Shown here piece after piece: positions 1 through 64,000 of a stretch of DNA of 64,000 bases. Each line of letters opens with the position of its first letter. Within the stretch, counting starts at the first letter, position 1. Source of the stretch: Woeseia oceani (lineage in GTDB: Bacteria > Pseudomonadota > Gammaproteobacteria > Steroidobacterales > Woeseiaceae); assembly GCF_001677435.1 (NCBI RefSeq), contig NZ_CP016268.1, forward strand, positions 1,167,001-1,231,000. The letters are read 5' to 3'. The notes below the pieces were generated by a model, which had not been told where the DNA came from, did no database searches, and saw nothing but the letters and a program-made list of their open reading frames with translations. The translations under genes were made by a program, and so were the position numbers.

Positions 1-320
1 AGCACGTCGTGATTGCATTGACGTCTATTTACGGAATTGGCAGAACGCGCGCGAAGCAGATTTGCAACGCAGCGGGTGTTGCTCCCGAAACGCAGGTTAA
101 AGATCTTGCGGAACCGGAAGTGGCAAAAATTCGTGACGCCGTTGGACACTTTGAAGTCGAGGGTGATCTTCGTCGAGAAACATCGATGAACATCAAGCGC
201 TTGATGGATCTCGGTTGCTACCGGGGCATTCGTCACCGCCGTGGACTTCCACTGCGTGGCCAGCGTACCCGGACCAATGCGCGCACCCGTAAGGGCCCGC
301 GTCGTCCGATTAAGCGATAA
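1..320 (+). CDS. rpsM: 30S ribosomal protein S13 (5' truncated by window edge)
   Basis: S13 sits in the head of the 30S subunit and contacts the P-site tRNA and 50S bridges. The reading frame is open from base 3 ([20 protein letters not shown]), so only about a dozen N-terminal codons lie outside the window; the GTG at 9 is an internal Val codon, not the start. The C-terminus ends in the usual basic tail ([17 protein letters not shown]). It is the first visible gene of the alpha operon and is followed by rpsK after 97 bp. Identity is secure from the sequence and the gene order. Confidence 0.97.
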
Positions 321-417
321 GGTTTTTTTAATTCCCGTACCGCTGCCGGCGTACGTGGCTTACATACCGTAAGTCCGGGCTGGCGCAGGAATAGGGAAGA
401 ACAGAGCATTTATAGAC

Positions 418-801
418 ATGGCAGATACGAAAACTAAGAAGAAGGTTAAAAAGCATGTGCTCGACGCGATCGCGCACATTCATGCTTCCTTCAATAACAC
501 GATCATTACGATCACCGATCGGCAGGGCAATGCGCTTTCCTGGGCGACGGCTGGTGGCTGTGGTTTTCGTGGCTCTCGTAAGTCGACACCGTTCGCTGCA
601 CAGGTAGCTTCTGAAAAGGCTGGCCGTGCTGCACTGGAATTCGGTGTGAAGAACGTCGACGTTCGAGTACGTGGGCCAGGTCCAGGTCGCGAATCCGCAG
701 TGCGAGCTTTGAACTCGCTCGGTTTTCGCATTCAGAGCATCGAGGATGTAACCCCGATTCCGCATAACGGCTGTCGTCCGCCGAAAAAACGCCGCGTGTA
801 G
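418..801 (+). CDS. rpsK: 30S ribosomal protein S11
   Basis: The 127-residue product has the normal S11 length and the family signatures [13 protein letters not shown] near residue 22, [14 protein letters not shown] near 50 and the C-terminal [14 protein letters not shown]11 lines the 30S platform next to the mRNA exit region. It lies 11 bp upstream of rpsD, so the two are clearly cotranscribed. The 97-bp spacer before it shows nothing that I can call a separate promoter with confidence. Confidence 0.98.
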
Positions 802-812
802 AGGCTTAGGTA

Positions 813-1433
813 ATGGCAAGATATCTCGGACCAAAATGTAAACTGTCGCGCCGCGAAGGCACGGATCTGTTTCTCAAGAGCGGCATACGTCCGCTCGAGT
901 CGAAGTGCAAGCTGGAGGTTCCGCCTGGCGGCGCCGCTCAGCGTCGACCACGTCTGTCGGACTACGGTTTGCAGTTGCGTGAGAAGCAGAAGCTGCGTCG
1001 CATGTACGGTGTTCTGGAGCGACAGTTCCGCAACTACTACAAGAAAGCCGCCCGTTTGAAGGGTTCCACGGGTGAGAACCTGCTGAGCCTGCTCGAAGGT
1101 CGTCTGGACAACGTCGTCTACCGTATGGGTTTCGCGTCAACACGCGCTGAAGCACGTCAACTCGTCAGCCATAAAGGCATCGAGGTTAACGGTAAGGTGG
1201 TCAATATTCCTTCGCTGCAACTGAATGCCGGTGACACCATTGGTATTCGTGAGAAAGCGAAGAAGCAACTTCGTATCCAAAGCGCGCTCGAAATTTCTGG
1301 TCAGGTGGGTTTGCCTGATTGGGTCGATGTGGATGTGAAGAAGATGGCAGGTGTACTGAAATCGTTGCCGGCGCGGGAAGATATCCTGCCGGACATCAAC
1401 GAGAACCTGGTCGTCGAGCTGTACTCGAAATAG
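813..1433 (+). CDS. rpsD: 30S ribosomal protein S4
   Basis: This 206-residue protein has the family start [19 protein letters not shown], an S4 RNA-binding domain around residues 95-160 ([27 protein letters not shown]) and the usual length. S4 nucleates 30S assembly by binding the 5' domain of 16S rRNA. In enterobacteria it also represses the alpha operon by binding the rpsM leader; that leader is outside this window, so the regulation cannot be checked here. It is placed 11 bp after rpsK and 18 bp before rpoA. Confidence 0.98.
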
Positions 1434-1451
1434 TCAGGAGGGTAGTAACCC

Positions 1452-2453
1452 ATGCAGGTATCTGTGAACGAATTTCTGAAGCCGCGCGTTGTGAAAGTCA
1501 CGCCGGTGGACAAATTACACGCCAAGGTAACGATCGAACCGTTCGAACGCGGTTACGGTCATACGCTGGGTAATGCGCTGCGTCGAATTCTGCTCTCTTC
1601 CATGCCAGGAGCAGCAATTGTTGAAGCCGAGATCGAGGGCGTACTCCACGAGTACACCAGCATCGAGGGCGTCCAGGAGGACGTAGTCGACATCTTGCTG
1701 AACCTCAAGCAGGTAGCTGTGCAGATGCACAATCGGGAGACGGCTGAATTGCGTATCTCGAAGAAAGGCCCTGGCACGGTAACTGGCGCTGACATTCAGC
1801 TCGATCATGACGTTGAAATCATGAACCCGGACATCGTCATTGCAACACTGACGAAAGAAGGTCAGCTGAACGTGATTCTGAAAGTTGAGCGCGGCCGCGG
1901 CTATCGTCCGGCTACACAGCGCCCGGCTTTCGAAGAACAGACTGGTCCGATTGGCCGACTCATGCTTGACGCGTCGTTCAGCCCTGTACACCGGGTTACC
2001 TACGACGTTGAAGCGGCGCGCGTTGAACAGCGTACCGACCTCGACAAGCTGATCATCGACATCGAAACCAACGGCACCATCGATCCGGAAGAAGCTATTC
2101 GCCGAGCCGGCAGCATCCTCAAAGACCAGTTGTCGGTCTTTGTTGACCTGCAAGGTCAGGAAGAAGGCACCGGTGCGACCGCCGAGAATCAGGTTGATCC
2201 GATATTGCTGCGTCCGGTTGACGAGCTTGAGCTGACCGTACGTTCGGCAAACTGCCTGAAAGCCGAGAACATCATGTACATCGGTGATTTGGTGCAGCGT
2301 ACGGAAGTTGAATTGCTGCGTACGCCGAACCTGGGCAAGAAGTCGCTGACAGAAATCAAGGAAGTACTGGAGGGCCACGGTTTGGGTCTTGGTATGCGCC
2401 TTGAAAGCTGGCCGCCGGCGAGCTTGCGTCCGGAGCATGACCTCGCGGTTTAA
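1452..2453 (+). CDS. rpoA: DNA-directed RNA polymerase alpha subunit
   Basis: The 333-residue alpha subunit has the dimerising N-terminal domain at residues 1-235 ([20 protein letters not shown] near 33-52), an acidic linker, and a C-terminal DNA- and activator-binding domain around 250-320 ([30 protein letters not shown]). The Arg of VRSANC corresponds to the UP-element-contacting residue of the E. coli protein. The start ATG is preceded by a GGAGGG-type ribosome binding site at 1437-1442. Gene order and length are typical of gammaproteobacteria. Confidence 0.98.
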
Positions 2454-2528
2454 TGCCGTACGGTTCGATCATTGTTAATACAGTCGGAGCAGGATTTCCT
2501 GCTCCTCGAAATTTGAAAGGCCCACGCC

Positions 2529-2912
2529 ATGCGTCACAGAAAATCCGGTCGTAAACTCGGCCGCAACAGCTCTCATCGCAAAGCCATGTTTCGTAACATG
2601 GCGGCGTCGCTGCTGCGTCACGAAACGATCAAGACCACCCTGCCAAAAGCCAAAGAGCTGCGTCGGGTTGTTGAGCCGTTGATCACCCTTGCCAAGGAAG
2701 ACGGTGTAGCGAATCGCCGTCTGGCGTTTGATCGTTTGCGCGACAAAGAAGTAGTCGGCAAATTGTTCACGGATCTCGGTCCGCGATTCAAGGCACGTCC
2801 TGGCGGTTACCTGCGCATTCTGAAGACCGGTCCGCGGCCGGGCGATGCGGCGCCGATGGCTATCGTCCAGCTGGTCGAGAAGCCGGTTACAGAGGCGGGT
2901 GGCGACGAATAA
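2529..2912 (+). CDS. rplQ: 50S ribosomal protein L17
   Basis: This 127-residue L17 shows the family start [17 protein letters not shown] and the [25 protein letters not shown] block. L17 lies near the peptide exit tunnel. It is the last gene of the alpha operon, 75 bp after rpoA and followed 25 bp later by a strong intrinsic terminator. The start ATG has a GAAAGG site at 2515-2520. Confidence 0.98.
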
Positions 2913-2937
2913 TCGCTGCCGTATAGAGATACTTAAG

Positions 2938-2961
2938 AGCCGGGCCCAGCCCGGCTTTTTT
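2938..2961 (+). terminator. Rho-independent terminator of the alpha operon
   Basis: An 8-bp perfect GC-rich stem (AGCCGGGC / GCCCGGCT) encloses a CCA loop and runs directly into a six-T tract. It lies 25 bp after the rplQ stop codon, where the ribosomal operon should end. Confidence 0.93.
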
Positions 2962-3194
2962 GTGCCTGGCGAATATTTCCGAACGCTTGTATCCGCGGAC
3001 GGTTTAGAGGGTTCGCCGGGTTTTGACATAAGGGTGGTGACAGCTGGACCACATACCGCTGGTTGCTACAGCAGGAGGTCCCATAACTTATTGAAAAGTC
3101 GTGATAAATAACCGTTGCTGCCAACGATGTGAGTTGCCGCACAGCATCCGCTTCCGGCCTTCGTTAGGGTTTTCGGCAGTCTGGCAATGGGTAG

Positions 3195-3512
3195 ATGGGC
3201 AACGACATGAGCAAGGAATTTACGGAATGCGTTGTACTGGGCAAGGATGCGTTTGATCCTGATGCCGTTTTTCTTGATGACATCGTCGACGATGAAGTCT
3301 TGCCCTATCTCAGCCTCGCGGTGGACGGTTTGACCGATAGCAGCGATGCCCGGCGGGGCAGGCTGGAGATGCGGCCCGGCGATGACGCGGCCAACGAAGT
3401 TATCCAACCTTCTACTGTTTACCCCAGCACCAACTTCGATCCCGATCAGCTCGAGGTGTATGGCTGGGAATCGTCGTGGTGGCGGAAAATAAAAGGCTAC
3501 CTGGGCTTTTAG
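3195..3512 (+). CDS. Small acidic hypothetical protein
   Basis: This 105-residue protein is not recognised. It is very acidic in its first two thirds and ends in an aromatic/basic tail (WESSWWRKIKGYLGF). No signal peptide or membrane segment is apparent. Two ATGs are possible, at 3195 and 3207, and neither has a convincing ribosome binding site. Reality is supported by the consistent codon use and by a strand and position compatible with a single-gene unit between the alpha-operon terminator and the SDR gene. Confidence 0.5.
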   Translation: MGNDMSKEFTECVVLGKDAFDPDAVFLDDIVDDEVLPYLSLAVDGLTDSSDARRGRLEMRPGDDAANEVIQPSTVYPSTNFDPDQLEVYGWESSWWRKIKGYLGF

Positions 3513-3661
3513 GCCTTTGATTGGACGGCCGTACCCAACCGCATTGGTGCACTTCCTGAAGGCCATGCACGCACAACCGTTTCCCAGGCGTGCCTGATCT
3601 GGCGCTGAAAATGACCCACAGTGACGGTATGCTGCCCGGAAAAATTGGGTAGACTCTGCAC

Positions 3662-4507
3662 GTGGACGCAAGCAACCCATTTAAAAACAAGACCGTCATC
3701 ATAACCGGTGGTTCCGCCGGTGTAGGTGCCGCGGCGGCACGCCGTTTTGCATCCGCCGGAGCGAACCTGGTGCTGGTTGCGCGGAACAAGAAAAACCTCG
3801 AAGTCATCGCCGAGGAACTGCGGCCCCAAACCCGTGTGATGATCGTGGCGATGGACGTCTGCGATCCCGATGCCTGTATGAATTTGTTCAAGAAGGCGGA
3901 ATACGAGTTCGAGTTAATTCACTACCTGATCAATAACGCAGGCTTTCATGCCCGAGGGCCGGTACTCCGGCAGACTCCGGAGGACCTCGCGCGGATGATC
4001 GACGTGAACATCAAAGCGCCGATACTGCTGAGTCGAGCCGCCATACCCTATCTCGAAAAAGCCGGCGGTGGCGCCATTGTAAACGTGGCATCGCTTGCGG
4101 GCCGTTTGCCGCTGGCCAATGCTGCAACTTATTCCGCCAGCAAGTTTGCATTGCGCGCTTTTACTTTCGGTCTCGGCGAGGAGCTGGCGGGAACCGGTAT
4201 CAAGCTTGCGGCGGTGTCGCCGGGTCCTATCGACACCGGCTTTATCATGGACAATATTGATATCGTTGCTGATATCACTTTCTCGCAGCCGCTGAGCACG
4301 GCGGATGAAGTGGCTGTGGAGATAATGAAGCTTGCCGTTAATGATAAACGCGAGCGATCAATGCCCCCGGCCAGCGGTTTGTTAACCCACGTCAATTACC
4401 TGTTCCCCGGCGTGGCCCGATTGTTGCGGCCCTTGATGGAACGCCGGGGCCGTGCCGTGAAACGGCAACTCAAAGAACAGATGCGGGCGAAAGCCGACAA
4501 CGACTGA
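3662..4507 (+). CDS. Short-chain dehydrogenase/reductase (SDR)
   Basis: This is an NAD(P)-dependent oxidoreductase of the classical SDR family, 281 residues, with a GTG start. The Rossmann cofactor motif TGGSAGVG is at residues 15-22, NNAG at 91-94, the catalytic Asn in DVNIK at 116, Ser at 144 (NVASL) and the YSASK pair Y157/K161. All catalytic residues are present, so it should be active. The substrate cannot be told from sequence. The C-terminal 60 residues are basic and extend past the core fold, as in SDRs acting on lipid or acyl substrates, which is only a hint. Confidence 0.9.
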   Translation: MDASNPFKNKTVIITGGSAGVGAAAARRFASAGANLVLVARNKKNLEVIAEELRPQTRVMIVAMDVCDPDACMNLFKKAEYEFELIHYLINNAGFHARGPVLRQTPEDLARMIDVNIKAPILLSRAAIPYLEKAGGGAIVNVASLAGRLPLANAATYSASKFALRAFTFGLGEELAGTGIKLAAVSPGPIDTGFIMDNIDIVADITFSQPLSTADEVAVEIMKLAVNDKRERSMPPASGLLTHVNYLFPGVARLLRPLMERRGRAVKRQLKEQMRAKADND

Positions 4508-4553
4508 GCACGCGCTGCTCGGCCGCATCGCCCAAAATCCAATGGAGTACCTC

Positions 4554-4838
4554 ATGGTTGAAAAGCTTAGTGATACCGATATTCATGCGCGCTTGCGCGA
4601 CCTGCCTGGCTGGTCATTGCAGGATGGCAAGTTGACGCGTGAGTTTCACTTCGCGAACTTTGTCGATGCGTTCGGCTTTATGACCCGGGCCGCAATGGTG
4701 GCCGAAAAATCGAACCATCACCCGGAATGGTTCAATGTGTACAACAAGGTCAAAGTGCAGCTGACCACGCACGAGGCCAAAGGGATATCCGAGCGCGATT
4801 TTGCGCTGGCAGCAACAATGGATGAGCTTGCCCCGTAG
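4554..4838 (+). CDS. phhB: 4a-hydroxytetrahydrobiopterin dehydratase (pterin carbinolamine dehydratase)
   Basis: It recycles the pterin cofactor of aromatic amino acid hydroxylases by dehydrating 4a-hydroxytetrahydropterin. The 94-residue product carries the family active-site signature EKSNHHPEW and the KVKVQLTTHEAKGISERDF strand/helix. I choose the ATG at 4554 because GGAG at 4544-4547 sits 6 nt upstream. The in-frame ATG at 4542 overlaps that ribosome binding site. No phenylalanine hydroxylase gene is adjacent, so its partner must be elsewhere, or it acts in another pterin pathway. Confidence 0.9.
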   Translation: MVEKLSDTDIHARLRDLPGWSLQDGKLTREFHFANFVDAFGFMTRAAMVAEKSNHHPEWFNVYNKVKVQLTTHEAKGISERDFALAATMDELAP

Positions 4839-4880
4839 TCGGGCCAGGGCTGTTTAATTCGACGCTTGAATCAGACTACT

Positions 4881-4912
4881 GCCGGTCGCCGGTCGCCGGT
4901 CGCCGGTCGCCG
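4881..4912. repeat. 7-bp tandem repeat (GCCGGTC)n
   Basis: Four exact copies of GCCGGTC plus a partial fifth lie between the convergent phhB and pepQ genes. Slippage-type intergenic repeat; no coding potential. Confidence 0.9.
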
Positions 4913-4931
4913 TAAAGCGCAAGGCGGAGGT

Positions 4932-6278
4932 CTAGTCCAGGGCCGTGAACGCATCGCGTGTCAGATTTTCGGCCCCGTCTGCGAGTACCCGTACGTTATC
5001 TTCGATGCGAATACCGCCGAACTTCTGTAACCAGCGGACCCGTTCCTGATTCACCATCTTGTGTGCCGGTGTGCCGACGAGATTTTTCTGCAACATGTCG
5101 ATTGCGTATAGCCCGGGTTCGATCGTCAAGACCTGATCGACATCCAGCGTGCGAGTCAGGCGCAGGAATGGGTGGCCGCTGGGGCGGTCGATAATGTTGC
5201 CGTGTTCATCCGCCAGAAAGCCGCCGACATCGTGCACCTGCAGACCCAGAAGATGACCAAGTCCGTGGGGATAGAAGGCGGCTGTCACGCCGCTCTCGAT
5301 CAAGGCGTCGACACTGCCCGTGGCGAACTTGAGTTCCGTGAGCAGGGCCGCAACACGTCGATGCGTTTCTATGTGCAGCTCGGCAAAGTTAACCCCCGCC
5401 CGTACCTCGGCGACGAGGCCTTGCTGGAGCGCGTCCATGCGTGCGATGAGTTCGGCAAACTCGTCGTCAACGTAGGCGTAGGTACGTGTGATATCGGATG
5501 CGTAGCCGTTTACAGTTGCTCCCGCGTCAATCAGGAACGAGTGCAGTACCGCGGGTACTTCGCGTGACTGGTGTTGATAGTGGAGCACTGCGCCATTCTC
5601 GTTCAGCGCGATGATGTTGCCGTAAGGCAGTTCTTTCTCGGTGTGTGCAACGGCCCGGCAGTAGTCGAGATGGATATCGAACTCGGACTTGCCGGCCCGA
5701 AACGCGCGTTCCGCCGCACGATGCCCGCGTGCACCGCGGCGTGAAGCCGCGCGCAGGCAGTCGAGTTCATAGGCAGTTTTCCGGGCCCGGGAAAAATGCA
5801 GATGGTTCAGCGCCGATGTTGGGTTAACGCGCTCGATATTGTGTGCCTGACCGGCCTCGTCAATTTCGCCGATGAGTATGCACTTCTGGCCCGCGACCGG
5901 CAGGTGTTGGCTGACGTCGTCGAGGTCATGAACGATGCGGATATCGAAGTGCTCCGTCCAGTAACCCTCAGGCGCGGCAGGTGGCGTATGCCAGTAATCT
6001 TTTTCCTGATAGTAGATCAATACAGGCGTTTCACCCGGCGTGTACACGAGATAGCAGTACGGAGTTGCAGCCAGGGGCAACCAGGAAGCGAAATGCGGGT
6101 TGACGGCAAACGGGTAGGTGTAGTCGTCGAGGAAGCGCAGTTTCGGCGCGCCTGAAAAAATGACCGCGTGACTGCCACCGGAGACATCGAGCGCAAGGTC
6201 GTGTCGATGTTCAAGTTCCTGAACATGCTCAGCGTAGTGGGTCGCCATCCGAGTGCTGTTGGTTTCGTTGGTATCCAT
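4932..6278 (-). CDS. pepQ: Xaa-Pro dipeptidase (prolidase, M24 family)
   Basis: This enzyme hydrolyses X-Pro dipeptides in the cytoplasm and needs two metal ions. Its 448 residues match the PepQ length. The N-terminal creatinase-like domain covers about residues 1-155 and the pita-bread domain the rest. All five metal ligands are visible: D251 (IDAG), D262 (SDITRTY), H342 (GLGHLLG), E387 (TIEPG) and E426 (IRIEDN), plus the HD of QVHD. The start is not certain: a second in-frame ATG exists at 6248 and neither has a strong ribosome binding site. It is divergent from the GGT-family gene. Confidence 0.93.
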   Translation of the reverse strand: MDTNETNSTRMATHYAEHVQELEHRHDLALDVSGGSHAVIFSGAPKLRFLDDYTYPFAVNPHFASWLPLAATPYCYLVYTPGETPVLIYYQEKDYWHTPPAAPEGYWTEHFDIRIVHDLDDVSQHLPVAGQKCILIGEIDEAGQAHNIERVNPTSALNHLHFSRARKTAYELDCLRAASRRGARGHRAAERAFRAGKSEFDIHLDYCRAVAHTEKELPYGNIIALNENGAVLHYQHQSREVPAVLHSFLIDAGATVNGYASDITRTYAYVDDEFAELIARMDALQQGLVAEVRAGVNFAELHIETHRRVAALLTELKFATGSVDALIESGVTAAFYPHGLGHLLGLQVHDVGGFLADEHGNIIDRPSGHPFLRLTRTLDVDQVLTIEPGLYAIDMLQKNLVGTPAHKMVNQERVRWLQKFGGIRIEDNVRVLADGAENLTRDAFTALD

Positions 6279-6466
6279 ACGCTCATCATACTCGCAGGCA
6301 TGGCAGTTTGCCCGCTCTCTCGGCCTGATCCGGTGCGGGCGGGACCGCGCAGGGGCGGTTTCAATCCCCGGTTATTCTAGGCATCATTCAGGCCTCCTCC
6401 GAAGACTGATGGTGCGGGCGTGTCCGGACGAACGACCGCCGGACTGACTTGAAACGGAGACCGGGA

Positions 6467-8161
6467 ATGAGCCGTTTAACGTCGCTTGCAGGAATATTGA
6501 TCATGAGTACGGCGTCACACGGGTACGACCGCGGCAGTGGCGCAGCTTTCGCCTCACGTTCGGAGGTTATCGCGCCTCATGGGATGGCCGCTACCAGCCA
6601 GCCGCTGGCGACCCAGGTCGCCCTGGATGTGCTGAAGGCGGGCGGCAGTGCAGTCGACGCGGCCATTGCCGCAAATGCGGTGCTGGGACTGGTTGAGCCG
6701 ACCGGCTGCGGCATAGGCGGCGATCTGTTCGCCATCGTCTGGGATGCGGAGCGTCGCGAACTGACCGGCTTGAACGCCTCTGGCCGCTCGCCGCAGAGTT
6801 TAAGCCTTGAACATTTCCGCGAGCAGGGCCTGTCTGGCGTGCCGTACCTCGGCCCCTTGTCGGTGAGTGTGCCGGGGGCCGTGGATGGCTGGTACATACT
6901 GCATGGGCGCTATGGGCGTTTGCCCATGACGGAACTGCTCGCCCCAGCCATTGCCTACGCGGAAGACGGTTTTCCAGTCACAGAGGTGATCGCCAGCCTG
7001 TGGGCGGAGGGGCTCAAGAGCCGGGCAGAGTACCCGGGTGTTGCCGAGACATTCATGCCCAATGGACGGGCACCCGCCAAGGGCGAGATGTTTCGCAATC
7101 CGCGACTGGCAGCGACGTACCGGCAACTTGCCAAGGGTGGCCGGGACGCGTTTTACCAAGGTGAGATCGCTCGCAAGATCGGCTCTTACATGCGGGAGAA
7201 CGGCGGCTTTCTGAGCTACGAGGATCTCGCGGCGCACGAGTCGGACTGGGCAACACCCGTGTCCACGAACTACCGCGGTTATGAGGTATTCGAGTTGCCG
7301 CCGAACGGGCAGGGCATTGCGGCACTGCAGTTGCTGAACATCCTCGAAGGTTACGATCTCGCGGCCATGGGCTTCGGTAGCGCCGAGTACATCCACACGT
7401 TCGTGGAAGCCAAGAAACTGGTGTACGAAGACCGGGCGAAGTTCTACGCCGACCCGGCGTTCTACAACGCGCCGGTGGAACAGCTGTTGTCTAAAGCGTA
7501 CGCCGAGGAGCGGCGCAAGCTGATCGCCGCCGACAAGGCGGCAGATACGTATCCGGCTGGTGACATCGCGATTGAGCACGGTGACACGATCTACATGACG
7601 GTCGCAGACCGTGACGGCAATATGGTGTCGCTGATACAGAGCAACTACGCAGGCCTTGGTTCGGGTATGGCGCCGGGCGACCTTGGTTTCATGTTGCAGA
7701 ACCGCGGAGCGTTGTTCAGCCTGGACCCGGAGCATGCCAATGTCTATGAGCCCGGCAAGCGGCCGTTCCATACGATTATTCCGGCCTTCGTGATGAAAGA
7801 CGGCGAACCGTTCATGACCTTGGGTGTGATGGGCGGTTCCATTCAGCCGCAGGGACACGCGCAGATACTGATCAACATGATCGACTTTGGCATGAACCTG
7901 CAGGAGGCCGGGGATGCGGCGCGCATCCGGCATACGGGATCGTCGCAGCCGACGGACAGCGTCATGACCGACGGAGGACGCGTGTACCTGGAAAGCGGCA
8001 TTGGCGATGCCACCCGGGAAAAACTCCGGCAGATGGGACATGACGTCACGGACCGGCAGGGTGACTACGGTGGTTATCAGGCAATCATGTGGGATGCGAA
8101 GGAGCGCGTGTATTATGGCGCATCGGAATCACGTAAAGACGGACAGGCAGCTGGCTACTAA
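6467..8161 (+). CDS. Gamma-glutamyltransferase family protein, probably exported
   Basis: This N-terminal-nucleophile enzyme family cleaves gamma-glutamyl bonds (for example glutathione) or related amides after autocatalytic splitting. I start at ATG 6467 because GGAGA at 6456-6460 is 6 nt upstream; an earlier TTG at 6449 lacks a site. The 564-residue product has an N-terminal hydrophobic signal-like segment. The presumed nucleophile Thr374 is in HGDTIYMTVAD, aligning with TTHYSVVD of classical Ggt, and the GGSIQPQGHAQ block is present. The GDTIY variant is typical of non-canonical GGT-family members, so the exact substrate is open. It ends 3 nt before trpS, suggesting coupling. Confidence 0.87.
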   Translation: MSRLTSLAGILIMSTASHGYDRGSGAAFASRSEVIAPHGMAATSQPLATQVALDVLKAGGSAVDAAIAANAVLGLVEPTGCGIGGDLFAIVWDAERRELTGLNASGRSPQSLSLEHFREQGLSGVPYLGPLSVSVPGAVDGWYILHGRYGRLPMTELLAPAIAYAEDGFPVTEVIASLWAEGLKSRAEYPGVAETFMPNGRAPAKGEMFRNPRLAATYRQLAKGGRDAFYQGEIARKIGSYMRENGGFLSYEDLAAHESDWATPVSTNYRGYEVFELPPNGQGIAALQLLNILEGYDLAAMGFGSAEYIHTFVEAKKLVYEDRAKFYADPAFYNAPVEQLLSKAYAEERRKLIAADKAADTYPAGDIAIEHGDTIYMTVADRDGNMVSLIQSNYAGLGSGMAPGDLGFMLQNRGALFSLDPEHANVYEPGKRPFHTIIPAFVMKDGEPFMTLGVMGGSIQPQGHAQILINMIDFGMNLQEAGDAARIRHTGSSQPTDSVMTDGGRVYLESGIGDATREKLRQMGHDVTDRQGDYGGYQAIMWDAKERVYYGASESRKDGQAAGY

Positions 8162-8164
8162 TTT

Positions 8165-9175
8165 ATGACTCAAGATATTTACCTCACCGGCATTACCACG
8201 ACCGGGACACCGCACATCGGCAACTACGTTGGCGCGATCAGGCCGGGAATCGCGGCCAGCAAAGATCCGTCGAAACAGAACTACTATTTCCTTGCCGACA
8301 TGCACGCGCTGGCCAAAGCGGAAGACCCGGAGAAAATCGCTCGCTCCACACTGGAGATTGCGGCGTCGTGGTTGGCGCTCGGGCTGGATACCTCGAATGC
8401 CGTGTTCTACCGGCAATCCGATATTCCCGAGATTCCGCAGTTGACCTGGATACTGACCTGCATGACGGCCAAGGGCCTGATGAACCGCGCGCATTCGTAC
8501 AAAGCGGCGGTGCAGGCGAACGAAGAGAACGGCAGCAGCGACCCGGACAAGGGCGTGACGATGGCGCTCTACAGCTACCCGATACTGATGGCGGCGGATA
8601 TCCTGATGTTCAAGTCGACCAAGGTGCCGGTCGGCCGCGATCAAAAACAACACGTGGAGATGGCGCGCGACATCGCGGGGCGTTTCAATCATCACTACGG
8701 CGAAACGTTCGTGCTGCCGGAAGCGGAAATAGATGGCAATACCGCAACGTTGGCCGGACTGGATGGCCGCAAGATGAGCAAGAGTTACAACAATACGATT
8801 CCGTTGTTCGCGGATGAAAAGAGGCTCAGAAAGCTGATTATGAAAATCAAGACGAACAGCCTTGAACCCGGCGAGCCGAAAGACACCGAAGGGTCTACGT
8901 TGTTCGATATCTACAAAGCCTTTGCATCAAACAGCGAAGTCAGCGAAGTAGAGCAGTTGTACGCCAACGGCATAGCGTGGGGCGAAATGAAACAGAAACT
9001 GTTCGAGTACGTTAACGAACACATCAAGCCAGCGCGCGAAGAGTATCAGCGACTCATCGACGATCCGACTGTAATAGAGCAGGAACTCAAAAAGGGTGCC
9101 GAGCGTGCACGAGAGTTTTCGGTTCCGTACCTGGAGCAGATTCGCCACGCGGTAGGTATACGCAAACTCGGCTGA
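8165..9175 (+). CDS. trpS: Tryptophanyl-tRNA synthetase
   Basis: A class I aminoacyl-tRNA synthetase that charges tRNA-Trp. Its 336 residues fit the bacterial TrpRS length. The HIGH-type signature is TPHIGNYVGA at residues 15-24 and the KMSKS loop is at 203-207. The insert DPDKGVTMALYSYPILMAADIL is typical of TrpRS. The start codon lies 3 nt after the stop of the GGT-family gene, so the two are probably on one transcript, an unusual pairing. Whether this is the only trpS of the genome cannot be judged here. Confidence 0.95.
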   Translation: MTQDIYLTGITTTGTPHIGNYVGAIRPGIAASKDPSKQNYYFLADMHALAKAEDPEKIARSTLEIAASWLALGLDTSNAVFYRQSDIPEIPQLTWILTCMTAKGLMNRAHSYKAAVQANEENGSSDPDKGVTMALYSYPILMAADILMFKSTKVPVGRDQKQHVEMARDIAGRFNHHYGETFVLPEAEIDGNTATLAGLDGRKMSKSYNNTIPLFADEKRLRKLIMKIKTNSLEPGEPKDTEGSTLFDIYKAFASNSEVSEVEQLYANGIAWGEMKQKLFEYVNEHIKPAREEYQRLIDDPTVIEQELKKGAERAREFSVPYLEQIRHAVGIRKLG

Positions 9176-9199
9176 TGTGCGCGGCGCATTTCGGCCCGC

Positions 9200-9768
9200 C
9201 TACAAAGGCGCCGGGTAAGCCGACGCATCCGCAACGATAGAACCCAACAGATCTGCAGGACTGCGCACCGCTCGACCACCGCGCTTCAGTACGTGGGTGT
9301 ACACCATGGTGGTCTTGACGCTCGCGTGGCCGAGCAGTTCCTGTAACCGTAAGCATTCGGTTTCCGTAAGCCATTGCCATACAGCAAGCTCGCCATCAGC
9401 CAATGCCGCCCGGACATCGCCTGCAATATGCGCGCGACTTCCGCCTGCGATAGAACGATGGGAACCCGCACCGGCCGCCGTGCCCGCACCACCTCGTCCA
9501 TCCAGGGCAGTTCCACCGCCAGAACCTTTTTGTAAAGGAACAGAATGGAGCTAAGTGCTTGATTTTGTGTGGATGCAGCGACGTGACCGTGAGTGGCCAG
9601 GTGGCTCAGGAAGGCCTGTATTTCTTCGGCTCCCATCTCCCGCGGGTGCCGCTTGCCATTAAAGGCGATGTAACGGCGTATCCATTTCAGATAGGATTCC
9701 TCAGTGCGGTAGCTATAGTGGTGAAGCCGCAGCGTGTCTCGAACAGCATCCAGCAGCATCCGTGCCAT
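9200..9768 (-). pseudogene. intI: Integron integrase (IntI) remnant, internally deleted and frameshifted
   Basis: This was an integron-type tyrosine recombinase catalysing attI x attC insertion. The N-terminal SAM-like domain is intact ([36 protein letters not shown]) up to YGNGLR, the box I arginine region. The frame then shifts at about 9380-9390 and the sequence jumps from ECLRL straight to [24 protein letters not shown], the extreme C-terminus with the nucleophile Tyr. Compared with IntI proteins, over 100 residues are missing, including the catalytic Lys and the HxxR box. It reads away from the cassette array, as intI genes normally do. It must be inactive unless complemented in trans. 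Confidence 0.9.
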
Positions 9769-9910
9769 CGCAATTTCTTCATCCGTTTTATACGCAACAT
9801 ATCAAACCGCACCTGTAAGCTAATCAAAAACTTGCACATCCTCTCCACCCGACAAATTGAGTTTTTTATGCATTTACACATCGCATTTTTGCTCACTACT
9901 TATAGTTAGG
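9769..9910 (+). other. Probable attI region and first cassette junction
   Basis: This is the stretch between the intI start and the first cassette gene. It is A/T-rich and ends in the recombination core GTTAGG at 9905-9910, immediately before the first cassette ORF. attI sites are not conserved in sequence, so the call rests on position between intI and an array of attC-bounded genes. The cassette promoter Pc should also lie here or inside intI; I could not identify a convincing one. Confidence 0.6.
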
Positions 9911-9917
9911 TAGCAGG

Positions 9918-10373
9918 ATGAATCTTCGCGTTGCATGGAAGTCGATCCCGGCCATTTGTGTGTTGGTAGCAAGTTGTGTCTCTGTTCAAGAGGCAAATGT
10001 GCCCACTGACACAGATGCAGCTATTGAATCAATCGAAATTGGAGATACGCTTCCGGGGCCAGAGGGGAAAGAATCAGAGACCTTTGAATCGGATAAACCT
10101 AAGCTCTGCAAATTGTCTCGAACTGACATTGAAAAATTGCGAATTGCAGCCAAGGATTATCTCCTGGAAAACTGGCCGGTCCTCGATTCGCACTGCGAGA
10201 GAATCTCAAACAAGGTAGTCTTCTCGAAGTACCACGGGTGTATGATTCTCGGCGGCCCAGTAAAGAACCCATCTTGTGAAGCTCCGTCTCATTTGGGCTA
10301 TGCAATTTCATTCGAACTTGAAACTCTGGAACCAACACGAATCGGATGGATGACTGAGAGAAACGGCGAATGA
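9918..10373 (+). CDS. Integron cassette 1: hypothetical lipoprotein
   Basis: A 151-residue protein with a signal peptide and a clear lipobox (LVASC, Cys at about residue 20), so it should be exported and lipidated. The mature part is acidic and Cys-containing (CKLSRTD, DSHCERISNK, HGCMILGG), with a domain near residues 65-145 that I do not recognise. The ATG is 8 nt after the attI-side core and an AGG precedes it directly. Codon use is more A/T-rich than the host genes, as expected for a mobile cassette. It is followed 16 bp later by a full attC. Confidence 0.75.
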   Translation: MNLRVAWKSIPAICVLVASCVSVQEANVPTDTDAAIESIEIGDTLPGPEGKESETFESDKPKLCKLSRTDIEKLRIAAKDYLLENWPVLDSHCERISNKVVFSKYHGCMILGGPVKNPSCEAPSHLGYAISFELETLEPTRIGWMTERNGE

Positions 10374-10389
10374 GCATTCCACGACTGCT

Positions 10390-10486
10390 TCCTAACATTG
10401 CGCTGCACCCGTCACTTGACCCAGCCCGCCTTGCGCTGCCGCTCCAGTCGACCTGCGTCAAGTGCGTGTGAGCTTAGACGTTAGGC
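10390..10486 (+). other. attC site 1 (97 bp)
   Basis: Core R'' TCCTAAC at 10390-10396 and R' GTTAGGC at 10480-10486 bound an imperfect palindrome containing two copies of TGCGCTGC, 33 bp apart. Cleavage is expected between G10480 and T10481. It is the reference copy of the attC family in this window. Confidence 0.9.
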
Positions 10487-10493
10487 GTCATTC

Positions 10494-10958
10494 GTGGACG
10501 GCGCGAAACTCGCAAAGATTGTCATTGAACAGGCACAGGAGGATGGGACTGTAGACGTAGAGACTCCGTGGGCCGAGCATCTTGGTGGGAATCGGTATCT
10601 CCTTCGGAACCTGCCTTTCTATGCTTACGGCGTATCCTTTGAGGACATTCTTAGGTGTGAACCAAAGTACGAAGACGATACGCGTCCATACTTAATTGAA
10701 GTCCTAGAGAAGTCCGGAAACAGTACTCTTCGAATCATCCTGGACGAATCGCACAATACTTCGACGCGGTCACAAGCGATTCTCGATCAGCTTCAAGACA
10801 TGGATTGCGGCTGGGAAGGAGCCACGTCGACATTCATCGTCATAAACGTGCAACCACAGTGCGACTTCGCCGCAGTCTGTGATTATCTAACTGAGCAAGA
10901 GGTAAGATGGGAGCATGTCGATCCGACGTACGAAGAGCTCTACGGCAGTGACGCCTAA
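10494..10958 (+). CDS. Integron cassette 2: DUF4265-like protein
   Basis: A 154-residue cytoplasmic protein matching the DUF4265 pattern as I remember it: VETPWAEHLGGNRYLLRNLPFYAYGVS followed by an FDSG-like VLEKSGNSTLRI stretch. The function of that family is unknown. The start is a GTG 8 nt after the attC core, with no clear ribosome binding site, as is common in cassettes. Its TAA stop lies inside the next attC core (GCCTAAC), so the recombination site supplies the stop codon. Confidence 0.75.
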   Translation: MDGAKLAKIVIEQAQEDGTVDVETPWAEHLGGNRYLLRNLPFYAYGVSFEDILRCEPKYEDDTRPYLIEVLEKSGNSTLRIILDESHNTSTRSQAILDQLQDMDCGWEGATSTFIVINVQPQCDFAAVCDYLTEQEVRWEHVDPTYEELYGSDA

Positions 10959-10965
10959 CAATGCG
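10953..10965 (+). other. attC site 2, left part (split by IS)
   Basis: R'' core GCCTAAC plus AATGCG, the start of an attC. The remainder resumes at 12340 on the other side of the IS1111-type element. Confidence 0.8.
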
Positions 10966-10979
10966 TCTATGGACTCCTC

Positions 10980-11203
10980 TGTCAACTGTTAACGCCTATC
11001 GGACAAGAATACGGCTGCAATCGTCTATTCGGCCTCGAAGTTGGCGAGCTTGCCGCCGGGCCATCATGAGAACCGCACTGCCCGGACCAGTCACTGCAAT
11101 GTGCTCGAGGCACGGCATTGTTATCGGCCTTACAGGCAGTACGGAGTACCGTATTGTTCATGAACGCGTGAGCGTGTCGCAGCCTCGGGTAGGAAAAGCA
11201 AGG
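10980..11203 (-). ncRNA. Candidate bridge/seek RNA region of the IS1111 element
   Basis: This 224-bp non-coding stretch lies between the transposase stop codon and the downstream inverted repeat. In IS1111-group elements a guide RNA (bridge or seekRNA) that specifies donor and target is encoded downstream of the transposase. Position and size fit, but I did not fold it or identify the guide loops, so the boundaries are those of the non-coding region only. Confidence 0.45.
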
Positions 11204-12244
11204 TTATTGGGTGAAGCGTAGAGCGTCGTCGCCGTTGAAGGGTTTGCGTTGTGTCCAGACGGCCCAGACGATGCGTGCCATCTTGTTGGCGAGTGCTACC
11301 GTGGCCTTGTTGTGACCGACGCGCAACTGGGTAGCGAGAGCCCAGCGTTGCAGCCGGGTAAGCGGTGCACCGCGATTGCTGGCCCTGGCGGCGGCCAGCA
11401 GCGCCGAACGTGCACCGTGTATTAACAGGGTTCGCAGGTAACGATCGCCTTGTTTGCTGATGGCGCCGAGTCGTCGTCGGCGGCCGGTGCTGTGTTCACG
11501 GGGCGTAATACCCAGCCAGGCCGCAAAGGCGCGTCCGCGCCGGAAGGCATGGATATCCGGTACCCGGCCGATCAACGCGGTCGCCGTGACGATACCCACA
11601 CCGCTGATGCCTTCGAGTTGCGCGGCATCGGGCTCCTGACGGCAAAGTGCCGCGAGGTCACGGTCAAGTCGTTTCAGCTGCTCATCGAGGGTCCCGATAT
11701 CATCGATAACTTCGTGGAAGGAGCGTTGCAACGGGTAGGGCAAGGTTTCTGCGGCGAGCCGCAAACAATGGCTGAGCTTGCCTCTGCCGCGGGGCAAGGT
11801 CATGCCGAACTCGGCCAGCAGAGCTTTCGCGCTGTTGATGCGGGCGGTGCGGGCTTTTTGCCACTGGGCACGGATGCGGTGCAGGCTTTGCAGGGCTTGT
11901 TGATGCTCGTTCTTCACCGGAACGGGTTTGAGTTCGCGGTCCTGATCGGCCTGCAGCAAGGCATCGGCATCGGCAGCGTCGGTTTTATTGCGACGCACGT
12001 ACGGCCGTACGTAGCGCGCGTGCAGCAGTTTGACCTGGTGACCATGCTGTAGCGCTACGCGAGCCCAGTAGTGCGCGGTCGAGCAGGCTTCCATCACCAA
12101 CCGGGACGGTGGTGTGGTGGCCAGCAGCCGGGAAAACTGGCGCCGGTTAAGGCGTCGGCGGCCAACGATGCGATGACGGTGATCGGCCAGGGAAACCTGA
12201 AACACGGTTTTTGATAGATCGACAGCAATCGTCGTAAACTCCAT
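11204..12244 (-). CDS. IS110-family (IS1111 group) DEDD transposase
   Basis: The RNA-guided recombinase of the element. The N-terminal RuvC-like DEDD domain (AVDLSKTVFQVSL at residues 5-17; KTDAADADALLQ near 85-100) is followed by a coiled linker and the C-terminal Tnp20 domain with GISGVGIVTATALIG, FAAWLGITP and GDRYLRTLLIHGAR. I start at 12244 because a perfect GGAGGAG site lies 6 nt upstream; the in-frame ATG at 12271 has none. The 346-residue frame is intact. The ribosome binding site is the exact complement of the element's upstream terminal repeat. Confidence 0.93.
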   Translation of the reverse strand: MEFTTIAVDLSKTVFQVSLADHRHRIVGRRRLNRRQFSRLLATTPPSRLVMEACSTAHYWARVALQHGHQVKLLHARYVRPYVRRNKTDAADADALLQADQDRELKPVPVKNEHQQALQSLHRIRAQWQKARTARINSAKALLAEFGMTLPRGRGKLSHCLRLAAETLPYPLQRSFHEVIDDIGTLDEQLKRLDRDLAALCRQEPDAAQLEGISGVGIVTATALIGRVPDIHAFRRGRAFAAWLGITPREHSTGRRRRLGAISKQGDRYLRTLLIHGARSALLAAARASNRGAPLTRLQRWALATQLRVGHNKATVALANKMARIVWAVWTQRKPFNGDDALRFTQ

Positions 12245-12339
12245 GACGGACTCCTCCTGAGTAAGGAACATTCATGATTTCACACCCGAATGTTGGCACA
12301 TCGCGATGCCGGGAATACCGGGAGGAGTCCATCTCATCA

Positions 12340-12390
12340 CTGCCGCTCCAGGCGGTCTGAGTCAAGTGCGGGTGAGCTTAGACGTTAGGC
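12340..12390 (+). other. attC site 2, right part (split by IS)
   Basis: Runs from CTGCCGCTCC to the R' core GTTAGGC at 12384-12390. Joined to 10953-10965 it makes a 64-bp attC, exactly 33 bp shorter than the others. 33 bp is the spacing of the TGCGCTGC direct repeats in the long form. Confidence 0.85.
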
Positions 12391-12562
12391 TGCAACGGAA
12401 GCAGTGTCGTGTCCGAGTTTCTTCTATGTACCCGAGAGCGGACGTTCGCTTGGATTAGGTCCGACCGGCTGCTACTGACCCGTTGCGGTCGTTTGCGAAT
12501 TGCGGATATTTCGTTGCCTCGGTTCACCAGACTTCATACATCGTACGATTGGGGATCGACAA

Positions 12563-13276
12563 TTGAAAACGATAACTCTCGCGGCGCTAACCGCCATTGG
12601 CGTCTTCATCGCCGCCTGTAACTATAAGTACATGGAAACGCAAGACATAGAGATCACGCATTACGCGGACGACGAACGGAACACCAAATTAGCTGAGGAT
12701 CTGATGTACTACGACCCTCGCTTTTTGGCGCATCAGATTTTGGCGCTTAATGAAGAAACCTCTCATGGAATTCAGCTCGGATATTTCGTTAGGTCATCCG
12801 ATAACAAACCCAGCTATCGGATCACATATAATCGCTCAGTCGATGCTGTCTCTGAGAATCTCGAAGACCTCAAGAGCCAGTTTGAGGCTTACATACCACA
12901 GCTTGCAGCGAAACATGCGTCAAAAGAGTCGCTGTTTCTGGAACTCGAACCAATGGGCATGAAATGGGCGCAGGACTTCTTTTCGCAAGAGGCGGGAACG
13001 ATTTTGGAGAACAGCTCTAAACTGCTCCGAGATTTCGTGACGGTCGCCCAACTCGAAGAATTTCAGCGCGAATTAGAAACCGAATTCGGCTCGCCGACTA
13101 AATTTGAATTTACACGAGCGCAATTCTATGAGGAGCACGCTGACGTTCCAGATTCCATATCGCTGTTCTACGAAACGGAGATGTCCGACAATAGTGTGCT
13201 CATGTTCAGGGTAAGTCTCCACGAGACAGAACAGGAATGGCGGGCGCTAGGATTCAGATTTGACAAGATCCGATAA
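12563..13276 (+). CDS. Integron cassette 3: hypothetical lipoprotein
   Basis: A 237-residue protein with a signal peptide and lipobox (FIAAC, Cys at about residue 19). I choose the TTG at 12563, which has GGGGAT about 7 nt upstream and gives a clean signal peptide; the frame stays open further upstream to 12500 but would bury the signal. The mature part is acidic, rich in Glu and aromatic residues, and predicted soluble. I do not recognise a domain. A/T-rich codon use fits the cassette origin. About 170 bp of leader separates it from the preceding attC core. Confidence 0.72.
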   Translation: MKTITLAALTAIGVFIAACNYKYMETQDIEITHYADDERNTKLAEDLMYYDPRFLAHQILALNEETSHGIQLGYFVRSSDNKPSYRITYNRSVDAVSENLEDLKSQFEAYIPQLAAKHASKESLFLELEPMGMKWAQDFFSQEAGTILENSSKLLRDFVTVAQLEEFQRELETEFGSPTKFEFTRAQFYEEHADVPDSISLFYETEMSDNSVLMFRVSLHETEQEWRALGFRFDKIR

Positions 13277-13341
13277 GCGAATAAGTACGATTGACCAGTC
13301 CGCTAATGGCCGAAAGGAGACATCGAATTGGGTTCGCATTT

Positions 13342-13382
13342 TGCTTAACGAACGTTCGCTTCGTGGGAAACATCCGTTAGAT
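13342..13382 (+). other. Possible short attC-like element
   Basis: GCTTAAC at 13342-13348 and GTTAGAT at 13376-13382 look like R''/R' cores enclosing a small palindrome (GAACGTTC). It is only 41 bp, below the usual attC minimum, and no ORF lies between it and the next attC. It may be a decayed site or chance. Confidence 0.25.
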
Positions 13383-13397
13383 GCGCCTCACTGTGCA

Positions 13398-13494
13398 GCT
13401 TAATTGTACGCTGCACCCGTCAATTGACCGAGCCCGCCTTGCGCCGCCGCTCAAGGCGACCTGCGTCAAGTGCGACTGAGCTTAGTCGTTTGGA
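13398..13494 (+). other. attC site 3 (97 bp, degenerate cores)
   Basis: Same length and body as attC site 1, but with decayed cores: GCTTAAT at 13398-13404 and GTTTGGA at 13488-13494. Probably poorly recombinogenic on the R'' side. Confidence 0.85.
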
Positions 13495-13511
13495 ATCAGG
13501 GGAGATTTGCA

Positions 13512-14210
13512 GTGATTCGAATAATTACCGTGTTTTTTGTTCTGCTCGTGATGGCGGGATGTGGCACGCCCATTTCCACCGGTGTCCGACCAGCCGAATA
13601 CTACAGTGCGGATATTGCTGAGCCGTCCGTTGGTTCGTTGTTTTCTGCCGACGCAGCCGTTCTGTCAGACGAGGCGATTGGTCGCATTTTGGAGTTTGAC
13701 TACTCGCCACCGAAGCTTGGCCGGATCGCATTGATACCATTCGGTCGGGAGGTGTGGTCGGGGTGGTCCGAAGAATTGTCGGTGGCCTCGGACCAAATGC
13801 GAGCGGAAGTTTTGGAAAGACTCAAATCGTCACCCCGCGTATACGATGTGTCGTACTTGCCCTCGATTTTGATACCTGAACAAAAGTCAGTACCGCATTT
13901 GCGAGAAGCAGCGGCGAGGTATCAAGCTGATCTTTTGCTCGTCTATCGAAGCTACTGTCGAAACTTTGAGCGGTATCGATTTTTCGCGGCGAACCGATCC
14001 AAAGCATATTGCGGAGTTGAGGCCGTGCTTCTGGATACGAGGACCGGTTTGGTACCGTTCACATCAGTAGTTCTTAAGACATTTGAATCGCAACAGAGCG
14101 GCACCGATGTCAACTTTCGGGAAACTGTGCTGAAAGCGCAGCTACAGGCAACGACTGACGCTCTTGCTGGAGTGGTGGCGGAGATTGTTGGATTTCTGGG
14201 TAGGCATTGA
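13512..14210 (+). CDS. Integron cassette 4: hypothetical lipoprotein
   Basis: A 232-residue lipoprotein with the signal segment IRIITVFFVLLVMAGC and a lipobox Cys at residue 18. The GTG at 13512 is preceded by GGGGAGA at 13499-13505 and is preferred over the upstream frame that overlaps the attC. The mature domain includes LGRIALIPFGRE, YDVSYLPSIL, YQADLLLVYRSYC and TRTGLVPFTSVV. This alternating pattern resembles outer-membrane-associated lipoproteins that sum up stress or copy-number-type motifs, but I cannot name a family. Flanked by attC sites 3 and 4. Confidence 0.75.
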   Translation: MIRIITVFFVLLVMAGCGTPISTGVRPAEYYSADIAEPSVGSLFSADAAVLSDEAIGRILEFDYSPPKLGRIALIPFGREVWSGWSEELSVASDQMRAEVLERLKSSPRVYDVSYLPSILIPEQKSVPHLREAAARYQADLLLVYRSYCRNFERYRFFAANRSKAYCGVEAVLLDTRTGLVPFTSVVLKTFESQQSGTDVNFRETVLKAQLQATTDALAGVVAEIVGFLGRH

Positions 14211-14219
14211 TGAGTTGAT

Positions 14220-14316
14220 GCCTAAAAATGCGCTGCACCCGTCACTTGTCCCGGCCCACCTTGCGCTGCCGCTCCAGTCAATCCTCGTCACGCACGGGTG
14301 GGCTCAGTCGTTAGGC
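14220..14316 (+). other. attC site 4 (97 bp)
   Basis: R''-like GCCTAAA at 14220-14226 and R' GTTAGGC at 14310-14316, with the same central TGCGCTGC repeats as site 1. It begins 9 bp after the stop of the preceding cassette gene. Confidence 0.88.
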
Positions 14317-14328
14317 AGCGCATTTGGC

Positions 14329-14442
14329 ATGTCGCGGACCGAGGGTTCTCGCAGCAATTGGAACTATCATTGGAGCAAGCACGTTACTGTTGATGGTTGG
14401 CGGGACAATAGCGACTCGATGGTTTGGAAGCGGAATACGTAA
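14329..14442 (+). CDS. Integron cassette 5: possible 37-residue peptide
   Basis: A short ATG-TAA frame directly after attC site 4, rich in Trp, Ser, Asn and charged residues (four Trp in 37). There is no recognisable ribosome binding site and no known family. It is the only frame of note in the 200-bp stretch up to the next core, so the cassette either encodes this peptide or is ORF-less. Confidence 0.3.
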   Translation: MSRTEGSRSNWNYHWSKHVTVDGWRDNSDSMVWKRNT

Positions 14443-14444
14443 AG

Positions 14445-14525
14445 GAAATAACGCCAGTGAATAGCGTTTCAGCGAAAAGGCAACGGCCGCGGTTGGCCGT
14501 AAACTATACTCACGGCCCGTTAGCT
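14445..14525 (+). other. Possible divergent attC / cassette boundary
   Basis: TAACGCC..GTG near 14449 is complementary in outline to CAC..GGCCCGTTA near 14512-14522, and a 6-bp perfect hairpin (ACGGCC/GGCCGT) lies between. It ends in GTTAGCT at 14519, one base before the next start codon. The cores deviate from RYYYAAC/GTTRRRY, and a promoter-like TATACT overlaps the site, so this may be the end of the array rather than a real attC. Confidence 0.3.
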
Positions 14526-14526
14526 C

Positions 14527-14895
14527 ATGGACTCTATGCAAATATTTGACGGAATCATCGCCGATCGCGGTTCAAAGTATTCGGTGTCAGGCGGTCCATG
14601 TGACTCTCCAGAAGAGGCGAGAATCTTTGTTAAGACTCTCTGCCGTAAAAAGAAGTTTGCGAGAGCGACCCACAATACCTGGGCATTCGTGGGAAGTTCA
14701 GGCCCGGTCAAAAATGATGACGGTGAAGCCAGTGCCGGCATGTTGATTGCTGGAATGCTGGAAAGGGAGGGGCTTCGAAACCATATCGTCGTGGTTACTC
14801 GCTGGTACGGCGGGAAGCATCTTGGTGGAGACCGGTTCAGGCACGTCCAGAACGCCGTGCGCTACTATCTTGATAATCGTTTGAAAAGTGATTGA
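14527..14895 (+). CDS. IMPACT/YigZ-like (UPF0029) family protein
   Basis: A 122-residue single-domain protein with the IMPACT signatures RGSKYSVSGGP, FARATHNTWAF, DDGEASAGMLIAGMLE and VVVTRWYGGKHLGGDRF. Eukaryotic IMPACT regulates Gcn2; bacterial YigZ proteins are of unknown function, possibly RNA- or ribosome-related. It lacks the C-terminal domain of E. coli YigZ and looks closer to the short form. Start is ATG 14527 or 14539. Its ATG follows directly on a GTTAGCT core, so it could be the last cassette of array 1; no attC follows it, so a chromosomal gene is equally possible. Confidence 0.87.
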   Translation: MDSMQIFDGIIADRGSKYSVSGGPCDSPEEARIFVKTLCRKKKFARATHNTWAFVGSSGPVKNDDGEASAGMLIAGMLEREGLRNHIVVVTRWYGGKHLGGDRFRHVQNAVRYYLDNRLKSD

Positions 14896-15063
14896 TGACG
14901 TTCGGAGTTCCGCGATGAGCATTGGAATAACTGCCGCTCAATTGCCTTGAGATTTCCAGAACTGACGAATATTGAATTCAGGGAGTGAGCGACCGCTATT
15001 GACCCCCGGGTTTCCCGTGGTTCAGTGATTAGTCAGGGTCACTTCACTGCCCCCTTGATTTGA

Positions 15064-15711
15064 CTATCGCGGCGGGTCGACGCGATCCGGCGAGGAGCCG
15101 TTCAGGCGGTACCAGCCCGCAACGCTGTAGCGGTCGCGTCGCGCCGGCTTCACCTCGTGGGGAATTTCCTCGGACAGGAACAGGGCCACAGTGCCTTGCG
15201 TTGGAAGTACCGTTATCGTCCCCTGGTCGGTGTACAGGATCAACTCGCCGCCGTCGCCATCTTTCCAGTCCGCGTTAAGGTAACAAACGAGGGAGACCAT
15301 CCGGTTGGCTTCACCGCGGAAAGCATCGACGTGGGTACGATAGAAATCGCCCGGGCGGTAATGCGCCAGGTGACTTTCAAACGAGAACAAGCCCATGAAC
15401 GACCTGCGGTTGAGATGAACTCGCAGCGACTCCGACCAGTCGCGCCAGGGCGCGAGGGCCGGGTGACGCTCATCCAGCCAGTGGACTCGGTTGCGCCGGA
15501 CGAAGGGGTTACGCTGTTGTTCGGGCCCCCTGCCGACGGCGGCTGCGTGGTAGCCGTCGGCGCCCAGCCGGGCCGCATAATCGACGAGCGCCTGCGTGAC
15601 GTCCCGCGGTAGACCGTCAGGCAGCACGACAAAACCGTATTGCTCGAGGCCGCTGCTCAGGGTTTCGAGAGAGGGCGGCGGAGCGGGCGGGAGAACGAAG
15701 ACTGCGTCCAA
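15064..15711 (-). CDS. 2-oxoglutarate/Fe(II) oxygenase, SM-20/EGL-9-like
   Basis: This 215-residue protein has the prolyl-hydroxylase-type double-stranded beta-helix fold. Fe(II) ligands: His and Asp in THVDAF (near 127-129) and His in IPHEV (near 184). The 2OG-binding Arg is in RYSVAGWYR. The NADWKDGDGGELILY strand is typical of SM-20-like proteins. It probably hydroxylates a protein, perhaps a translation factor as for the Pseudomonas homologue acting on EF-Tu, but that is inference. It is transcribed alone, opposite to its neighbours. Confidence 0.88.
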   Translation of the reverse strand: MDAVFVLPPAPPPSLETLSSGLEQYGFVVLPDGLPRDVTQALVDYAARLGADGYHAAAVGRGPEQQRNPFVRRNRVHWLDERHPALAPWRDWSESLRVHLNRRSFMGLFSFESHLAHYRPGDFYRTHVDAFRGEANRMVSLVCYLNADWKDGDGGELILYTDQGTITVLPTQGTVALFLSEEIPHEVKPARRDRYSVAGWYRLNGSSPDRVDPPR

Positions 15712-15885
15712 GAGGGCTCAATAAAGCGGCGATGCGCTACTCTACGCTGAAGCCCGCAACCTGCCAATAACAATCGATAACTGGCTGCCGCCGCGGCGAA
15801 CGTCAGACACTTCTATTTTCGACAGCGTATGCAAATCGTGTCACGATTTGAGGCTGATATTCGCCATTTTCGGAGATAGTCCTTG

Positions 15886-17775
15886 ATGAATACCTTCAAA
15901 ATGCAAGGCTTAGTTGCAGCACTGACGCTGGCCGCATTGCTGACGGCATGCGGCAAAACGGATCCGGCTGCAGAGCAAGCCGGCGCTGCTGCTGATAATC
16001 AGGTGGCCGGTGAAGCCGCTATGACGGCTCCGGACGACGCAGAAACAGCACGGCTCAATCGCTGGCTGGACGAACGCTTTGAGGAGCAACTTCAGTTCAG
16101 CCCCATGAAACTGACCAGCCTCGGCCGCAAGGACCTTTACGACGAGATAGACGATGTAAGCGAGCAGGCGGCGCGCGATCAGGCGGCGTGGGGAATGGAC
16201 ACGGTTCAGCAAATGAAGGCGCAGTTTGACCGCAACGCGCTCACCGCCTTGGGCAAGGAATCGTTCGATTTGTGGGTCTTCCAGGCGGAGAAAGCGGTCA
16301 AAGACCTGGAGTTCATGCGCCAGGGTTATTTGTTCGGTGAGCTGGGTGGCTGGGAAGACTCGCTCCCTTCTTTCCTGATCAACTTTCACAAGGTGGATGA
16401 CGAAGCGGACATGCGTGCCTACATCGCCCGCATCGGCGGTGCGTCTCGCGCCATGGACCAGGTCACGATGATGGCCAAGAGCAAGGCGGCCGACGGTGTG
16501 CGGCCACCACGATTTGCCTACGCGACAGCGATAGAGCGGGCGGCGAAAGTGACCACGGGTCAGCCGTTCGGCGATGGCCCCGATTCAGCGCTGTTCGGTG
16601 ATGCGAAGAACAAGATTGACGCGCTGGCGGCCGCCAAGCTAATTGATGCAGACACCGCCAGTGCGCTTCTTGATGACGTGTCCGCGGCTTTGACCGAACA
16701 ACTTTACCCGGCCTACAACCGGTTTATCGACTGGCTGAACGCCGACATGCCCAATGCGGATGAACAGGCCCGCGGTGTATGGGCATTGCCGGACGGCGAG
16801 GCCTTTTACAACCACCAGCTCGCAACGTATACCACGCTACCGATGACTGCTGACGACGTGCATCAGCTGGGCCTGTCGGAAGTGCAACGCATCCTGGCGG
16901 AGATGGACGGTATTCGCGACGAAGTGGGTTTCGACGGTGACCTGAAGGAATTCTTCGAATTCATACGTACCGATTCCCAGTTCTATTACCCCAATACCGA
17001 TGAGGGGCGCGAAGCTTATCTTGACGATACGCGAGCATTTCTCGCTGAAATCGAGCAGAAGCTGCCCGAGTACTTAGGCACCTTGCCGAAAGCGAAATTG
17101 GAAGTGAAGCGGGTAGAAGCATTTCGCGAAGTGGACGGCGGGGCGCAGCACTACTCTCCCGGCACGCCGGACGGCTCCCGGCCGGGTGTGTACTACGTGC
17201 ACATGTCGGACATGAGCGGCTATTCAAAAACCGACATGGAAACCACCGCGTACCACGAAGGCAGCCCCGGTCACCATATGCAAATTTCCATTGCCCAGGA
17301 ACTCACTGATCTGCCCACGTTCCGCACTCAGGCGTTCTTCTCGGTCTACTCCGAAGGCTGGGGGCTCTATTCGGAAAAGCTGTCCAGGGAAATGGGGCAG
17401 TTTAAAGATCCGTACCGGAACTTTGGCCGTCTGACCGCCGAGATGTGGCGGGCCATCCGACTGGTGGTCGACACTGGCCTGCACGCGAAAGGCTGGACCC
17501 AGGAACAGGCTGAGCAGTTCTTTTTTGATAACTCGGCCATCCCGGCGAGCGCTGTGCGCTCAGAAGTGCGCCGCTATCTCACGTTTCCTGGGCAGGCAAC
17601 TTCTTACAAAATCGGCATGCTGAAAATTGGGGAGCTTCGCCGGCATGCGGAAACGGAGCTGGGTGACCGGTTTGATATTCGCGGCTTCCATGACGTCGTA
17701 CTGGGCGGGGGTGCATTGCCCATGCCGTTGCTTGAAACACGGGTGAACAACTGGATTGCCGACCAGCAACGCTGA
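15886..17775 (+). CDS. DUF885 family lipoprotein (putative metallopeptidase)
   Basis: A 629-residue exported lipoprotein: signal peptide followed by LLTACGK with the lipid-modified Cys at about residue 22. The DUF885 domain fills the rest. Its hallmark AYHEGSPGHHMQ (His457, Glu458) is an HExxH-like zinc site, and YSEGWGLYSE supplies the likely third ligand, as in M3/M32-type gluzincin relatives. I start at the ATG at 15886, with CGGAGA upstream; the TTG at 15883 is one codon earlier. Probable periplasmic or outer-membrane peptidase. Monocistronic by context. Confidence 0.88.
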   Translation: MNTFKMQGLVAALTLAALLTACGKTDPAAEQAGAAADNQVAGEAAMTAPDDAETARLNRWLDERFEEQLQFSPMKLTSLGRKDLYDEIDDVSEQAARDQAAWGMDTVQQMKAQFDRNALTALGKESFDLWVFQAEKAVKDLEFMRQGYLFGELGGWEDSLPSFLINFHKVDDEADMRAYIARIGGASRAMDQVTMMAKSKAADGVRPPRFAYATAIERAAKVTTGQPFGDGPDSALFGDAKNKIDALAAAKLIDADTASALLDDVSAALTEQLYPAYNRFIDWLNADMPNADEQARGVWALPDGEAFYNHQLATYTTLPMTADDVHQLGLSEVQRILAEMDGIRDEVGFDGDLKEFFEFIRTDSQFYYPNTDEGREAYLDDTRAFLAEIEQKLPEYLGTLPKAKLEVKRVEAFREVDGGAQHYSPGTPDGSRPGVYYVHMSDMSGYSKTDMETTAYHEGSPGHHMQISIAQELTDLPTFRTQAFFSVYSEGWGLYSEKLSREMGQFKDPYRNFGRLTAEMWRAIRLVVDTGLHAKGWTQEQAEQFFFDNSAIPASAVRSEVRRYLTFPGQATSYKIGMLKIGELRRHAETELGDRFDIRGFHDVVLGGGALPMPLLETRVNNWIADQQR

Positions 17776-18170
17776 TGCCGACCAGTCTTTGCGGGTTCTT
17801 TCAGCCGCAGAGTCAACCGGACGAAGCAAGACCACGGTGACCAGCGAGAGAGTGACGTTGACATGGACTATGCCGTGCATCGTGACCTTGCCAGCTCTTC
17901 CGCCGATAGGAGGGGTTATGCACCGGCTGCTTGCGCCCGAAAGGAAGGGGCCGGCATGCTGACACTCTTTCCGTTTGAGCAGCCGGTCTTCGCGAAAGAG
18001 GCCGGTTACTGCGTCGTACGGTGCAACCCAACAAGCGACCGTGTTTCCACGTCTTTTGGCCGAGGCTGCTCTGCGTTGCTGTTCCATGCGAGCCGCGTCT
18101 GGTGCGGCTGAGCCAGGACCTCAGGTCGCAGCAATAGCCGAGTTGCGCCGGATGTATGACCCGTATTGGC
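17776..18170. other. Intergenic stretch without a supported gene
   Basis: The 395 bp between the DUF885 gene and the terminator of the opposite-strand gene hold only short frames with no family resemblance or ribosome binding sites. I see no RNA gene or repeat here. Confidence 0.5.
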
Positions 18171-18202
18171 AAAAAACCCGCCAGCGGCTTCCGCTGGCGG
18201 GT
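18171..18202 (-). terminator. Rho-independent terminator (minus strand)
   Basis: Read on the minus strand, a 12-bp perfect stem (ACCCGCCAGCGG with its complement) with a 3-nt loop runs into six Ts. It lies about 60 bp after the stop of the NOTUM-like gene and clearly terminates it. Confidence 0.92.
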
Positions 18203-18264
18203 CAGCTGGAGCAGTACACAACTGCAGCTGGGCAAGTTGATTCTGGCCAGCAGTGGTGCGTCAT

Positions 18265-19911
18265 TTAAGGTAGCTTGACGTCACCTATAAGGTCGTAGTC
18301 ATACTGGCTGTCGAGCGCAGCCCACCCTTTCAGGTATTCCTTTATCGTCCGTGCCTTGCCCAGCGTTGTAGTGCCTTGCGGCTGGATCAAGTGGCCGTTG
18401 AAGGTGTTAACGCAAGTGACATTGAACGGGTTTGCACCCAGTGCCAATGCGTACCCGGCCGCGCAAGTACTACTCGCATAGGCATCCACCACTCCATGCG
18501 TTGGGATCGCGCGACGATTCTCTTCGAGGAAACTGCAGCCGGGTAAATTGAAAATGCTGCAATTTTCAGTGGTCATCTCAAGAAAGGGTGCAAACACGGT
18601 AACGTTCGGCGATGCCGCCGCACCTTCCAGCGAGACTTGTAGTACCGGCAACAGCAGCATGTACATCGCGCGCGCCAGCTCTGAGGATGAATCGACCATG
18701 ACATCGTTACGTGTCTCTAAATCGAGATAGTTGCGCAGCTCGGATAGCGGTTGCAGGCTCAATATGTCCTGGATAACGTCGGCAAAGTCTTCGTCGGTGA
18801 ACTCTTCATGGTCCGGGAACAATCCGAACGCGACCAGCCCCACAGCAAAATCGTACATGTTCCTTAGAACCAGCATGTCGGTGGATATGAAGGGCGTGGA
18901 TCCGTCGTTGAAGGCCTTGTTCAGGACGTAGTCGTGCAACGTGCACAACATCAACAGGCTGGGGTTGGCGATGACTTCAGGTTCGTTTTCGAGTGATTCA
19001 AAGCAGGCAGCAGGTCCGGGCCAACCTTCAGTGGAAATGTTGTTGAATGCACCCCACACATTGGCGGTTGTGTCATAGCCCGCAGCGAGATTGTCTTCGA
19101 TGTCAAAGTTCGCGAAGCGCAGCAGACTGTCGACGGTCGGCGCACTTATGCCCTGATTGGCCAGCCAGCTCCGGACCTGTGTTTCGGTTCCCGCCAGCGG
19201 CAAGAACGGTATCCATGTGTCCAGCATCAGTCCGCGCACGTTAGTGGCTGGACCGAATAACGCGTCAATTTTGTCGATATGGGTCTGTACGCCGACCGAA
19301 CCGGCCGATATACCGCCAACTACGACCTCAGTGGCGGTTGTTGTCACTCCATACTGGGTGTCCAGTTCATCAAATGCCGCTTGCAGGATTCTCTTACCGC
19401 GAAAATGCACGGCGTATTCGCCGCTGCCGGCAGAGTCCACGACTATCGTGTCAGTGCCATTGAAGACTACAGGGTCGCCATTGCCATCAACTGACCCCAC
19501 TTTCGAACCAGCCCATCCGTCGGATGAGCAATAGTGTATTTGCACTGTATTGTAGCCGTCGAAAGGAGCTCCCGCCGGGCGGGTAAGGTTCAGCTTGCCG
19601 TTGGCCGGGAAGGACCCCAGCGGCCGCATGTTGTGCGCCTCGCCCTGCCAGCGGGCCTGGCAGCTCGCGTCGTCTCTGCAGCTGCCGCCGCCCACCAGGT
19701 GTACGTACCATTTGTTGGAAACCCCGGCCCCATCAGCGACCAGCGTGACCTGCATATTGGCGGGCTCGCCATTGTTGCAGACTGCGCCGGCATGATTGCT
19801 CAGGCTGATCATGGTATCGCTCACAACCGTCGCGGCGTTTGCTTGGATCGATAGTGCTCCTGATATGAGCAGTGACAACATCGTTAGACCGATGCACTGA
19901 CCTTTCATCAT
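18265..19911 (-). CDS. NOTUM/pectin acetylesterase-like secreted esterase
   Basis: An exported alpha/beta-hydrolase of the pectin-acetylesterase/NOTUM family (CE13-like). Start at 19911 because GGAGAAGG lies just upstream; the in-frame ATG at 19941 overlaps nothing useful. After the signal peptide come the family strands WYVHLVGGGSC, VQIHYCSSDGWAG, VHFRGKRILQAAFDEL and the nucleophile elbow GGISAGS (Ser202). His of the triad is probably in the C-terminal FNGHLIQP. Several Cys pairs suggest disulphides. The family removes acetyl from pectin in plants and palmitoleate from Wnt in animals; bacterial substrates are mostly unknown. Confidence 0.8.
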   Translation of the reverse strand: MMKGQCIGLTMLSLLISGALSIQANAATVVSDTMISLSNHAGAVCNNGEPANMQVTLVADGAGVSNKWYVHLVGGGSCRDDASCQARWQGEAHNMRPLGSFPANGKLNLTRPAGAPFDGYNTVQIHYCSSDGWAGSKVGSVDGNGDPVVFNGTDTIVVDSAGSGEYAVHFRGKRILQAAFDELDTQYGVTTTATEVVVGGISAGSVGVQTHIDKIDALFGPATNVRGLMLDTWIPFLPLAGTETQVRSWLANQGISAPTVDSLLRFANFDIEDNLAAGYDTTANVWGAFNNISTEGWPGPAACFESLENEPEVIANPSLLMLCTLHDYVLNKAFNDGSTPFISTDMLVLRNMYDFAVGLVAFGLFPDHEEFTDEDFADVIQDILSLQPLSELRNYLDLETRNDVMVDSSSELARAMYMLLLPVLQVSLEGAAASPNVTVFAPFLEMTTENCSIFNLPGCSFLEENRRAIPTHGVVDAYASSTCAAGYALALGANPFNVTCVNTFNGHLIQPQGTTTLGKARTIKEYLKGWAALDSQYDYDLIGDVKLP

Positions 19912-20395
19912 TTGCCTTCTCCAGTGATGAGGGAGGTTCACGTACCCCCGCCCTGTGGCAAACCGGTTAGCCTCCCTCTCAACTAACCAGCATAGGGGTA
20001 TGGCCTTCGTTTCTGTTTGTTGTCGGTGGCGATGCGGCGCTTCTGCACTTCCTGAATGCAGTCGGTATCGTCAATTCGGGACGCCAGCGGCTGTTCAGTC
20101 TATATCATATATAGAATAAAGTTTCACCAATGAACAAATATGGTCGAGCCCGGCATTGCTGGAGTGAGGTGTAACCGTTCGCCGTGGCATTGCCGGCGGA
20201 TGCAAAATCCGGGCCCGTCGAACGGCATCCCCGAGTGTTCAGAAAGTTGATTGCGGTCGCAGGGCGGACTCTCGATCAGCCGTCAAAGGGGCCAGAGGGG
20301 CCGAAGGGGCTCGAAATAGCTGTGGTTGTTCCGGAACTTGCGGATGCCAATGGTTGTTTCCGTTTTTCATTAGCATTGCCCACCGAAAATATTGC

Positions 20396-20424
20396 TTGAC
20401 CTCTTACCGGCAGACAATTATATT
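20396..20424 (+). promoter_or_regulatory. Sigma70-type promoter upstream of TonB receptor
   Basis: TTGACC at 20396-20401 and TATATT at 20419-20424 with an ideal 17-bp spacer, 114 bp before the receptor start codon. The surrounding 600-bp divergent region (19942-20537) contains no supported gene. Confidence 0.65.
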
Positions 20425-20537
20425 TTTTTACCAATAAATTACCTTTTTACTGATGCGGGAAGGGCGGTAGAGGTAATTTGTCAGACTGCTGCGTCATTAC
20501 GGTGTCGCCATGCAATTCTTCAACTCGGGGGGATAAA

Positions 20538-22751
20538 ATGATTCTTTGTCGGACTTTGCGTCGTTGTGCCTTAGCGGCGGTGTTGCCGTTGGCCTTTTAC
20601 CTGCCCGTCAACGTGGCGGCCCAAAGCGAAGAGCCGGGCGCCAACAGTGTCGTGCTGGAAGAGGTCATCGTTACCGCCCGCAAGCGGGACGAATCTGTAC
20701 GTGACATACCGACCAGTATCGACGCGTTCACTGGCGATCGCCTCGACGAGCTTGGCTATAGCTCCATTGAAGACGTATTGAAATTGTCCCCGGGTGTTAC
20801 GTTCGAATCCGGTTTCACGCCTTCCAGCTTCTCAGTGATAGTGCGCGGAATCACTAATGATTCGCGCGGCGTCGGTCCTCGCACCGTTGGTAGCTTCTAC
20901 GGCAACGTTCCAATGACAAACCCGTCTATCATGGGTGTGGAGCCGGACCTTGATACCTTCGACATGCGGAGCGTCGAAATCCTCAAAGGACCGCAGGGCA
21001 CGTTGTTCGGTGGTTCGGCATTGGCCGGTGCTATTCGCTACGAACCAAACGCACCCGATTTCACAGGTTTCAATGGTGCAATCTCCCTTGGTACGGGCTC
21101 GATGGCCTCCAGCGATGACAACATCGCGAATTACGCATTGATGCTGAATGCCCCGTTAAGCGAAAACTTTGCACTCCGCTTCGCGGGATCCGTGCGCGAA
21201 CTGCCGGGATACATCGATGATGAAGTCAGCGGCGAGAAAGACATCAATGACTACAAAGCGACGCAGGCACGGTTGATCGCGGACTGGAAGTTGACGGATA
21301 GCTTATCACTGCAAGGTCAGTACATGAAGTACGAAGGTGAACTCGGCGCGTTCAGTTACATCGACGGTACCGAACCGGTAAGAGTTCGCACTCGCAGGCT
21401 ACTGGATGACCACGAATATTCCGATGTCGAGTTATACGGTGCTCAGCTAACCTGGGACGCCGAAGACTTTTCTGTAGTCTTTGAGGGCAATCGACTCAAA
21501 AAAGATCGAGATCAACTGAATGATGTCACCCAGTTTCTCGGGCTGTTCGGCACTGGCATCACTGTTGGTCAGTCATTCTTCGAGGCCACTGACCAGGATA
21601 CATTCGAAACGCGTATCGTTTCGAACGAGCCCACTTCTGGCGATGGACTGTTTGGCGGCTGGCAATATACAGCCGGTCTCTTTTATTCCGAATCCGCTCA
21701 AACCCGGCCGGTCATCATACGCCTGGATTTCCCAACTCATATCCAAAAGCAGGGCGGCGGAGCCACGATAGAAGCAGAAGAGAAAGCAGTGTATTTCGAT
21801 CTGACTCGCACATTAGGTTCCAATTTCGAATTGAACCTCGGCGGACGGTATTTTGACCAGACCACCACAGGTGGCAACTTCGTCGATTTCTTATACACAT
21901 CGCTTGATCCTGGCGGCTTGCCAGCAAACATCGACTTCGTACCCAACTTCAATTCCTTCGCTACCCTGACCGAATCCGGATTCAACCCCAAGGCGGCGCT
22001 GCGCTGGTTTGCGACAGAAAATGCCACTGTCATCGCAAGCTATACACAGGGCTTTCGGTTTGGTGGTATCAATGGTTTCTCGCTCGAGCCTGAAATCCCG
22101 GTTCCATTCAGTTTTGGTTCGGACGAAATCGACAACTACGAACTGGGATTGCGCACAACGTGGCTGGAGCAGCGACTCACAGCTGACATTACAGCATTCT
22201 ACGTGGACTGGAAAAACCTCCAGATCCTGCAGCGTGCCAGTGTTTATGCATACGTAGACAATGTTGGAGCGGCGGAGGTAAAAGGTGTCGAAGCGGCCCT
22301 GAACGCGGCACTGACCGAGCACTTGTCCGTTTCGTTTAATGCGAGTTATCAGAACGCCGAGACCTCGGTCTTTTTTGAATCTGGTGAGTTCGGGCCCATT
22401 GCGGCAGGGACACAGTTGCCGCAATCGCCTGAATGGACAGGAGCTGCACAGCTGAGGTATCAGGGAGAGCTGGGCAATCTTGACCTCGACAGCTCACTGA
22501 CTTATTCCTACCGGGGTGATTCAACCAACAACCTCACCAACACAGTGCCCCTGGATGGTTACGGGACATTGGACCTGGCCTTGAGCCTGCAAGCGCAATC
22601 CATGTCGATGCAGCCGCGCGTGAGCTTGATTGGCAAGAACTTGACTGACGAAAGCGCTGCGCTGTTCGGATTCACGCTGGCCGGTGTAACGGATGTCATA
22701 TCTCTGAATCAGCCCCGCCAGGTGATGTTGAAACTCGACCTTTCGTTCTGA
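20538..22751 (+). CDS. TonB-dependent outer-membrane receptor
   Basis: A 737-residue active transporter of the outer membrane driven by TonB. Start at ATG 20538, preceded by GGGGGAT; a signal peptide cleavable near NVAAQS; TonB box VLEEVIVTARKRDE at about 39-52; plug domain with VIVRGITND and VEILKGPQGTLFGGSALAGAI; then a 22-strand-type barrel ending in the aromatic residue of VMLKLDLSF. The substrate is unknown. Its neighbours (esterase, serine hydrolase, GH172, MFS) suggest uptake of an oligosaccharide or glycoconjugate. A strong terminator follows directly. Confidence 0.93.
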   Translation: MILCRTLRRCALAAVLPLAFYLPVNVAAQSEEPGANSVVLEEVIVTARKRDESVRDIPTSIDAFTGDRLDELGYSSIEDVLKLSPGVTFESGFTPSSFSVIVRGITNDSRGVGPRTVGSFYGNVPMTNPSIMGVEPDLDTFDMRSVEILKGPQGTLFGGSALAGAIRYEPNAPDFTGFNGAISLGTGSMASSDDNIANYALMLNAPLSENFALRFAGSVRELPGYIDDEVSGEKDINDYKATQARLIADWKLTDSLSLQGQYMKYEGELGAFSYIDGTEPVRVRTRRLLDDHEYSDVELYGAQLTWDAEDFSVVFEGNRLKKDRDQLNDVTQFLGLFGTGITVGQSFFEATDQDTFETRIVSNEPTSGDGLFGGWQYTAGLFYSESAQTRPVIIRLDFPTHIQKQGGGATIEAEEKAVYFDLTRTLGSNFELNLGGRYFDQTTTGGNFVDFLYTSLDPGGLPANIDFVPNFNSFATLTESGFNPKAALRWFATENATVIASYTQGFRFGGINGFSLEPEIPVPFSFGSDEIDNYELGLRTTWLEQRLTADITAFYVDWKNLQILQRASVYAYVDNVGAAEVKGVEAALNAALTEHLSVSFNASYQNAETSVFFESGEFGPIAAGTQLPQSPEWTGAAQLRYQGELGNLDLDSSLTYSYRGDSTNNLTNTVPLDGYGTLDLALSLQAQSMSMQPRVSLIGKNLTDESAALFGFTLAGVTDVISLNQPRQVMLKLDLSF

Positions 22752-22769
22752 AACGGTTCATTGCTCTCG

Positions 22770-22796
22770 GGCCCCGGCAATCCGCCGGGGCCTTTT
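22770..22796 (+). terminator. Rho-independent terminator after TonB receptor
   Basis: A 9-bp GGCCCCGGC/GCCGGGGCC stem with a 5-nt loop runs into TTTT, 19 bp after the receptor stop. It separates the receptor from the serine hydrolase gene, whose start lies 20 bp further on. Confidence 0.85.
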
Positions 22797-22816
22797 GCGT
22801 CATGAAGGGAGGCAAC

Positions 22817-24160
22817 ATGTTTGAATCTCGTACGTTGTTGGCGTTGCTGTTGATTGCCATCGCGCAGCCAGCAGTTGCAGCGCCGATACCATGCACGGTG
22901 GAAGCCGAATCCGTTGGAATGTCGAGTGACCGCTTGCAGCGTCTGAGCGCGGCTATGCAGCAGTACGTTGACGACGAGAAGGCAGCGGGCATCGTGACTT
23001 ACGTAGCCAGAAGCGGGCGTGTGGTCAATCTGCAGGCCTTTGGAATGTCAGACATTCAGGCTGGCCGGGAAATGACGCCGGACACAATTTTCCGTATTGC
23101 GTCGCAGACCAAGTTGATAACCAGCGTCGCGGTCATGATGTTGGTTGAGGAGGGACAGATAGCGCTGGAAGATCCGCTGTCCCGATTCTTGCCCGCGTTC
23201 GCCCAGTCCCAGGTTGCGGTGGCAACGGAGTCGAACGGTGAGCCTGAACTGGTACCAGCGAAACGACCGATCACCATTCGCGATCTGCTGACGCACACGT
23301 CCGGCATATCCTATGGGGTTGGCGTTAGTGGATCGTATTGGCAGGAAGCAGGCATCTACGGCGGTTATTATGCCGATCGCGATGAGAGCATGGCCAGTCT
23401 TGTGGACCGGATGGCTGATTTACCGCTGGATGCGCAACCGGGCGAGCATTTCGTGTACGGACACAGTACCGACATCCTGGGCGTTGTTGTCGAGAAAGTG
23501 GCGGGTGTCAGCCTGGGCGAGTTTCTCCGCGAGCGCCTGTTTGTCCCACTGCAACTGCACGATACTCATTTTTTCCTTCCCAGGGAAAAGGCGGACCGGC
23601 TGGCGGCTGTCTATGCGGCGGACGCAACGGGCTTGCGTAGAGCCGACGGGGCCAGTGGCCTCGATAATCAGGGCCATTTTGTTGAAGGCCCCAGGGTCAC
23701 CGAATCGGGTGGCGGCGGGATAGTGACGACGGCGCGAGACTACGGTCGATTCTTGCAGATGATGCTGAATGGCGGGCAACTTGACGGGGTTCGCGTGCTC
23801 GGTCCACGCACCGTGGAGTTGATGACTATTAATCACACCGGATCGCTGTTTGCTGACCAGCCTGCGTTGCGCCCTGGCCTGGGATTCGGGCTTGGCGTTG
23901 CTGTCATGCTGGATCAGGGCGAAGCCAGTCTGTATGGGTCGGTGGGCTCCTATGGTTTCGCCGGGGCCTACTTCACCACGTACTGGGTTGATCCCGAGGA
24001 GCAACTCATCACCATGGTGATGACGCAGTTGCGACCGCCTGTCGATCCGACCTTGCACACAAAAGTGAGAACGTTGGTGTATCAGTCTATAGTCGATGAG
24101 GCACCTGCCGCACGCGATCTTCCAACCGACACCGGTTCCGCGTGCGAGGTTGCCGAGTAA
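22817..24160 (+). CDS. Serine hydrolase, beta-lactamase/esterase class C family
   Basis: A 447-residue exported member of the class C beta-lactamase/penicillin-binding superfamily (PF00144 type). I start at ATG 22817 (GGGAGG just upstream), which gives a clean signal peptide ending at about residue 22. Catalytic SxxK is S96-QTK99; the Tyr motif is Y214-GHS. The KTG equivalent is not classical, which argues for an esterase, peptidase or amidase rather than a true beta-lactamase. The gene lies in the carbohydrate locus and is probably cotranscribed with the GH172 gene 123 bp downstream. Confidence 0.87.
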   Translation: MFESRTLLALLLIAIAQPAVAAPIPCTVEAESVGMSSDRLQRLSAAMQQYVDDEKAAGIVTYVARSGRVVNLQAFGMSDIQAGREMTPDTIFRIASQTKLITSVAVMMLVEEGQIALEDPLSRFLPAFAQSQVAVATESNGEPELVPAKRPITIRDLLTHTSGISYGVGVSGSYWQEAGIYGGYYADRDESMASLVDRMADLPLDAQPGEHFVYGHSTDILGVVVEKVAGVSLGEFLRERLFVPLQLHDTHFFLPREKADRLAAVYAADATGLRRADGASGLDNQGHFVEGPRVTESGGGGIVTTARDYGRFLQMMLNGGQLDGVRVLGPRTVELMTINHTGSLFADQPALRPGLGFGLGVAVMLDQGEASLYGSVGSYGFAGAYFTTYWVDPEEQLITMVMTQLRPPVDPTLHTKVRTLVYQSIVDEAPAARDLPTDTGSACEVAE

Positions 24161-24283
24161 CGAAGCGGCTTTGATTTCAGTCGCGGTGTCTTGCCGCTAT
24201 TGACAGCAGCCTTGCTTTCCATTGCCTGTGCATTGCGCGTTACAGGAAGGTAGATCAATCCAGCAGTTACGAAAGGAGTCATC

Positions 24284-25402
24284 TTGAGCGAGTTGTTCGA
24301 AGTTCCAGCCGGCGTTACCAGCCGATCAATTACTTTCGAAAATCCAAACGGTATGCCGGGGCAAGGTGGCGCCGCCAGCAGCCCGCTGGGTGCCGGTCGC
24401 AAAGGGGCGCCAGCGAGAATGATTCCTCCTGGTGAGACAGTCGAAATTGCCGATATTGCCGGGCCGGGTGTCATCCGGCATATCTGGGTAGCGACGTACA
24501 ACGTGGCCGACATATTGCGGGGGTTGACGGTACGTGCCTATTGGGAAGGCCAGGAGCATCCCAGTATCGAAGCTCCGTTAGGCGATTTCTTTGGCTGTGC
24601 CCACGGCCAATCCAGCGCGTACGCCTCGGCTGTGCATTCAGTTGGTGAAAAAGGTGCGTTCAATATCTGGCTGCCAATGCCATTTCTGAAGCACGCCCGA
24701 CTGACTATAACCAACGAGCTACGGATTCCGGCGTTGTTCTTCTACCAGATTGACTACACGCTGGGTGACGCGCTCAAGCCAGACGCGGGTCGCCTGCATG
24801 CATTATTTCGCCGTGAGAACCCTACTACGTTGGCTCACGATTTCGAGTTGCTGCCAACCCGGCGCAGCGAAGGGCGTTTTCTCGGATCCGTTATCGGTGT
24901 TCGTCCACAGGAACCTTCGTGGTGGGGAGAGGGCGAAGCCAAGTTCTACATTGATGGCGATGAAAAATTGCCAACCATAGTCGGCACGGGTGCCGAGGAC
25001 TACGTCGGGCTGGGCTGGTGTGTGCAACGTACGCCGTATCTTTATCACGGGGCGAGTCAGGTCAGTCAGAGTGATGAGCCCAACATGGCAGGGCCGGTTT
25101 CGATGTATCGCTGGCACATGGTGGATCCGATTTATTGGCGCCAGTCGATCCGTGTCACCATCCAGCAGATTGGTGTGGTGATCACGCCTGAGACGGCACC
25201 TCGTTCGTTCGAGGGTTACCTTGATTGTCTGCGCGAGCGGCAGGACGACTGGTCGTGTTGTACTTTCTGGTATGAGCCCACTTCAAGTGAGCCCTTGCCT
25301 GACTACCCGGATCTGGCCGTACGTTTGCAGGATCTCGAACTTGAGCCGAACCTGGAGGGTTTGCCGCTGCAGTCAGAGTTCAGTACCCAGGACTCGCTGT
25401 GA
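24284..25402 (+). CDS. DUF2961 / GH172-like glycoside hydrolase
   Basis: A 372-residue protein of the DUF2961 family, now GH172, whose characterised members act on D-fructofuranose dianhydrides and D-arabinofuranosides. Signatures: GAGRKGAPARMIPPGETVEIADIAGPGVIRHIW split over residues 36-70, EAPLGDFFGC near 95, PMPFLKHARLTITNE and GTGAEDYVGLGW near 235. The TTG start has AAAGGAG 7 nt upstream. No signal peptide is seen, so it is probably cytoplasmic, unlike many relatives. With the downstream MFS carrier it likely processes an imported furanose-containing sugar. Confidence 0.85.
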   Translation: MSELFEVPAGVTSRSITFENPNGMPGQGGAASSPLGAGRKGAPARMIPPGETVEIADIAGPGVIRHIWVATYNVADILRGLTVRAYWEGQEHPSIEAPLGDFFGCAHGQSSAYASAVHSVGEKGAFNIWLPMPFLKHARLTITNELRIPALFFYQIDYTLGDALKPDAGRLHALFRRENPTTLAHDFELLPTRRSEGRFLGSVIGVRPQEPSWWGEGEAKFYIDGDEKLPTIVGTGAEDYVGLGWCVQRTPYLYHGASQVSQSDEPNMAGPVSMYRWHMVDPIYWRQSIRVTIQQIGVVITPETAPRSFEGYLDCLRERQDDWSCCTFWYEPTSSEPLPDYPDLAVRLQDLELEPNLEGLPLQSEFSTQDSL

Positions 25403-25460
25403 ACGCACAGACAGCTGAGCTGCGGTCACGCGGTGGCATCCGCCTGAAGGCAGACGTCGT

Positions 25461-26732
25461 TTGAATGCTGCCGAGTCGGGCACGCTCGCGCCAGTACCCC
25501 CGCGCGTCTTCTATGGTTGGTGGCTGGTCCTGGCATGCCTTGCGATCCAGGCAGTTGCAGGTGGGGCGGGAATATACCTGTACAGTCTGTTTGCCGGAGA
25601 GGTCGAGCGTTCCTTCTCCGTCGATCGGGCAACTGTGATGCTCGCCGCTACCGGCCATGCCTTCGCCGCCGGCCTGTTGGGACCGAAGCTTGGCGATTTA
25701 ATGGACCGGTATTCGCTGAGGCGGATCCTTATTGCGAGCGCGCTCGCGATGGGCTCCGGCTTTGTGCTTATCTCTTTCACGCCCGGCGTGTGGGGATTCA
25801 TCGCCGGTTATACATTGCTGATTCCCTTCGGCTCGGTAGCGCTCGTCACACTGTTCGCACCTCTGCTGTTATCGCGCTGGTTTGTTCGTCAACGCGGGCT
25901 AGCCATCGGCATCGCTGCGCTGGGGACGCAACTCGGTGGGCTGGCTATGCCACCTCTGGTGGCGATGTTGACAGAAGCCTTCGACTGGCGAATTGCTATG
26001 CGAGTTGTCGGGGTGTTTGTCGCTACCGCGGTTACGTTGTTGACCTACTGGACGATCGTCGATCGCCCGCAAGACCGTGGCTTAGCACCCGACGGTGAAG
26101 TCGCCAAGGAATCGATCGCTGCCGTACAGCGAGGGCCGCTGCCAGGAGCAAAGGCCTCATTGCGTGCGGTGTTGTCCGACCGAAACTTTTGGCTTGCGTC
26201 GTTTGGCATGAGTGCCATTACTGCAATGTTGAGCGTGGTGTTATCCAACCTGGTCCTGTTCGCGACCGACATTGGGGCTTCGCGCGAGAAGGCGGCATTG
26301 TTGTTGTCTCTGTTCGCGTTGATTGGTATGGCTATGAGTCCGATCGTCGGCAGGCTATGTGATTTGCTGGATATTCGCGCAGTGTTCGCGGCTCTGCTTA
26401 CTCTCGGTATCATCGCGTTGACCTTCTTCACTTTCACCGACACGTATCAAGGCCTGGTGATGTGTACGATAATTGTCGCCCTTGCCGGTGGTGGCGTCTC
26501 GCCGTTCTTCGGTGCCCTGGTAGGGAGGCTTTTCGATCTGCGGATCTACGGCCGAGCCATTGGGAGTATGTCGCTGGTGGTGGTGACAGTATCAGCAGCG
26601 GTGCCGGTTCTGTCCGGGTGGCTGTTCGATGCGACGGGCAGTTATCGCTTGATGTTCCTGACACTGATCGTATTGATGCTGATTCCGCTGGCGTACACGC
26701 CGCTGATCAAACCTCGCGCGCAAGGAGCCTGA
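25461..26732 (+). CDS. MFS transporter
   Basis: A 423-residue carrier with about 12 predicted membrane helices. The loop 2-3 signature is GPKLGDLMDRYSLRRILI and RWFVRQRGLAIGIAALGTQLGGLA resembles oxalate:formate antiporter/monocarboxylate-like MFS proteins. The TTG start lies 58 bp after the GH172 gene, in the same direction. Likely moves a sugar acid or oligosaccharide across the inner membrane; the substrate is inferred only from the IclR regulator and GH172 neighbours. Confidence 0.88.
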   Translation: MNAAESGTLAPVPPRVFYGWWLVLACLAIQAVAGGAGIYLYSLFAGEVERSFSVDRATVMLAATGHAFAAGLLGPKLGDLMDRYSLRRILIASALAMGSGFVLISFTPGVWGFIAGYTLLIPFGSVALVTLFAPLLLSRWFVRQRGLAIGIAALGTQLGGLAMPPLVAMLTEAFDWRIAMRVVGVFVATAVTLLTYWTIVDRPQDRGLAPDGEVAKESIAAVQRGPLPGAKASLRAVLSDRNFWLASFGMSAITAMLSVVLSNLVLFATDIGASREKAALLLSLFALIGMAMSPIVGRLCDLLDIRAVFAALLTLGIIALTFFTFTDTYQGLVMCTIIVALAGGGVSPFFGALVGRLFDLRIYGRAIGSMSLVVVTVSAAVPVLSGWLFDATGSYRLMFLTLIVLMLIPLAYTPLIKPRAQGA

Positions 26733-26772
26733 ATTCTTTCGTTGCTATCGTATTGATCGAACCGGGGCGGCC

Positions 26773-27567
26773 TCAGGATTCCGGCCAATGACCCATTTCG
26801 CGAGAGATAGCGGCTGCGGCCTCTCTGACCTTCGCTTGGGCTTCCTTGATATCCACCGGGTGTGAGCCGTCCAGAAAGGAGAAGAAGGGGACGATCAGCG
26901 AGGCAATGAGCTGATTCGTATGGTCGAAGATCGGGTAGCCGATATCGCGCACGCCGCTAATCTGTGCGCTGTCGATCAGCTCGAAGCCCTGCTTGCGCAC
27001 TCGTCGCACAATGGCGCCGATATCTGACCGGCTTGGGCGTCGATGATGTTTCGGGATTTTTTCTACCATCAGCTTGCGTTCTTGCTCATCAGAAAACGCC
27101 AGGATCAGGTGTCCGGAGCAGCTGTCCAGCAGTGGTGCCTCCGCCCCAAGGCGAACGCTCAGTACCCGCTCTGAGGGCGAATCCTGTTGAGCGACCACAT
27201 GGCCTTTCCCCTCGTAATAGATGACAAGGTGGCAGGATTGCTCGATCTGGTGCGCAAGATTTTTCATCATCGGGCCGCTAACGCTGGTCAGGCGTTGCAC
27301 TGGCCGGAAACGGTGCGCTAACTCGAACAGTTTCATGGTCGAAAAGTATTTGTCAGAGTCTTGTGGGGTGTGCACATAGCCGCGCCCTTGCAGGACAATG
27401 AGCATGCGGAATAGCTCACTCACGGAGCGATTGAGGCGACTGGCAATACCCGACAGGGTCAACCCTGATTCCTCGCCCGCGAGCAGCTCCAGGATGTCCA
27501 ATCCCTTCTCCAGGGCTGGCGCTGAGTACGTCCGTCGGGCGGATTTTTTCTTGCTTTTCTTTTTCAT
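26773..27567 (-). CDS. IclR-family transcriptional regulator
   Basis: A 264-residue regulator with a Lys-rich N-terminus, a winged helix-turn-helix at about residues 17-80 (ALEKGLDILELLAGEESGLTLSGIASRLNRS) and a C-terminal IclR effector-binding GAF-like domain (HLVIYYEGKGHVVAQQ, LLDSCSGHLILAF, QISGVRDIGYPIFD). IclR proteins usually control catabolism of sugar acids and aromatic acids. It converges on the MFS gene and faces away from the L-fuconate-dehydratase remnant, which suggests the locus once served sugar-acid degradation. Confidence 0.92.
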   Translation of the reverse strand: MKKKSKKKSARRTYSAPALEKGLDILELLAGEESGLTLSGIASRLNRSVSELFRMLIVLQGRGYVHTPQDSDKYFSTMKLFELAHRFRPVQRLTSVSGPMMKNLAHQIEQSCHLVIYYEGKGHVVAQQDSPSERVLSVRLGAEAPLLDSCSGHLILAFSDEQERKLMVEKIPKHHRRPSRSDIGAIVRRVRKQGFELIDSAQISGVRDIGYPIFDHTNQLIASLIVPFFSFLDGSHPVDIKEAQAKVREAAAAISREMGHWPES

Positions 27568-27694
27568 GTGATGCCTCGCTGCACAGCGTTTCCGCCGGTG
27601 AATACTCGAATCTTACGCGCGCGTCGACCTATCATGCTTGAATTTGTTTTATGGATGCGCAGGGTTTTTTATATATAACATTTACAGTTCGGGC

Positions 27695-27925
27695 CTGAAA
27701 ATCACGGCCGCAAAGATTTCAAGCTGGTCCGTGTGCGATATTCGCTCTCCGACTTGCCGTGCTTTGGCCGGCTCGGATGCCGTCAATAAGGATCCAGGTT
27801 TCTCAGCTGTGTATGTCACGCTCGAAACCAGCGACGGAAACTGCGGGTACGGACCGATATTCACCATGGTCGAGGCGATGATATCTGTTGTCGTGCCGTC
27901 GAAGCTACGCCGCGTCTGGAGGTAG
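27695..27925 (+). pseudogene. N-terminal remnant of L-fuconate-dehydratase-like enolase-superfamily enzyme
   Basis: About 75 codons resemble the start of L-fuconate dehydratase: KITAAKI..VCDIRSPT, LAGSDAVNKDPGFSAVYVTLET and GYGPIFTMV. The frame stops at 27925, and the roughly 350 codons with the metal-binding and catalytic residues are missing. There is no ATG start and no ribosome binding site. Identification is from remembered family patterns, not a search. Divergent from the IclR gene, so it was probably the regulator's original target. Confidence 0.65.
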
Positions 27926-28284
27926 GGCGCGATCTCGGTGAGATTGCATCGAAACTTGGGTGCTTCAGCGCCGAATTCAGTACGGACGGTCGGCTGCGTT
28001 GCCGTGACCCACAAGAAGGGGGCGCTCACATGGCAATGGACAGCAGCGCCAGGCGTGTATGGGACCTGCGGACGCGTGGCGGCCCTCCACCGGGGCAGTC
28101 TCCAGGGCAAAGGCATTGGACGTGCGCGGAACCCAGGATGGTCTTTGATCGGAGATCCTGGAGTACCAATGATGCGTGATACGATGCGCCCATTTCCCGA
28201 TCCAGCCTGCATTTCTTTGTTCATGCAGTCTATCTGTCTAAAGCGCGTGTAATCTTTAACGTCTTGCACCATCGGAGCTTAACG
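27926..28284. other. Stretch without a supported gene
   Basis: The 359 bp between the dehydratase remnant and the VOC gene contain only frames without family resemblance. They may be scrambled remains of the same deleted gene, but I see no further enolase-superfamily motif. Confidence 0.4.
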
Positions 28285-28707
28285 ATGAAACCTCGGGTCA
28301 GCGTAATCACTCTGGGTGTTGACGATTTGGAACGGTCACTCCGGTTCTATCGCGACGGTTTGGGGCTGAATACCGAAGGCATCATCGGCAAGGAATTTGA
28401 GCACGGGGCCGTGGTATTTTTCGAACTCCAGTCTGGGTTAAACCTTGCACTCTGGCCGCGCAAGAGCATTGCCCACGACTCCGGTCTCACATTAAGCCCG
28501 CCTTCCCCGACTGGGCTGAGCATTGGGCACAACGTATCGTCCAAAGCCGAAGTTGATGAGGTCATGGGACAGGCCAGGGACGCAGGTGCCAAAATTGTGA
28601 AGCCGCCGCACGATACCTTATGGGGTGGCTATGCGGGGTATTTTCAAGACCCCGATCTGCATTTATGGGAGGTAGTTTGGAACCCTCAGCTTCTGCCGAA
28701 AGAATAG
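28285..28707 (+). CDS. VOC superfamily (glyoxalase-like) protein
   Basis: A 140-residue protein with two beta-alpha-beta-beta-beta modules: VSVITLGVDDLERSLRFYRDGLG at the N-terminus and GGYAGYFQDPDLHLWEVVWNP at the C-terminus. Candidate metal ligands are the early Glu/His positions and the final Glu in LWEV. GGAG lies 8 nt before the ATG at 28285; the upstream ATG at 28264 is rejected. The reaction is not predictable (glyoxalase, dioxygenase or resistance type). Confidence 0.85.
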   Translation: MKPRVSVITLGVDDLERSLRFYRDGLGLNTEGIIGKEFEHGAVVFFELQSGLNLALWPRKSIAHDSGLTLSPPSPTGLSIGHNVSSKAEVDEVMGQARDAGAKIVKPPHDTLWGGYAGYFQDPDLHLWEVVWNPQLLPKE

Positions 28708-28921
28708 CGAAATTTTACTGAATCACTTTCTTTCGAAGATGCCAAGACGGCGCAGGCCGTAAGGCAACGGGCAGGCTCCGGGAACGAGCAGAATATTGAT
28801 CGGTTAACCCGTGTTCTCCGGGCAGAGTAGGGGGCGAACAGGTTTTCTTGTGCATGTTGCATGACGGTTGCTGATCACCAGAGAATCGGTTCGAGGCGCT
28901 TTTTCCTTTTTGGGTGTCTGA

Positions 28922-29443
28922 ATGGCAACGTTAGAAAAATGCCCCGGCTGTGGAGCGATGTTTCAGGACTCATCCTCCGCTACCCATCCTTATATGGAGT
29001 CCTCGCCCGGTTGCTGGGCCATATACGGCGAGGTACTTGCGCGCGAGTACAGCGACCAGTCCTACTTCGAGGTGCACCGCTTAAGCGTCGACGCATACGC
29101 GGTACAGCATCCGGGAAAGCCATCGAGGCAAAGCATTCAGTCCGTCGGCTTGCATCTGATTCGCCTTTATCACTTTCTTGAGCACGGTCTGACGGCCGAT
29201 AAAGCCAATGGTGCGATATTGGCGGCGGGCAAAATCAAGCACTCCTTTAATTGGCTGACCCCTCCGGCATCTCTGGGTGATGTTACTGTTCTGGACGTGT
29301 ATCGCGCGCAAGACATTGCGGAGCACAGGAAGCTTGTCTGGCAGTGGGCTCAGTCCGCGTGGGAGGCATGGGCTCCACACCATGCCACTGTCAGGCAGTG
29401 GCAATTGCTTGCTCAGAACAGGGGCCGCAGCGATTCGTCGTAA
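28922..29443 (+). CDS. DUF5946 family protein
   Basis: A 173-residue soluble protein with an N-terminal CPGCG zinc-binding-like pair and the pattern ATHPYMESSPGCWAIYGEVLAREY followed by VDAYAVQHPGKPSRQSIQSVGLHLIRLYHFLEHG, which I recognise as DUF5946. Function unknown. The conserved Cys and His residues suggest metal binding. No operon partner with a known role; the next gene is 74 bp downstream in the same direction. Confidence 0.75.
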   Translation: MATLEKCPGCGAMFQDSSSATHPYMESSPGCWAIYGEVLAREYSDQSYFEVHRLSVDAYAVQHPGKPSRQSIQSVGLHLIRLYHFLEHGLTADKANGAILAAGKIKHSFNWLTPPASLGDVTVLDVYRAQDIAEHRKLVWQWAQSAWEAWAPHHATVRQWQLLAQNRGRSDSS

Positions 29444-29517
29444 CATGGCCAAGCAGTTGCCGTTCGCCAATTTGTGGATCCGACCCCATTTTTACCTGAA
29501 TAGCCAACGGAGCAAAC

Positions 29518-29898
29518 ATGGCCAACTACATTGACGGTTTCGTACTGCCGGTTTCCCGTGATCGCCTGGACGAGTACAGGCGACTTGTTGCAGCCGTCGC
29601 AGCGGTTTGGCGGGAGCACGGCGCGCTCGACTACCGGGAGTATGTCGGTGATGACTTGATGCGTGATGGAACGCGATCGTTCACCGATGCGACAGCCGCC
29701 GCCGAAGGAGAGGTCATTGTGTTCGGGTGGGTCGAGTTTGAATCACGCGAAGCACGGGATCTGGCCAATGAAAAGGTCGCGTCGGACCCACGAGTGGCAA
29801 AACTAATGCAATCGTCAGAGTCAGGTTTTGATGCCGAGCGCATGCTTTATGGCGGCTTTCAGTCACTGGTTCAGTTGTCCAACAGCAACGCCCGATAA
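29518..29898 (+). CDS. DUF1428 (YbaA-like) family protein
   Basis: A 126-residue protein with the family start MANYIDGFVLPVSRDRLDEYRR and the blocks EYVGDDL, VIVFGWVEFESREARDLANEKV and MLYGGFQSLV. It has a ferredoxin-like dimeric alpha/beta-barrel fold and unknown function. Start supported by AACGGAG about 8 nt upstream. Confidence 0.88.
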   Translation: MANYIDGFVLPVSRDRLDEYRRLVAAVAAVWREHGALDYREYVGDDLMRDGTRSFTDATAAAEGEVIVFGWVEFESREARDLANEKVASDPRVAKLMQSSESGFDAERMLYGGFQSLVQLSNSNAR

Positions 29899-30104
29899 GG
29901 ATGCCGCCGCATTTACTGCGACGCACTAACGGTGTCTGGTGGCTGGCGGCTCCTTAGGTGCTGCATGCCAATGCCGAACATTGGCCTCGTCCACAGTCCG
30001 TTCTTACAACAGCTCACTCGCCACCTGACTCGGCTTGCTTTACGAAGTTGCTCCCGAGCGTCTGTGGCAAGTGTGTACATCCATAGGGGGCATCAGAAAA
30101 GGCT

Positions 30105-30566
30105 ATGAGCACAACGTCAAAAATCCTGTACATCGATATGGACAACGTTCTGGTTGACTTTCCGTCGGCCATTCCCCGCATAGCAGCGCATCAGGTCGAG
30201 GAGTTCGGCGACCGCCTGGACGAGGTCCCGAACATCTTTTCCCTGATGGACCCGGTGCCTGGAGCCATCGCCGCCTTCCAGGAACTGGCCACGACCTTCG
30301 ACACCTACATCCTTTCCACCTCGCCGTGGGAAAACCCCAGTGCGTGGTCGGACAAGCTGCTGTGGGTGAAACGCTATCTGGGAGACGCCGCCTACAAGCG
30401 TTTGATCCTCTCCCACCACAAGAACCTGAACCACGGAGATTACCTGGTCGATGACCGAACCAAAAACGGTGCAGATCGATTCGTTGGCGAGCACATACTG
30501 TTCGGCTCCGACCGGTACCCGGATTGGGCGGCAGTGCTGCGATACCTTCGTGGGCGTGCGGCCTGA
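30105..30566 (+). CDS. 5'(3')-deoxyribonucleotidase-like HAD phosphatase (NT5C type)
   Basis: A 153-residue HAD-fold phosphatase. Nucleophile motif YIDMDNVLVDF (Asp11, Asp13), motif II in ILSTSPWENP, motif III Lys near SHHKNL and motif IV LVDDRTKNGADRF. This matches cytosolic C-type nucleotidases that dephosphorylate deoxyribonucleoside monophosphates. A short form compared with the human enzyme, but all motifs are present. Monocistronic by spacing. Confidence 0.87.
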   Translation: MSTTSKILYIDMDNVLVDFPSAIPRIAAHQVEEFGDRLDEVPNIFSLMDPVPGAIAAFQELATTFDTYILSTSPWENPSAWSDKLLWVKRYLGDAAYKRLILSHHKNLNHGDYLVDDRTKNGADRFVGEHILFGSDRYPDWAAVLRYLRGRAA

Positions 30567-30762
30567 CCAGTATTGCCGCCTACCCTGACCATTGCCGCTC
30601 CCGGCGGCCTTTTCCCGGCCCGGTTGGGGCAAAAACGCTGGCCGCTGCGGCTAAATCGAAATACCCCGTTCTCAGCTATAATTCCGCGGTTCGACTTAGG
30701 CACGAATTGATTGTTGGCGTCATCTTTTGACCCAGACCGGACAGGTACGGGGAGGACTGGAT

Positions 30763-31626
30763 ATGCGTCGATTAACGAAAGTGTTGTTAGTGTCTTTCTT
30801 GTCTTTGGTTTACTCAGGAGTCCATGCGCAGGAGGATTTGCTCGCCCGGGGTTCCTACCTCGTGAACGGAATCGTGGGTTGCGGCAATTGCCACACCCCC
30901 CGCAATGCCGACACGACAGCAAATACCAGCATGCGTTTGGCCGGCGGCTTCCTGATCGAAGAGCACGAGTTCACGGCCTACGCGCCGAACATCACCCAGG
31001 ATCGCGAAACCGGCATTGGTGCCTGGAGTGATGAGGAAATCATGCGGGCCATCCGCGAAGGGGTAAGGCGGGATGGTTCGATCATCGGCCCGCCGATGCC
31101 GGTTTTGTCGTACCGCGGAATGTCCGACACCGATGTCCGCGCGATCGTTGCGTACCTGCGAACGGTCGCGCCAGTGCGGAACAGCGTGCCGCGCTCGGTC
31201 TACAACATTCCGCTGCCCGAGTCGTGGGGTCCGCCTTTGGGTAGCGTGCCGGACGTACCCCGTGACGATGCGCTTGCCTACGGCACTTACCTTGGCTACA
31301 CCCTGGGGCATTGCATGGAGTGCCATACGCCGATGTCGGAAGGCGTCTTCGACTTCAGTCGTACCGGCGCGGGCGGGACACTCTTTCACAAGCCCTACGG
31401 TCTGGATTTCGCGGTGACAGCAGCGAACATCACCCCGCATGCCAAGCAAGGCCTCGGCGCATGGACGGATGCCGAAATAAAACGAGCGATCACGGAGGGC
31501 ATCAGTCGTGACGGCCGGCCGCTTCAGCCCTTGATGGCGTATGGCTACTACAAAACCATGGCAGATGCGGACCTTGACGCACTGATCGTCTACTTGCGGT
31601 CGTTACCGCCGCAACCGGCAGACTGA
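30763..31626 (+). CDS. Diheme cytochrome c
   Basis: A 287-residue periplasmic electron carrier with two class I cytochrome c domains: heme motifs C40-GNC-H44 and C184-MEC-H188. Start at 30763, with GGGGAGGA upstream and a signal peptide of about 22 residues. Each domain has an AWSDEEIMRAI/AWTDAEIKRAI helix typical of alcohol-dehydrogenase-type cytochrome subunits, so it probably accepts electrons from a dehydrogenase not encoded nearby. Confidence 0.9.
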   Translation: MRRLTKVLLVSFLSLVYSGVHAQEDLLARGSYLVNGIVGCGNCHTPRNADTTANTSMRLAGGFLIEEHEFTAYAPNITQDRETGIGAWSDEEIMRAIREGVRRDGSIIGPPMPVLSYRGMSDTDVRAIVAYLRTVAPVRNSVPRSVYNIPLPESWGPPLGSVPDVPRDDALAYGTYLGYTLGHCMECHTPMSEGVFDFSRTGAGGTLFHKPYGLDFAVTAANITPHAKQGLGAWTDAEIKRAITEGISRDGRPLQPLMAYGYYKTMADADLDALIVYLRSLPPQPAD

Positions 31627-31659
31627 TTGGCGCGAAGCGTGGTCGCCGATGGGGCGCAA

Positions 31660-31691
31660 GGGCGACGACGGCGTGTCGGCTGTCGTCGCCC
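31660..31691. terminator. Hairpin after cytochrome c gene
   Basis: GGGCGACGAC / GTCGTCGCCC forms a perfect 10-bp stem with a 12-nt loop, 34 bp after the cytochrome stop. No T-tract follows, so terminator function is uncertain. Confidence 0.4.
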
Positions 31692-31810
31692 GGGCTCTCT
31701 CGTCCGTTATACTTTCGTCAGCAGCCATAGCCCGAAGAGGGACGACCCCTTTTCACAGTCAACGCCAGTTGTTGGCGCACGCCAGTCATATTCGGACCTT
31801 AGGAAGCGAT

Positions 31811-32287
31811 ATGCCCAGTAGAATTCACTCAATGCTTTTCGTCGCGATGCTGGTGATTGTGAGCCCGCAACTGTTTGCGGCCAAAGCACCTCCTATCAGC
31901 GATGCCATACGAATGATTGTCATCACCGGCGATGAAGGCATCCATTATGAGCGGGGCTGTGCGTTCTATGAACTGCGCGCGCTGCTGGCGAGGCATGAGG
32001 ATGATGCGATGGCTGCGATCGATCGCTCGAAGGTTCCGCAGTTTGAGATTCGCTTAATCGGCAAGGCGGGCACCGCAACCGTCTATGTCGGGGAGCGCTG
32101 GATGCGCACTGCAACCGGAACCGCAACATTTCCTGCGGACGAATACGAGCGGATAGTGGCGCTCGTCGACAAACGCAAAGGCGAAGGCGTCCCGAAGGAC
32201 AAGATTGATGCGTCGATTCGCCGCGCGACCAAGTTGATTCAGCACCCCAAGTACGTCGAAGACAAGAGGTGCGAAGAAACGTACTGA
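31811..32287 (+). CDS. Secreted hypothetical protein
   Basis: A 158-residue protein with a signal peptide ending near PQLFAA. I start at ATG 31811, which has AGGAAG upstream; the open frame extends upstream without a site. The mature part is soluble and basic with two Cys (GCAFYEL, RCEETY) that may pair. No family recognised. It lies upstream of an exported amidohydrolase, 181 bp away. Confidence 0.65.
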   Translation: MPSRIHSMLFVAMLVIVSPQLFAAKAPPISDAIRMIVITGDEGIHYERGCAFYELRALLARHEDDAMAAIDRSKVPQFEIRLIGKAGTATVYVGERWMRTATGTATFPADEYERIVALVDKRKGEGVPKDKIDASIRRATKLIQHPKYVEDKRCEETY

Positions 32288-32468
32288 ACCGTTGCCCGAA
32301 TGCGGGAACTCGCATGGGTTCAAACCGTCTCACGCAGTACGAGTAGCGTTTGCTTGCGGTCAACAGGGGGATAAAAAGAGATGCCGGGCGGCCCCGAAAA
32401 CGTGTTGAGTGTTCGTGTCTTTGTCTGAGGCGACGAGAGCCCAACGTATTGCAAGCGGGCTTGGCCGA

Positions 32469-33806
32469 ATGCCGCTGCTGCTTGTTCTTGCTTCGTTCTT
32501 TCTGCTGACGATTGCAGCTTGCGCCGTTTCAGCGAGCGATCAGTCACTGCTGGTTAAAGGCGCGACGGTCATCGACCCGTCTGCCAATACGGTTCTGAAC
32601 AATCACTGCATTCGCATTTCCAACGAACGGATCGACAGTATTGCGCCTTGCACGCCGGATGATACGGCGGGGCAGGTTATCGACGCGAGTGGCCGCTGGG
32701 TTATTCCGGGTTTGTGGGATATGCACGTGCACGCGCTCTGGCACGCGTCGGTTTACTGCCCGTTTTTTGCCGATTTCGTCGCTTACGGGGTGGTGGGCAT
32801 ACGCGACATGGGCGGTGATGCTGGCGTCCTTACGGCGGCGCGGTCGTTTCTCGATAAGGACGGGAACATCGGCCCGACGCTGGTAGCGGCGGGCAAGGTC
32901 CTTGATGGCCCGACACCGGTGCATCCGGAAATCTCTATTGCCGTCAGCACGGCAGAAGAGGGAAAGAACGCCGTTGCGGCGCTTGACGCGATGGGGGCGG
33001 ATTTCGTCAAGGTCTACACCACACTGCCAAGAGCTTCGGTAGCAGCGGTATTTGCTGAAGCACACAAGCGCGGTCTTAAAGTGGCCGGCCATCTGCCCAT
33101 GGCAATCACAGTGACCGATGCCGTCAATGCGGGCATGGCAGGGATCGAACACATGGCCGTTGAGATCGGTGGCCTGTGCGATGTGGATAACGAACTGGCG
33201 TGCCAGCAAACCCTGCAGCAACTGAAACAGGCCGGTATTTATCTGACGCCGACGCTGGTAGTGCGCCAACGTCCGGGCACGGTACGAGACCCGGCAACCT
33301 ATGAGCGAAGCCGCATCAACGCGATGCCCGAGGTTTTGGCCAGGGAGTGGACCGCCGGGCTCGACAGCGTATTACAGGACAAAACGGACCACTACTTTGC
33401 CGATAAGGCGGAGCAATACCGGCGTGAGCAGCGGTTAACGGAAATCGCCATCGCCAGCGACGCCTTGCTGCTTACGGGCACGGATTCCGGCGATTTCCTG
33501 GTGCCACCCGGTTCGTCATTGCACGAGGAACTGGAGCTTCTCGTTCACGCAGGCATGGACGAAATGGACGCGTTGCACGCGGCCACAGGCCGAGCGACAG
33601 AATATCTGGGTATGCACGACCGTGGCCGGATTCGGGCCGGGGCTATCGCTGACCTCGTCATACTCAACAGCAATCCGCTGGCGGACATTCGGAATACGCG
33701 GGATATCGATACGGTAATTCTGCACGGGACGGCGTACGACAAGAGCCGCCTGGCCGCATTGCAGTCAGGACCGGCTTGCTTGCCGGACAACAACGACCGT
33801 GACTGA
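32469..33806 (+). CDS. Exported amidohydrolase (imidazolonepropionase-like)
   Basis: A 445-residue metal-dependent amidohydrolase. ATG 32469 gives a signal peptide with a possible lipobox (TIAAC). The metal-binding HxH is H86-VH88 in WDMHVHALW; further signatures are VKVYT (carbamylated-Lys position), GHLP, GIEHM and LLTGTDSGDF with the catalytic Asp. The C-terminal composite domain shows RIRAGAIADLVILNSNPL. Likely cleaves a cyclic amide or a dipeptide in the periplasm. A related protein is encoded at 57193-58476, so the window has two paralogues. Confidence 0.87.
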   Translation: MPLLLVLASFFLLTIAACAVSASDQSLLVKGATVIDPSANTVLNNHCIRISNERIDSIAPCTPDDTAGQVIDASGRWVIPGLWDMHVHALWHASVYCPFFADFVAYGVVGIRDMGGDAGVLTAARSFLDKDGNIGPTLVAAGKVLDGPTPVHPEISIAVSTAEEGKNAVAALDAMGADFVKVYTTLPRASVAAVFAEAHKRGLKVAGHLPMAITVTDAVNAGMAGIEHMAVEIGGLCDVDNELACQQTLQQLKQAGIYLTPTLVVRQRPGTVRDPATYERSRINAMPEVLAREWTAGLDSVLQDKTDHYFADKAEQYRREQRLTEIAIASDALLLTGTDSGDFLVPPGSSLHEELELLVHAGMDEMDALHAATGRATEYLGMHDRGRIRAGAIADLVILNSNPLADIRNTRDIDTVILHGTAYDKSRLAALQSGPACLPDNNDRD

Positions 33807-34025
33807 GCCGACTGGAGTTCTTTGATCAATTCTTGAAATCACGCACGACTTCACAACCAGCCCCAGTCACGTTACGGCGCGTCGAGCCTGCGGGCCCGGT
33901 CTCAAACCGGTCGTTGGCCTCTCCACTGGGTTCTTTCGTATTCCACGCGCCTCGCCATACTCAATGGAGGAGACAGGGTATGATGTGCGCAATTGACGCT
34001 TCGGCAAACAGGAGTAGCAGCCGTC

Positions 34026-35414
34026 ATGCATGACATCATTTGCCCACACTGTCACAAAGCCTTCAAAGTCGACGAAGCCGGCTATGCGGATATTCTGAAG
34101 CAGGTTCGTGACAGCGAGTTCGACAAGCAGTTGCATGAACGGCTCGAGCTGGCCGAGCAGGACAAGCGCAACGCGATCGAGCTGGCGAGGAATCAGGTCG
34201 CTGCCGAGTTACAGAAGACGGCTGCGGCCAAGGACGCCGAGATTCAGAGCCTGCAAGCCAAACTGGATGCCGGTGAGGTGCAGCGGAAACTTGCCGTGAC
34301 CGAGGCCTTGAGCGCCGTGGAGAAAGAGCGCGATACGCTGGTCAATGAACTGGCGCGGGCCAAGCAGGAAAACCAGAGTGCTTCCAACCTGGCCGAAATG
34401 AGGCTGAACAAGGAACTGCAGGAAGCGGCGGCGAAAAAAGATGCGGCTATACAGGAACTGAAGGCGCGACTGGAAGCCAATGAAGTTGCGAAGAAACTTG
34501 CTGTCACTGAAGCCGTGGGTGCCGTGGAGCTGGAGCGGGACAAGCTGCGGAGCAGCCTGGAACGCGCCGAGCTTGAAAAGCAGCTCGCCGAAAAGTCGCT
34601 CAAGGACAAATACGAAACCCAGATCAAAGACCGCGATGATGCGATAGAGCGCCTCCGTGACATGAAGGCGCGCCTGTCAACCAAGATGGTGGGCGAAACC
34701 CTGGAGCAGCATTGCGAGACCGAGTTCAACCGCATTCGATCGACGGCGTTTCCAAGAGCGTATTTCGAAAAGGACAACGACGCGCGATCCGGCAGCAAGG
34801 GCGATTATATCTTCAAAGACATGGATGAATCGGGTACCGAGATCGTCTCGATCATGTTCGAGATGAAGAACGAGAGCGACACCACGGCCACCAAGAAGAA
34901 GAACGAAGACTTTCTCAAGGAACTGGACAAGGACCGTGCGACGAAGGGTTGTGAATACGCGGTGCTGGTCTCGTTGCTGGAGCCCGACAGCGAGCTTTAC
35001 AACACCGGGATCGTGGACGTGTTTCACCGTTACCCGAAAATGTACGTGGTCCGTCCGCAGTTCTTCCTGCCCATCATCACGATACTGCGGAATGCGGCGA
35101 TGAACTCGCTCGAATACAAGTCGGAACTGGCGCTCGTTAAGGCACAGAACGTCGACATTACCAACTTCGAAAACGAGCTGGATTCGTTCAAGACGGCATT
35201 TGCGAGAAACTACGACCTCGCGTCCAGGCGTTTCAAAACGGCCATAGACGAGATCGACAAGTCCATCGATCACCTGCAGAAGACCAAGGATGCGTTGCTC
35301 GGTACGGACCGCAACCTCCGGCTTGCCAATGACAAAGCGCAGGACGTCACGATCAAAAAGCTCACCCGGCGCAACCCCACGATGGCCGCCATGTTTGAGG
35401 ATCTCGACAAATAG
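34026..35414 (+). CDS. DUF2130 coiled-coil protein
   Basis: A 462-residue cytoplasmic protein. It opens with a CPHC pair (residues 6-9), followed by a long charged coiled coil (about 20-215, heptad-rich in Glu, Lys and Leu) with an internally repeated AVTEAxxAVExERD unit, then the DUF2130 domain ([43 protein letters not shown]), a nuclease-like fold by its ExK pattern. Start ATG 34026 with CAGGAG upstream. Function unknown. The EcsC-family gene follows 20 bp later, so the two probably work together. Confidence 0.87.
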
Positions 35415-35434
35415 GGCATGTCGGGCATAAAGGT

Positions 35435-36250
35435 ATGGATGAACAGCTGAAAACGCGTCTAAGCGCCAACGATCAGGCGGAACTGGTCCGGGCAAAGGTA
35501 CTCCTGGAGAAGGTCAGTTTGGCCGCCCGCGTGTCGAACTACGTTGGCGAGCCGATCGACAAACTGATTCGTTTGCTGCCGGCGGGTTCGAGCGAACTGA
35601 TTCTGGATGCATCCGAGAAGGCGATCCGGGCTTCGCTGAAAGTGGCGCTGATGACGCTGCGCAAGGAGTCGCGGTCTGCGTCGAACGTGCTCCACAAAAT
35701 CGGAGCCGCCACCTCCGGTGCGGCGGGCGGAGTCTTCGGCTTGCCGGCACTGGCCGTCGAATTGCCCGTTTCGACAACGATTATGCTGCGCTCCATTGCC
35801 GATATAGCACGGTTTCAGGGCGAAGAACTGGAAGTGATTGACTCCCAACTCGCCTGCCTGGAGGTCTTTGCCCTGGGCGGGCGGAACCACAACGACGATG
35901 CTGCCGAGAGCGGTTATTACGCCGTTCGCGGTGGTTTGGCAAAGTTGGTATCCGATGCCGCGAGCTACCTGGCCAGAAGTGCAGCAACCTCGGAAAGCGC
36001 GCCGCATTTGGTAAGGCTGGTCACACAGATCGCGGCGCGGTTCAGTATCCCCGTCACCACCAAGGCCGCGGCCCAGGTTGTACCGATAATTGGCGGGGTC
36101 GGCGGTGCGTTCATCAACACGCTGTTCATCACCCATTTTCAGGACGTGGCGACCGGTCACTTTGTCGTGCGCAATCTCGAACGAAAGTTTAGCAAACAGA
36201 TAATCAATGAAGAATACGAACGGATCAGTATCAGCGGTAAGGAGGCTTAG
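35435..36250 (+). CDS. EcsC family protein
   Basis: A 271-residue protein matching the EcsC family: LHKIGAATSGAAGGVFGLPALAVELPVSTTIMLRSIADIARFQGE, split between a Gly-rich hydrophobic segment and a helix, and VPIIGGVGGAFINTLFITHFQDVATGHFVVRNLE near the C-terminus. It probably associates with membranes through these amphipathic regions. Named after the third gene of the Bacillus ecs locus, but without a defined role. It lies 20 bp after the DUF2130 gene, so likely one operon. Confidence 0.87.
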   Translation: MDEQLKTRLSANDQAELVRAKVLLEKVSLAARVSNYVGEPIDKLIRLLPAGSSELILDASEKAIRASLKVALMTLRKESRSASNVLHKIGAATSGAAGGVFGLPALAVELPVSTTIMLRSIADIARFQGEELEVIDSQLACLEVFALGGRNHNDDAAESGYYAVRGGLAKLVSDAASYLARSAATSESAPHLVRLVTQIAARFSIPVTTKAAAQVVPIIGGVGGAFINTLFITHFQDVATGHFVVRNLERKFSKQIINEEYERISISGKEA

Positions 36251-36463
36251 TCGTTCGTTGAAGTGCATTGCTCCGCGTCAGTATTGAATGGTCGCTCGCG
36301 GCATTAGGAACAAGACCCGCTTGTGCGTTGCAGGTGGATGCACCGGACAGTTAACCGTATGCCTTGTTCGCTGCGCACCGTTCGGCAGGGCATCGTTTGC
36401 AGTGAGGCGGCTGTTAGCAAATCAGCCGGGTGTTTCCGGAAGCTCCGCTATACGGAGGAACGA

Positions 36464-36934
36464 ATGAATGTAGAGATTGTTGATTTTCCGCGAACAAAAG
36501 TGGCGGTTGCGGAACATCACGGGCCGCCGGAAAAAGAGTACGAAACCTCCCTGAAACTCATCGCCTGGCGCAGGGCGAATGGTGTTCCTGTCGAAGGGCA
36601 TCAAACATACGGTATTCACTACACGGATCCGCTCTCAACAGCGCCGGCTGACCACCGGGTGGATTTTTGTGTTTCGTACGAGAGGGGAATCGAAGCGAAT
36701 CCGCAGAATGTTGTCAGCAAAGTGATACCGGCCAACCGCTGTGCGGTCGCCAGGCACCTTGGTTCGCGCGCGCACAACTCGGCGGCTGTCTACCTGTTCC
36801 GGGACTGGTTACCGACAAGCGGTTTCACCACTGCGGATTTCCCGGTATTTTTTCACTATGTCAACGTTGGCCCGGGTGTTCGTGAGGAAGACATGATCAC
36901 CGACGTTTACTTGCCAATACGGGAATCGCAATGA
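36464..36934 (+). CDS. GyrI-like / AraC effector-binding-domain protein
   Basis: A 156-residue stand-alone effector-binding domain of the GyrI/SOUL type: MNVEIVDFPRTKVAVAEHHGP, GIHYTDPL, HRVDFCVSYE and a late DVYLPI strand. Start ATG 36464 has GGAGG 5-6 nt upstream; the open frame upstream is not supported. Such proteins bind small hydrophobic or cationic compounds and may sequester toxins. It is followed 10 bp later by the DPP-IV gene, so the two may be coupled. Confidence 0.83.
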   Translation: MNVEIVDFPRTKVAVAEHHGPPEKEYETSLKLIAWRRANGVPVEGHQTYGIHYTDPLSTAPADHRVDFCVSYERGIEANPQNVVSKVIPANRCAVARHLGSRAHNSAAVYLFRDWLPTSGFTTADFPVFFHYVNVGPGVREEDMITDVYLPIRESQ

Positions 36935-36944
36935 GGCTGCTGCA

Positions 36945-39281
36945 ATGATTGATCAACTCTCTCTCCGCCAATGGTTCATCGCCGGCTTATGCCTGACTGT
37001 TTTTTCAGCGTGTGCACCGCAAATGGCAAGCAACGTTGTTTCTCAGAAAGCACCCGGCGTGCTGCTCACCAATGAGGCGTTGTACAAGGACCGTGCCTAC
37101 AAAGCCAAAGTGCCGGGTACTGTTCGCTGGCTCGAAGACGGTTCCGGGTATACCGCCCTGGAAACCGTTGACGCCTACAAAGACGTGCAGCTTGAGCTGG
37201 ACGAGCTGGGCGAAGACATCAATCCGTACCGGGTGATCGTGCATTACGATCCGGCCACTCTGGAACGCACGGTGCTGTTCTCCTTGGCGCAACTGACGCC
37301 GGCCGGCGCGGATCAGGCGTTGGCAATTGATGATTATCAATGGTCGGAAGACAAGAGCCAGTTGCTGCTGTTTACTGATGCGCGGAAAGTTTGGCGAAAG
37401 CGCAGCCGTGGCGACTACTGGATTTTGAACATCGCGACTGGCGAACTCCGGCAGCTGGGCGGCGAGCAGCGGGAACCAAGCCAGATGATGTTCGGCAAGC
37501 TGTCGCCGGATGCGACGAAGTTTGCTTACGTGTGGCGCGACAATATCTACGTGCAGGATCTGTCGACGATGGAGATTGTCGCGCTGACGACCGATGCATC
37601 CGACACTGTCATCAATGGCCATTTCGATTGGGCCTATGAAGAAGAGTTCAGCATTCTGGATGGCTTTCGCTGGAGCCCGGACAGTCAGCGTATCGCTCAC
37701 TGGCAGCTCGATACCCATGCTGCGCGGGACTTTCTGATTATCAACAACACGGACGAGTTGTACCCAACGGTATCCAGGATACCGTACCCCAAAGTGGGCC
37801 AGGAAAACTCAGCGGCCCGTATTGGTGTGTCTCGTGTCGATAAACCCAAGACTGTCTGGGTCAAACTGCCCGGCGTTGCCAAAGACATGTACGTGCCGCG
37901 GATGGACTGGGCCAACAACTCCGACGAGCTTCTCGTGCAGCAAATGAACCGCAAACAGGACACGAACCGGGTCTTCTACGCAGATGTGCATACGGGTGAT
38001 GTTCGCGAGGCGTTTGTCGAGCGGGAGGAGACGTTTATTGAGGACGTTATTGATCCGGAGTGGCTGGAGAGCGTCGATGCATTCACCTGGACCAGCGAAC
38101 GCAGCGGCTGGCGGCACATCTACCTCGTGTCCCGCGACGGCAAGACCTTTACGGATCTGACGCCGGGCGAATTCGATGTCGTCGAATTCATCTCCATCGA
38201 CGAGGAGAACGGCTGGCTGTATTTCATTGCCTCGCCCGAGGATGTCGCGCAGCGCTACCTGTACCGCAGTCGGCTCGACGGTAGCGGGCAGGTCAGTCGC
38301 GTTACGCCCGCAGGCCTGGCCGGCACCAATTCGTACCAGGTTTCCGAGGATTCCCGCTGGGCCATACACAAGCATTCGCGCTTTTTGCAGCCGCCCGTGT
38401 ACAGCCTTGTGTCATTGCCGGATCACACGGTACACCACGTGCTGGAGGACAATGCGGCGCTGGCGAGGAAGGTCGCTGAACTGTCCCTGAGCGAGGTCGA
38501 GTTCTACGAGGTAGCCGCGCGTGATGGGCTGCGGCTGAACGGTTATTTGCTGCGCCCCTGGAATTTCGATGCCAGTCGCAAGTATCCGATCATCAATTAC
38601 GTGTACGGCGAACCGGCGGGCCAGACGGTGCGGGACGTGTGGGATGAAGCCCGTAGCAACTGGCACATGTTGATGTCGCAGCGAGGCTTTGTCATTTCCT
38701 CGGTCGACAATCGCGGCACGCAAGCACCGCGCGGCCACGACTGGCGGCGATCCGTTTACGGTGCCGTTGGTGTACTCGGTTCGCGCGACCAGGCGGATTC
38801 TCTGAAGGCGATCTGCGAGCGCTGGAGTTTTATTGATTGCGACCGGGTTGGTGTGTGGGGACATTCCGGCGGCGGCTCAATGACCCTGAACCTGATGTTC
38901 CGCTATCCGGAGCAATACCATGTTGGTATTTCTCGAGCGCCGGTGGCTGATCAGCGCTTGTACGATTCCATTTACCAGGAGCGTTACTCTGGCTTGTTGC
39001 CGGACTACGAAGAAGGCTACCGACTGGCGTCACCCATTACCTATGCATCTCAGTTGCGCGGCAAACTGCTGCTAATGCACGGCACAGGCGACGACAATGT
39101 TCACTATCAGGGTTCCGAGCGTTTGATCAATGAGTTGATCAAACACAACCGGCGCTTTGATTTCATGTCTTACCCGAATCGCCAACACGCGATCAAGAAA
39201 GGCGAGGGCACCGAGCTGCACATGTACTCAACAATGACCGATTACTTTGAAGAGCACTTGCAAGGTGCGGACGCGGAGTGA
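36945..39281 (+). CDS. Dipeptidyl-peptidase IV (S9B), exported lipoprotein
   Basis: A 778-residue exported serine peptidase that removes X-Pro/X-Ala dipeptides. An N-terminal signal with FSACAP lipobox is followed by a beta-propeller (residues 60-500) containing the DPP-IV-specific DWAYEEEFS motif that holds the substrate N-terminus, and an alpha/beta-hydrolase domain. Triad: Ser641 (GHSGGGS), Asp near 716-717 (GTGDDNVHY), His748 (RQHAI). All active-site elements are present. Together with PepQ, this fits a proline-rich peptide diet. Confidence 0.92.
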   Translation: MIDQLSLRQWFIAGLCLTVFSACAPQMASNVVSQKAPGVLLTNEALYKDRAYKAKVPGTVRWLEDGSGYTALETVDAYKDVQLELDELGEDINPYRVIVHYDPATLERTVLFSLAQLTPAGADQALAIDDYQWSEDKSQLLLFTDARKVWRKRSRGDYWILNIATGELRQLGGEQREPSQMMFGKLSPDATKFAYVWRDNIYVQDLSTMEIVALTTDASDTVINGHFDWAYEEEFSILDGFRWSPDSQRIAHWQLDTHAARDFLIINNTDELYPTVSRIPYPKVGQENSAARIGVSRVDKPKTVWVKLPGVAKDMYVPRMDWANNSDELLVQQMNRKQDTNRVFYADVHTGDVREAFVEREETFIEDVIDPEWLESVDAFTWTSERSGWRHIYLVSRDGKTFTDLTPGEFDVVEFISIDEENGWLYFIASPEDVAQRYLYRSRLDGSGQVSRVTPAGLAGTNSYQVSEDSRWAIHKHSRFLQPPVYSLVSLPDHTVHHVLEDNAALARKVAELSLSEVEFYEVAARDGLRLNGYLLRPWNFDASRKYPIINYVYGEPAGQTVRDVWDEARSNWHMLMSQRGFVISSVDNRGTQAPRGHDWRRSVYGAVGVLGSRDQADSLKAICERWSFIDCDRVGVWGHSGGGSMTLNLMFRYPEQYHVGISRAPVADQRLYDSIYQERYSGLLPDYEEGYRLASPITYASQLRGKLLLMHGTGDDNVHYQGSERLINELIKHNRRFDFMSYPNRQHAIKKGEGTELHMYSTMTDYFEEHLQGADAE

Positions 39282-39322
39282 GGCTGTCGGCACCTGAACG
39301 GTAAACGACAGCCACAGCCGAC

Positions 39323-39547
39323 TTATACCGTCATTCTGCCGACAAGGTCTCGGACCAACGGTGCAACGACAGCAACGGTGGGAAATGCAACAGGCCATGT
39401 GGTTAAACAGCTTCTTAGCCACTGGGCTGCAAACCCGGCGTGCAGTCCTTGCGATATGACGAGCACGAATGCCGAGACGATAGCGACCATGATGGCCGAC
39501 AGCAGGGCGCTGAACAGTAGCGGGGCATAGCGGGATGGAATACGCAT
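39323..39547 (-). CDS. DUF2798-like small membrane protein
   Basis: A 74-residue protein with two membrane helices: YAPLLFSALLSAIMVAIVSAF-type segment at 7-30 and WPVAFPTVAVVAPLVRDLV near 50-70, the DUF2798 pattern. Start ATG 39547 with AGGT upstream. Lies 50 bp downstream of the DUF2938 gene on the same strand, so probably in one operon controlled by the MerR regulator. Confidence 0.7.
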   Translation of the reverse strand: MRIPSRYAPLLFSALLSAIMVAIVSAFVLVISQGLHAGFAAQWLRSCLTTWPVAFPTVAVVAPLVRDLVGRMTV

Positions 39548-39597
39548 TTTGATAACCTGCGAGTGTGAATAACATTTAGGAAAATTGTCAGAGAGCA

Positions 39598-40104
39598 TTA
39601 CTGCGGAAGGCCGAGCAGATGGGCAGCCCAGCCCGCCAGGTACAGACCGACACCAAAGATCACGTGCGTGATAAGGCTTTGCAGCCGGGCTGAATTTGGC
39701 TTTGGCGTTCGTGAGGCGGCAATGCCGGCACCCATACCCGGTTGCATCAGCAGGAACGGTGCGGCGACGGTAAAGGTGCCAACGATTAACGCTGGCATAA
39801 GTGTCGGCCGTGCAATCCACTCGAGACCCCAGAACACAATGAGCACTCCGGCAAACGCGATACCGATCAGGTAGTGCGCCAACCAGCCGATCAAACGTTC
39901 CGCCTGTACAGGCGGCGAAGCCGCGATGGAATCGTGTCGGATTTGCCCTCTGGGTATGTACGCCATCCAGCGACCGACGAGCCCGAAGTTGGGCGGGGCG
40001 ATTCCCAATAAGGATTTACGTAAGACGCTCCAGAGATCCGTGACAGCGGTTGCGCCGACCCCGACGACCAGTGCAGCAACAAGGTAGTTCGTCATTTCGT
40101 CCAC
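39598..40104 (-). CDS. DUF2938-like membrane protein
   Basis: A 168-residue (or 165 from the ATG at 40095) integral membrane protein with four likely helices: LVAALVVGVGATAVTDLW, LIGWLAHYLIGIAFAGVLI, LMPALIVGTFTVAAPFLLM and VIFGVGLYLAGW. The PGMGAGIAASRTPKPNSARLQS loop is characteristic of DUF2938. GTG 40104 has a GAGG about 9 nt upstream, slightly favouring it over the ATG. It is divergent from a MerR gene with a MerR-type promoter between them. Confidence 0.82.
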   Translation of the reverse strand: MDEMTNYLVAALVVGVGATAVTDLWSVLRKSLLGIAPPNFGLVGRWMAYIPRGQIRHDSIAASPPVQAERLIGWLAHYLIGIAFAGVLIVFWGLEWIARPTLMPALIVGTFTVAAPFLLMQPGMGAGIAASRTPKPNSARLQSLITHVIFGVGLYLAGWAAHLLGLPQ

Positions 40105-40135
40105 GATTTATAGCCTCTAAAACCAGAATGGTGAT

Positions 40136-40166
40136 AGCGTACTACTTAAAGTCAACTTGAGGTCAA
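40136..40166 (-). promoter_or_regulatory. MerR-type promoter/operator (19-bp spacer)
   Basis: On the minus strand, TTGACC (-35) and TACGCT (-10) are separated by 19 bp instead of 17, with a dyad CTCAAGT..ACTTTAAG in the spacer. Over-long spacers carrying a dyad are the hallmark of promoters untwisted by MerR-family activators. It drives the DUF2938/DUF2798 pair and lies 9 bp from the merR start. Confidence 0.72.
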
Positions 40167-40174
40167 GAGGGGAA

Positions 40175-40588
40175 ATGGATATTTCTGAAGTGGCCCGGCA
40201 ATCGGGCGTACCCGCCTCCGCGCTGCGGTATTACGAAGAGAAAGGCTTGATCAAGTCCGTTGGCCGACAAGGTCTGCGGCGGGTATTTTCGCCCGGCATC
40301 CTGGATCAACTGGCGCTAATCGCACTGGGGCAATCGGCTGGTTTCTCGCTGGATGAGATCCGCGAGATGTTCGCACCGAACGGCAAACCGCAGATAGACA
40401 AACAGTTGCTGTCCGACAAAGCCGATGAACTGGATACAACCATACGCCGACTCACTGCCATGCGTGATGGCTTGCGACATGCGGCGGCTTGTCCCGCACC
40501 CAGCCACATGGAATGTCCCAGGTTTCGACGCTTGCTGGATGTTGCAGCATCGAAGGCAGGGCGGAGAAAGAAGGGAGGCGCGAAGTAG
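40175..40588 (+). CDS. MerR-family transcriptional regulator
   Basis: A 137-residue regulator with the N-terminal winged HTH (DISEVARQSGVPASALRYYEEKGLI), followed by the second RQGLRRVFSPGILDQLALIALGQSAGFSL segment and a dimerisation helix. The C-terminus carries CPAPSHMECPRF, two Cys that could sense metal or redox, similar to SoxR/CadR-like members. Start ATG 40175 with GAGGGG upstream. Divergent from the membrane pair that it presumably activates. Confidence 0.9.
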   Translation: MDISEVARQSGVPASALRYYEEKGLIKSVGRQGLRRVFSPGILDQLALIALGQSAGFSLDEIREMFAPNGKPQIDKQLLSDKADELDTTIRRLTAMRDGLRHAAACPAPSHMECPRFRRLLDVAASKAGRRKKGGAK

Positions 40589-41106
40589 CCGTGTGTGTGC
40601 TGGTGTCGGGATGGCGCAAAACGTCACGCTAGCTGTCTACGACAATCACTGTATAAGTGGTGCCAGGCCAATCGAGCCTGGCAGTTCCAGAACGGCGATT
40701 GTCGAAGCGCATTGGGGGCTCAGGGGGGGCAATTGCTTTTACAATAAATCAGCTCATCGTCAATCAGCAGAGTGAACGCCGAAACTGATGATGGCGCTCA
40801 CGATTACGTGAAGCGTTGCAATGGCGCGGCCGCGTGAGCTGGAAAGCGACCCAAGCGGCTACCGCGCAAGAGTCCGCGCGGGAAAGAATCGCCAATTTGG
40901 CTTCCAGAATTAGCAATTCGGTGTATATTCCCCTGCAGAAGGTCAAATAATACCAACAGCGGTGAATGCTGTGATGAATAATAAAAAGCCAATTCCTATG
41001 CTAACCGGCCCCCGGTTGCCCTGCATATCAAATGCTAAGAAGTTGAGCCTGTCTTCAATTTCCCTAATCGCAGTTCGATGTTTTGCGATTAGGGATGCGA
41101 ACGCTA
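40589..41106. other. Non-coding stretch before cassette cluster 2
   Basis: 518 bp without a supported gene. A perfect 11-bp inverted repeat (CCCTAATCGCA 41062-41072 / TGCGATTAGGG 41084-41094) without a T-tract lies 12 bp before the first GTTAGGC core at 41107-41113. The hairpin may be part of an unusual recombination site or an unrelated structure. Confidence 0.5.
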
Positions 41107-41113
41107 GTTAGGC
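41107..41113 (+). other. First recombination core of cassette cluster 2
   Basis: GTTAGGC, identical to the R' core of the attC sites, 30 bp before the start codon of the first cassette gene of the cluster. No intI gene or complete attC precedes it. Confidence 0.6.
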
Positions 41114-41143
41114 ACCCGGTTCTGCAAGTAACGGCGTCTCGAT

Positions 41144-41971
41144 ATGAGCAACGACGAACATTCAGACCTGCCTATTGAAAAGATACGGAAGGAGTTGCAG
41201 GACGCAGCGCCAACTACAAGGAAGCGGGTCTTCGAGAAATTTGTCCTTGCGGCACTAGGCAGTATCCCTTGGGTTGGCGGGTTTATAAGCGCGGCAGCTA
41301 GTTTTAAGACAGAAGAAGGCTCATTGAAGACTGACGATCTTCAGACGCGATGGCTGCATGAGCACGAACACAAAATGGGGCAACTCGGCGGTACCCTTCA
41401 GGATGTCGCCGAGAGGTTCGAATCCCTCGGGCCCGCTATCGAAGAAAGGATTCAAAGTGAAGAATACTTGGACCTAGTTCGGAAATCCTTTAGGGCTTGG
41501 GACAATGCAGATACAAATGAGAAGCGACGATACACAGCGAATTTGATCGTAAATGCCGCGGGAACCCGAGTCTGCTCCGACGATGTGGTTCGGCTTTTCG
41601 TAGATTGGCTCGATCACTATCATGAAGCCCATCTTGCAGTGATCCGAGAAATTTTTAGGCGTCCCGGCTCTACTAGACTAGATATCTGGCGGGCGGTCTA
41701 TGGTGAGCAAGTTCGGGAAGATTCAGCCGAAGCAGATTTATACAAGCTCCTTATTAGAGACCTAAGTACTGGGAGCGTCATTCGACAGCACCGTCAGACC
41801 ACGCCTGACGGCCAATTCCTCAGGACGAGAACGACCGGCCGACGTGGCCGGGGTAGTGGGACTATGGAGTCGGCATTTGAGGCTACGAAGCAATACGAAC
41901 TTACCGAGCTGGGAAAGCAGTTTGTACATTACACAATGAGCGAAGTTGTTGGTCGGTTGGAATCTGAGTAA
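41144..41971 (+). CDS. Integron cassette A: hypothetical protein with amphipathic N-terminal segment
   Basis: A 275-residue protein that I do not recognise. Residues 30-52 (FVLAALGSIPWVGGFISAAA) form a Gly-rich hydrophobic segment that could insert in a membrane. A charged helical middle follows (EHKMGQLGGTLQDVAERFESL, YLDLVRKSFRAWDNADTNEKRRY), and the C-terminal third looks like a winged helix (HLAVIREIFRRPGSTRLDIW ... YELTELGKQFVHY). A membrane-active segment plus a regulatory wHTH recalls abortive-infection effectors, but this is inference only. It is bounded by the 41107 core and a complete attC. Confidence 0.72.
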   Translation: MSNDEHSDLPIEKIRKELQDAAPTTRKRVFEKFVLAALGSIPWVGGFISAAASFKTEEGSLKTDDLQTRWLHEHEHKMGQLGGTLQDVAERFESLGPAIEERIQSEEYLDLVRKSFRAWDNADTNEKRRYTANLIVNAAGTRVCSDDVVRLFVDWLDHYHEAHLAVIREIFRRPGSTRLDIWRAVYGEQVREDSAEADLYKLLIRDLSTGSVIRQHRQTTPDGQFLRTRTTGRRGRGSGTMESAFEATKQYELTELGKQFVHYTMSEVVGRLESE

Positions 41972-41976
41972 GGGAT

Positions 41977-42073
41977 GCCTAGCGATGCGCTGCACCCGCC
42001 ACTTGACTCAGCCCGCCTTGCGCTGTCGCTCTAGACGACCTGCGGCAAGTGCGTGTGAGTTTAGACGATTGGC
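41977..42073 (+). other. attC site A (97 bp, degenerate cores)
   Basis: GCCTAGC at 41977-41983 and GATTGGC at 42067-42073 flank a body nearly identical to attC site 1 of the first array (GCGCTGCACCCG, CAGCCCGCCTTGCGCTG). Both cores carry point changes. Confidence 0.87.
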
Positions 42074-42175
42074 CGCATTCAGTATTGGCAGTGCAACCCG
42101 CGCGATACCGTTTCTATACGAGTGTCTCCATAAAATTTGGGGCGCTGTTAAGAGCGACTGTTGAGGATCGTGTTC

Positions 42176-42730
42176 ATGGCTAAGTACAGGTTTTTGATTA
42201 TCGCTGTTGTCCTGGCGGCGGGCTGCGCTTCGACTGAGTTGTCCTCGTATATAGACCCCGAATACGTGGATAGATCGTTTAACTCGGTGGTCGTATGGTC
42301 GGATTGGCCAGAGATCGAAGGGCGCGAGATTCTCGAAACAATATTGGCGGAAGAGATACGTGCAGTTACGCAGGCTTCCGTAGTCCGATCGATAGATGTC
42401 GCACCACCTACGCGACAATTTTCGTCAGACGAAATCGTTGCGGTATTTCTTGGTCAAGGCATAAACGGGGCCATTACTATTCAACTAAGCGACTCGCAGG
42501 TTCTGTCCAAAGGTGGCTTCAATATGTTCGGCTTTGGTACTTCTGCTGTGCAGATTGGCGCCGCGCGGATCAATCTAGTTGATATCGAAACTGGAATAAT
42601 CGCATGGACCGGATTAGCGTCAGTCTCAGGCAATCGGTATGCAACAGTCGAAATGGCGCGTAGGTCTGCAGCGAAGGAAATTGCTTCAGAGCTCGCGAAT
42701 CTCGGGCTACTGCCTCGTGTACAGAATTGA
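42176..42730 (+). CDS. Integron cassette B: hypothetical lipoprotein
   Basis: A 184-residue lipoprotein with signal FLIIAVVLAAGC and Cys at about residue 16. ATG 42176 is preceded by GAGG; the open frame upstream is not needed. The mature domain contains FNSVVVWSDWPEIEGREILETILAEEIRA, INGAITIQLSDSQVLS and VDIETGIIAWTGLASVSG, an alternating strand/helix layout reminiscent of DUF4136-type lipoproteins and similar in style to cassette 4. Flanked by attC sites A and B. Confidence 0.75.
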   Translation: MAKYRFLIIAVVLAAGCASTELSSYIDPEYVDRSFNSVVVWSDWPEIEGREILETILAEEIRAVTQASVVRSIDVAPPTRQFSSDEIVAVFLGQGINGAITIQLSDSQVLSKGGFNMFGFGTSAVQIGAARINLVDIETGIIAWTGLASVSGNRYATVEMARRSAAKEIASELANLGLLPRVQN

Positions 42731-42746
42731 GGCGCCAAAAATTGCG

Positions 42747-42843
42747 GCCTAACTATGCGCTGCACTTGTCATTATATTTGTCCCGCCCTCCGCTGTTGCT
42801 CAAGGAAGTTTTCGTCAAGTACGTGTTTGCTTAAACGTTAGGA
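42747..42843 (+). other. attC site B (97 bp)
   Basis: Consensus R'' GCCTAAC at 42747-42753 and R' GTTAGGA at 42837-42843. The outer arms match the other attC sites while the centre is diverged. Confidence 0.85.
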
Positions 42844-42919
42844 ACCGGAGAGATCGTGGCTAGCCCCGTCATAATTGGTCCAGTTGCTATGTTAGTGTTT
42901 CCCGACCCAGGAGGCACCA

Positions 42920-43186
42920 ATGAAAGGCAAGCGATTTACAGAAGAACAGATCATCCGGATTTTGCAGGAAGCTGAGGCCGGGCTGTCGGTAGCCGATGTC
43001 TGCCGCAAGCACAACTGCTCGGAGCAGTCGTTTTACCGGTGGAAGTCGAAGTTTGGCGGCATGGCTGTTTCTGAGGCCAAGCGACTGAAGGAACTCGAAC
43101 GCGAGAATGCCGAGCTGAAGAAGGTCGTCGCGGAACAGACGCTGGACATTCGGATGTTGAAGGACGTCAACAGCCGAAAGTGGTGA
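42920..43186 (+). CDS. IS3-family transposase OrfA (copy 1)
   Basis: An 88-residue HTH protein (KRFTEEQIIRILQEAEAG, VADVCRKHNCSEQSFYRWKSKFGG) with a C-terminal leucine zipper (LKELERENAELKKVVAEQTL). It binds the IS ends and, through frameshifting or coupling, forms the OrfAB transposase. The ATG is preceded by AGGAGG. The stop overlaps the orfB start by 7 nt. Confidence 0.95.
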   Translation: MKGKRFTEEQIIRILQEAEAGLSVADVCRKHNCSEQSFYRWKSKFGGMAVSEAKRLKELERENAELKKVVAEQTLDIRMLKDVNSRKW

Positions 43187-44040
43187 GCCTGGCAGAGCGA
43201 CGTCGCTGTGTAACGTACTTACGCAACCAGTACGAGATCAGCGAACGACGCGCCTGTCAGGCGATACAGCTGAACCGCTCAAGCTACCGCTACGTTGGCC
43301 AACAGGAGTTGGTCGATGCGGCCTACGAGGAAGTGGTCCGGTTATCGGAACGCTACCCGTATTTTGGCTACCGCAAGATCTATGACCTGATGCGGGGCAG
43401 CTGGTCGATCAGCCGGGAGACGGTGCGGCTGATTCGACGGCGAGAAGGGCTGCAGGTCATTAAAAAGCGCCGGAAACGCAAGGTACTTGGCATGACGACA
43501 CAGTGGGTGAACCAGGCTCGGTATCCGAACCACGTCTGGAGCTACGACTTTGTCTTTGATCAAACGGAGGATGCGCGGCAACTGAAGTGCATGACGGTGG
43601 TCGACGAGTATACTCGGCAGGGATTTGAGATCACGGTTGGTCGCAGTCTGACGGCAACGGATGTCATTCGGGTTCTCGAAAAGCTGTTCGAAGAACACGG
43701 ACGACCGGTCTGCCTGCGCAGCGACAACGGCCCCGAAATGGTTTCAAAGGCAGTGCAGACATGGCTCAAGGAAAAACACGTCGACATGCACTACATCGAT
43801 CCTGGCAGTCCGTGGCAGAACGCCTACTGCGAAAGCTTCAACTCCATCTTTCGCAGTACCTGCCTGGATCGTTGGTTATTTGGCTCGATGACTGAAGCAC
43901 GGGTCGTGATCAACCAGTGCTTTGAGGAATACAACACGATCAGACCGCACGGATCGCTGGGCGGAATGAATCCGAAGCAATACCTACAGCGATGGAATGA
44001 AGAAAATACGAATCAACAACCGGAAATACTAACGGCGTGA
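43180..44040 (+). CDS. IS3-family transposase OrfB (copy 1)
   Basis: A 286-residue DDE integrase: HTH_21-like N-terminus (RRACQAIQLNRSSYRY), catalytic core VWSYDFVFDQTED (first Asp), CLRSDNGPEMVSK (second Asp) and the Glu in NAYCESFNS. GTG start overlapping the end of orfA. It differs from copy 2 at three residues near the C-terminus (QCFEE versus QWLEE, KQY versus KHY). Frame intact and presumably functional. Confidence 0.95.
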   Translation: MVSLAERRRCVTYLRNQYEISERRACQAIQLNRSSYRYVGQQELVDAAYEEVVRLSERYPYFGYRKIYDLMRGSWSISRETVRLIRRREGLQVIKKRRKRKVLGMTTQWVNQARYPNHVWSYDFVFDQTEDARQLKCMTVVDEYTRQGFEITVGRSLTATDVIRVLEKLFEEHGRPVCLRSDNGPEMVSKAVQTWLKEKHVDMHYIDPGSPWQNAYCESFNSIFRSTCLDRWLFGSMTEARVVINQCFEEYNTIRPHGSLGGMNPKQYLQRWNEENTNQQPEILTA

Positions 44041-44828
44041 GTGGACCAGAAATCTCGGGCTTGCCAATCGACATGGACTTCATCTCGATTGACGTCGAGA
44101 CAGCAAATCCGAATATGGCGTCTATCTGCCAGATTGGTGTTGTTCGATACAGCGATGGCGTGCTGAGAGAAGAGTGGGAGTCTTTCGTCGATCCGAACGA
44201 CTATTTCGACGGGATGAATATTGCTATCCATGGAATTACCGAAGAGGAAGTGGCTGGTGCGCCAGCGTTCAAGGAGCTTTATCCGGAACTAACTCGGTGG
44301 CTGGGTGACTCTGTGGTTATATGCCATACGCATTTCGATCGTCTTGCAATTGTAAGGGCGTGTGATCAGCACTTTATTGCACATCCTTCCTGTCAGTGGC
44401 TAGATTCATCCCGCGTTGCTCGCCGGGCTTGGTCGAAGTTCGCATGGAAAGGGTACGGTCTGGCAAATCTGTGCAATGAGCTCGGTTATACATTTTCGCA
44501 TCACAACGCGCTGGAGGATGCAAAGGCGGCTGCCCAAGTATTTCTTGCTGCATGCCAGGAAACTGGATTGGATGTGGCTGGGTGGATCGAGCGAGTTGAA
44601 AAGCCAGTCGAATTGGGGGGCACAGGCTCTGGCGCAGACATTAGGCGCGATGGTAATCCCGACGGAACATTCTTTGGGGATGTGATCGCATTTACTGGGG
44701 CTCTTGCTTTTCCTAGAAAGGAAGCTGCTGATCTAGCTGCATCAGTGGGGTTCCGCGTTTCAAGCAGTGTAACGAAGAAAGTAACTACGCTGGTGGTGGG
44801 TGTGGCAAGCCCGAGATTTCTGGTCCAC

Positions 44829-45689
44829 TCACGCCGTTAGTATTTCCGGTTGTTGATTCGTATTTTCTTCATTCCATCGCTGTAGGTAATGCTTCGGATT
44901 CATTCCGCCCAGCGATCCGTGCGGTCTGATCGTGTTGTATTCCTCAAGCCACTGGTTGATCACGACCCGTGCTTCAGTCATCGAGCCAAATAACCAACGA
45001 TCCAGGCAGGTACTGCGAAAGATGGAGTTGAAGCTTTCGCAGTAGGCGTTCTGCCACGGACTGCCAGGATCGATGTAGTGCATGTCGACGTGTTTTTCCT
45101 TGAGCCATGTCTGCACTGCCTTTGAAACCATTTCGGGGCCGTTGTCGCTGCGCAGGCAGACCGGTCGTCCGTGTTCTTCGAACAGCTTTTCGAGAACCCG
45201 AATGACATCCGTTGCCGTCAGACTGCGACCAACCGTGATCTCAAATCCCTGCCGAGTATACTCGTCGACCACCGTCATGCACTTCAGTTGCCGCGCATCC
45301 TCCGTTTGATCAAAGACAAAGTCGTAGCTCCAGACGTGGTTCGGATACCGAGCCTGGTTCACCCACTGTGTCGTCATGCCAAGTACCTTGCGTTTCCGGC
45401 GCTTTTTAATGACCTGCAGCCCTTCTCGCCGTCGAATCAGCCGCACCGTCTCCCGGCTGATCGACCAGCTGCCCCGCATCAGGTCATAGATCTTGCGGTA
45501 GCCAAAATACGGGTAGCGTTCCGATAACCGGACCACTTCCTCGTAGGCCGCATCGACCAACTCCTGTTGGCCAACGTAGCGGTAGCTTGAGCGGTTCAGC
45601 TGTATCGCCTGACAGGCGCGTCGTTCGCTGATCTCGTACTGGTTGCGTAAGTACGTTACACAGCGACGTCGCTCTGCCAGGCTCACCAC
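44829..45689 (-). CDS. IS3-family transposase OrfB (copy 2)
   Basis: A 286-residue DDE transposase with the same catalytic motifs as copy 1 (YDFVFD, RSDNGPEM, YCESFNS). Three substitutions near residues 248-270 distinguish it. The Trp-Leu version here (QWLEEYN) matches the pattern usual in IS3 transposases, so copy 1 carries the derived form. Frame intact. Confidence 0.95.
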   Translation of the reverse strand: MVSLAERRRCVTYLRNQYEISERRACQAIQLNRSSYRYVGQQELVDAAYEEVVRLSERYPYFGYRKIYDLMRGSWSISRETVRLIRRREGLQVIKKRRKRKVLGMTTQWVNQARYPNHVWSYDFVFDQTEDARQLKCMTVVDEYTRQGFEITVGRSLTATDVIRVLEKLFEEHGRPVCLRSDNGPEMVSKAVQTWLKEKHVDMHYIDPGSPWQNAYCESFNSIFRSTCLDRWLFGSMTEARVVINQWLEEYNTIRPHGSLGGMNPKHYLQRWNEENTNQQPEILTA

Positions 45690-45949
45690 TTTCGGCTGTT
45701 GACGTCCTTCAACATCCGAATGTCCAGCGTCTGTTCCGCGACGACCTTCTTCAGCTCGGCATTCTCGCGTTCGAGTTCCTTCAGTCGCTTGGCCTCAGAA
45801 ACAGCCATGCCGCCAAACTTCGACTTCCACCGGTAAAACGACTGCTCCGAGCAGTTGTGCTTGCGGCAGACATCGGCTACCGACAGCCCGGCCTCAGCTT
45901 CCTGCAAAATCCGGATGATCTGTTCTTCTGTAAATCGCTTGCCTTTCAT
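45683..45949 (-). CDS. IS3-family transposase OrfA (copy 2)
   Basis: An 88-residue helix-turn-helix/leucine-zipper protein whose translation is identical to OrfA of copy 1. It overlaps orfB by 7 nt and has the same AGGAGG ribosome binding site. Confidence 0.95.
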   Translation of the reverse strand: MKGKRFTEEQIIRILQEAEAGLSVADVCRKHNCSEQSFYRWKSKFGGMAVSEAKRLKELERENAELKKVVAEQTLDIRMLKDVNSRKW

Positions 45950-46156
45950 TGGTGCCTCCTGGGTCGGGAAACACTAACATAGCAACTGGACCAATTATGA
46001 CGGGGCTAGCCAGGTGACCAAGACATCTCTAAGCTGGGAGGGCACTCGAAGAGCAGCAAACACCGAAAAGCGGAACAGCTCGTAGCGGCAGGTGTACCGG
46101 TTCGAATAATTGGAGAATCAGACTTTAAACGACTCGTACAGATTGATACAGGGCTT

Positions 46157-46255
46157 GCCTAACAATGCGCCACCCCAGTTTCTTGACTCACTCCCTTCCT
46201 TGCATTCTCGCTCAAGCCACGTTGCTTCAAATACGAGTTAGATCAGACGTTAGAA
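46157..46255 (+). other. attC site C (99 bp)
   Basis: R'' GCCTAAC at 46157-46163, containing the TAA stop of the reconstructed exonuclease gene, and R' GTTAGAA at 46249-46255. The body is the most diverged of the complete sites, but spacing and palindromic layout are kept (CGAGTTAGATC near the L' side). Confidence 0.83.
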
Positions 46256-46346
46256 CAACCCTCGATGTTGAAGAATGGTCGGAGACAGAAGGCTCTACTA
46301 CGAAGTCAGAAAAAATCGCCGACACTAAAAGAATAAGGAGACAAAG

Positions 46347-46556
46347 ATGGATCCAGCAGCAGGTGGTTTATACCTCATCATCGTACTTTTTCTTGTTATC
46401 CTTGGAATACTTTGGTTCCTACTACCGTTCGCGGTTTTCGGCACCAAGGCAAAACTTGATGCGCTCATAGCGGAGACCCGAAAAACCAATGAAGAACTCA
46501 ACCAACTTCGCAGGCAGATCGTTGGTTCGAGCGGTGAGGTCCACACCAGACTTTAG
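46347..46556 (+). CDS. Integron cassette D: 69-residue membrane protein with coiled tail
   Basis: A single N-terminal membrane helix (LYLIIVLFLVILGILWFLLP, residues 8-27) is followed by a helical, Glu/Lys-rich tail (KAKLDALIAETRKTNEELNQLRRQI) that should form a coiled coil in the cytoplasm. The ATG has AAGGAGA upstream. Family not recognised, although small TM plus coiled-coil proteins of this kind recur near phage- and mobile-element-associated genes. Followed by a partial attC. Confidence 0.7.
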   Translation: MDPAAGGLYLIIVLFLVILGILWFLLPFAVFGTKAKLDALIAETRKTNEELNQLRRQIVGSSGEVHTRL

Positions 46557-46572
46557 GTGGCGTGAACAGAGT

Positions 46573-46606
46573 GACTAAACCATACGTTGCACCTGTTATT
46601 CACCGC
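46573..46606 (+). other. Truncated attC (5' half)
   Basis: GACTAAACCATACGTTGCACC..CACCGCC aligns with the left half of the attC family, with a decayed R''. No right half or GTTRRRY core follows, so the cluster ends here by deletion. Confidence 0.55.
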
Positions 46607-46742
46607 CGATCAGGCTCTTCAGGTAATAGCGGTCTGCGCCACAAGAGGAGTTGACGACGTAACCTTTCGGCCGGGCTATCTGGTGATAAATGGTTCCAGC
46701 CGGCTGTTAGAATGGTGTGTCAGCAGAAACCGAGTTTAGCCA

Positions 46743-46928
46743 ATGATTAACATGAAAGCCCTTGCCATCTCGACGATGATTGTTATCGCCCTCCTGATCA
46801 CTCTGGGCATAATTGCGAGACGTTTCTTCGGCGACTGGAGCAGTGAGAACGATATGGCCTTGGCAATCACGTGCGGCGTCATTTGCGGAATCATTTACCC
46901 GTTCATTGCCAAGAAGATGGAGCCCTAG
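46743..46928 (+). CDS. Small hypothetical membrane protein
   Basis: A 61-residue protein with two hydrophobic segments (ALAISTMIVIALLITLGII and MALAITCGVICGIIYPFIA) separated by a short charged loop. Start ATG 46743 or 46752. No clear ribosome binding site and no family recognised. It lies just beyond the cassette cluster, before the DUF1415 gene. Confidence 0.5.
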   Translation: MINMKALAISTMIVIALLITLGIIARRFFGDWSSENDMALAITCGVICGIIYPFIAKKMEP

Positions 46929-47023
46929 CTTCTGCAATAGCGCTTAAGTCCGTGCAAACGTTCCGGATTGTGAGCTGCAAACGAGAAGAGAGATTGTGCC
47001 TGCCCTGAGGGCTTCAAGAGTCA

Positions 47024-47578
47024 ATGGAAACAGTAACAAAATCCGCTGTCGTTCGACGCTGGGTCGAGGACCTGGTCGTTGGTCTGAACCTGTGTCCGTT
47101 CGCGGGCCGCGAATTGGTCAACAACAGAATCCGCTTTGTTGAATCCGCCGCGACGACGGAAGAACAGTTGCTGGGAACACTTGAGGCGGAACTGGCGCTG
47201 CTTAACAATGATGCAGCAATAGAAACGACTTTGCTCATTCACCCCGATGTGCTGCAGGACTTCTTCGACTACAACCAGTTTCTGGATACCGCTGATCGCT
47301 TGTTGGAGCAGATGGAACTGGAAGGCGTTTACCAGGTTGCCAGTTTTCACCCGGATTACCAGTTCGCCGATACCGCGGCGGATGATGCGGAAAACTATAC
47401 CAACCGCTCGCCCTATCCGTTGTTGCATATACTGAGGGAAGCCAGCCTTGAAAAAAGCATCGACGCGTACCCGGATGTGGAGCAGATTCCGGCCCGTAAT
47501 ATCGAGCGTATGAATAGCCTGGGGCGCGAGCATCTCGAGTTGCTGATGCGGCGCTGTATCGATGGTGGTAAAAACTAG
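47024..47578 (+). CDS. DUF1415 family protein
   Basis: A 184-residue cytoplasmic protein with the DUF1415 signatures VVRRWVEDLVVGLNLCPFAGRE, split by VNNRIRF, then LLIHPDVLQDFFDYNQFL, YQVASFHPDYQFAD and YTNRSPYPLLHILREAS. Widespread in gammaproteobacteria, function unknown. The conserved Cys, His and Asp residues could form a metal or catalytic site. Confidence 0.9.
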   Translation: METVTKSAVVRRWVEDLVVGLNLCPFAGRELVNNRIRFVESAATTEEQLLGTLEAELALLNNDAAIETTLLIHPDVLQDFFDYNQFLDTADRLLEQMELEGVYQVASFHPDYQFADTAADDAENYTNRSPYPLLHILREASLEKSIDAYPDVEQIPARNIERMNSLGREHLELLMRRCIDGGKN

Positions 47579-47696
47579 AGGCCACCGTGCCACTGGCGGT
47601 CCGGACCGCCGTTGTCAGTGGCGCGCAGACGTACAAGCGGCGCATACTGAATCGTCGAGCAGCAAGTGTCGGTCAACGGGCGTTAGGAGTAATCAA

Positions 47697-48023
47697 ATGA
47701 CAGAACACGATTTTTCCACTGAAGCCAGGTACCAGAGTTTTGCGGAATTCTATCCGTTCTATTTGAGTCAGCACGCCGACAGAACCTGTCGCCGACTGCA
47801 TTTCACAGGCTCGTTGTCGGTCTTGATCATTCTGTTCTCGTCCTTGCTTACGGCGAACTACCTTTGGTTGCTCGCAATACCCGTGGTCGGCTACGGCTTT
47901 GCCTGGATAGGTCACTTTGTGTTCGAGAAAAACCGGCCGGCCACTTTTACTTATCCGTTCTACAGCCTTCAGGGTGATTGGGTAATGTTCTTTCAGATGC
48001 TGACTGGCAAGATAAAATTCTGA
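47697..48023 (+). CDS. DUF962 / Mpo1-like membrane protein
   Basis: A 108-residue protein with the Mpo1-like pattern FAEFYPFYLSQHADRTCRRLHFTG and HFVFEKNRPATFTYPFYSLQGDWVMF, including the conserved His and Asp residues. Two membrane segments near residues 38-70. Yeast Mpo1 is an Fe(II) dioxygenase for 2-hydroxy fatty acids; bacterial roles are unproven. Start ATG 47697 has AGGAG upstream. Confidence 0.85.
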   Translation: MTEHDFSTEARYQSFAEFYPFYLSQHADRTCRRLHFTGSLSVLIILFSSLLTANYLWLLAIPVVGYGFAWIGHFVFEKNRPATFTYPFYSLQGDWVMFFQMLTGKIKF

Positions 48024-48073
48024 TCGGCGCTCCTTAAGCCGGTCAAACACGCGAACTGCGGGGAGGGCTCAGC

Positions 48074-48961
48074 TTGAACCGGAACGCCTGGATAGCCATT
48101 GCCATTTTCTCAGTACCCTGCCTGATGGCCGGTGGGGTGTACCTTGCGAGTGAGTGGCGGCTGCGTAACGTCGAGTTGCCGGATCCATTCGTCGCAACCA
48201 TTCCAACTGATGCAGCGTCGATAGAGCACGGCAGGCACGTTGCCCGTATCCGCGGTTGTTTCGGCTGCCACGGCCAGTCGCTGGAGGGCAGGGTATATAC
48301 CGACCAGTGGCCGTGGGTCGAGCTGGCGGTTGCACCGAACCTGGCCGCCTACGCACAGGAGCATTCGCCCGCGACGCTGGAAGCAGCAATTCGCCACGGC
48401 ATTGGCGTCGATGGTCGCGCCCTGTGGTCCATGCCGTCTTACAACTGGACCAATCTGTCCGACTCCGATCTCGTTGCACTCATCGCGTTTCTGCGAAGTG
48501 CGGAAGTACAGCCATCATCACACCCAAAGCCCAAGCTGGGCTGGAGCGCTCGCTGGGAGATCGCCAGCGGTTCTGTCATGCACATGGCCGATTGGGTAAG
48601 CCTCGTGCCGCCGCTCCAGTACCAGGACCATCCGTTGCCGGCAATGCGGCTAGGCGAGTACCTCGCGATGACGATGTGCAATGAATGTCACGGACTGGAT
48701 CTCCGCGGTGCCGTAGCCCCCGACGGCCGGGCGCCGGATCTGGCCATACTGGCGGCGTATTCGGAAGCCGATTTCCGAACGTTGCTGGCAACCGGAACCG
48801 CCATCGGTGGTCGCGACAACCTCAACCTGATGTCAATGGTCGCCAGGGACCGTTTTCCGGATTTAACAGACGAAGAGATCAGCAGCCTGTACTTCTTCCT
48901 GAATACCCTGGGCGTGCAACCGGTCGCAGAGGACGTACCGTGGCGACCGAAAAACGAATAG
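48074..48961 (+). CDS. Membrane-anchored diheme cytochrome c
   Basis: A 295-residue protein with an uncleaved or cleavable N-terminal membrane segment (residues 5-25) and two heme motifs, C62-FGC-H66 and C202-NEC-H206. Each is followed by an alcohol-dehydrogenase-cytochrome-type helix. TTG start with GGGAGG upstream. It is a distant paralogue of the cytochrome at 30763-31626, but without the same neighbours. Confidence 0.88.
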   Translation: MNRNAWIAIAIFSVPCLMAGGVYLASEWRLRNVELPDPFVATIPTDAASIEHGRHVARIRGCFGCHGQSLEGRVYTDQWPWVELAVAPNLAAYAQEHSPATLEAAIRHGIGVDGRALWSMPSYNWTNLSDSDLVALIAFLRSAEVQPSSHPKPKLGWSARWEIASGSVMHMADWVSLVPPLQYQDHPLPAMRLGEYLAMTMCNECHGLDLRGAVAPDGRAPDLAILAAYSEADFRTLLATGTAIGGRDNLNLMSMVARDRFPDLTDEEISSLYFFLNTLGVQPVAEDVPWRPKNE

Positions 48962-49216
48962 GGCGCGGTCGTGGTATTGTGATACACGATTACGAATGCT
49001 TCTGTGAAGATCGCATTCCGCAAAGTTCGGTTTTGCGGGTATTTCCATTGATGCTTGCTTGCCTGTTTTGGTTTGGCGGACACACTGGTGTTTCAATGGA
49101 TGTCATCAACAATGAAGTCCCGATCTTGTGATGGCGTTTCAGTGGCTGTAGAGCGCGTAAGTCCGCGGGTACCCGAGTTCCTCGTATTTGCTGTAATCTG
49201 ATCGAAGAGGTGAGGC

Positions 49217-49618
49217 ATGAAACGACTTTTGTATATGACACTGGTCTGCCTGCTTACCACTGCTGCATTGGCAGACGATTGCCGGCTCCAGGGGGGTTGG
49301 AAATCGGATGCAGCCCGAACGCTGTCCGGCATTGACTCAACCAAGATGACTGACGCCAGCGCATTGAATGCCATTAGCCACGGTCTCTTCGGCCACATGA
49401 CTCACGAGTGGACGTGTACCGGGTTCCGCGAGTGGTTTGACACGCAGAATGAAAGTATCACGGTGGCATACGAGATCCTATCCGACAGCGATTCCGCAAC
49501 GACGCTGAAGGTGTTGACCGAACCGGAGTATGTGCTTTCCCTGGCATGGGAAGGCGAATGCTACAAGCTGCCGGTTGCCGGTCACGATTTCTACGAATAT
49601 TTCTGCCCGGTAGATTAG
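49217..49618 (+). CDS. Secreted hypothetical protein
   Basis: A 133-residue exported protein with a signal peptide ending at about ALADD and a strong GAGGTGAGG site before the ATG. Four Cys in the mature part (DDCRLQGGW, EWTCTG, GECYKL, EYFCPVD) suggest two disulphides. The layout resembles lipocalin-like secreted domains, with GGWKSDAART as a first strand, but I do not recognise a family. Confidence 0.65.
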   Translation: MKRLLYMTLVCLLTTAALADDCRLQGGWKSDAARTLSGIDSTKMTDASALNAISHGLFGHMTHEWTCTGFREWFDTQNESITVAYEILSDSDSATTLKVLTEPEYVLSLAWEGECYKLPVAGHDFYEYFCPVD

Positions 49619-49675
49619 TTCCGATATCTTCAGGTTGTGTTCGGTAAGTGCGTTTACAGTTGAAGCGAGAAGGCG

Positions 49676-50056
49676 ATGAGCGTTCGGATAGCGATAGTGT
49701 TGGCGCTACTTCTCATGGTGGCCAATATCGTGACTCTCGGAGGGTTAGGCAGCCTGCTGTTCACGCTGGGTGACGGCATTGCGATCGCATTCTTCGGCAA
49801 CGCGCTCGGAGATATTCATGGCGACTATTATTTGCCGATCGCGGTCTGGATGGGATTGGCATGGCCTGTCGGCGCACTCCTGATTTTCTACGCCATGCTC
49901 CGCTATCAACAAGCGCAAAGCGATTCAATGTGGCTCTATTCACTGTTGCCGGTCTTTCTTCTGATTCTTGACGTCGCCCTGTCGCTTGCGTTTCACGTAG
50001 GCGCTGCTTCCTTGTCTCCAGCATTCGATATCCAGGAGTTGCCAACGCTCCCTTGA
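49676..50056 (+). CDS. Hypothetical membrane protein
   Basis: A 126-residue protein with three likely membrane helices (residues 4-30, 56-76, 84-108). Start ATG with AGAAGG upstream. No family recognised; same strand as the preceding secreted protein, 57 bp away. Confidence 0.6.
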   Translation: MSVRIAIVLALLLMVANIVTLGGLGSLLFTLGDGIAIAFFGNALGDIHGDYYLPIAVWMGLAWPVGALLIFYAMLRYQQAQSDSMWLYSLLPVFLLILDVALSLAFHVGAASLSPAFDIQELPTLP

Positions 50057-50146
50057 GAGCGCACACAGGGACTACGGCAGGTGTTGCAGTCACGTAGTGC
50101 TAAACACACCGAGGACAATGAAGTGCCAAAGATTGAATCATAGCAC

Positions 50147-50608
50147 GTGCGAAACTTCGTTCTCATCGGTTTGCACATTTCGTTCGCCCTGTTTTTGCTG
50201 CTGATTACCTTGTTTCAGCACGGCCCGCCAATTCTCACAGGGGACGAGACAGCGGCGCTCGGTTTCTTTGCATTCTTCATCCTTGGGTTGCCGGTCCTTG
50301 CGGCGGCTATCGGTACATTTGTCGTTTCAATCCTTGCGGGTAAATGGTGGCTGAATGTGCTGGCTGCGGCCTTGATCGTCACTTTCATTCTCACAATGCT
50401 GAGCTTCTGGACAGGTGTTCTCGCGTCGTTCGGTTATTTTGCCTTCGCCATCTGGGCATTGGTGCAAGGCTTTGCCACCGAAGGAGCGCGTAATCAGGGC
50501 GCGCCTGATTCGCAAACTGGAAGACGACGGGTTAAGAACATTCTTTTGCTCTTAGTGGTGCTCCTTGCCTTCGGACTGTTCGCCGCCGTGTTTCTGCTTG
50601 GCGTCTAG
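50147..50608 (+). CDS. Hypothetical membrane protein
   Basis: A 153-residue protein with about five hydrophobic segments and a basic loop near residues 115-125 (SQTGRRRVKN). GTG start without a clear ribosome binding site, so the N-terminus is uncertain. No family recognised. Confidence 0.55.
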   Translation: MRNFVLIGLHISFALFLLLITLFQHGPPILTGDETAALGFFAFFILGLPVLAAAIGTFVVSILAGKWWLNVLAAALIVTFILTMLSFWTGVLASFGYFAFAIWALVQGFATEGARNQGAPDSQTGRRRVKNILLLLVVLLAFGLFAAVFLLGV

Positions 50609-50742
50609 CGGCATGGGTCAGGCCGCTGTGATGACAAACTTTGGCATTGAGCTGCCAGGGTCGTGCAAAATACCGCTTCCGTGTGAGAAGGCTGCGGTGC
50701 CAGCAGGCGAAGTCCTCGCACAGTAGAGAAGTTGATCCGGTC

Positions 50743-51270
50743 ATGCCCACCGTAAAATCGTGCCCGTTGCCTGCAGACGCGCTGCTCAGGCGTTACCGGA
50801 AGCCCGGTTTTTACACCGATTGCTTTTTTGCGGATATTCCCTTTCGAGTCTCTCAGGAACAGTTCGTACTGGCGTTTTATTCGACGGCGCTGTTCAGGGC
50901 GGAGCGTTTCATCTTGAAGTGGGTCGTATCGAAGCCTTCGACGGACGAACAAGCAGTTGCCTTGGCATCAGCTAAGGCGGATGAGTTCGCGGCCTGGTCG
51001 GTCGAGGGACGGACGGAGAAGCAGCTCCTGCTGTCGGACTATCAGGGCCGTACAAAATCATGGCTCCGAACGGACCACACAGGGACAGACGCGGGCACTC
51101 AAACCCGGCTGTATTTCGGTTCTGCCGTTATTCCTGTTCTCGATAGGCAAACGGGGGAACGTCATCTCGGACTTGTGTACAAAGCGTTACTTGGCTTCCA
51201 CAAGGTTTATTCGATTGCTTTGTTGTGGAACGCGGTGGCGAGGCTGAAGAAGCAGCATTCAAACAATTGA
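50743..51270 (+). CDS. Conserved hypothetical protein
   Basis: A 175-residue soluble protein. ATG 50743 is chosen because the sequence before it looks non-coding. It has YRKPGFYTDCFFADIP, VSKPSTDEQAVALA, LLLSDYQGRTKSWLRT and TRLYFGSAVIP followed by LLGFHKVYSIALLWNA. The late FGSAV/HKVYS part reminds me of DUF2867-type proteins, but not strongly enough to assign it. Confidence 0.6.
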   Translation: MPTVKSCPLPADALLRRYRKPGFYTDCFFADIPFRVSQEQFVLAFYSTALFRAERFILKWVVSKPSTDEQAVALASAKADEFAAWSVEGRTEKQLLLSDYQGRTKSWLRTDHTGTDAGTQTRLYFGSAVIPVLDRQTGERHLGLVYKALLGFHKVYSIALLWNAVARLKKQHSNN

Positions 51271-51307
51271 GGTTGAGACGGATACAACGCAGGTCCTGCC
51301 GTTTCTG

Positions 51308-52192
51308 TCATCGTTCCCACGGCGGCACAGGCTGAAACTGGTCGAGCAGGAAATCGATCATTACCCGAACTTTCGGTGCAATGATCCGGTTACTCGGGTA
51401 CAGCGCCCAGATCGAGGACTCCGTGACCAGCGGAAAGTCGGGCAACACTTTCACCAAGCGACCGGCCTTCAGGCTTTCGCTGGCATTCCAGAGCGATTTG
51501 ATGCTGATACCCATGCCGCTCTCAAGCAATAACCGCACGGCTTCGCCATCGTTGATCACAAACGAACGCGGGGCATTAATGACTTGCCCGTTCTCGAATT
51601 TCCACTTGTTGTTGCCGGCCAGAACAACACAGTGATGATTGATCAGTTCATCGGGCGTTGCCGGCGCACCGTGTTCCGCGAGATAGGCTGGTGAGGCGCA
51701 AAGTACCCGCTTATCAGCGGCCAGTTTTCTCGCAATGATGCTGCTGTCACTGAGTGGCGCATTCCTGATGATCAGGTCGTAGGCCCCTTCCACAACGTCG
51801 AGCACTTCATCGGACAGCCGCAAATCCAGTTGCACGAGCGGGTAACGCGCGTGGAAGTCTGCCAGTCGCGGAATGACGTGCATGCGGCCAAACGAGCCGG
51901 GCAGCGTCATCCGCAGCACACCTTTCGCGCCGGCTTCCTTTCCGCTGACCGAGCTGAGGCCGCTCTCCAGGGTTTCCAGTGCGTGCTGGGCGTAGGGCAG
52001 GAAAGCCGCACCGTCTGTCGTCAACGATACAGCTCGCGTGGTTCGGTTGAACAGGCGGAAGCCCACAAGGTCTTCGAGCTTTACGAGCCGCGCGCTGGCG
52101 CTGGCCGGGGACAGCGACAGGTCGCGGGCAGCGGCAGAGAGCGCGCCACGCTCCGCGATTCTCAGGAAAAGGCGCAGGGACAGGGTATCCAT
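51308..52192 (-). CDS. LysR-family transcriptional regulator
   Basis: A 294-residue LTTR with an N-terminal winged HTH ([35 protein letters not shown]) and a type-2 periplasmic-binding-like effector domain ([39 protein letters not shown]). Divergent from the alcohol-dehydrogenase-like gene at 52333, with an A/T-rich intergenic region of about 140 bp holding the likely LTTR operator. By analogy with LTTR-quinone-oxidoreductase pairs, it probably controls that gene in response to an electrophile or oxidant. Confidence 0.92.
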
Positions 52193-52332
52193 TTATCAAA
52201 AATATACGAAATATAAATTTGGAACAACGTAGATTATATATTCATGATAAAGGAATAAACTGTCTTCATTCTTGGTGGCCAGCCATGGTTCCAGGGTTGC
52301 GCCGCCGGAAGTCACCGCAAGGAATTGTTGCA

Positions 52333-53340
52333 ATGAGAGCTATTGGTTACACGGATGCCGGTCCGATTACGCAGGACAACGCACTGGTCGAGTTTGACAT
52401 GGAAGTCCCGGTGCCGGGCCCAAACGATTTACTGGTTCAGGTGCGGGGTATTTCAGTCAACCCGGTTGACGTCAAAGTGCGAGCCAACGTGCAGCCGGAA
52501 ACGGATCACAGGGTTCTCGGTTTCGACGCCGCTGGCGTCGTTACCCAAGTCGGCCCTGCGACGTCGCGTTTCAAGGTTGGTGACGAAGTTTTCTACGCGG
52601 GCGACATCACCCGGCCAGGTACGAACTCCGCCTTTCACGTTGTTGATGAGCGAATCGTCGGCCGGAAGCCGGCATCGCTGGATTTCGCCGATGCGGCAGC
52701 CATGCCGCTGACCACGATCACGGCGTGGGAAATGCTGTTCGACAGTTTCGGGATCAGAGAAGGTGCAGGCAAGGGCGACGCGCTGCTGGTTATCGGTGGA
52801 GCGGGCGGTGTTGGTTCCATCCTGATTCAGCTTGCCAGGAAACTCACCGGGCTGACGGTTATCGCAACCGCCTCACGGCCGGAGACTCGCTCATGGGTCG
52901 AAAAGATGGGGGCGCATCACGTCATCAACCACCGCAAGCCGCTCGATGAAGAGATCAAAGCGTTGGGCATTGCGCCGCGCTATGTCGCATCACTCACCAA
53001 CACGGATCAGCATTTCGGCGCGATTGTTGAGTTGATCAAACCGCGTGGGCATATCGCATTGATTGATGATCCACAGTCTTTGGACATACTGCCGCTGAAG
53101 TTGAAGGCACTGAGCATCAGCTGGGAGTTCATGTTCACCCGCTCCATGTTCCAGACCGATGACATTGATGCTCAGCACAAACTGTTGAACAGACTGGCGG
53201 TGTTGCTGGACAACGGTACGTTGATGGCTACCGCAACAACGCGTGCTGGTGCCTTGAATGTTGAAAACCTGCGGCGCGCTCATGCGCTTCAGGAGAGCGG
53301 TGCCGCCATTGGAAAAACGGTACTCGAGGGATTCGGCTGA
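52333..53340 (+). CDS. Zinc-type alcohol dehydrogenase-like / quinone oxidoreductase (MDR)
   Basis: A 335-residue medium-chain dehydrogenase. N-terminal GroES-like domain ([32 protein letters not shown]) and Rossmann domain with [21 protein letters not shown] near 150. It lacks the structural Cys cluster of zinc ADHs, pointing to the zinc-independent ZADH/quinone reductase subgroup. ATG 52333 has AAGGA upstream; the frame continues upstream without support. Divergent from the LysR gene and followed 72 bp later by an ABM monooxygenase. Confidence 0.9.
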
Positions 53341-53412
53341 CCTGATCGTAGTAAACTTCGTCGCCACAGAGCGCCGTGCTCTGGTTTATTATCAACATCA
53401 GAGAGTTTTTGC

Positions 53413-53703
53413 ATGCCATTGCTTACCGTTGTCGCAAATTTTCAGGTTCCGTCAGATCAAACAGACCACGTCAAAACCGAACTCGAGAAGCTGTTACCCA
53501 TTTCGCGGCGGGAGGATGGCTGCATTCAGTACGATCTGCATGAAAACCTGAACGATGACGGTCACTTCCTGCTCTACGAAACATGGGAGTCACGTGCGCT
53601 GTGGGAGCGTCATGCGAAAGCGCCGCATATCAGCGCGTTCTTGAAGGCCACGAAGGACGTGGATGTCGAGCTCACGGTCCATCAGATGAAACACGTGGAC
53701 TGA
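53413..53703 (+). CDS. ABM-domain quinol monooxygenase-like protein
   Basis: A 96-residue ferredoxin-like protein of the antibiotic biosynthesis monooxygenase family (YgiN-like): VANFQVPSDQTDHVKTELEKLLPISRREDGCIQYDLHENL and FLLYETWESRALWERHAKAPHI. YgiN oxidises quinols without a cofactor. Next to a LysR regulator and a quinone-oxidoreductase-like gene, it suggests a quinone or electrophile response unit. Confidence 0.88.
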   Translation: MPLLTVVANFQVPSDQTDHVKTELEKLLPISRREDGCIQYDLHENLNDDGHFLLYETWESRALWERHAKAPHISAFLKATKDVDVELTVHQMKHVD

Positions 53704-53768
53704 AACGCGCTTGACGGCATTGCATCCTTTGGGATGCCCGGCAGACAACATTGTCAGACGAGGTTACT

Positions 53769-54089
53769 TTGAAAAAAATTCATATCGCGATTTCCACTGA
53801 CAAAATTGATGAAACGATTGCGGACTACTCGGCCCGGTTCGGGGTTGCGCCGTGTTCGTCGGTTGCAGGTGAGTACGCTCTGTGGCGCACCGAGGTCATG
53901 AACTTTTCGGTTCGGCAGGATCCCGGGTGCGACAGTGGATCGCTCCGACATTTGGGCTGGGAAGACGCGCAAGCGACCGCGTTCACCCAGGAAACGGACG
54001 TGAACGGCATCGTCTGGGAACGGTTCAGCGCGGAACAGCAGGCCGATGAGATCAACGAGCTCTGGCCCGACACTGACTACCAGCCTTGA
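53769..54089 (+). CDS. VOC-like protein
   Basis: A 106-residue protein opening KKIHIAISTDKIDETIADYSARFGVAP, a glyoxalase/VOC half, and closing with LRHLGWEDAQATAFTQETDVNGIVWERF, a degenerate second half. TTG 53769 has GACGAGG 5 nt upstream; an earlier TTG at 53751 lacks one. Substrate unknown. Confidence 0.72.
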   Translation: MKKIHIAISTDKIDETIADYSARFGVAPCSSVAGEYALWRTEVMNFSVRQDPGCDSGSLRHLGWEDAQATAFTQETDVNGIVWERFSAEQQADEINELWPDTDYQP

Positions 54090-54120
54090 TCGGCGTCGGC
54101 GCATAACGGCCATACCGATC

Positions 54121-54327
54121 GTGCAGCAGCCAATTACCGGGTATCACAAAGACGACGAGGACCATTGGGTCGCGCAGCTCGCCTGCGGTCACTTCCAGCA
54201 CGTCCGGCACAATCCGCCACTGGTCAGCAGACCGTGGGTTCTGTCCGATGAGGGGCGGAATGCCATGCTCGGCTTTCAGCTCAACTGCAAGAAATGCGAT
54301 ACCGGCGCACCGGTCGACGCGTGTTGA
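54121..54327 (+). CDS. DUF3565 zinc-binding protein
   Basis: A 68-residue protein with the DUF3565 pattern ITGYHKDDEDHWVAQLACGHFQHVRHNPP..RPWV..LNCKKCDTG. Cys and His residues (CGH, QHVRH, CKKC) form a likely zinc site. Start probably GTG 54121; an ATG at 54046 would overlap the previous gene by 44 bp and add unrelated residues. Function unknown. Confidence 0.78.
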   Translation: MQQPITGYHKDDEDHWVAQLACGHFQHVRHNPPLVSRPWVLSDEGRNAMLGFQLNCKKCDTGAPVDAC

Positions 54328-54476
54328 CCGGATGCAATTCGTTGTTGATTTTTGCGGTATTGGGTCGCGGCAACAGTGAGCCCGGCTATTATTCCTGCGT
54401 CCACACACGGTACGAACGGCCTGTCTTTCTCGCTGTGTTCGCAAACGCCCGTTGCACTGGCTGACGGCGGCGACTG

Positions 54477-55178
54477 ATGCAACAAAAACGCAGCAGCGCC
54501 GATGCAGAACAACGCGTCGCGGTACTGTGGACCGGCGGTAAAGACTCGGCACTCGCGCTGTTCAGAGCGATCACCTCCGGCGCTCACGTTGTTTGTCTCG
54601 CCACCTTCGCACCGCCGGCTGCCCGCTTTCTGGCGCACCCGCTCGATATGATGCAATTGCAGGCGTCGGCATTGAACCTGCCTCACACAGTCTTGCCGGT
54701 TGCTGCGCCGTACGAGCAAGGCTACGAACTTGCCCTCGGGCAACTACGCGAACAGCACAAAGTGACGGCTGTCGTCACCGGGGACATTGCGGTTGTCGAC
54801 AGTCAGCCCAACTGGATCAAGGAGCGTTGTCGCGCAAGCGGTATCGAGGCCTGCATGCCCTTGTGGGGCATCGACCGCGAATCGCTCTTGCAGGAATTGC
54901 GGACAAGCGGTTTCAGTGTGATGGTGTCGTGCGTCAATACGCGCTGCTTGCCGCCGTCCTGGGTAGGCCGGATGCTCGATGAGCCGGCAGTCGACGAGTT
55001 GCGGACGCTGCGTTTGCAGAACGGCCTGGACCTCGCCGGCGAGAATGGTGAATACCATACTGTGGTGCTCGATGGTCCGGGGTTTCGCCAGCGTATCCGG
55101 GTGGAGTCTGGCGTGGCTGCGACTCGGGATGAGTATGCGTACCTGGCTGGGGCAACCGCGGTTCTCGTCGATCGTTAG
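54477..55178 (+). CDS. Dph6-like PP-loop ATP-binding protein
   Basis: A 233-residue N-type ATP pyrophosphatase homologous to diphthine-ammonia ligase: PP-loop VAVLWTGGKDSALALF (residues 13-28), VTGDIAVVDSQPNWIKERCRASGIEACMPLWG and the family motif GENGEYHTVVLDGP. Bacteria lack diphthamide, so bacterial members must amidate another, unidentified substrate. Some serve in B12 salvage or vitamin-related routes; none is indicated by the neighbours. Confidence 0.88.
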   Translation: MQQKRSSADAEQRVAVLWTGGKDSALALFRAITSGAHVVCLATFAPPAARFLAHPLDMMQLQASALNLPHTVLPVAAPYEQGYELALGQLREQHKVTAVVTGDIAVVDSQPNWIKERCRASGIEACMPLWGIDRESLLQELRTSGFSVMVSCVNTRCLPPSWVGRMLDEPAVDELRTLRLQNGLDLAGENGEYHTVVLDGPGFRQRIRVESGVAATRDEYAYLAGATAVLVDR

Positions 55179-55314
55179 CTCGGGGAGTGCTATCGCACTG
55201 TTCGGTGGGTTTGGTTCGCCAGTTTGCAACTTGGTGCGGCGTTCTATCGCGGACAGCAATTCGCAAAGCGGCGAATTCTTGTTGCGCTGCGGACGCGAAA
55301 GTACACTCGCGGGT

Positions 55315-55581
55315 ATGGCGCTTAACTTTCGTAAACCCCGCGCGGCAGAAATCGTGCAATGCCTCGTCCGCGGAGCAATATTCGGGGTGATCGTCGGCGT
55401 GTTGCTTGCGGCTATCGCGACTGGCTATGACTGGCATCTTAATCCCAGCGGTATTTTCCATGATGCGGCGGGCAACCACTGGGATATCATCTTCGACACG
55501 GCCATTAGCTGGTTCTTGCCGGTAGCTCCCGTGGTCGCAATCTTTGCGGCCCTCGCGTTCTTACTGTTCCGCCCGAAGTGA
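55315..55581 (+). CDS. Small hypothetical membrane protein
   Basis: An 88-residue protein with two membrane helices (CLVRGAIFGVIVGVLLAAIA near 17-36, and WFLPVAPVVAIFAALAFLL near 66-84). ATG 55315 with CGGGT upstream. No family recognised. It lies between the Dph6-like gene and the beta-lactamase on the opposite strand. Confidence 0.6.
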   Translation: MALNFRKPRAAEIVQCLVRGAIFGVIVGVLLAAIATGYDWHLNPSGIFHDAAGNHWDIIFDTAISWFLPVAPVVAIFAALAFLLFRPK

Positions 55582-55631
55582 CCGCGTATACGCGGCCTGT
55601 TCCTGCACGCCTCATCTGACCAAGACCGGAC

Positions 55632-56525
55632 TCACTCGAACGCTGCAGCGATGTGTGCAGCGATCCTGGCATGCGCCACGTTCAGTGTGTCCACATCCGT
55701 ATCCGACCAGGACATAAACACGGTCATGACAACCGGCTTGCGGCCGGGCGGCCACGCAATGGCGAAATTGTTTGCGGCGCCGTTCCTGCCCATGCCGGTC
55801 TTGTCGCCCACGGTCCAGCCCGGAGGAAGTCCGGCACGCAAGCGCGAAAAGCCGGTCTGACTGGCGATCAGCCACTCCGTAATGCGCTGTTTGGATGCGC
55901 TGCTAAGCAGATCCGAGGTCAGCAGACGGTACATGCTGTGAGTCATCGCGCGAGGCGTCGTGGTGTCGCGTTCATCGCCTTTGTCATTGCTGTTCAGCGC
56001 GGTTTCGTAACGGTCCAGCCGGGTGACATCGTCGCCGGAGCGCCGCAGGAACTGCGTCAGCTCATCGGGCCCACCGATCAGTTCGAGCAGCATGTTGGTT
56101 GCCGTGTTGTCGCTGATTGTGATTGCGGCAGCGCACAGCTCACTCAAAGAGATGGTTTCATTCGGCGCCAGCTTGCCGACAACGGGGGAGTAGGATTGCA
56201 TGTCCACGCCATCAATTCCGTAGCGCTCTTCCAGATCCAGCGTGCCGGCGTCGACCTCGGCAAGCACGGCCGCAACCAGTAAGGACTTGAACGTGGAGGC
56301 CATTGCAAAGCGTTCGTCCGCACGGTACGCCAGTTCATTGCCGGTCATCGTGTCCATGGCAAAAACGCCGATGGTCCCGTCCAGTTCCTGTTCCAGCGTC
56401 AGCAGCAGATCGGCGAAGTCATTGCCGGGCGAATTCTGTTCTCGGCCACAGGCGGCAAGCGTGAACAGCAGCAACAAGGACGCCAGGAGAAAGCGATGGG
56501 TAGTGTGCAGGGCAGTCAGGTTCAT
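55632..56525 (-). CDS. Class A beta-lactamase, lipoprotein
   Basis: A 297-residue exported enzyme with a lipobox (LAAC, Cys26), so probably outer-membrane-anchored. All class A motifs are present: S77-TFK (S70xxK73), Y112 (Y105 equivalent), S138-DN140 (SDN130-132), R172 and E174-TALN178 (E166xxLN170) and K242-TG244 (KTG234-236). It should hydrolyse penicillins. The sequence around the omega loop does not match a clinical family that I recognise. Not in a cassette and without a linked regulator (no ampR-like gene next to it), so probably a resident chromosomal enzyme. Confidence 0.93.
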   Translation of the reverse strand: MNLTALHTTHRFLLASLLLLFTLAACGREQNSPGNDFADLLLTLEQELDGTIGVFAMDTMTGNELAYRADERFAMASTFKSLLVAAVLAEVDAGTLDLEERYGIDGVDMQSYSPVVGKLAPNETISLSELCAAAITISDNTATNMLLELIGGPDELTQFLRRSGDDVTRLDRYETALNSNDKGDERDTTTPRAMTHSMYRLLTSDLLSSASKQRITEWLIASQTGFSRLRAGLPPGWTVGDKTGMGRNGAANNFAIAWPPGRKPVVMTVFMSWSDTDVDTLNVAHARIAAHIAAAFE

Positions 56526-56806
56526 AGGGGTCTCGTCCGGCCGGTGTCAGCAGCTACTGTGTCGACCGATAGTGTAACAACGCTGGCAAGACAGTGACGA
56601 AATGTGGCAATGCGCTCGCTGTCCGCGCAGCCCGCCTGTTGTCCTGCTCAACCGGCAAGGCCGCTTTGCTGACGCAGGCAGGTCTGTGTCAACCGCACTG
56701 GTGCTTTTAAGGCACCTATTTCATGGCGTTTCGTGGCTGTCATCTTGCAGCGCTGTTTGCGACACTAGCGTTTGTTCGAATTCCACCGTGCGCGACAGGA
56801 GCTGAA

Positions 56807-57139
56807 GTGAAGGAATTGAAATTTCTGGTAAAAGGCTCGGCGCCTCAGCCCTACGAGCTCCTGTTTATCAAAGACGGCAACAGCCTGACGGCAATTTGCA
56901 ACTGCCCGGCAGGCGAGCACGGCAATTTCTGCAAGCACCGGATCAGTCTGCTGGACGGAAAGCCCAAAGGGTTGGTCAGCGACAATGCGGAACAGGTTGC
57001 GGTGGTGGTTGAGTGGCTGGTCGGTACGGATGTGGAAACCGCGCTACTCGAACTGCGCGTCGTGGAGAAAGACAAGGCGGCGCCGAAAGCGGATCTGGTT
57101 GCCGCGAAACGGAAACTGGCGCGTGCGATGAACAGCTGA
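56807..57139 (+). CDS. SWIM zinc-finger-like protein
   Basis: A 110-residue protein with a SWIM-type zinc finger: CNCPAGEHGNFCKH (CxCx(n)CxH) near residues 33-46, followed by an acidic helix and a Lys/Ala-rich C-terminus. GTG 56807 is preceded by CAGGAG; the ATG at 56723 would add an unrelated, signal-like segment. Stand-alone SWIM proteins may bind DNA or proteins; no partner gene is adjacent. Confidence 0.75.
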   Translation: MKELKFLVKGSAPQPYELLFIKDGNSLTAICNCPAGEHGNFCKHRISLLDGKPKGLVSDNAEQVAVVVEWLVGTDVETALLELRVVEKDKAAPKADLVAAKRKLARAMNS

Positions 57140-57192
57140 TCAAGGGCGGTTGGCGAACACCTGTCCGCCAACCGCGCACTGTTGACCGTTCT

Positions 57193-58476
57193 TCAGGGCT
57201 GCTTGTGCACCACGCCGTTCTTCATGACGAAGCTAACCCGTTCCATGCTGCTGATGTCATCAAGCGGGTTGCCCGGAACCGCAACGATATCCGCTGTCTT
57301 GCCATTCTGCAGACGGCCATGCGTGTCGCCTATTCCGAGAAAATCCGCGGCAACGCTGGTGGCGGACTGGATGGCTTCCATTGCCGGCATGCCGCCTGCA
57401 ACCATCAGACCGAATTCCTGTGCATTGTCGCCGTGCGGTGAAACGCCGGTGTCCGTGCCGAAAACAATCGGCACGCCGGCCTTATAGGCTTTCGAAAAGG
57501 TGTCCAGCATGAGCGGGCCGATGGCAGCGGCTTTGGGACGCACGAGTTCCGGAAAGAAGCCGTCAATCTTGGCTTTTTCGGCAACCCAGGCACCGGCCAT
57601 GATGGTCGGTACAAAGTAGGTGCCGTTCTTTTTCATCAGGCGTCTGACTTCGTCGTCCATGTAAGTGCCGTGTTCGATGGACGCAACACCGGCAACGACT
57701 GCTCGCCGCATGCCTTCAGTGCCGTGCGCGTGCGCCGCTACCCGCATGCCGTAATCGCGTGCTGTATCGACAATTTCCTTCAGCTCTTCGTCGGTAAACT
57801 GCGGATTCTGGCCACTCTTGGCAACACTCAGTACACCGCCGGTCGCGGTGATCTTGATCCAGTCGGCACCGTCCTTGTAGCGCTGGCGCACCGCCTTGCG
57901 GGCGTCGGCAGGGCTGTTTACCACACCCTGGTGGGGGCCCGGGTCACCCATGATGTGGCTGGCCCAGCCATTGGTCGGGTCGCCGTGGCCACCGGTGGAG
58001 GCAAGGCCTTTGGCCGCCGTGAAAATGTTCGGTCCGACGACATCGCCGCGCTGGATCGCCTTTTTCAGCGCGATAGTCACGTTGAAGGCGTCACCCACGT
58101 TGCGGACGGTCGTGAACCCGGCTTCCAGGGTTCGTTTCGCGTACGTCGTGGACATGAACGCGTAGTCGGCTTCATTGGTCACAAAGCCACGCAAGCGGCT
58201 GTCGTTGCTGTATTCGCCGGTCAGGTGCACATGCATATCCATGAGGCCCGGCATTACGGTGTGGTTCCTGAGGTCGATCACAGTGTCACCGCTACCGGCA
58301 GGGGTGTAGCCGCGATCGATGCCGGTGATGGAACTGCCGTTGATGCGGACGGTCATTTCAGTCATCGCGCGATCGGAATCGCCATCGATCAGGCGTCCGG
58401 CGTGTATCAGGGTGTCGGCCTGTGCGTTGACAATGGTCAGTGCCAGACCGGTAGCCGCTATCAGGAATCGTTTCAT
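57193..58476 (-). CDS. Exported amidohydrolase (imidazolonepropionase-like)
   Basis: A 427-residue amidohydrolase with a signal peptide ([10 protein letters not shown], cleavage near residue 20). Metal-binding H82-VH84 (MDMHVHL); [10 protein letters not shown] (the Lys probably carbamylated in part of the family); [29 protein letters not shown] with the catalytic Asp. Periplasmic peptidase/amidase-like relatives act on Xaa-Pro or cyclic amides. Paralogue of the enzyme at 32469-33806. Confidence 0.9.
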
Positions 58477-58619
58477 GCAAAGCTCCGTTACCAGGTTTCG
58501 TTCATCAATCCGGAATTCTATGGGCGCAGTCCAGGTGAAACAAATTGCCGGCCGCTGTCTGGTTGACGGGCTGGCTATCTGCTATACCGGGTACGGCATT
58601 GCTGAGGGTAGGTACGAAT

Positions 58620-59510
58620 ATGATGCAATTGGTTACACGTAACACCGCTGTTTTGTGCGCGCTTTGCGCGTTCGCATCGGCAGCACACAGTGACGAAGTG
58701 GCCTGGCGCGGTATGGGTGAGGTAATAGCCGCAAGCTCCGCCACTGACTGGCGGGATATTGAGCCGGGCAATACGCTTTACGTTGAGCTGAATCACGGCA
58801 CTGTTGTGCTCGAACTTGCACCGCAGTTTGCGCCGCGGCACATCGACAACCTGCGCAAACTCATTGCCGCCGGGCATTTTCGGGATGCCGCGATCGTCCG
58901 TTCGCAGGACAACTATGTTGTGCAGTGGAATGCCGACGGACCGTTCGGCGAGGCGGCTGACAAGCTCAAACCCGAGTTTTACCGAGATGCCGAGGGGCTC
59001 GCTTTTACCTCACTCGAAAGCAATGACGCGTACGCGGACGAAGTGGGCTTTGTCGATGGCTTTCCGGTCGGTCGCGACAGTGCGGACGGGCGCGCCTGGC
59101 TGGCGCATTGCTACGGCATGTTGGGCGCAGGTCGGGCCAACGACGTTGACAGCGGCAATGCAGCGGAGCTTTACGTAGTGACCGGCCATGCACCACGCCA
59201 CCTCGATCGCAACGTCACTCTGATGGGCCGGGTGATTTTCGGCATTGAGCACCTGTCATCATTGCCGCGTGGCACAGGGCCACTGGGTTTTTACGAGAAA
59301 GAGTCCGAGAACGTGCCGATACGCAGCATGCGTTTCGGTAGCGACTACGATGCCGCGTGGCAGGCATTGCGTACGGATACTGAAACGTTTAAGGCGCTCG
59401 TGGAATCCCGTCGGTATCGCAATGAAGAATGGTTTGCCGATCCGGCCGGGAAAATCGAACTTTGCAACGTGCCGCTACCCGTCCGCCGTGTCGAGACAAC
59501 GCGGCCGTAG
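58620..59510 (+). CDS. Cyclophilin-type peptidyl-prolyl isomerase-like secreted protein
   Basis: A 296-residue exported protein. ATG 58620 (or 58623) with AGGGTAGG upstream and a signal peptide ending near AAHSD. The cyclophilin-like fold is visible from [36 protein letters not shown] to [20 protein letters not shown], but the active-site FHR motif is changed ([11 protein letters not shown]). A long insertion carries an [12 protein letters not shown] segment. It may have reduced or no isomerase activity and act as a chaperone. Confidence 0.82.
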
Positions 59511-59534
59511 CGACGCGTCGTCGCGCATCAACAC

Positions 59535-59578
59535 AGTGGCCCTGCGATTGCCGCGCGAGCGCTGATCGCAGGGCCACT
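59535..59578. terminator. Long hairpin between convergent genes
   Basis: AGTGGCCCTGCGAT and its exact complement form a 14-bp stem with a 16-nt loop between two convergent genes. Only a short T-poor flank follows, so it is probably a bidirectional terminator of weak or factor-assisted type. Confidence 0.6.
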
Positions 59579-59591
59579 CTCGATACGGCAG

Positions 59592-61244
59592 CTAAATAGT
59601 TGAAGTGATCTCACCCAGCTTGCGGGTCAGCAGCGGGTTCTCCCGGTAATCGATGGGAATAACCAGCAGGCTCGGTCCCTGTTCATCCAGTGCGGTGCGC
59701 AGCGTGCCTTCGAGGTCGGCACTGTTGCTGACAAAGTGGCCGTGCCAGCCAAACGACGCGGCAAGCGTCAACCAGTCGGGATTGCCAAATGACAAATCCG
59801 TGTGCGTGCCGAACTCGGTGTCCTGCTTCCAGGAAATCAATCCGTAACCACCGTCTGCCCAGACCATCACGACGATATTGCTGTTGAGACGTTTCGCCGT
59901 TTCCATTTCCTGCACGTTCATCAGGAAGCCGGCGTCGCCGCAGATCGCGAGCACTTTGCGGTCCGGCTGCACGATATGCGCGGCGATCGCGCCCGGCAAG
60001 GCAAAGCCCATCGAACAAAAGCCGTTGGGTATCAGGCAGGTGTTGGGCTCGTGGCATTGGTAATGGCGGGCAATCCACATTTTGTGTGCACCGACGTCGG
60101 ACAAGAGAATGTCGTGCGGCCCCATTGCATTGCGGGCATCCCATAATGCTTTTTGCGGGCGAATCGAGCCTTCCGTGACGTCGTCCTTGTGCTCGGCAAA
60201 ATCGGCGGCCATGGCCGTGCGGCAGCGCGCTTGCGCGGCAAGATCGAAATCGAGTGCTTTTTCTTTTGCAACGCGTTCGTTCAGCATCCAGAGCGCGTGG
60301 GCCAGATCGCCGATGACTTCGACCTGTGGGTTGTAGTGCGCGTCGATTTCGGCCGCGAGAAAGTCAGCATGAATGATCGGCTTGTCACCGTTCGGATTCC
60401 AGAGCTGCGGGTGATACTCCACCATGTCAAAGCCAAGCGTGATGACGAGATCGGCGTCATCGACGGCGAGCGATACCCGGTCCTTGCTGCCCAGACCAAT
60501 TGTGTACAGGCAGTAATCCGCGTCCATGTCGACGCAACCCTTGGCCATAAACGTGCTGACGACACCGATACCGGTTTGCTCACAGAACAGTCGCAGCTGC
60601 TTGCTGGCCCGACGACGAATGCAGCCGTTGCCCGCGATGATGATCGGCCGTTTGGCCTTTTTGAGCATGTCGAAGGCACGATCAATTATCTTGTCGTCGG
60701 GTACTGAACGACGAAAGCGCCGCGGCTTCATCGGTGGGAGGCTCGATTGTTCCTTGGCGATGTCTTCTGGCAATTCGATGTGCACTGCACCGGGCTTTTC
60801 CGTGCGTGCGAGCCGTACGGCTTTGCGCACGATCTCGGGAATCGTGTCAGGGTGCAATATACTCGTGGCCCATTTGGTCACCGGTTCGAACAGGCTCACG
60901 ACATCCATGATCTGGTGCGACTCTTTGTGCAAGCGTTTCGTGGAGCCCTGGCCGGTCAGCGCGAGCAACGGCGCGCGATCCATGTTGGCATCGGCTACGC
61001 CAGTGATGAGGTTGGTTGCGCCGGGACCCAGCGTGCTGAGCGCGCCCGCCGGGTTGCCGGTCAGCCGGCCGTAGACTTCGGCCATGAAGGCCGCGCCTTG
61101 TTCATGCCGGGTAAGTACGAAGCGAATTCTTGTCGATTGCTCAAGCGACATCATGAAGTCGGCGTTTTCCTCGCCGGGTACACCGAACACGTATTCGATG
61201 CCTTCTTCTTCCAGGCACTTGACCAGCAGGTCGGAAGCTTTCAT
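59592..61244 (-). CDS. Acetolactate-synthase-like TPP-dependent enzyme
   Basis: A 550-residue thiamine-diphosphate enzyme with N-terminal pyrimidine-binding domain including catalytic E48 (RHEQGAAFMAEVYGR), central domain (PIIIAGNGCIRR), and C-terminal PP domain with the GDAGFLMNVQEMETAKRLNSN motif ending in Asn. It resembles catabolic (AlsS-type) and other large-subunit-only acetolactate synthases; no ilvN small subunit is adjacent. ATG 61244 is preferred to the GTG at 61250. Product could be acetolactate, but related enzymes (sulfoacetaldehyde acetyltransferase, oxalyl-CoA type) cannot be fully excluded. Confidence 0.87.
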   Translation of the reverse strand: MKASDLLVKCLEEEGIEYVFGVPGEENADFMMSLEQSTRIRFVLTRHEQGAAFMAEVYGRLTGNPAGALSTLGPGATNLITGVADANMDRAPLLALTGQGSTKRLHKESHQIMDVVSLFEPVTKWATSILHPDTIPEIVRKAVRLARTEKPGAVHIELPEDIAKEQSSLPPMKPRRFRRSVPDDKIIDRAFDMLKKAKRPIIIAGNGCIRRRASKQLRLFCEQTGIGVVSTFMAKGCVDMDADYCLYTIGLGSKDRVSLAVDDADLVITLGFDMVEYHPQLWNPNGDKPIIHADFLAAEIDAHYNPQVEVIGDLAHALWMLNERVAKEKALDFDLAAQARCRTAMAADFAEHKDDVTEGSIRPQKALWDARNAMGPHDILLSDVGAHKMWIARHYQCHEPNTCLIPNGFCSMGFALPGAIAAHIVQPDRKVLAICGDAGFLMNVQEMETAKRLNSNIVVMVWADGGYGLISWKQDTEFGTHTDLSFGNPDWLTLAASFGWHGHFVSNSADLEGTLRTALDEQGPSLLVIPIDYRENPLLTRKLGEITSTI

Positions 61245-61462
61245 GGGCACATCCTGTCGTCAGTTCTGGGCCATACTACTGCGAACCGAAGGTCGCTGGC
61301 AGTGCTTTCCCTGTTCGCAGAGCGCAACGGCTCCTGCCGTGTGTAACGGGCTTGTATTCCTGCCGGTGGTTTGGAGAATACGGCAATCGCGCTGCAGGGA
61401 TGCGGATTGCCAGCGGGTATCCGTTGCGACTACAACCGAGGCTGATTGATCAGAGGATGCCA

Positions 61463-63529
61463 ATGCCGTCAGGGAAGAGGAGCGACCGACCAGGACTGAT
61501 CGTCATGCCAGTTCTGCTGTGTGCCATGCCGCTGGCGGATACGCTGGCTCAACAACCGCAAGCCATCGAAGAAATCCAGGTAACCGCAAGCCGTCGGCCC
61601 TTGGCCACCAGCAAGGTGTCTGCGGCAGTGACCGTGGTTGCCTCCCGGGATATCGCCATGCAGAAACTCGCGACTGATTCGCTGGCGTCGCAGCTCGGTG
61701 TGTTTTTGCAGCAAACCACGGTGGGGCAGGGCGCGCCGATTATTCGCGGCATGAAAGGCTCGGAAGTCCTGCACCTGGTGGATGGCCTGCGGCTCAACAA
61801 TGCGATTTTTCGCAATGCACCGACCCAGTACCTTTCGCTGATCGCGCCCGGTTCCATCGAGCGCATGGAAGTCGTGCGTGGTTCGCCGACCTCTTTGTAC
61901 GGCAGCGATGCGGTTGGCGGTGTCATTCAGGTGATTTCCCGGTTGCCGCAGTTTGAGGGTGACCGCATGCAATGGCGTCGTGAGTTCAGCATCGCTGCGG
62001 ATACGGCCGAGCAGAGCCGCTCGGCGCGGCTTTCGGTGGATGGCGGGACGCGCCGCTCGGCCGGTTTGCTCAGCGTCGCCTGGCAGGAAGCCGGTAATCG
62101 GCGGATCGGCGGCGGGGAGCGTATAGCGCCAAGTTCGTTCGAATCCTACAGTTTGCGCGGTGCCTGGCAGCTGCGACCGGCAGACGATCGCAGCTGGTTG
62201 TTTGACGCGCAATTCACCCGGCAGCCGGAAACGCCGCGGGTTGATGAGATGGTTCCGGGTTTCGGCCAAACCGAACCGTCATCCGCGGAATTTTATTTCG
62301 AGCCGAACGCGCGGCACTTCGCGCACCTCCGGCATACCCGGGACAATGGCCTGTGGTCATCCGACTGGACCATCGACCTTGGCTGGCAGCGCATAGACGA
62401 TGATCGCCGCAACCGGGACTTCGGCTCAGACCAGCGTCGTTTTGAAGAGAACAGCAGTGACCTGTTCGGATTGTCCGTCAATGCAAGCCGCGAGTTCGGC
62501 AACGCTTCCTGGGTGTACGGTGCCGAGCTCTACCACGACGAAGTACGCAGCGCGCGGCTGGAACGCGATATCAACACGGGTGACGTGACGGTGCTGCAAT
62601 CCCGCTTCCCGGATGGCGCCAAAGTGGATCAGGCCGCGGTGTTTGCCAACGTCTCCCACGATGCAGGCACGCGACACACGCTGTCAGGTGGACTGCGCTT
62701 CAGCCAGGTGGACATAGACCTGCCAGCGACCACGCTTTCGCCGGCTGCGGCGATTGGCATCAACGACTTCAGTGCCGATACCGGCTGGGTATTCCGGCTG
62801 AACGACAGTACCCGCATCGCAGCGAACATAGGTTACGGCTTCCGCGCGCCGAACGTATTTGACCTGGGTACGCTGGGAGACAGGCCGGGCAATCGTTTCA
62901 ATATTCCGAATCCGACGCTGGAGTCGGAGCGGGTGTTGCAGTACGACATCGGTCTGCGCCGGCAAACCGATAACTGGTCAGCAGAGCTGGTTGTTTATCA
63001 GCTGGACTACACGGACCGCATACAGTCCATGCTGACCGGTGAGGTAACTACTGACGGGCGTGAGATCGTGCAAAGCCGCAATATCGGTCGCGCTGAAGTC
63101 TACGGGTTTGAGGCCGGATTGAACTGGCACCCGGCGGGCGCGTTGTCGGCAGAGTTTCTGCTGAATCACACCCGCGGTGAACAACGGGAAAGTGACGGCA
63201 GCGTGGTGGCGGGTGATCGAATGCCGCCATTGAACGGTCGCGCAAGCGTGTATTGGGAAATCAACGATGCCTTCACGCTGAAGAGTTCGCTGGTCTTCGC
63301 CGATGCGCAACGCCGCCTGAGCCCGCGCGATGTGGGTGATACGCGGATCAACCCATTCGGCACTGATGGCTGGAGTACGGCCGGCGTGGCCATCACCTGG
63401 CGTCGCGACCCAATCTGGACTATTGATGCCGGTGTCGAAAACGTACTGGATGAAAACTACCGCGTGCACGGCTCCGGTATCGACGCGCCGGGCATCAATG
63501 TCTTCCTGAATGCGAATGCCGTTTGGTAG
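61463..63529 (+). CDS. TonB-dependent outer-membrane receptor
   Basis: A 689-residue receptor. ATG 61463 has GAGG 6 nt upstream. Signal peptide ending near LADTLAQQ; TonB box AIEEIQVTASRRP; plug with GAPIIRGMKGSEVLHLVDGLRLNNAIF and VVRGSPTSLYGSDAVGGVIQVIS; then a beta-barrel with YGFRAPNVFDLGTLG and VENVLDENYRVHGSGI near the C-terminus. The plug is close to receptors for hemin, hydroxamate siderophores and vitamin B12-type ligands, so iron or heme uptake is the best guess. Confidence 0.93.
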   Translation: MPSGKRSDRPGLIVMPVLLCAMPLADTLAQQPQAIEEIQVTASRRPLATSKVSAAVTVVASRDIAMQKLATDSLASQLGVFLQQTTVGQGAPIIRGMKGSEVLHLVDGLRLNNAIFRNAPTQYLSLIAPGSIERMEVVRGSPTSLYGSDAVGGVIQVISRLPQFEGDRMQWRREFSIAADTAEQSRSARLSVDGGTRRSAGLLSVAWQEAGNRRIGGGERIAPSSFESYSLRGAWQLRPADDRSWLFDAQFTRQPETPRVDEMVPGFGQTEPSSAEFYFEPNARHFAHLRHTRDNGLWSSDWTIDLGWQRIDDDRRNRDFGSDQRRFEENSSDLFGLSVNASREFGNASWVYGAELYHDEVRSARLERDINTGDVTVLQSRFPDGAKVDQAAVFANVSHDAGTRHTLSGGLRFSQVDIDLPATTLSPAAAIGINDFSADTGWVFRLNDSTRIAANIGYGFRAPNVFDLGTLGDRPGNRFNIPNPTLESERVLQYDIGLRRQTDNWSAELVVYQLDYTDRIQSMLTGEVTTDGREIVQSRNIGRAEVYGFEAGLNWHPAGALSAEFLLNHTRGEQRESDGSVVAGDRMPPLNGRASVYWEINDAFTLKSSLVFADAQRRLSPRDVGDTRINPFGTDGWSTAGVAITWRRDPIWTIDAGVENVLDENYRVHGSGIDAPGINVFLNANAVW

Positions 63530-63561
63530 TGCTTGAGGGGCGCTGAACCGCTGTTGTTCGT

Positions 63562-64000
63562 TCAGATATCGAGGTCACGAAAGACGATCGGGCCCATGTT
63601 AGCCGGTTTTGCTGCGCGGCAGCCAGCATAGAACGAGCGAATCTCAGCCATGACCTCTTCTGTCGGCCGGCTGGACATGAGTTGCGGCCCGATGCCGGCG
63701 CATTTTTTCTCGTAATCAACAAATGTCATGATGATGGGCACGTCGGCCGCGCGCGCAATACGCAGGAACCCTGTTCGCCAGTAAGGTCGCCACTTGCGGG
63801 TGCCTTCGGGCGCCAAGGCCAGCAAGAACTCGTCGTTCTCCGCAAACAGCGCAACCAGCCGGTCGACGTTGGCACCTTGTTTGCCGCGTTCGACGGGTAT
63901 CGCGCCGAGTCGGGTGAGGACTGCACCCAGCGGCCACCAGAACAGCGTGTGTTTGGCGAAAAACCGCAAGCGGATGCCGAGTGCGATCTTGCAAACAATC
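63562..64000 (-). CDS. 1-acyl-sn-glycerol-3-phosphate acyltransferase-like protein (partial)
   Basis: The 3' part of a PlsC/LPLAT-family acyltransferase; the frame is open to the right edge of the window (IRLRFFAKHTLFWWPLG). The EGTR substrate-binding motif is in LALAPEGTRKW, GAIPVERG is conserved block II-III, and DVPIIMTFVDYEKK follows. The catalytic HxxxxD box lies just outside the window. Probably makes phosphatidic acid or another acylated lipid. Confidence 0.83.
   Translation of the reverse strand, partial: IVCKIALGIRLRFFAKHTLFWWPLGAVLTRLGAIPVERGKQGANVDRLVALFAENDEFLLALAPEGTRKWRPYWRTGFLRIARAADVPIIMTFVDYEKKCAGIGPQLMSSRPTEEVMAEIRSFYAGCRAAKPANMGPIVFRDLDI

What the first reader, a model, noticed from the sequence alone, without database searches (positions are those of the whole stretch)
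10953..12390. IS1111-type element inserted precisely into an attC
Applying the 3-bp/7-bp rule outside the sub-terminal repeats, excision of 10966-12339 joins GCCTAACAATGCG to CTGCCGCTCC and yields a perfect attC with both cores. This matches the known IS1111-attC group that targets cassette recombination sites. It would also block mobility of the neighbouring cassettes.
Basis: partly seen in the sequence, partly recalled or inferred. Interest (0 to 1): 0.7.

Follow-up and report, generated by a model that had tools for sequence, protein, structure and literature searches.

The report
Integron-site IS with a host-matched guide
A 1.4-kb jumping gene sits at a fixed spot in a gene-cassette recombination site, very likely steered there by its own guide RNA, whose guide letters match the sites of this genome; but the site it occupies lacks a third of its length and would not be restored by precise removal.

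Summary
The element is real and its ends were called correctly: 1,374 bp (10966-12339), DEDD transposase, sub-terminal repeats with 3 bp and 7 bp outside. A second, identical copy elsewhere in the genome also lies in an attC, at the same position and orientation. The transposase falls in one fully supported group with ISPa25, ISKpn4, ISPpu24 and ISPa62, seen here 13 bp into attC sites: a new member of the IS1111-attC group.

'Perfect attC on excision' is wrong for the window copy. The joined flanks make 64 nt, lack 33 bp (the L'' arm) and fold no better than shuffles; the second copy's flanks fold well. The loss equals a deletion between two TGCGCTGC repeats at the insertion point. The integrase gene is broken too, so blocked cassette mobility is moot.

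Most interesting: the non-coding end carries a seekRNA-like block whose two guides match this genome's attC type. Across eight guide types of the group, guide and occupied attC covary (12 of 40,320 permutations as good, descent not corrected for). Expression and movement are untested. Not categorically new.

The parts
10966..12339 (-). Insertion sequence, 1374 bp, IS1111-attC group; left end (tnp start side) at 12339, right end at 10966
   Evidence: Two identical copies with different flanks; ends
11204..12271 (-). DEDD transposase/recombinase, 355 aa, open
   Evidence: PF01548 E 1.3e-14 and PF02371 E 6.3e-22; tree
10969..10979 (+). Right sub-terminal inverted repeat ATGGACTCCTC, with 3-bp extension TCT at 10966-10968
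12322..12332 (+). Left sub-terminal inverted repeat GAGGAGTCCAT, with 7-bp extension CTCATCA at 12333-12339
10966..11203 (-). 238-nt non-coding region downstream of tnp that holds the predicted seekRNA/bridge RNA
11115..11123 (-). Guide T (TAACAATGC): identical to the R'' side of the attC in cassette orientation, so pairs with the element's top-strand target
   Evidence: 9-nt match to the RE-side flank of the window copy, 7 nt to that of copy 2
11094..11100 (-). Guide B (ATTGCAG, followed by TG): its last 5 nt equal the LE-side flank of copy 2 and of 10 of 11 uninterrupted host attC sites
   Evidence: site listing
10953..10965 (+). Left part of the interrupted attC: R'' GCCTAAC plus 6 nt
12340..12390 (+). 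Right part of the interrupted attC; begins 33 bp too far in (L'' arm missing), ends with R' GTTAGGC at 12384-12390
   Evidence: covariance-model score only 19.8 bits
10389..10486 (+). Intact attC of the preceding cassette
   Evidence: 114.6 bits, a training sequence of the model; fold -29.1 kcal/mol
13398..13494 (+). Full-length attC of the following cassette
14219..14316 (+). Full-length attC, next cassette
9248..9756 (-). Broken integron integrase gene: pieces 9364-9756 (model 1-131) and 9248-9349 (model 281-314), middle missing, different frames
10494..10958 (+). Cassette ORF (DUF4265) whose attC holds the element
12500..13276 (+). Next cassette ORF (weak DUF4019 match, below Pfam's cut-off)

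Best explanation
This is a new member of the IS1111-attC group of insertion sequences. Inferred mechanism: the DEDD recombinase binds an RNA made from the element's 3' non-coding region. One guide (TAACAATG) reads the conserved R'' side of an attC and the other (TGCAG) reads the lineage-specific start of the L'' side, so a circular copy of the element is recombined into attC exactly 13 bp from its start, tnp antiparallel to the cassettes. Shown here: structure of the element, two identical copies both in attC, clade membership, guide blocks at homologous places, guide-target covariation, RNA pairings kept through changes. Not shown: transcription, circle formation, movement. At the window copy the attC also lacks 33 bp. 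The most likely course is slipped-strand loss between two TGCGCTGC repeats before insertion (about 0.6), less likely a loss after it.
For: Identical second copy in a full attC, same position and orientation. The 10 group rows form one side of a branch, 100/100 support, 59 rows. RE boundary 13 bp into an attC in 10 of 13 copies examined, and flanks of attC type at the same place in two further elements, G289 and G174. Guide B equals the LE-side flank of copy 2 in its last 5 nt, and 10 of 11 uninterrupted attCs of the genome carry CTGCA there (by eye from the listing). Swap test on 8 guide types: guide B 35 of 40 matched letters on the diagonal against a permutation mean of 22.0, 12 of 40,320 permutations as good; guide T 49 of 56 against 42.2, 240 of 40,320. 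Stem and hairpin around the guides: 8 pairs in 9 sequences, 70 of 72 cells paired, four pairs with three or four pair types. Slippage in the neighbour attC would give the observed junction.
Against: ISPa21, inside the clade and with a TTGAA guide, is at a non-attC site in the one copy examined, so the clade is not strictly attC-bound. Two guides match their own targets poorly (Formivibrio 3 of 5, G174 3 of 5). Guide B of this element is followed by TG where the other eight have CG and its target has CG. The window copy's own flank matches guide B only 4 of 5. Other stretches of the non-coding region match the target as long: AACAATACG at position 46 (9 nt, copy 2's RE side) and TGCAGC at 185 (6 nt); the block was preferred because it is conserved between elements. 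No Rfam family matched the block. No expression data. The eight guide types are not fully independent by descent, which the permutation test ignores.
Confidence: 0.88

Rival explanations
1. The 33-bp loss happened after insertion, by a deletion between the CTGC at the element's left boundary and the CTGC that starts the second repeat, or by recombination between two tandem copies of the element at both TGCG|CTGC sites.
For: The deletion ends exactly at the element boundary, which both routes predict; guide B still matches 4 of 5 at the second site.
Against: Only 4 bp of direct repeat is left after insertion, against 8 bp or more before it in the neighbour site. The second site matches guide T in only 3 of 8 positions, so a direct insertion there is not expected. 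No tandem copy was found in the genome.
Confidence: 0.35
2. A non-specific insertion that happened to hit an attC twice.
For: Only two copies were found in this genome.
Against: Same base position and orientation within attC in both copies, and the same RE position in 10 of 13 other copies pooled (not ISPa21, G010 and G012; G010 and G012 lie outside the clade); guide match.
Confidence: 0.02
3. The guide-target match reflects only common descent of element and host attC lineages, not RNA recognition.
For: Element and host could co-diverge; the test treats types as independent.
Against: G056 carries two related elements in one array with different B guides, each matching its own, different attC (AGCAA and CTGCTG), although the second has two stop codons in its transposase. 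PMC11187229 reports RNA co-purifying with the transposases of ISEc11, ISPa11, ISKpn4 and ISPst6, need of the RNA for movement, and reprogramming for ISEc11 (sections 4 and 9 and passages).
Confidence: 0.08
4. The flanks of the two identical copies were swapped in assembly.
For: Two identical 1.4-kb copies are a classic place for a false join.
Against: The 33-bp loss is wholly on one LE-side flank, so re-pairing the flanks would not restore it; only neighbourhood could be wrong.
Confidence: 0.05

Closest known systems
IS1111-attC group: ISPa25, ISKpn4, ISPpu24, ISPa62, ISPst6 (group named in Tetu & Holmes 2008, not held, and Post & Hall 2009, not looked up; both known here through citations in PMC11187229 and PMC11089894)
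   Same: Clade, sub-terminal repeats (ATGGACTCCTC as in ISPa25), 3/7 ends, insertion 13 bp into attC, tnp antiparallel to cassettes, 3' non-coding region with guide block (ISPst6 itself was not examined)
   Different: 45-48% protein identity; B guide is TGCAG instead of TTGAA, matching a chromosomal attC family instead of the class 1 integron type; RNA block followed by TG, not CG; window copy lies in a deleted attC
seekRNA/bridge RNA systems of IS110/IS1111 (PMC11187229; PMC11208160)
   Same: Guide matching each target strand, top-strand guide first, on the side downstream of tnp
   Different: Here inferred from sequence only; nothing expressed or tested
Non-attC IS1111 relatives IS4321 and IS5075 (targets: Tn21-type ends, from a title cited in PMC11187229)
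   Same: Family and general layout
   Different: 32-33% identity and outside the attC branch

Membership tests
IS1111 family | DEDD transposase with Transposase_20 domain | tested here: met
   PF01548 and PF02371
IS1111 family | Sub-terminal inverted repeats, usually 11-13 bp, with 7-bp left and 3-bp right extensions | tested here: met
   11 bp, 7 and 3; rule from PMC11187229 section 4
IS1111 family | Long non-coding region downstream of tnp | tested here: met
   238 nt downstream
IS1111 family | Circular intermediate with abutted ends | not testable with these tools
   Abutted ends would place TTGACA 17 bp before TGAGAT, read by eye; no experiment
IS1111-attC group | Transposase in the attC clade | tested here: met
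   One side of a 100/100 branch, 10 of 59 rows
IS1111-attC group | Insertion at one fixed position and orientation of attC | tested here: met
   2 of 2 copies found in this genome
IS1111-attC group | Precise insertion, flanks joined give the intact attC | tested here: inconclusive
   Met for copy 2; not for the window copy, 33 bp missing
seekRNA-guided element | Guides matching both target strands, top-strand guide 5' | tested here: met
   (sequence only)
seekRNA-guided element | RNA made and bound by the transposase, needed for movement | not testable with these tools
   Needs RNA and transposition experiments
Functional attC after excision (window copy) | R''/L'' and L'/R' arms that fold into a hairpin | tested here: not met

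The most novel reading that the evidence does not exclude
attC-hunting insertion sequences carry guide RNAs tuned to the attC family of their current host: guide T reads the near-universal R'' side, guide B the lineage-specific L'' side. Changing some five guide letters is then enough to move from one bacterial lineage's integron to another's, and a single array (G056) can hold two elements programmed for two attC types.
Probability: 0.6. Interest if true: 0.55.

Novelty: new member of a known kind. Interest (0 to 1): 0.42.

Why it matters
It adds a chromosomal integron to the places where attC-targeting, guide-bearing insertion sequences are seen beside the resistance integrons, and gives a natural series of guide and target pairs within one clade, so that the pairing rules of IS1111 guide RNAs can be read from genomes and tested by swapping guides. 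It also corrects the reading of this site: an element in an attC need not mean an attC that precise excision would restore.

Tried and rejected
Rejected: 'perfect attC on excision'; a third copy elsewhere (one search finds two; a 12-mer end search with one mismatch, 11 places, shows no further paired ends); an intact integron integrase elsewhere in the genome (nine matches, none over the cut-off, and the same search rings in all 14 control genomes).

Led nowhere: Rfam on 10300-13600 gave one match far below its gathering score. Homologues of the cassette gene, to find the same cassette with an uninterrupted attC: 2 of 149 genomes, own genome and one at 49% identity, not followed. The end pattern TAACNNNNCRYNNATGGACTC matched in 6 of 369 genomes, own included: right ends without a recognisable left end in G083, G174 and G266, doubtful ones in G340 and G190; not used in counts. 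The pattern for the conserved block matched in 6 of 369 and 6 of 398 genomes, own genome included in both. From these G289 and G174 (contig C96) entered the swap test. Dropped: G083, G280 and G134 (no element or no block); G529, one G770 copy and three G596 copies (no right end found by the script); two G770 copies, G666 and G702 (no left end found). By eye the right flanks of the G596 copies, two G770 copies, G666 and G702 look attC-like and that of G770_3 does not. G010 and G012 were left out of the final swap test because they lie outside the clade; ISPpu24, ISPa62, S. stutzeri H1 and ISPa21 because they share the ISKpn4 guide type (ISPa21 would have lowered the score). An earlier, smaller test gave 2 of 720 for six types and 2 of 5,040 with G010 added. 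The guide of G174 was read by eye because the script's spacer limit missed it, and the rows of the swap test were typed. MAFFT placed the hairpin arms out of register in some rows, so pairs were counted by a script that picked the best 4-bp stem in each row, which favours finding pairs.

Full report
WHAT IS THERE. The window lies at C1:1167001-1231000 of a single-contig 4.06-Mb genome. A short integron array starts near 9.75 kb: a broken integrase gene on the minus strand, then cassettes with attC sites at 10389-10486, an interrupted one at 10953-12390, and sites at 13398-13494 and 14219-14316. The interrupted site holds a 1,374-bp element with one 355-aa DEDD transposase on the minus strand (PF01548, PF02371). 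Its sub-terminal repeats are 11 bp, with 7 bp outside on the tnp-start side and 3 bp on the other, as PMC11187229 (section 4) gives for the IS1111 family.

SECOND COPY. The whole element was found once more, 100% identical, at C1:3334176-3335549 (40 of 60 first-look candidates were scored). Its flanks are R'' GCCTAAC plus 6 nt on one side and a complete attC remainder on the other. Joined, they fold at -30.8 kcal/mol with 0 of 200 shuffles as good. Both copies are therefore 13 bp into an attC, with tnp pointing against the cassettes. The identity of the copies and the open reading frame suggest recent movement (inference).

THE WINDOW SITE IS NOT A WHOLE attC. A covariance model from eight attCs of this genome finds 14 places at E up to 1; 150 of 842 first-look candidates were scored, so weak sites may be missed. 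By inspection, 11 are uninterrupted attCs with matches of 97-100 nt (eight of them trained the model; one, C1:2928592-2928689, has no recognisable R'), one is copy 2's split site, one is a partial match that I take for chance (C1:1185050, E 0.09), and one is the window site at 19.8 bits (E 0.42). Joined, the window flanks are 64 nt and fold no better than shuffles (65 of 200, 76 of 200). Of nine full-length sites folded as bottom strands (eight uninterrupted, one copy 2 joined), seven had z below -2.7; w14219 (z -1.04) and w42746 (z 0.35) did not stand out from shuffles, and three uninterrupted sites (w46156, L134, L135) were not folded. One search also folded two sites as top strands (z -2.93 and -1.50). 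So the fold alone is not a perfect criterion, but the missing 33 bp is a fact of the sequence: it is the stretch CTGCACCC...CCTTGCG present in the neighbour 10389-10486. In that site the two TGCGCTGC repeats start at 11 and 44, and slippage between them predicts exactly the observed junction. The element's insertion point lies inside the first repeat. Of 12 sites scored (11 uninterrupted and copy 2), six carry a direct repeat of 7-9 bp there, 33 bp apart; w42746 and copy 2 carry 5 bp at that spacing; the other four have their longest repeat elsewhere.

FAMILY. A scan of named genomes kept the best 80 of 437 relatives, the top one in Formivibrio citricus at 46%. In a 59-row tree with 40 of those 80, ten rows (this element, two of G056, Formivibrio, ISPa25, ISPpu24, ISKpn4, ISPa62, ISPa21, S. 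stutzeri H1) form one side of a branch with 100/100 support and in 100% of 200 bootstrap trees. The program warns that long branches meet within this group, so inner order is unsure. Of 13 copies inspected, 10 lie 13 bp into an attC; G010 and G012 (outside the clade) and ISPa21 (inside it) do not.

GUIDE BLOCK. The 238-nt region downstream of tnp contains GGCCGA-TAACAATG-hairpin-ATTGCAG-TG...GGTC. An alignment of 12 such regions puts the block at the same columns in 10; G010 keeps it only in part and G012 not at all. In nine sequences scored the layout is the same: an outer stem, guide T, a small hairpin, guide B. There 70 of 72 stem cells pair, and four of the eight pairs occur as three or four pair types; the script chose the best hairpin register per row, which helps. 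Guide T equals the R'' side of the target, guide B the last 5-6 nt of the LE-side flank. Copy 2's flank matches guide B in 5 of 5, and 10 of 11 uninterrupted attCs carry the matching CTGCA (by eye from the listing); the exception is window 46156-46255. The window copy's own flank matches 4 of 5. Matches as long exist elsewhere in the region (AACAATACG at position 46, TGCAGC at 185) and are unexplained; the block was preferred because it is conserved between elements.

SWAP TEST. With one row per guide type (8 types, this element represented by copy 2's flank) the true pairing gives 35 of 40 matched letters for guide B, against a permutation mean of 22.0; 12 of 40,320 permutations do as well. 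Over six letters it is 37 of 48 against 23.2, 10 of 40,320. Guide T gives 49 of 56 against 42.2, 240 of 40,320. Weak members are Formivibrio (3 of 5) and G174 (3 of 5). G056 is the best single case: two elements in one array with guides AGCAA and CTGCTG, each equal to its own attC flank; the second has a TGA and a TAG in its transposase frame, so it may be dead. Common descent is not corrected for.

HOW IT WORKS. PMC11187229 (sections 4, 9 and 13 and passages read) reports that an RNA from this region co-purifies with the transposases of ISEc11, ISPa11, ISKpn4 and ISPst6, is essential for movement, holds the target matches, and was reprogrammed for ISEc11. PMC11208160 (passages) predicts such RNAs in 93.0% of IS1111 elements. 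By this homology the element here most likely moves as a circle whose insertion is set by the two guides. Abutted ends would place TTGACA 17 bp before TGAGAT, a possible junction promoter (by eye).

THE INTEGRON. The integrase gene has matches only to model positions 1-131 and 281-314, in different frames. No match in the genome passes the family cut-off, whereas 15 of 60 genomes searched (own, which has none, and 59 relatives) have one that does. Cassette movement in this genome is thus probably halted for reasons other than the element.

LITERATURE. Searches 'IS1111' with 'attC' (20 of 32 papers shown), 'seekRNA' with 'attC', 'bridge RNA' with 'integron', 'IS1111-attC' and 'IS110, attC, guide, recombinase' listed no paper that I could recognise, from titles and abstract openings, as describing guide-to-host-attC covariation across lineages. 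Of the listed papers I read only parts of PMC11187229, PMC11208160 and PMC11089894. PMC11187229 itself describes natural reprogramming (ISEc11 and ISXne4) and shared guides in ISKpn4, ISPst6 and ISPa25. Only open-licence papers are searched; Tetu & Holmes 2008 was not held and Post & Hall 2009 was not looked up, so either may touch on it.

VERDICT. A well-called element of a known kind, with an unexpected flaw at its site and an informative guide. New member of a known kind, with a guide variant worth testing.

Noticed in passing
window 42857-46012: Two 99.75% identical, inverted 1,210-bp elements, each with a 286-aa ORF (by eye an IS3-like transposase), flank a 267-aa ORF (by eye exonuclease-like), between attC sites at 42746-42843 and 46156-46255: a composite-transposon-like insertion in a cassette array.
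   Followed up: partly
window 9248-9756: Integron integrase gene reduced to two pieces in different frames, middle of the gene missing.
   Followed up: partly
G000:C1:2928592-2929418 and 3329940-3334189: attC clusters far from the window, with no integrase over the family cut-off in the genome; attC sites lie in at least four places of it.
   Followed up: no
L184 (G056:C1:1-12500): Two related attC-inserted elements with different B guides in one integron array of a genome of the same order.
   Followed up: partly
L177, L178, L179, L180 (G083): Several right-end remnants (TATATGGACTCCC...) 13 bp into attC-like starts, no left end found: decayed attC insertions, or contig ends.
   Followed up: partly
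L112 (ISPa21 in NZ_OL468819.1): ISPa21 in a non-attC site; the 7 nt at its left end (CGAATTG) equal the first 7 nt of its right flank.
   Followed up: no
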